From a virus: a stretch of DNA of 20,208 bases. Below the pieces are notes generated by a model. It was given only the letters and a program-made list of their open reading frames with translations, searched no databases and was not told the origin of the DNA. Where the stretch lies: the IMG/VR virus record IMGVR_UViG_3300013285_000106, positions 1 to 20,208 of that record; one strand, written 5' to 3'. The position numbers and the translations under genes were made by a program. Shown here in pieces: positions 1 to 20,208 of this stretch (positions are counted from its first letter, which is position 1; every line of letters begins with the position of its first letter).

Positions 1-3000
1 AAAATTCACTAAATTGTCCACTGGATAGTTCACAGGCTGATCCAATTGACCCACACGATGGGTGGCGCGAACAAAACTTGTTTTAAAAATCCAGTCAACA
101 TACAGTTGCTCAGAATGAACAAAATGCACACTGGCTAAAAACAAGTTGAGATATTCCTGCTTCAAATCGCCTATTAAGATATTGTTCTTAATAGTCTTGA
201 GAATTATTCTTAGCTCTGTTACTGCTTGAACGTCAAAATCTCCATTATCAAACACATTGCTATCATAGCCCACATTGGTATTTTGTAGTCGATATAACTT
301 GGATGAAAATTGAATTGTGCCTTGCTGTATACCAACAGTTCTATAGGACTGTGTGTAATCTACTGAACTGGAGTCTGCATACTTTTCCAACAGCAACCAT
401 CCACCCTTATTGGCCATTAGAACTTTCACAAGCTGACCTACCCTTACTTTGGTTTTATATAGATCTGCAAGCGTTGCTACAGCATGGTCAGCCGCACTGT
501 ATTGACTATATCCTGTTTGATACCAATCAACTTTGCTCCAATAATTGTTTACATCATATGACTGTGTTAGAGTCTTGCTATAGGTTTTGTCATCGGGATT
601 GAATCCATAGATACTCCATTGATAATCATTGGTTGCATCACTTCTCACCAGTACTGAAAAGTTTCGCAGTACCAACTTGGTGTTGATGTCATACCCGTAG
701 CCTTCGTTGCTTACGGAAACAGATACGATTTGTCCAGCATTGTTTATGTTGCAAACAACTTTAGCATTTTCTCCTGAACCAGTTACCTCTATGGTTGGAG
801 CAATGATATATCCTTTGCCAGCTGTAGTGATTGACACAGATTTTATTCTGCCATTCACAATTACCGGTTTAAGAACTGGCATTGTGAAAGACACAGCACC
901 TTGATTTGTTGTAAAATCTAGATAGGTGTCATATGTCCTGTCATACAATCCACTGAGAGCAGTTGGCGTTGGGTCTTTTAATTCAAGGTTGTGGATGTTT
1001 CTAGTTTCAACAATTTGTTGTGTGACAAGTACACGATTAACACGTTCTATAAATTCTTTAAGTGCTTCTATCCTATTGATAAACATGCCTTGACGAGGAC
1101 GATTTTCAACTCCATAACGCAGTTTTGTTGGTAAAGTTGGATCTGGCACAGCTCTGCCCTTAGTATCTATGCCACACAAACTGTCAATCCATTTTTCTTC
1201 AATAGCGGTAGGAAGATCAACTATTACATCATTGCTTATCAAACTCCACTGACTGTGCATGGCTTGATCTACTTTGTCCACAGTCCAGTTCTCAATGGCC
1301 AGTACTCTGTCCAAATCTTTGAGATACTTTGCACAATTTATAAGACTGAAAGAATCAACACCTGTAATGGCTAAACATGCATATCCCTGCTCGCGGGGGC
1401 TTGCAATCAGTTTGGCAACATCGTTGGCTGCCATGTAGCGTCCTTGTACATTGGGGATAATTTTTTTGTTCTTGACCCAGAAATAATACAAGTTGTTGAA
1501 CACTTTGCTGGTTGTATCATATGTTTCCAAAGAACTGTAAGCATTGTCTCCGTGCAGACTTTTTCCACTTATTCCCCTAGCTAATCCGTTAGGAGTATCT
1601 GCTATGGCATCCCAACTGCTGGGTTTGAGTGTGCTTTCTACCCATTCATAAATGTCTACAGATGCTCCGGTAGACAATGTGTTCCAAGTGTTATTTCTAT
1701 AATTAAAATCATCAAATCGATTTTCTAAAAACTTGCATGTTCTTAGATCCCACCACAACTTACCCACTTGAGGAGCATCCCAATGACTAATGGAATCACT
1801 TGTGGCATCCATGACATTGCTGTAACTGTATGTGGCCGGATCATAGTATGTTTTGTAAGATAATTCTTCTTCTGCAGGCCCAGCAATTTTTCCCTGTAAA
1901 GGATCTATTACATCAAGATAAGTTGTAAGTGTTTCTAATTTTTTGTCGTAGATAAATGCTTTTCTCACTTTGCCAATGTCTGCAGAAATATTTTGTTTTC
2001 GGAACACGGACCAAGCATAGGCATTTGGTTGTTTGATGTAACTGTACACTTGTCCAGATAACAATTTGCCATCCAAGGCTCCTGGCGCACTAACTACAAC
2101 GCTGTTGGTTCCCACTCCAATACCTGCACCGTACAAGTCTGTAGGCAAATTAGTGGTAGGGAGAGATTCACTGTAAACCCACACATTGTTATAGATATCA
2201 TAGATATCCACTCTACCCGCATGTGATTCTGTTTCCGTGAAATTAGTGGACCCTTTGTCAAAGGTAGTTGTACCATTGTCAAAATTTCTTAATGTCGATG
2301 TGTCTCCATTCTTGCTGTAAACAACAATTGTTTTATAGTCATTCATGAAAGACACAGTGCTTCCAAACTGCCCGTTTTGTTGTGGACTGTGGTTATTTAG
2401 AGTTGATACATAAGAGTAATTTGATCCCTTATTGTTGGTATAAACTTTTACAATACCTTCGTACATAATTCCTACAGGAGCAGTTGGATCTGATACCGCA
2501 AGATATGTTCCGTCATTGCTGAAAGACACTGATTGCCCCCATGCAGTTGCAGAATTTTGTGTCGGCAATCTAGTAGGAGCAGGCAATGTTTGTGTCAACA
2601 AATTATTTTTATAAACTTGGACAGACTTACCCACACTGCTCACAGCCAGCCATGATCCGTCAGCACTCGTTGACACTGTGTAACCAATAGCATTGTTGCT
2701 TGTTCCTATGAAATTATAAGAAAAATCATAAGCCCACGTTGTTGCTGTGAATGTTAAAATTCCACTTGGAGTCTTGTCAGGCAGTTGATCCAATAATATT
2801 GTATTGAGATCGACCACAGACGGAGTAAAATTTAGCTGTAATACTGAGAATGTCAATGTGTTGTCGCCATTCAATGTGATTTGCGTGAGTAATGAAGAGT
2901 CCACACCTTGCAAACTAGAAATTATTATATAATTGTAGGATTTGTAAATGCCATTAACTAATACTTGTTCAGCACCAAGAGAATAAATGTTGGCGGCTGA

Positions 3001-6000
3001 CAAGATTCCTGGCCCAGTCACTGCCATGCCAACTGTCAAATTTGCAGTGTTTTTATTTGGATCATTGATGCTTACTGTGTTTCCAGCAATGTTCACAGCT
3101 AATCTAATTTTGATTAACAAGGCGTCTACAATTTGTCCTTTATTAAAGCCAGTCCCGGTAATATTCATGCCGGCTCTAACTCCTGCGGTTGATGCTACTG
3201 CCACAATGTTTTTTGAACTGCCATTAGGATTGTAAACTGTACTGGCGTAAGATATAGTTTTATAACTGAATTTATAAACTCTACCAACACCGTTTCCATA
3301 GCCTGGCGCACCCACATACATAGAATTGGTGCCGAATGCCACGCTGTTGCCAAAGTTTTCGTTTGGAGATGGAATAGGACTTATAATAGAATCTATAAAA
3401 GTATAATCATTGTTGGATGACTTCTTGTACAAACTTATTACACCTTGCGATGCTAAACTGCTGTTGACTCCTGTTGCCTGACTTACTGGAATGTAAGGCA
3501 CGGACTCCCAATAGATTGAACTTGTATTTGGAATATTGTTTGCTGGCACTGCTGACACTGCTTGCCAATATGTTATATTGTTTGCAAAAGACACTGACAC
3601 TATGGAATTTATCACATAGGCTGAAGCTGAAACATAGGCTCCTCGATAACCGGTGGCAACATATCCAACCCCAGGACTGCCTATCACCAACCATGTGGCA
3701 TCCGTACTGAGAGACAACACAGTGCCAACTTGATTTAGCTTGACATTTCTGCCAGGATTTACTGGGTCGTTGAATGCTAAGAACGGCGTTGTCAATGTGG
3801 CTCGCTGAGTAAATGCCACTGACGATCCTACCTTATCGTATATGGTTACATAACCTTTGCTGTTTCCTACTGCAAGTATAGAGCCCTGTTTGTTAACGGT
3901 CAAGGAGAATCCATTGGCCAATCCGCTTTCAGCATTTATGTTGGTCAATATTTTTTGTTTGTATACAGGGGCAAATTTCCATACTGCCCACGAATCTGAA
4001 CCGTCATTGTCGGTCCATACCAGATCTCCAGTCAAAGAGTGTGCCAGTGGCAGTGCATCTATAGCATCTATGTTGGATATTTTCCTAGACACCAATGAAA
4101 ATATTACAAGTTGTTTGGTTTTAATAAAAGGTGATGCAATAGACTTGTCGGTGAGTATAGTAAATGAATTTAAAGTAACAGAAGCCACTTGATAAAATCC
4201 ATTTATAACATCAACAGGAGCTGACCCTACACTGGCAACACTCAGGCCCACATATGATCCCACAGTCAACGGAACAATGCTCTGAGTGGTTATGGAAAGC
4301 ACTCCGTTGGCATAGACAACTCCGCTTGCTCTTATTAAGAGATCCGTAAATCTATAAATGTTCCAACTGGCTCCTTCAAAAGAACACCACACATATTGCC
4401 CTTCCGACAGTTGTTTTATATCAACATTCACAATGTCTGCTATGGATCTCAGTTTAAATTTGACGTCGGCAGGATTTACATATCCAGCATTTCTCAACAA
4501 CGGAGTTGGGTTTGATAAAGTAGGAAATGGCTTTGATTGGTAGCCCAGCGGCTTTACAAATATGTCATTTGGAGTTTGCTGTATAATAAAACTGCTGATG
4601 TTGTTGTTCTTTTTTTCTACCAAGGCATAACCTTGCGGATTATTTTTAAACAGTGTTTCATCGAGTACTATTTCTATGTCTTCAAAAGCATCAGTGGCAC
4701 CGTATCTTCCAACACGCAGTGCCCATTCCTCGTAGAACTCTAAACTTTCTACTTTGTCAGTGTTTAACACGCCAAACAAATGATTCAACACATTCTGTGT
4801 GCCTTTTTCACGAATCATGCCTTGGTAAAATTTAAATTCACTTACGGGATCTTGAATTATGTTGTGCAAGTATTGTCTTGATTGATATCCAATCAAGTGT
4901 TGTGCAAACTGCTGATGCTGTGGATTGAAATTGTCCACATTGAGACTGTAAAAATCCACAAACTGTGTGGCGCTGTTGTTCCAATTAGGCAGTAACTTTG
5001 AGGTTGGTGCTTTACTCAACTTGTTCCAATATGCTGCCACAAAAGAACTAGATCCTGCAACAGCCTTGCTAGCACTGTAATAGTTGCCTTGATTGTACAC
5101 AATGTCGCCAAGATTGTAATCAGTGTATGGCTGCCAATTGGATATTTTTGCAGAATCAAATATAAATCCTGGAATGTCAAGACCGCCGTACCAGTCATTT
5201 GTAACATAACCCGAAACTTTAATACGATCCCTACGATAGCCGCTGGTAGGACTGTAAATTACATCATTGAATATGTCTGTGTTGTCAATGATAATCACAT
5301 GCTCATTCTGTATGAGATAAAAAGTAGCACCATAAATGCCGTCAGTACCCCGAGGACTATATGTAACGACATTTCCACTTCGATATGAATCCAGTTGCGT
5401 GGATTTTATAGTAGCCCCATCAACTTTGAAAAACTCATAACTGTTGAAAATATTGTTGATATTGTCTACCACTGTGAGGTTAGTATTAAAGGACACACCA
5501 TTTGCGGCAGGACTTAGACTGATAACACTGCCTCCAACATTGGTCAAGCCTGCAAGCAGTGTCCATTGCATGGCATCAAATATCGGATTTACTGGTAAGT
5601 TGTATGCCGCGCTGTAATAGGAACCATTGTAACGCACAATGGTGCCGTAGGTATAGGGCTGACTTGGCAGCCAGTCACTCCAATATTGTTGTCCCGTGGA
5701 CCAATTTTGGGTAGTCCAGAACATGAACTCCTTGGCGCTGGTTTGCCAGTTGGCCACTACACTAATGTTGGAGTTGAATTCTTCAAATACAAATCCTTGA
5801 TCCATTAACCACTGTTCATATCCTAACAAAAAGTCCACTACTTCTTGAATAGTGGCGAAAACTGTACCATAAGGAGCAGTAAGAAGTGTGGCTTTGTCCC
5901 ATCGATTTCTAAAGTACGCATTGGCACCGCCAACTATGGGCAAGTTTGGAATTTTTGTGAAATTAGTTGGTTGAAATGCAGGACCCGCAGTGATGTTGGT

Positions 6001-9000
6001 TTTGGCTGTGTAAAAATTATTGGCGTATTTTACAATTTGTCCAGATACATACTGCTGATTGGCTGACCAGTCAACAAAGCTGTCGCTGATGCCGCCCACA
6101 TTTGTGGCAGTACCTGTTCCAAAATAACTGTAGTATTTGAAGTATGGCTGTGAATTGCTGTAGCCTTTTATTTCAAACCCTGTTGATAATTTGGTCAATA
6201 TCACACCGCTGTAAGTGAGTTTTGTTACAGGGCTTGAACTGTTTAAAAAAACATTATAGCTTTCTGCTGGCACAAATACATTACCCGTTGCCAACGGTGT
6301 TTTAGATTCCAACAACAGATTGAACTGGCTCTTGTTTGTAAAAGCTCCGAGTCGATAACTTAATCTTGGCGTTAAATTTTGCAAGTCAGTTTTGTAAGCA
6401 GTAAAGCTGTCTAAATTGTTGCTGAAAATTATATTGGTAATAAAATTCACAACATAGTTTATGATGCCTGCTGTCTGAACGCGAGGAGTAGTTGTATAGA
6501 TATTAGGCACAGCTATGTCTGCTGGTTTAATCCTGAGATTGGTATCCTTGTATACAAGTTGCCCTGCTTTGTTGCGTACAATTCGTGACTTATCCAACAA
6601 CACACCAAATGTTTTGGCAGGTGTAAGCAACATACTGGCCAATATAACACTGAACGGATAGTAACTGCTTCTGCGCCATGCGGCTTCTACTGGACCAACA
6701 TCTCCAAATACAAAATTGTTATCAATATTTTGTGTTATTGTTCCTTGTGCTAGACCAGAAACAAGCGGGCTTACTAACTTGCCAGCATGGTCAACTGGAA
6801 TATGCTTTAGCAAAAATGGTCGTTTGTATTTTGCCAATACATATGCAGGCATGCCAGGTTGTCTCACCGTACCTGCTGCCAAATCAGTCCATAGAATCAA
6901 ATTGTCGCTGGTGTAAGGAGCAGGGCCGTATACCTGCTGCCACCAACTGGGTTCTACATTGAATCCCAACATCTCCCATGGACAAACATTAGGACGATCA
7001 GTATCCAGCATGTATCTATAGATGCCTCTCCAGTAGGCGGGAATTGCTGTTTGACTTATAGATTTGTTGCTTGAATAGTTAAAGGTAAAACTATTGGTTC
7101 TATCAAAAGTTAAATGTTGTGCAAAGTCAACTCCAACTAGCCCAGCCCATTGATAAAAATATGGCGCAAGCACTTGGTTGAATTCCTCGACAGTGTAATC
7201 TTGATCTCGAACATAGGAAGGCACAATATCGTGGATGTCAAATACATCCGTATCATAGTCCACTTTTATATTGTTGTAGATTCGAGTTTCTAACTCCAGT
7301 AACAAATCGTCTCTGTAATCTCCATAGGCCAGTATTACGCTGCCGTCATGTCCTTGTATCATGTTTCTAGGAGTTACCAATGTGGTATCTGTATAAATTT
7401 GAGGAACAAATTTTGGATACAAACCCAGTTTGCTTGGTGTTTCAGGCACAAAACAACCATCCGTATTGTCATACTCCACTGTGGTTATGATATCTCCAGT
7501 TGATAATGGCACTGAAGATTGTATCGTGATGTAGCCTTGATCATTAAAGATGTAGTCTCTTTCATACACCAACTGCTGTTTTGTTCCTGTAAAGGTCACG
7601 GTGTGATATATACACACTGCTTTGTTAGACAAACTGTCTACATTAAACACACTTGACAGCGGGTAATTTTTTATTCTATAATCAACCACATTCAATGCAG
7701 TAACAACACTGGCTCCGTAGGGAACCATATCGCTGAAATAATAAGGAGCTGTTTTGGGCTTGTTGGCATTTAGTTTTTGCAACACAAGGTCCACATGAGT
7801 TACTGTGTCAGAATTAAGACCTAGCGACCCAGCTACTTCTATAAAACTTCGCTTGAAAGCTCCGTAATCATTTCTACTTTGCTCTATGGCTTTGATTATG
7901 TTATGAGATTCCGAGGTTATATGGTATTGACTTAGGCTGGCTGGCCCGCTATGCTGAACAAATTTTGTTCCATACTGTGTGACATTGCCCAAGTCTCTCA
8001 AATTACTAGTGCCAGGAAATACCCCTTGAAATGTTGTGATGTTTTCAATAATAGATTCCACGTGGTCGCTTACTTCACCCAACGTGAAATCCGTCATGGC
8101 ATCATTGAGAGGATTGTTTTGCAAATTCAGTGGTAACTCATAATAACCATTTGCATTGATTGCTTGTGATGCATAGGCCTTGATGGTCAATATGTCTATG
8201 GATGATATGTCTGTGGTCAATTGTACTAGTTTATAAACAGGACTGTTTATAATTTTGTAGTTGCTAGGCTGTAAATACACTCCGTTAACATAAATTTTAA
8301 CTACTAGATCTTGCAAATTGCTAATGTTGTCAAAAATATCTATAGGAAAACTATTAGTTTGATTGGCATCTTTGTAGATCCTTACACCTGCTTGCACGGA
8401 TGTGGCTTTTGACACTTGCCAGCCATTCAAATACTGATTAATTCCAGCATAATCTCTTCCCAGCAAATAGCCCGATGACACAGATTTTGTAACTACGTTG
8501 CTGTTTAATTTGTATTGAAATATATCTGATGCCAGCGAGAAACTAAAAACTATGTCACCTATGTTGTTGACATTTTGATAGCTTAATGGAAACCCTAAAA
8601 CCACATCCTTGGTTCCTGTCGTGGCAGTTTTGTATGCAAACAAGGTAGTGCCAACAAACGTGGATCCACTGTAAACTGTTGTGTCAGAATAGCTCACTCC
8701 GTTTGCGTCTACTATATCAAATAGCGGTGACTGATTTACAGTTGTTTTTTGTTGGCCTTTTAACCAGGCAGAGCCGTTGTACCAATACATGGCACTTTGA
8801 TTATTGACACCTTTCAAGATGATAGTGTTCTGATTCAATTTAGGACTTGATATCTCAGTGAGATGTATTTGTTTGTAGCCGCTTATATTGATAAAACTCA
8901 CTTGAAATATTTTGCCATTTACAAGAGGATCTGTATCAGCTGTAAACAACACCCTATAGCCCGGGGCCAAATCAACTCCATCTATGTTGTAACCTCGAGA

Positions 9001-10359
9001 ACCTTCAATCAAAGAAAATACATCAGTAGTAAAGGTGTCTATGAGATCAACATCTGCAATGGCATCGGTTCCCAAATTATACAGTTTGATATCGGCTTCA
9101 AATTCTATAATGGGTCTGTTAGCCCGTGCTGTTTGATCAAGACTGGCAGTTGCACCGTTGTACACAGCACTGCCTGTAATAACATCTTTGTGAAACCAAC
9201 GATTGTATCTGCTCCATGGATTGTGATCACGACTGGCACGATTTACAACCACATAGTCCTTGAGAGTACTAAATCCAACCGCATCATCGAACGGGTATTG
9301 GTCAAAGGGCGTGTCATCAAATAATATATTTTGATTTTTAGTATAAGGTGTTACTATTTCCAATGTTTTTTCTGCAACTAAACGTATGGCAATGCCAACA
9401 CCTTCAACATAGTATGCACCTGTGGCATAACTGGCGGGAGCAACATTACCGTTGAATTTCAACTTCATACCATTGCTCAGTGTTGTACCATTGGACAATG
9501 TGTAATTTTTTTTGCCCAGCAAGTCTTTTTCTATATCCAAAACACTTGCATCCGAGATGTCATGAATCTCAATGGCGCCGCCTAGATTGATATCAGTTTC
9601 ACTTTGATAAAACAAAATAGATGGAGCATCATTTGGCACGGTGAACACCAACACACCAGTTTCAATACCATATTGATTTATTTGAGCTGTAATGTACCTG
9701 TTAATAGTACCTGGGGATCTAGATGTTTTAATACTGAATGGATTACCTTCGCTTGAAATTTCAAAAATATATGTTTGCCCCCTATACAGTTTTAATATAG
9801 GGTTAGGAGCTAAACCATCAGGAGTAAACACATACTGATTGGCATTGCCTACTGATTCTATCTTGAGTGCATATGTGCTCTTGATGTTGACGGGCTGGCC
9901 ATATACATTTATCGGGTCCGGACCGTATGGCAACCAATAATAATTTTGAAAATTAACAAACTTGTCCCAGTCAATGTGCGGATCCCAAGAATAAAATTCT
10001 TGTTTGTTGAGTCTGTCATGTTTGATTACATTTGCACCAAACACACTCAACTGATTAATATAATCTTGATAATCTTTAAAAAACGTTATATTGCCCAGCG
10101 AATCTTTGACAGTTAGAGCTGGCTCCAATTGATAATTCTGTCTCAGTGCATTGGCAGATTTCACATACACATCTGTGCCTTTTGCTGCCTTGGCATTTTT
10201 CCTTCCTATAAATCCAGTAGTCTTGGTCAAAGTACCAGGTTGATACAATTGATCTATAGTGGATTGTAAAAACTTTTTGTTAGCTGTGGTTTGATAAAAA
10301 TCTGGTAGGAAATTTATACCAAGACTGGCTTTACCAGTTGGATTATTTTCGTTAGCCAT
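1..10359 (-). CDS. Giant baseplate-associated virion protein (C-terminal part outside window)
   Basis: The frame starts with ATG at 10359 and has no stop for 3,453 codons down to base 1, so the protein is incomplete at its C terminus. Its start overlaps the gp6 stop (TAATG), with GGAG at 10370-10373 as ribosome binding site. Seen in order: an N-terminal block (about 1-170, with WDPHIDWDKF and YYWLPYGP), a cupredoxin-like segment (183-270), a block with NPWSRYNRWFH near 381, three CBM5/12-like modules (1430-1471, 1562-1602, 1741-1782), a pair of GxxVWxxxxGxxxW motifs (1987 and 2111), about seven FG-GAP-like repeats (2149-2786) holding a fourth CBM-like module (2238-2288), a Trp-rich block (VGKLWWDLR, about 2863), a block with YGVENRPRQGMF (about 3087), and a GxGY beta repeat (3172-3236). 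By position after gp6 it may occupy the place of T4 gp7/gp8/gp10 or act as a fibre, but I see no similarity to those. No signal peptide or membrane segment was noticed. That it is a virion protein is inferred from the operon. Confidence 0.93.
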   Translation of the reverse strand, partial: MANENNPTGKASLGINFLPDFYQTTANKKFLQSTIDQLYQPGTLTKTTGFIGRKNAKAAKGTDVYVKSANALRQNYQLEPALTVKDSLGNITFFKDYQDYINQLSVFGANVIKHDRLNKQEFYSWDPHIDWDKFVNFQNYYWLPYGPDPINVYGQPVNIKSTYALKIESVGNANQYVFTPDGLAPNPILKLYRGQTYIFEISSEGNPFSIKTSRSPGTINRYITAQINQYGIETGVLVFTVPNDAPSILFYQSETDINLGGAIEIHDISDASVLDIEKDLLGKKNYTLSNGTTLSNGMKLKFNGNVAPASYATGAYYVEGVGIAIRLVAEKTLEIVTPYTKNQNILFDDTPFDQYPFDDAVGFSTLKDYVVVNRASRDHNPWSRYNRWFHKDVITGSAVYNGATASLDQTARANRPIIEFEADIKLYNLGTDAIADVDLIDTFTTDVFSLIEGSRGYNIDGVDLAPGYRVLFTADTDPLVNGKIFQVSFINISGYKQIHLTEISSPKLNQNTIILKGVNNQSAMYWYNGSAWLKGQQKTTVNQSPLFDIVDANGVSYSDTTVYSGSTFVGTTLFAYKTATTGTKDVVLGFPLSYQNVNNIGDIVFSFSLASDIFQYKLNSNVVTKSVSSGYLLGRDYAGINQYLNGWQVSKATSVQAGVRIYKDANQTNSFPIDIFDNISNLQDLVVKIYVNGVYLQPSNYKIINSPVYKLVQLTTDISSIDILTIKAYASQAINANGYYELPLNLQNNPLNDAMTDFTLGEVSDHVESIIENITTFQGVFPGTSNLRDLGNVTQYGTKFVQHSGPASLSQYHITSESHNIIKAIEQSRNDYGAFKRSFIEVAGSLGLNSDTVTHVDLVLQKLNANKPKTAPYYFSDMVPYGASVVTALNVVDYRIKNYPLSSVFNVDSLSNKAVCIYHTVTFTGTKQQLVYERDYIFNDQGYITIQSSVPLSTGDIITTVEYDNTDGCFVPETPSKLGLYPKFVPQIYTDTTLVTPRNMIQGHDGSVILAYGDYRDDLLLELETRIYNNIKVDYDTDVFDIHDIVPSYVRDQDYTVEEFNQVLAPYFYQWAGLVGVDFAQHLTFDRTNSFTFNYSSNKSISQTAIPAYWRGIYRYMLDTDRPNVCPWEMLGFNVEPSWWQQVYGPAPYTSDNLILWTDLAAGTVRQPGMPAYVLAKYKRPFLLKHIPVDHAGKLVSPLVSGLAQGTITQNIDNNFVFGDVGPVEAAWRRSSYYPFSVILASMLLTPAKTFGVLLDKSRIVRNKAGQLVYKDTNLRIKPADIAVPNIYTTTPRVQTAGIINYVVNFITNIIFSNNLDSFTAYKTDLQNLTPRLSYRLGAFTNKSQFNLLLESKTPLATGNVFVPAESYNVFLNSSSPVTKLTYSGVILTKLSTGFEIKGYSNSQPYFKYYSYFGTGTATNVGGISDSFVDWSANQQYVSGQIVKYANNFYTAKTNITAGPAFQPTNFTKIPNLPIVGGANAYFRNRWDKATLLTAPYGTVFATIQEVVDFLLGYEQWLMDQGFVFEEFNSNISVVANWQTSAKEFMFWTTQNWSTGQQYWSDWLPSQPYTYGTIVRYNGSYYSAAYNLPVNPIFDAMQWTLLAGLTNVGGSVISLSPAANGVSFNTNLTVVDNINNIFNSYEFFKVDGATIKSTQLDSYRSGNVVTYSPRGTDGIYGATFYLIQNEHVIIIDNTDIFNDVIYSPTSGYRRDRIKVSGYVTNDWYGGLDIPGFIFDSAKISNWQPYTDYNLGDIVYNQGNYYSASKAVAGSSSFVAAYWNKLSKAPTSKLLPNWNNSATQFVDFYSLNVDNFNPQHQQFAQHLIGYQSRQYLHNIIQDPVSEFKFYQGMIREKGTQNVLNHLFGVLNTDKVESLEFYEEWALRVGRYGATDAFEDIEIVLDETLFKNNPQGYALVEKKNNNISSFIIQQTPNDIFVKPLGYQSKPFPTLSNPTPLLRNAGYVNPADVKFKLRSIADIVNVDIKQLSEGQYVWCSFEGASWNIYRFTDLLIRASGVVYANGVLSITTQSIVPLTVGSYVGLSVASVGSAPVDVINGFYQVASVTLNSFTILTDKSIASPFIKTKQLVIFSLVSRKISNIDAIDALPLAHSLTGDLVWTDNDGSDSWAVWKFAPVYKQKILTNINAESGLANGFSLTVNKQGSILAVGNSKGYVTIYDKVGSSVAFTQRATLTTPFLAFNDPVNPGRNVKLNQVGTVLSLSTDATWLVIGSPGVGYVATGYRGAYVSASAYVINSIVSVSFANNITYWQAVSAVPANNIPNTSSIYWESVPYIPVSQATGVNSSLASQGVISLYKKSSNNDYTFIDSIISPIPSPNENFGNSVAFGTNSMYVGAPGYGNGVGRVYKFSYKTISYASTVYNPNGSSKNIVAVASTAGVRAGMNITGTGFNKGQIVDALLIKIRLAVNIAGNTVSINDPNKNTANLTVGMAVTGPGILSAANIYSLGAEQVLVNGIYKSYNYIIISSLQGVDSSLLTQITLNGDNTLTFSVLQLNFTPSVVDLNTILLDQLPDKTPSGILTFTATTWAYDFSYNFIGTSNNAIGYTVSTSADGSWLAVSSVGKSVQVYKNNLLTQTLPAPTRLPTQNSATAWGQSVSFSNDGTYLAVSDPTAPVGIMYEGIVKVYTNNKGSNYSYVSTLNNHSPQQNGQFGSTVSFMNDYKTIVVYSKNGDTSTLRNFDNGTTTFDKGSTNFTETESHAGRVDIYDIYNNVWVYSESLPTTNLPTDLYGAGIGVGTNSVVVSAPGALDGKLLSGQVYSYIKQPNAYAWSVFRKQNISADIGKVRKAFIYDKKLETLTTYLDVIDPLQGKIAGPAEEELSYKTYYDPATYSYSNVMDATSDSISHWDAPQVGKLWWDLRTCKFLENRFDDFNYRNNTWNTLSTGASVDIYEWVESTLKPSSWDAIADTPNGLARGISGKSLHGDNAYSSLETYDTTSKVFNNLYYFWVKNKKIIPNVQGRYMAANDVAKLIASPREQGYACLAITGVDSFSLINCAKYLKDLDRVLAIENWTVDKVDQAMHSQWSLISNDVIVDLPTAIEEKWIDSLCGIDTKGRAVPDPTLPTKLRYGVENRPRQGMFINRIEALKEFIERVNRVLVTQQIVETRNIHNLELKDPTPTALSGLYDRTYDTYLDFTTNQGAVSFTMPVLKPVIVNGRIKSVSITTAGKGYIIAPTIEVTGSGENAKVVCNINNAGQIVSVSVSNEGYGYDINTKLVLRNFSVLVRSDATNDYQWSIYGFNPDDKTYSKTLTQSYDVNNYWSKVDWYQTGYSQYSAADHAVATLADLYKTKVRVGQLVKVLMANKGGWLLLEKYADSSSVDYTQSYRTVGIQQGTIQFSSKLYRLQNTNVGYDSNVFDNGDFDVQAVTELRIILKTIKNNILIGDLKQEYLNLFLASVHFVHSEQLYVDWIFKTSFVRATHRVGQLDQPVNYPVDNLVNF
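652..846 (-). repeat. GxGY beta repeat near the visible C-terminal end of the giant protein
   Basis: Residues about 3172-3236 contain SVSITTAGKGYIIAPTIEVT, then GSGENAKVVCNINNAGQIVS and VSVSNEGYGYDINTKLVL. The pattern xVxxxGxGYxxxPxVxxxGxGxxA...GxVxxVxVxxxGxGY resembles beta repeats that I recall from other marine myovirus structural proteins. A structural role is inferred. Confidence 0.5.
2950..3204 (-). repeat. Paired GMxxTGxG beta repeats in an insert between blades 3 and 4
   Basis: Within the insert (about 2370-2550) two units are recognisable: VRAGMNITGTGFNKGQIVDA at 2394 and LTVGMAVTGPGILSAANIYS at 2441. The xVGMxVxGxGIxxGxxV pattern is common in phage tail and fibre proteins and looks like a small beta domain. 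Their function is unknown to me. Confidence 0.5.
3496..3648 (-). other. CBM5/12-like module D inserted within propeller blade 2
   Basis: Residues about 2238-2288 read YRGAYVSASAYVINSIVSVS, then FANNITYWQAVSAVPANNIP and a closing IYWESVP. This keeps the Y..xxIVSVxxxxYWxAxxxxPxxxxxxYW form of the CBM5/12 pattern, although the usual Gly before the core strand is Asn. It sits between the VIGSPG strand end and the QGVISLYKK strand that together would form one FG-GAP blade. Confidence 0.5.
5014..5139 (-). other. CBM5/12-like module C (in giant protein)
   Basis: Residues about 1741-1782 contain NWQPYTDYNLGDIVYNQGNY, then YSASKAVAGSSSFVAAYWNKL. The Y.xGDIVYxxGxYYSA core is nearly canonical for CBM5/12 and the closing YW is present. 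It lies about 180 residues after module B, which makes a series of three related modules with different spacers. Confidence 0.65.
5554..5676 (-). other. CBM5/12-like module B (in giant protein)
   Basis: Residues about 1562-1602 contain DWLPSQPYTYGTIVRYNGSY, then YSAAYNLPVNPIFDAMQWTLL. All landmarks of the CBM5/12 pattern are present: the leading Trp, Y.xGxxVxYxGxYYSA, the Pro-containing loop and the closing Trp. It lies about 130 residues after module A and is the clearest copy of the four. Confidence 0.65.
5947..6072 (-). other. CBM5/12-like module A (in giant protein)
   Basis: Residues about 1430-1471 read DWSANQQYVSGQIVKYANNF followed by YTAKTNITAGPAF and a closing TNFTKI. This follows the CBM5/12 (ChiC/BD-type chitin-binding) pattern W..xxxYxxGxxVxYxxxxYxA...P...xxW, with the final Trp replaced by Phe. 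The small domain presents aromatic residues and in characterised enzymes binds chitin or other glycans; in phages similar modules occur in tail proteins. Binding here is inferred. Confidence 0.6.
9550..9813 (-). other. Cupredoxin-like domain lacking metal ligands (in giant protein)
   Basis: Residues about 183-270 of the giant protein follow the pattern of cupredoxin-like domains I recall from marine phage structural proteins: GQTYIFEISSEGNPFSIKTS, then VLVFTVPNDAPSILFYQS, then GGAIEIHD. In the metal-binding form the places of GNPF and FYQSETDINLGG are usually held by a GHP-type His and by a YYxCxxHxxMGG-type motif. Here the Cys, His and Met ligands are all absent, so the fold may be kept without metal. 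The assignment is from pattern memory only. Confidence 0.45.
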
Positions 10360-10361
10360 TA
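10357..10361 (-). promoter_or_regulatory. TAATG stop-start overlap between gp6 and the giant gene
   Basis: The gp6 stop TAA (10361-10359) shares its last base with the ATG (10359-10357) of the giant gene. A GGAG lies ten bases upstream inside gp6. Translation of the two is likely coupled, which would link the amounts made. Confidence 0.75.
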
Positions 10362-13300
10362 GCTATTTGCTCCGTAATTTGCACTGGTTATTTGTTGATT
10401 AGTAACTAGAGATGCCAGTCCAGTGCCTGTTACTGTCTTCAAATTGGTATTTGTCAAACCTGCCACAATAACAATATCAGTTGTTGATGCACAACTTAGA
10501 AATATTCCATTACTTGGGCACTTGATTTCAAACAAACTGCCAAAATATTGACCAGTTTGATTGGGCACAATAACAAAACTTATGATGTCCGGTGAAAGCT
10601 GTTTCATAACATATGTAGACAGCTCAGTGAAATAAAAGGTATCTCCAAAATTCCAATTTTCTAAGGCAAAGAATTTATTAATTGCTGTGAGTATTCTTGC
10701 TTGCACATTGGCATTAGACACCGTGGAGTTGGGATTTTTAATGACCTCAAATGTTGCCCTTAAACTAGGGTCAGCCTGTTTACCAAATAACAACACGTAG
10801 TTCACAGGGTGATATATCACTTCGTCGCTGATAGATTTTATCAAGTCTAACTTGCCTGATAGTAGATTGTTGAGTTCATCTGAACTAGGTGGCAACGGCT
10901 CGGTAGTTTTTCCGCCTGCTGATATCCATTGACGATACGCAGTGTCATAGTTATTGGTTAAAATGTAAACATCTATAATATTACTGGCGCCAGGATCAAT
11001 TCTAGAATTGTAATCCGCACTATGAGTGTATTGGAATCTTATTTTGTCTCTGCCCAGGTATACCCTATAGTCCAATGTAGGACTATAGGATCCAGTTGAT
11101 GCAAAGTATTGCACAACTGTTTGAGTATCAATAAAATAAAAATATTGACCATCTTGCCATTGTGTCAACGGGTATAACAATCCTTCAGTGGCTAAAATAA
11201 TAACCGGACCAGCTGTGGCACTGTTGTATACATACCTATAGTCCTCTTGACCTACACTTATGATGTACTTTTTCTGCACAATGAATTTGTTTTGTAATGG
11301 GGCTGTATAAGGAGCCACAAAGTCCAAAAACAATTGAGGATTATCTACCACCCCTGTGTTCTTTGGGTCGGCAAATGTGATTACAATTTTCTTAGGGTCA
11401 ATATATCCATCATTACCAATGTATTCCGATACAATCTCCCACTGCAAGTCAGTTGTAAAATTGCTAGTTAGTCCTGGTTTTGTGTTTACATTCAAGATCT
11501 TTATGTAATCCACAATGGTTTTGCTTGAAACCTTGTCATATATTCTATTTGTAGTGTCAAAGTAGAATATAACTTCTTTATCACTTTCAAAAATGTATCG
11601 TGTGGAACGCTGAGTAATCGTGTAGTTTTGTGTGTTAGTGGTAAACAAAAGGAACCAGCTGGCATCCAATTGGGTGTTAGATGAATTGCCTTGGTAGTTG
11701 AGATTGAAAGTGCTGGCAGTGTTAATATTGCTTGAGTAAATTATTTGCCAGCTTTGAGTAGGCGCATCATATCGCAAACCAAATGCACTGTTAGCAGATA
11801 TCAAATCTATCATTTGTGCTTTTATGCTGGTAGTCAGCGTGGTTGCAAACTGCGGTATAATTTGTGTTACGATAGGAGCAACTATGCCAGCTTTGACCAC
11901 AAGATTTGGAATAGACTTGCTCAAGACAATTGGTCCAAATCCGGTTGCCAGTTTGCCTGTACCTGAAGCTGTGCCGTCACCTGCCACTGATACCACACTG
12001 GCCCATAGATACAAGGCGCCATTTACTGGTAGTGCATCTGTATAGGCAAAAAGTGCATTGTTTTTTGTGGTGTCAAAATAGAAACCAGTTGGAGCCACAA
12101 ATTTGACTAAGGATCCCACTGTTACATACAACAAATCAGTCAACGTGTATGTGCCCACAGGATATGGCGTTGCTCCTATTGTGCCGCCTATATATCCTGT
12201 ACTGCTGTTGCTGTCGGCGGTTGTACTGTACCAAGCCACATTCAAGCTGGTTGTGATATAGTTGATAAAGTTCTTGTAGAAAAAGTTTCTAAGATTAGGG
12301 TCTTCTAAAATAGGAGTAACCACATTATCCAGCACTCCTTGGATATCAGTAGTAGTTAAATAGGTAAATGTAGTACCAGACGTATAGTCCTGTTGATATA
12401 TTACACCATCGTCTGCAAACAGATTAGTGCTTGAATATTTTCCTGTGGGATCAGTTAGATCAAAATACCTGCTGATACCACTGGATGTTCTGTTGATTGC
12501 CTTGACCTTTGCCACTTGCAAACTGGCGCTTAATGGACTGATGTTGTAGTCCTCACCTGTGATCATGCGATTCTGTGTGTAGTATGTTTGCGGAGCATTT
12601 TGTTTTATACTAGCATTAGTTTCTGAAGACGTGGCATTCACAGCGGATGTTGCCAATGACAAAGTCACAACCAATGTTTCGTTGCCTCCCGTGGCGCTGA
12701 GATAAGGAATTGTAATTGAAATATTGTTGATGTCTGTGGTGTTCACTGTGTAAGTGAGATTGTTGGATACTCTGTACAGTGCCTTGAAACTTCCTAATGG
12801 TATTTTTCCAAATATGCCGTCTGCAAAATTCAGTGCGATAGCATCATTCACTCGAGTGCCTACACTGTACACTGTGCTGATGTTTTGATTTAAATTGTTG
12901 TAAATGATGTTGTTGCCTGTCAATGCAGGTATCTTGCTCCACAATACGTCTTCAAGACCCTTTTGATTCAGTTGCCACAACCATACATCAGCATCGTTGA
13001 TGTTTTGTGTATCAATATTCACAACTTCGTTGGTTGTGGGATTACTTATTGTGAATGTACCTTGGTTGAGAGTGCCCTGAACAAATCTAAAGAAAAAACC
13101 AGTGGTAGGACTGCCTGCACCGTAACCGTCGTCTTGGTAAACACAGGCAATACTGTTGCCCGCCTTAGGTGTTTCCTCGTAGATATAGTCTTCGCCTTTG
13201 AATGTCGTGCTTACAATTTCGAATGGCATGCCTCGACCAGCAACATTGGCCGTGAAGCTGTACACAGGTATGTTGGTGTTGGTTGCATTGAATCTGTATT

Positions 13301-13856
13301 GTGCTGTGGGAATATTGTAAATTGTAGCTGAATCGCTGGGATTGCCAAACTGCTGTGTTTGAGGCAATGCGGCATTCAGTACTTTGATAAACTGGTCATA
13401 CCAATTGCTATTGCTGGCATCATTCCAAGCAATGGTTTGACCCGACAAATTCCTACCGTTGCTGTCTGTAACATTTTCTGTTGTGGTCACCGTGCCAAAT
13501 TTGAGCAGTCCGCTGGCACTGGTGCTCCTGTGAGGCACGTAGCTTACCAACTGTGACAGATTCAGCAAACTGCTACGACGTTCGGCTGTTTCAATAAAAT
13601 TTTCTCTAGCGTTTAGATCCACTCGAAAAGCAATACTTTGTCCAACAAATGCAATAAGATCAATAAGAGCCAGATATTCACTTGACTCAACATAATCATT
13701 GAAATCTTCTGGAAAATTGGTACGAATGTAATCTATCATGGTTCGACGCAAATTTTCAAAATCATAACTGGTGAAATCAGCATTGGCAAATGTTTGATAG
13801 ATTTTTTTCCAGTCTTCTGACAACAAAAGATTGTTTTGTCTTATGGTTGAACTCAT
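10359..13856 (-). CDS. 6: Baseplate wedge subunit gp6 (enlarged)
   Basis: This protein belongs to the gp6/gpJ-type baseplate wedge family, which forms the inner ring of wedges around the hub in T4-like phages. The N terminus (about 1-110) carries the conserved stretch with DYVESSEYLALIDLIAFVGQ and the RENFIETAERRSS region. FADGIFGKIP lies near 345 and the hallmark QNAPQTYYTQNRMITGEDYN near 417-436. The C terminus (about 1015-1098) has YHPVNYVLLFGK and the GDTFYFTELSTYVMKQL stretch, matching the gp6 C-terminal region. At 1,165 residues it is much longer than T4 gp6 (about 660); the extra length is mainly beta-type sequence between about 500 and 1000. ATG at 13856 is preceded by AGGA (13863-13866) six bases upstream. 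It follows gp25 after the only sizeable gap in the operon, and its stop overlaps the next start. Confidence 0.92.
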   Translation of the reverse strand: MSSTIRQNNLLLSEDWKKIYQTFANADFTSYDFENLRRTMIDYIRTNFPEDFNDYVESSEYLALIDLIAFVGQSIAFRVDLNARENFIETAERRSSLLNLSQLVSYVPHRSTSASGLLKFGTVTTTENVTDSNGRNLSGQTIAWNDASNSNWYDQFIKVLNAALPQTQQFGNPSDSATIYNIPTAQYRFNATNTNIPVYSFTANVAGRGMPFEIVSTTFKGEDYIYEETPKAGNSIACVYQDDGYGAGSPTTGFFFRFVQGTLNQGTFTISNPTTNEVVNIDTQNINDADVWLWQLNQKGLEDVLWSKIPALTGNNIIYNNLNQNISTVYSVGTRVNDAIALNFADGIFGKIPLGSFKALYRVSNNLTYTVNTTDINNISITIPYLSATGGNETLVVTLSLATSAVNATSSETNASIKQNAPQTYYTQNRMITGEDYNISPLSASLQVAKVKAINRTSSGISRYFDLTDPTGKYSSTNLFADDGVIYQQDYTSGTTFTYLTTTDIQGVLDNVVTPILEDPNLRNFFYKNFINYITTSLNVAWYSTTADSNSSTGYIGGTIGATPYPVGTYTLTDLLYVTVGSLVKFVAPTGFYFDTTKNNALFAYTDALPVNGALYLWASVVSVAGDGTASGTGKLATGFGPIVLSKSIPNLVVKAGIVAPIVTQIIPQFATTLTTSIKAQMIDLISANSAFGLRYDAPTQSWQIIYSSNINTASTFNLNYQGNSSNTQLDASWFLLFTTNTQNYTITQRSTRYIFESDKEVIFYFDTTNRIYDKVSSKTIVDYIKILNVNTKPGLTSNFTTDLQWEIVSEYIGNDGYIDPKKIVITFADPKNTGVVDNPQLFLDFVAPYTAPLQNKFIVQKKYIISVGQEDYRYVYNSATAGPVIILATEGLLYPLTQWQDGQYFYFIDTQTVVQYFASTGSYSPTLDYRVYLGRDKIRFQYTHSADYNSRIDPGASNIIDVYILTNNYDTAYRQWISAGGKTTEPLPPSSDELNNLLSGKLDLIKSISDEVIYHPVNYVLLFGKQADPSLRATFEVIKNPNSTVSNANVQARILTAINKFFALENWNFGDTFYFTELSTYVMKQLSPDIISFVIVPNQTGQYFGSLFEIKCPSNGIFLSCASTTDIVIVAGLTNTNLKTVTGTGLASLVTNQQITSANYGANS

Positions 13857-13874
13857 GTTTTTTCCTAGTAGCAG

Positions 13875-13882
13875 TATTTATT
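13875..13882 (-). promoter_or_regulatory. Second late promoter element, before gp6
   Basis: The minus strand again reads AATAAATA, in the only wide gap of the operon (13857-13906). A start near 13869 would give a leader of about 13 bases that includes AGGA at 13863-13866. It could give gp6 and the giant gene their own late transcript. Confidence 0.6.
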
Positions 13883-13906
13883 GAATAAAATTAAGTGTGT
13901 AGTTTA

Positions 13907-14353
13907 TTACTGCTTGAGTGATGTGGCCAGTAGTCCTACTTTTTGATCAAAATGTATCCTGAGATTTTCGCTTAGATTATAAGTTACATAAGTCAAAGTC
14001 ATTTCCAATTGTAGTCCAGTTTCGTACTGATTAATTACCACATTGCTGGCTTGCACTCTAGGGTCAGCATTTACTATAGCATTGATGTTCTGCAACAATA
14101 AATCTTTCACTTGCGGCGTTAAGGGCTCAAACAATAGGTCCCATATTACACATCCATATTCTGGGTCCATGAGTTTCTCGCCTTGTCGCACATAAAAACT
14201 GTTAATCAAATCCTGCTTGATCAACTCAAAATCATACAGTGCAAAATTCTTGCTGTGCTTGTTTACAGTGCTAAATCCTCTGTATTTGCGTGTGACCGGA
14301 GAAGATGGATTTCCTAGGCCATTTATAGTTGTTCTGTTGTATAACGATGACAT
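13907..14353 (-). CDS. 25: Baseplate wedge subunit gp25
   Basis: At 148 residues this matches the gp25-like family, the small wedge protein shared by contractile tails and type VI secretion (TssE). It helps hold gp6 dimers and starts the sheath. Visible family features are the KNFALYDFELIKQDLINSF helix start (about 36-53), the RQGEKLMDPEYGCVIWDLLF block (about 56-75) and the core loop NADPRV near 95-100, where the usual EPR motif reads DPR. Start ATG at 14353 is preceded by AAGGA, which overlaps the stop of the spike gene nine bases upstream. The order spike, gp25, gp6 is as expected for a T4-like baseplate module. Confidence 0.93.
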   Translation of the reverse strand: MSSLYNRTTINGLGNPSSPVTRKYRGFSTVNKHSKNFALYDFELIKQDLINSFYVRQGEKLMDPEYGCVIWDLLFEPLTPQVKDLLLQNINAIVNADPRVQASNVVINQYETGLQLEMTLTYVTYNLSENLRIHFDQKVGLLATSLKQ

Positions 14354-14362
14354 GATTATTCC

Positions 14363-15955
14363 TTAAGCATTTTCTTTTTTAGGCTTGGCTTTACCTTCGA
14401 TAAAAGCAAATGTATCAGTTGCAGTGGTATATTGCAGATAAAAATCTGGGTAGGTAATGTTGCCGTTGCTGAATGTTATTGCCTTTGACACTTCTCTGTC
14501 TGTTTTTGCCGCAGTCATGGCCAAAGGATCCAAGTTTTCATGCTGTGGCCAAGGTTCTTGGTTTGGTACCCTCTTCATGATACTGGTTATTTTGTCTGCT
14601 TGAGTGCTGTAGATGTTGCCAAAAGTTGACAACGCAGTAGGCGCTGTTGCCAGCGCAGTGGCTGCCACTGGCCCGTTTTCTCCGATGAGGTTAGCAGTAA
14701 GCAAAATGTTGTTGGTAGTTTTTAGATTTGTGTTCTGACTGGTTAAATTTATGGCTGCTGATGTGGTTACATTGAAGTCTTTCAGCACATTGATATAATC
14801 GCCCACAACCTTGACTTTATAATTGCCATTGACCATCACATTAAGATCACCTGCCGTTTCCAATTGAGTTCGTGTTTCGGATTTTAAATTAATGTTCCTG
14901 CCTGCTTCCATATTGATGTCCCTGTCGGCATAAAAATTCATGTCAGTCTTGGTATGCACACTAACACTGTCTGCGGCAAAAATATCAATTTTTCCATTGC
15001 TTGTTAATTCGATCCAAGTTGTGCCCTTGGCATTTCCAATGTAGATCAAATCCTCACTGTTGTGTAACAGTATCTGATGTCCAGTTCGTGTTCTAATACG
15101 AAATAGTTCGTTATGAGGTATCGTAGGATCACCATCTGTTTCATTGCCTTCCACACTGGCATAGTTGGGTGGACCTTTGTCAGCAGGTACTTTTCTTCTA
15201 AAATTGTCATCACCGTCGTCCATGACAAAGGTTGTGCCTCCCAGTCTGCTTACATTAATCAACTGCTGTGGTTCAGATCCAGCTTTGCCTGTGGGTGCAC
15301 CATTGCGCCTGTCAACTGGTCCAGGAGTGCTGATTCCAAACACTGTGCTGGGAGTTTCCCTTCTTGCACTGCTGGTAGTAATACCTCTTACGTCATCAGT
15401 AAAAAGTCCCTGCAATTTTAACACGTCAGCAAATAGACTGGTGGGTTTGGCCAGTTTAGTAAAATCTTTTGGTGCATCTGAACTGGATGCTTGCACCACT
15501 TTGTTCACCTCGGCTACTGGCGCCCTAAGTGGCTGTCCAAATTTTGTAGTTCCGCCTTCCACTGTGAATTGAGTGGATGCTAATCCCGGAGTCATAAAAT
15601 TGGCGCCTGTATCTGGAACACATCCTATCCAATAGCCTCTGGCAGCATCTCCGTTTATAAAAATTACAATTACCAAGGTGCCTGGATCAGGGGGAATAAA
15701 CCACATGCCATAACTTTTTTGTGTGTCATCATACTTGTTGTTTTTGTTCACATAGTTAGAGCTGGTTTGACCTGCAAATGGCATCATGGCTTTGACTTGA
15801 AATTCTTCGCCTGAGAAATTGCTGTTGCCTATTTCTCTCAATATGCGCACCTTGAGACCGCCGCCGTAGTCTGGATCGGTATGACCAATAACTTCCGCAA
15901 GTCGCGGAGTTTCAGGAGCGGGTTGTCTTGGTTTGGTTGCTGAATCTATTGCCAT
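14363..15955 (-). CDS. 5: Baseplate central spike gp5-type, no lysozyme domain
   Basis: This is a spike protein of the gp5/VgrG class that caps the tail tube and pierces the cell envelope. Residues about 18-130 form the OB-fold type domain (DPDYGGGLKVRIL, GMWFIPPDPGTLVIVIFING, RGYWIGCVPD). A linker follows (about 135-280) with SARRETPSTVFGISTPGP at 196-213. From about 284 to 425 the sequence turns into short beta-helix repeats, from IRTRTGHQILLHNSEDLIYI through DINMEAGRNINLKSETRTQL to VNGNYKVKVVGDYINV, which is the trimeric needle. The T4 lysozyme domain between these parts is missing, so no peptidoglycan cleavage is predicted. The C-terminal tail has RVPNQEPWPQHEN at 462-474. Its ATG overlaps the stop of the hub-like gene by one base (TAATG). 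Confidence 0.85.
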   Translation of the reverse strand: MAIDSATKPRQPAPETPRLAEVIGHTDPDYGGGLKVRILREIGNSNFSGEEFQVKAMMPFAGQTSSNYVNKNNKYDDTQKSYGMWFIPPDPGTLVIVIFINGDAARGYWIGCVPDTGANFMTPGLASTQFTVEGGTTKFGQPLRAPVAEVNKVVQASSSDAPKDFTKLAKPTSLFADVLKLQGLFTDDVRGITTSSARRETPSTVFGISTPGPVDRRNGAPTGKAGSEPQQLINVSRLGGTTFVMDDGDDNFRRKVPADKGPPNYASVEGNETDGDPTIPHNELFRIRTRTGHQILLHNSEDLIYIGNAKGTTWIELTSNGKIDIFAADSVSVHTKTDMNFYADRDINMEAGRNINLKSETRTQLETAGDLNVMVNGNYKVKVVGDYINVLKDFNVTTSAAINLTSQNTNLKTTNNILLTANLIGENGPVAATALATAPTALSTFGNIYSTQADKITSIMKRVPNQEPWPQHENLDPLAMTAAKTDREVSKAITFSNGNITYPDFYLQYTTATDTFAFIEGKAKPKKENA

Positions 15956-15957
15956 TA
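15953..15957 (-). promoter_or_regulatory. TAATG stop-start overlap between the hub-like gene and the spike gene
   Basis: The stop TAA (15957-15955) of the 707-residue protein overlaps by one base the ATG (15955-15953) of the gp5-type gene; a GGAAAGAG stretch lies upstream as a possible ribosome binding site. Coupling fits two products that assemble together. Confidence 0.7.
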
Positions 15958-18078
15958 CTGTTTGCTCTTTCCGTTAGTAGGAGTTTTAGTTGCTGAGGTC
16001 AATCTTGAACCTTCACCAGTTGTGTAGTCTGTATCTTGTCCTTGACGTCGGTATCCGGACAACTGTTGCGTAAAACTGCCATCCTTGAACGTGCTTACAA
16101 CTTTTTGCAATTTGTAAAAACCCTTGAACATGTTCACTGTTTGCGTTTTGTTGAAATCATATAAACCAGTGCCTTGATTTATGTCGGTAGGAGATTTGAT
16201 ATTGATAAGCAAGTCAACTTCGCTGGACTGAAAATCAATGTCGCCGGTTTCAGTTATGTTTTGCGCGGTAGAAGCAATAGTAAAATTTCCCATGCCACTA
16301 TTAGCTATGTAGTAAGGATCTCCCACAATTTTCAGATTAAGATTTACCATGTCTAATCCTTCAACCAATGCCTTCTGCATGAGCCTCGCTGCCACAACGA
16401 TTTCGTTTTCTGTAGGAGATCCACTTAGTCCTGCGCTTCCAGTATCTGCAACATTGCTACGACTTTGAGACGGCTGACCTTGACCCGCTTGAGGCGTAGA
16501 ATTTCCCGCATTGACTGGTACTTCCTCGGGTTTTTTATCTGCTTCAGGTGCTTTACTTACCGAACCAGTTTTGTCTTTTGTAAATGCATCTTGATTTCGC
16601 GCAAACTGATCAAATGCAAATGCTGATATAAATCCGTTCTTAATGTTGAGATCAAAGGCCAACACTTCTGTGTTAAGGCCAGTATACAAGTAATCATAAC
16701 GTTTTGCCACACGTTTTTCTAACTTTGGTAATCCTGGAGCGCCAGCATTGGCGGCCAGCATTTTGCTGTCATGATAACCATAAGGAATAATTCTATATAC
16801 TACAATCTTGGGAGTAAAACCCGTGCTTTTTTCATTGGCTTTGCTGGGCACATGAAATACCTGTGTGTCTATTCTCCACCATGCTCTCATGCCAGCGGAA
16901 TCATCTGCACCCGGTGCCATGGCATCTTTAGGATAACTGCTTTGTTGTATAACCGAATTGATAATTTGCTCAATACGTACCATTTTTGCAAATTGAAAGG
17001 CTGCTTTTTTTGGATCTATTGTGTTGCTTGCCCTACGAGTTTTGTTGATATCATTGTCCCATGTAACAATATATTCTGGAAATACCTTATTGTTTCTTGC
17101 TATGTCAAAATTCATCACTGCTTTGCCCACTGCATTAACAGCGCCATTTTGCTTGATGTTGCCTGTGTCGCCTGATGTGGACACTTGCAATTTTTCCTTG
17201 ATGGCTGCTTGAGAAGACGCCTTGGCTGTTTTTGGTATGCCAAGTCCTAGACCGGTCGATGTACCAGAAGCCCTGTCATCAGGAAACAAAATAAGAATTT
17301 GGTCAGGTTGCACGCCTGTTTCTTTTTGCTGTTGTTTGAATTGACGATTCAAGATGTTTTGTAAACTGTCGTTTCCAGACTGTAAAATTTCCTGCACAGT
17401 TTCACCTTTGATAAAAACATCAGTCTTGATTGTGGCATAAGTGTTGAGAAAGGCTTCGCTGTTACTGATATACCCCTTGACCTTGTATGTGGATCCCGAT
17501 GCTGTCATGTGCATGTCTATGGTTGTGATCTTGATGGGTACATGTTTAGTGGTATTTGGAATATTGACCAACGATCCAGTTTCAGTATTACCTCTAAAAT
17601 CAATAGTTATGAGATAAGAAGCATCGTTGTAATTGCTGTAACCACCTTTGTAGGCAGCCACTTGCATGATTGTTACAAACTGTCCCATACTAAATGGTTC
17701 AAACAATGTGAATTCTACTGTTAGTGTATTTGTGTTTCCTGAATTCTTTTCCCATCCATATTGACCGTTAATAATCAATTCAGTTATAAAAAAATCTAAT
17801 TTGTATCCGCCTGTTGCATTGAATCTATTTGCTGTGTCAATGCTGCCACTCTTGCAGATATATCCCAAGCTGGGAGGAATCCCTGCTTTGTAACTTTCAT
17901 CAGGAAAATTCAATTCAGACGGAGTAAGAACGGACAACCCAATAATGTAATTGTAACTGGCAAATCTACTGAGTACGTTGGGTATAGGAAGTTTTCCTGT
18001 GTACGTGCTACCCGCAAGAGTTTTGATACCTTGCAGTACATCGCCATTAGCGGTTGCTGTATTAGCAGTTGTGGCCAT
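15955..18078 (-). CDS. Hub-like baseplate structural protein, 707 aa (gp27-position candidate)
   Basis: I do not recognise this protein with certainty. It lies directly before the spike gene and overlaps it by one base, the place where a gp27-type hub that carries the spike would be expected. The N-terminal part (about 1-260) is beta-rich with LTVEFTLFEPFSMGQFVTIM near 121-140 and YKVKGYISNSEAFLNTYA near 199-216, similar in style to hub and late-control D-type proteins. Residues 500-556 are a Pro/Gln/Ser/Gly/Lys-rich linker. The C-terminal part (about 557-690) has LNLKIVGDPYYIANSGMGNF and a closing FKGFYKLQKVVSTFKDG. T4 gp27 is about 391 residues, so this would be a much enlarged form. The ATG at 18078 has no clear ribosome binding site and follows the gp53 stop after two bases, so translation is probably coupled. 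Confidence 0.6.
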   Translation of the reverse strand: MATTANTATANGDVLQGIKTLAGSTYTGKLPIPNVLSRFASYNYIIGLSVLTPSELNFPDESYKAGIPPSLGYICKSGSIDTANRFNATGGYKLDFFITELIINGQYGWEKNSGNTNTLTVEFTLFEPFSMGQFVTIMQVAAYKGGYSNYNDASYLITIDFRGNTETGSLVNIPNTTKHVPIKITTIDMHMTASGSTYKVKGYISNSEAFLNTYATIKTDVFIKGETVQEILQSGNDSLQNILNRQFKQQQKETGVQPDQILILFPDDRASGTSTGLGLGIPKTAKASSQAAIKEKLQVSTSGDTGNIKQNGAVNAVGKAVMNFDIARNNKVFPEYIVTWDNDINKTRRASNTIDPKKAAFQFAKMVRIEQIINSVIQQSSYPKDAMAPGADDSAGMRAWWRIDTQVFHVPSKANEKSTGFTPKIVVYRIIPYGYHDSKMLAANAGAPGLPKLEKRVAKRYDYLYTGLNTEVLAFDLNIKNGFISAFAFDQFARNQDAFTKDKTGSVSKAPEADKKPEEVPVNAGNSTPQAGQGQPSQSRSNVADTGSAGLSGSPTENEIVVAARLMQKALVEGLDMVNLNLKIVGDPYYIANSGMGNFTIASTAQNITETGDIDFQSSEVDLLINIKSPTDINQGTGLYDFNKTQTVNMFKGFYKLQKVVSTFKDGSFTQQLSGYRRQGQDTDYTTGEGSRLTSATKTPTNGKSKQ

Positions 18079-18080
18079 TT

Positions 18081-18380
18081 TTAGATACCCAAGGCTGGAT
18101 TAAGTTCACTCAGTTTGCAAATATAGATTTGAGTTCCTGGCACAAAGTCCAAGATAGGATCTTGTAATACATCTAGATTGCGTTGTATAAACACCCACCA
18201 AAGACTAGAATCTCCGTAGAGATCATGTGCCAATAAATCTGGTCTATAAGTGTACTGAGGCTGTATGGTGTACAAGAAATCGTCAGGATTTGCACTGACT
18301 GATCGTATGTTAAAGATGTCAAGGTACGTGTTGACTATGGGTGTTTTGTAATAGGGGCTGGTTTTGCTATAAGTTGCCAT
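18081..18380 (-). CDS. 53: Baseplate wedge protein gp53-type (short)
   Basis: At 99 residues this corresponds to the N-terminal part of the gp53 baseplate wedge family. The diagnostic stretch is RPDLLAHDLYGDSSLWWVFI (about 47-66), which aligns with RPEELANAIYGNPQLYWVLL that I recall from T4 gp53. The protein then ends with a GTQIYICKLSEL stretch that recalls the last part of a LysM-like unit. T4 gp53 is about 196 residues, so the C-terminal half is absent; the short form appears to be a normal variant rather than a broken gene, because the frame starts and stops cleanly. ATG at 18380 is preceded by AGGA about 11 bases upstream and the previous stop by one base. Confidence 0.85.
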   Translation of the reverse strand: MATYSKTSPYYKTPIVNTYLDIFNIRSVSANPDDFLYTIQPQYTYRPDLLAHDLYGDSSLWWVFIQRNLDVLQDPILDFVPGTQIYICKLSELNPALGI

Positions 18381-18381
18381 T

Positions 18382-19359
18382 TTAAATGTATCCTGGGCCT
18401 GTATTTAGATATCCGCCAGTGACGAATCTATCAAGGCTAAATTTTTGTGCTGAATTTCTGCTGTACATAGGTTGTAATGTAATGCTGAATGTGCTCTTGG
18501 TTGGAACATAGCTGTTCCCTCCCGGTGTTGATCCTCCAACACCAAACAAAGATCCCAGTGCGGCCACTTGGCCAACAGCACCTGCCACTTGTCCAATACT
18601 GCTGGCCGATATACCAGCCACACCGCCTATGCCGCCAAATGCATCTGCTAGGCCGCCAATGGCATCTGTTATGCCTTGCACAGCACCTGCGGCACTGCCC
18701 ACCACAGGCACACTGATATAATCACATTCTTTATTGAGTGTTGTGGTAAAATTTGTAACTACCACTGGAATATTGTTAAAAACAAAATTGCCATAGCCAT
18801 TGAGATACACAATAGGTGGGGGATTGCCGGCCTTAGGATCATTTCCCACAAACATTTTGGTTAATGCTCTTAAATAGTGTATTGCCGCTATCCAATAAAG
18901 TCCTTGTGTTTGATCTTCAACATACATGGGCGCTGTAATAGTTATCTGTCCAGGTTCACTGTGCTGGTACGCCTGAAAGTTGTAATTTGTGTGTACCAGG
19001 TTCAAAGGTTGGTACTTGGCTATGGACTGTGTTTGTACTTCTGGAGTATAAGGAAAAATCATACCGCCTGCATCACTTAACGGTTTCAATACCGGACTTG
19101 TTCTAAAACTCGGCCATGTTGGCAAGCTCAGTCTTACACGCCATTCATTTTCGCCTTCTAGATCAGTAAAGGCAGCCACAGCCGCATACAAGTCACCTGC
19201 GATTTCACCTGCTCTGGGCAAGTCTGCTAGACTGAATCCTCCTGTTCTAATGGCAGAACCCAACTGTGCTACTGCGCCAATCGCACCAACTGCGCCTGTT
19301 GCCAGTTTGTTTACACTTGTGCCAATCTTCACTAAACCGCTTGCACCGGTAACTGCCAT
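18382..19359 (-). CDS. gp48-type tail tube-baseplate junction protein (probable)
   Basis: This is the first gene of the leftward operon. Its C-terminal half suggests the gp48/gp54 class of proteins that cap the baseplate and start the tail tube: IVYLNGYGNFVFNNIPVVVT (about 183-202) and PTKSTFSITLQPMYSRNS (286-303) resemble the order of features near the end of T4 gp48. Residues 101-150 (FPYTPEVQT, HTNYNFQAYQHSEPGQITIT) form a conserved-looking beta block. Two Gly/Ala-rich stretches stand out, at the N terminus (about 1-65) and at 221-280, the latter seemingly inserted between two core strands. ATG at 19359 has AAGGGGA eight bases upstream. T4 gp48 is about 364 residues, so the length fits. 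The alternative is another tail-tube adaptor of this fold. Confidence 0.55.
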   Translation of the reverse strand: MAVTGASGLVKIGTSVNKLATGAVGAIGAVAQLGSAIRTGGFSLADLPRAGEIAGDLYAAVAAFTDLEGENEWRVRLSLPTWPSFRTSPVLKPLSDAGGMIFPYTPEVQTQSIAKYQPLNLVHTNYNFQAYQHSEPGQITITAPMYVEDQTQGLYWIAAIHYLRALTKMFVGNDPKAGNPPPIVYLNGYGNFVFNNIPVVVTNFTTTLNKECDYISVPVVGSAAGAVQGITDAIGGLADAFGGIGGVAGISASSIGQVAGAVGQVAALGSLFGVGGSTPGGNSYVPTKSTFSITLQPMYSRNSAQKFSLDRFVTGGYLNTGPGYI

Positions 19360-19383
19360 AATAATATTCCCCTTTTGGTATAT

Positions 19384-19391
19384 TATTTATT
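19384..19391 (-). promoter_or_regulatory. T4-type late promoter element before the tail operon
   Basis: The minus strand reads AATAAATA, seven of eight bases of the T4 late -10 element TATAAATA. If its last base is at -6, transcription starts near 19378, 19 bases before the ATG at 19359, with AAGGGGA in the leader. There is no need for a -35 box in gp55-dependent promoters. Confidence 0.65.
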
Positions 19392-19419
19392 TGACTTTAT
19401 TAACTGCGTAGTTTATAAT
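19391..19419 (+). promoter_or_regulatory. Host sigma70-type promoter for the gp55-type gene
   Basis: TTGACT (19391-19396) and TATAAT (19414-19419) are separated by exactly 17 bases, a near-perfect sigma70 promoter. Transcription would start near 19426, leaving a leader of about 16 bases that contains the AGAGGA ribosome binding site. Promoter activity is inferred from sequence. Confidence 0.8.
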
Positions 19420-19441
19420 TAGACATTAGAGGACTCTAAGG

Positions 19442-20208
19442 ATGATACCCACAACCCCAGTAAAAGTAAATTATCTCAACAACAAAGACATGCTGTTGGA
19501 AATTCACAAAAGCAAATCCAGTTATTGCAGTTTTACCAAACCACAATATCACCAATACGATATAATATTACCCAGTCTAGATAAGATTAACATAAGAACC
19601 ATAGCCGAAGCCAAGCGCAATCAAGCCAAACGAGTAGGAGATCTAGCCTACGCCACTCGCAAAAAAGCCGGCGAAAAAGTCAAACAAGCAGACTGCGAAG
19701 TTGATTATAAAAAAATAACCAAAACAGATTTGGTTTTCAGGATCATGACATTTGATCATATTCCCCTCAACAATGTGCGCAAAAAAAATCCCAAAAGTCT
19801 TGCTGATCATCGAGACAAGGTCAACTTCCCTCCATTCCAACATTGGAAGTTTGATGACACTGATCCTGAAAAATTGATCTGTGTTGGAAAAAGTCACTGG
19901 AAAGGTGACTTACAAAAGGGCAAGTTTGACAAGGATGCTGGCCAAATAACTAACACTCTAGCTCGCATGATGTTAAAATTGTGTGAGAGATATGCCACTC
20001 GCGGCAATGTTCGTGGCTACACATACAACGACGAGATGAAAGGACAGGCTATTTTGCAACTAACACAGATAGGACTTCAATTTGATGAATCAAAATCAGA
20101 CAACCCGTTTGCCTATTTCACTGCCGCAGTTACAAACAGTTTTGTTCGTGTGATCAATATTGAAAAACGCAATCAGAATATTAGAGATGACATATTGGAA
20201 ATGAATGG
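19442..20208 (+). CDS. 55: Late transcription sigma factor gp55-type, with large insertion (C-terminus outside window)
   Basis: The 255 residues visible match the T4 gp55 late sigma family, which replaces the host sigma on core polymerase and recognises late promoters. VNYLNNKDMLLEIHKSK at the N terminus (9-25) parallels NYVNNKELLQAI of T4. From 169 to the edge, ITNTLARMMLKLCERYATRG, GYTYNDEMKGQAILQLTQIG and LQFDESKSDNPFAYFTAAVT parallel the sigma-region-2-like part (SGYTQSWKQEMIADGI, NFDETKYKNPHAYITQA). About 135 residues (31-167) lie between these blocks, where T4 has only about 20; this insert is rich in Lys and Arg and contains TDLVFRIMTFDHIPL near 95-109. The ATG is preceded by AGAGGA at 19428-19433. 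The frame is still open at the window end. It is divergent from the tail operon it probably controls. Confidence 0.88.
   Translation, partial: MIPTTPVKVNYLNNKDMLLEIHKSKSSYCSFTKPQYHQYDIILPSLDKINIRTIAEAKRNQAKRVGDLAYATRKKAGEKVKQADCEVDYKKITKTDLVFRIMTFDHIPLNNVRKKNPKSLADHRDKVNFPPFQHWKFDDTDPEKLICVGKSHWKGDLQKGKFDKDAGQITNTLARMMLKLCERYATRGNVRGYTYNDEMKGQAILQLTQIGLQFDESKSDNPFAYFTAAVTNSFVRVINIEKRNQNIRDDILEMN

Follow-up and report, generated by a model that had tools for sequence, protein, structure and literature searches.

The minus strand of a viral DNA window (the whole stretch analysed, positions 1 to 20,208 of IMG/VR record IMGVR_UViG_3300013285_000106) carries a giant reading frame directly after a gene for the baseplate wedge protein gp6, raising the question of whether this frame encodes one protein and which T4 wedge protein or proteins it corresponds to. 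In the ORF listing, the frame (1..10359, minus strand) starts with an ATG at 10359, comprises 3,453 codons and is open through base 1. The 3,453-residue translation contained no stop within the window, in agreement with the stop-free frame from 10359 to 1 described in an earlier note on this DNA. With a random-frame stop probability of 0.0595 per codon at the base composition of the window, the probability of 3,453 open codons arising by chance was ~1e-92. Among the matches listed, the nearest relative holding the remainder of the gene was IMGVR_UViG_3300032265_000225 (G001), in which the giant is a single ORF of 5,076 aa. The two sequences aligned codon for codon across all 3,453 codons, with 84% amino-acid identity and a pN/pS of 0.13, indicating that the giant frame is coding.

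The stop of the frame lies outside the window, because the window is a 20,208-base IMG/VR fragment and the gene is cut at the contig end. Complete relatives measured 4,252–5,461 aa from stop to stop (among the matches listed), and extension past base 1, which the earlier note had proposed, was approached through G001, where the frame continues as one ORF. Comparison with the relatives suggests that the window probably carries the first two thirds of a ~5,000-residue protein, with ~1,600 residues missing from a full length of ~5,070; the earlier estimate of at least 3,453 codons was therefore correct as a minimum but too small. As the window is a metagenome fragment whose end falls inside the giant frame, an assembly artefact fusing separate genes was considered. 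However, a single open frame was kept in 84 of 86 distinct relative spans (~residue 100 to 3,450; among the matches listed), with one break each in the remaining two, and in complete isolate genomes, and the identity to G001 was even (75–90%) across the whole giant. An artefact is thus extremely improbable, and assembly error as the source of the frame was excluded by the intact single frames of the relatives. The single breaks, in L119 and L052, fall near residues 2,700–3,000 (indices 2596 and 2889 within the span that was compared). The IMG/VR scans each returned at least 600 matching stretches, almost all from relatives, and a search of GTDB genomes found no relatives.

The neighbouring genes place the giant in a T4-type baseplate cluster. 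The gene upstream (10359..13856, minus strand) encodes a 1,165-aa homologue of the wedge protein gp6, matching phrog_10646 (E 1.7e-294) and phrog_219 (E 1.3e-20), with an hhalign match to T4 gp6 at E 3.4e-5; the profile matches make this assignment solid. Its stop overlaps the ATG of the giant in the sequence TAATG. Further back on the minus strand lie a gp25 homologue (baseplate wedge; 13907..14353; PHROGs match and Pfam PF04965), a gp5-like hub/spike protein (14363..15955; phrog_13211, E 6.4e-49), a 707-residue virion protein, a gp53 homologue (baseplate wedge; 18081..18380; phrog_7145 and Pfam PF11246) and a 325-residue virion protein. The gp5-like protein gave OB-fold and spike matches, and no lysozyme domain was found in it in the Pfam search. 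On the plus strand, a divergent gp55-like late sigma factor is encoded at 19442-20206 (phrog_12791, E 1.4e-67); despite this gene, the T4 late promoter TATAAATA was sought in the window and was absent. The same order, namely sigma factor, two virion proteins flanking gp53, gp5-like protein, gp25, gp6 and giant, was also found in 121Q and PA5oct. In the Salicola phage SCTP-2, the protein directly upstream of the giant (gp141; L003 8609-17899) has 3,096 residues and is far longer than gp6 elsewhere. Downstream of the giant, the next gene of the relatives begins with a gp9/gp10-type anchor (phrog_958 positions 2-36). The gene that follows it in G001 (L175 4787-6358) lies among tail-fibre genes and encodes a protein of 524 residues that has both a pro-kumamolisin activation domain and a subtilase domain, and P-SSM2 likewise has a PF00082 protein adjoining its tail spike gene.

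The giant belongs to phrog_10938, annotated as 'virion structural protein'. It matched this family over five stretches (E 0, 1035 bits in the profile search) and is, as the earlier note had recognised, a single chain directly downstream of gp6, a position confirmed by the gp6 matches and the gene order. PHROGs places phrog_10938 under 'head and packaging', which is contradicted by the gene position and neighbours. Isolate homologues, each one chain after gp6, are 121Q gp582 (3,323 aa), CBB_236 (3,340 aa), PA5oct gp355 (3,857 aa), SCTP-2 gp140 (3,807 aa) and the proteins of Atu_ph07 (4,449 aa) and Phosso (4,555 aa); RsoM2USA has a shorter homologue, ORF361, of 2,541 aa (PMC8504454). PA5oct gp355 was found by mass spectrometry according to a note in the PA5oct record, and CBB_236 was identified in virions with 21 unique peptides (PMC5259590). 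In phAPEC6, gp245 (381.88 kDa) was detected in virions with 17 peptides and is listed beside baseplate wedge gp244 (PMC7247149); from its size and this listing, we infer that it is a homologue of the giant. The look at virion proteomics of related isolates that the earlier note had advised thus placed homologues in purified virions and, together with the annotation of phrog_10938, bore out a structural protein family, and the window giant is most likely a virion protein as well.

The closeness of these homologues to the giant varies. The proteins of the RaK2-like jumbo phages (121Q gp582, CBB_236, phAPEC6 gp245) are homologous over most of their length and share the single chain, the position directly after gp6 and the presence in virions, but RaK2-like members of 3,323–3,340 aa are shorter than the full-length relatives of the window giant (4,252–5,461 aa), which have extra and longer modules. 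PA5oct gp355 and the proteins of Atu_ph07 and Phosso occupy the same slot and belong to the same family, but show just ~26–35% identity in the best-matching N-terminal stretch. In the fold search, A0A6J5L0K2, a YHYH domain-containing protein of an uncultured Caudovirales phage, had 52% identity over 662 columns to residues 2790–3453, but is an uncharacterised metagenome entry. The literature searches made found nothing on the giant protein itself.

The window encodes residues 1–3453 of this protein, and all features given below lie on the minus strand. Regions common to the isolates are mostly residues 1–2000, 2800–3100 and 3300–3500, and residues 2000–2800 and 3800–4200 are variable. Near the N-terminus, residues ~162–267 (9559..9876) form a domain that cyanophage gp9 also has at its C-terminus (phrog_677 positions 305-410, E 1.6e-18) and that T4 gp9 lacks. 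A CBM5/12-like carbohydrate-binding module is located at residues 1431–1466 (5962..6069; Pfam PF02839, 34.5 bits vs. a cut-off of 26.2). Two further CBM5/12-like stretches, at residues ~1560–1590 (5590..5682) and ~1742–1790 (4990..5136), were assigned by motif resemblance and are not separately significant; another lies near the C-terminus of G001. Residues ~2118–2790 (1990..4008) form a probable beta-propeller (WD40/FG-GAP-like) that varies between relatives, and a conserved domain follows at residues ~2790–3150 (910..1992). AlphaFold2 modelled residues 2790–3453 with a pLDDT of 84; the fold matches were viral relatives, e.g. Atu_ph07, and no PDB entry matched at E below 0.001. The confident model of residues ~2790–3150 has no PDB counterpart, so this domain may represent an undescribed fold. 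A GxGY repeat module (685..873) is also found in a cyanophage gp8 insert and in tailspikes. Searching the PDB with the whole giant sequence gave nothing; with segment profiles, the GxGY repeat matched a tailspike and all other matches were weak. Matches to phrog_460 'head closure' and phrog_438 'gp8' were rejected as repeat-module matches.

The gene following gp6 is gp7 in T4 and in cyanophages, and the giant fills the same position directly after gp6. Sequence comparison with T4 gp7 (1,032 aa) gave no significant match to the giant. The gp7 profiles phrog_964 and phrog_17744 did not match it significantly, and a search of six complete jumbo phage genomes with the T4 gp7 profile, phrog_964, revealed no further gp7. 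The segment searches against T4 gp7, gp8 and gp10 suggested in the earlier note likewise returned nothing significant, with hhalign probabilities all below 4% for 500-residue segments of the giant against T4 gp5, gp6, gp7, gp8, gp9, gp10, gp11 and gp53. The same profile approach recovered gp6 and linked T4 gp7 to cyanophage gp7 (95%).

The gp7 core was also searched in two halves, and the HMMs of both were not significant against the giant. For the first half, the best window within the family was a weak match at residues 80–103 (10051..10122), and this match was not reproduced in the isolate homologues. The candidate second half, residues 1841–1888 (4696..4839), carries an FYxGxIxxKGT motif kept family-wide. 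An unbiased scan of the whole protein placed the best match to the gp7 KGT core at residues ~1848–1871, and the 121Q, PA5oct and Phosso proteins matched in an identical register, although weakly (hhalign probability 4–22%); these matches are not independent, because the proteins are mutually homologous. All KGT segments of 79 members matched phrog_10938, and the gp7 family was absent among the 25 families listed for them. AlphaFold2 modelled the KGT segment (residues 1795–2040) poorly, with a pLDDT of 61 and below 50 in the KGT part, and the Foldseek null result for this segment is therefore uninformative. Homology to T4 gp7 is thus not significant and not proven by sequence, with one short core motif that aligns weakly but reproducibly.

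Marine cyanophages offer a second comparison. In P-SSM2, gp7 has 5,195 aa and lies directly after gp6 and before gp8; P-SSM7 carries a 7,124-aa giant after gp6, followed by gp9. S-SM2 gp7 has 4,156 aa, the giants after gp6 in S-CAM7, ACG-2014f, Bellamy and ACG-2014b all exceed 4,000 aa, and that of S-PM2 has 3,048 aa (lengths of the Synechococcus phage giants were computed from annotated coordinates). In S-CREM2, a 1,937-aa protein after gp6 (length from coordinates) was detected in the virion with 91 peptides (PMC10665884). The cyanophage giant gp7 (P-SSM2, S-SM2; phrog_2885) resembles the window giant in being a giant single chain right after gp6, with common modules and a similar KGT motif. 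Moreover, a domain beyond the window, near the C-terminus of the full-length relatives, matched a cyanophage gp7 domain (hhalign 94%, E 1.5e-7). However, no full-length homology was detected, and the core halves lie inside the first 230 residues of cyanophage gp7 but ~1,750 residues apart, as candidates, in the giant. The modules common to the giant and the cyanophage proteins are mobile and do not prove orthology. The novelty of architecture proposed in the earlier note did not hold, as P-SSM2, P-SSM7, many Synechococcus phages and the RaK2-like phages carry giants after gp6; jumbo phages and marine cyanophages were already known to encode such giants, and the window adds another, incomplete one.

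Taken together, the giant is quite probably a gp7-type T4 wedge protein to which many domains have been added, among them carbohydrate-binding modules and what is probably a beta-propeller. The earlier note had named gp7 among the possible counterparts, and by position gp7 is the most likely one, although sequence significance is lacking. The carbohydrate-binding modules, the fibre- and tailspike-type repeats and the lack of significant gp7 homology would also suit a peripheral protein of the adhesion or fibre type whose place after gp6 is fortuitous, gp7 itself being encoded at another locus in an unrecognised form. This reading appears unlikely, since the position directly after gp6 is conserved across distant phage groups, the gene overlaps gp6 at TAATG, the RaK2-like phages share a core that covers the greater part of residues 1–2,000 together with residues 2,800–3,100, and the KGT match is reproducible.

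It was also considered whether a single chain might perform the functions of both gp7 and gp8, and possibly others, which would make the wedge periphery one polypeptide. A T4-type gp8 was detected by profile search neither in six jumbo isolates (121Q, PA5oct, CBB, Atu_ph07, Phosso and SCTP-2) nor in five relatives, and the giant carries modules found in cyanophage gp8 and gp9. However, these common modules are exactly the parts without a counterpart in T4 gp8 and gp9: the parts of phrog_438 matched by T4 gp8 gave no match to the giant, which matched positions 182-301 alone, an insert absent from T4 gp8. The absence of gp8 depends on profile sensitivity alone, and the contigs of the relatives are fragments; P-SSM2 has a giant gp7 yet a separate gp8. 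The replacement of gp9 and gp10 that the earlier note had envisaged was not supported, because the next gene of the relatives carries the gp9/gp10-type anchor and PA5oct retains a T4 gp10-like protein downstream of its giant; gp10 is thus not replaced by the giant. A composite wedge protein is accordingly doubtful, though conceivable. The specific version in which a ~1,750-residue insertion split the gp7 core and the chain took over the role of gp8, making the wedge periphery from gp6 to the fibre anchor one ~0.5 MDa glycan-binding polypeptide, we hold to be improbable.

For the gp7-type reading, we propose a working model of a wedge platform with built-in glycan-binding modules. The giant would stand in for gp7 in a baseplate wedge of the T4 type, presumably with one copy per wedge, and a short helical core that includes the KGT motif would dock on the gp6 dimer, as T4 gp7 does. 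The long insertions and the C-terminal part, with the carbohydrate-binding modules, the beta-propeller and the fibre-type repeats, would extend outward and form a large platform at the periphery. This platform would carry the fibre-anchoring protein from the adjoining gene and touch host-surface glycans, and receptor binding would lead to wedge rearrangement and then sheath release, as in T4.

These findings broaden the evidence that large phages construct their T4-type baseplates on enormous chains in the gp7 position, with hundreds of metagenomic relatives. In addition, they provide a testable link between two annotations that had been unlinked, the jumbo-phage 'virion structural protein' and the cyanophage giant gp7. 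The architecture of the giant suggests that host-glycan binding may be part of the baseplate wedge, beyond the fibres.
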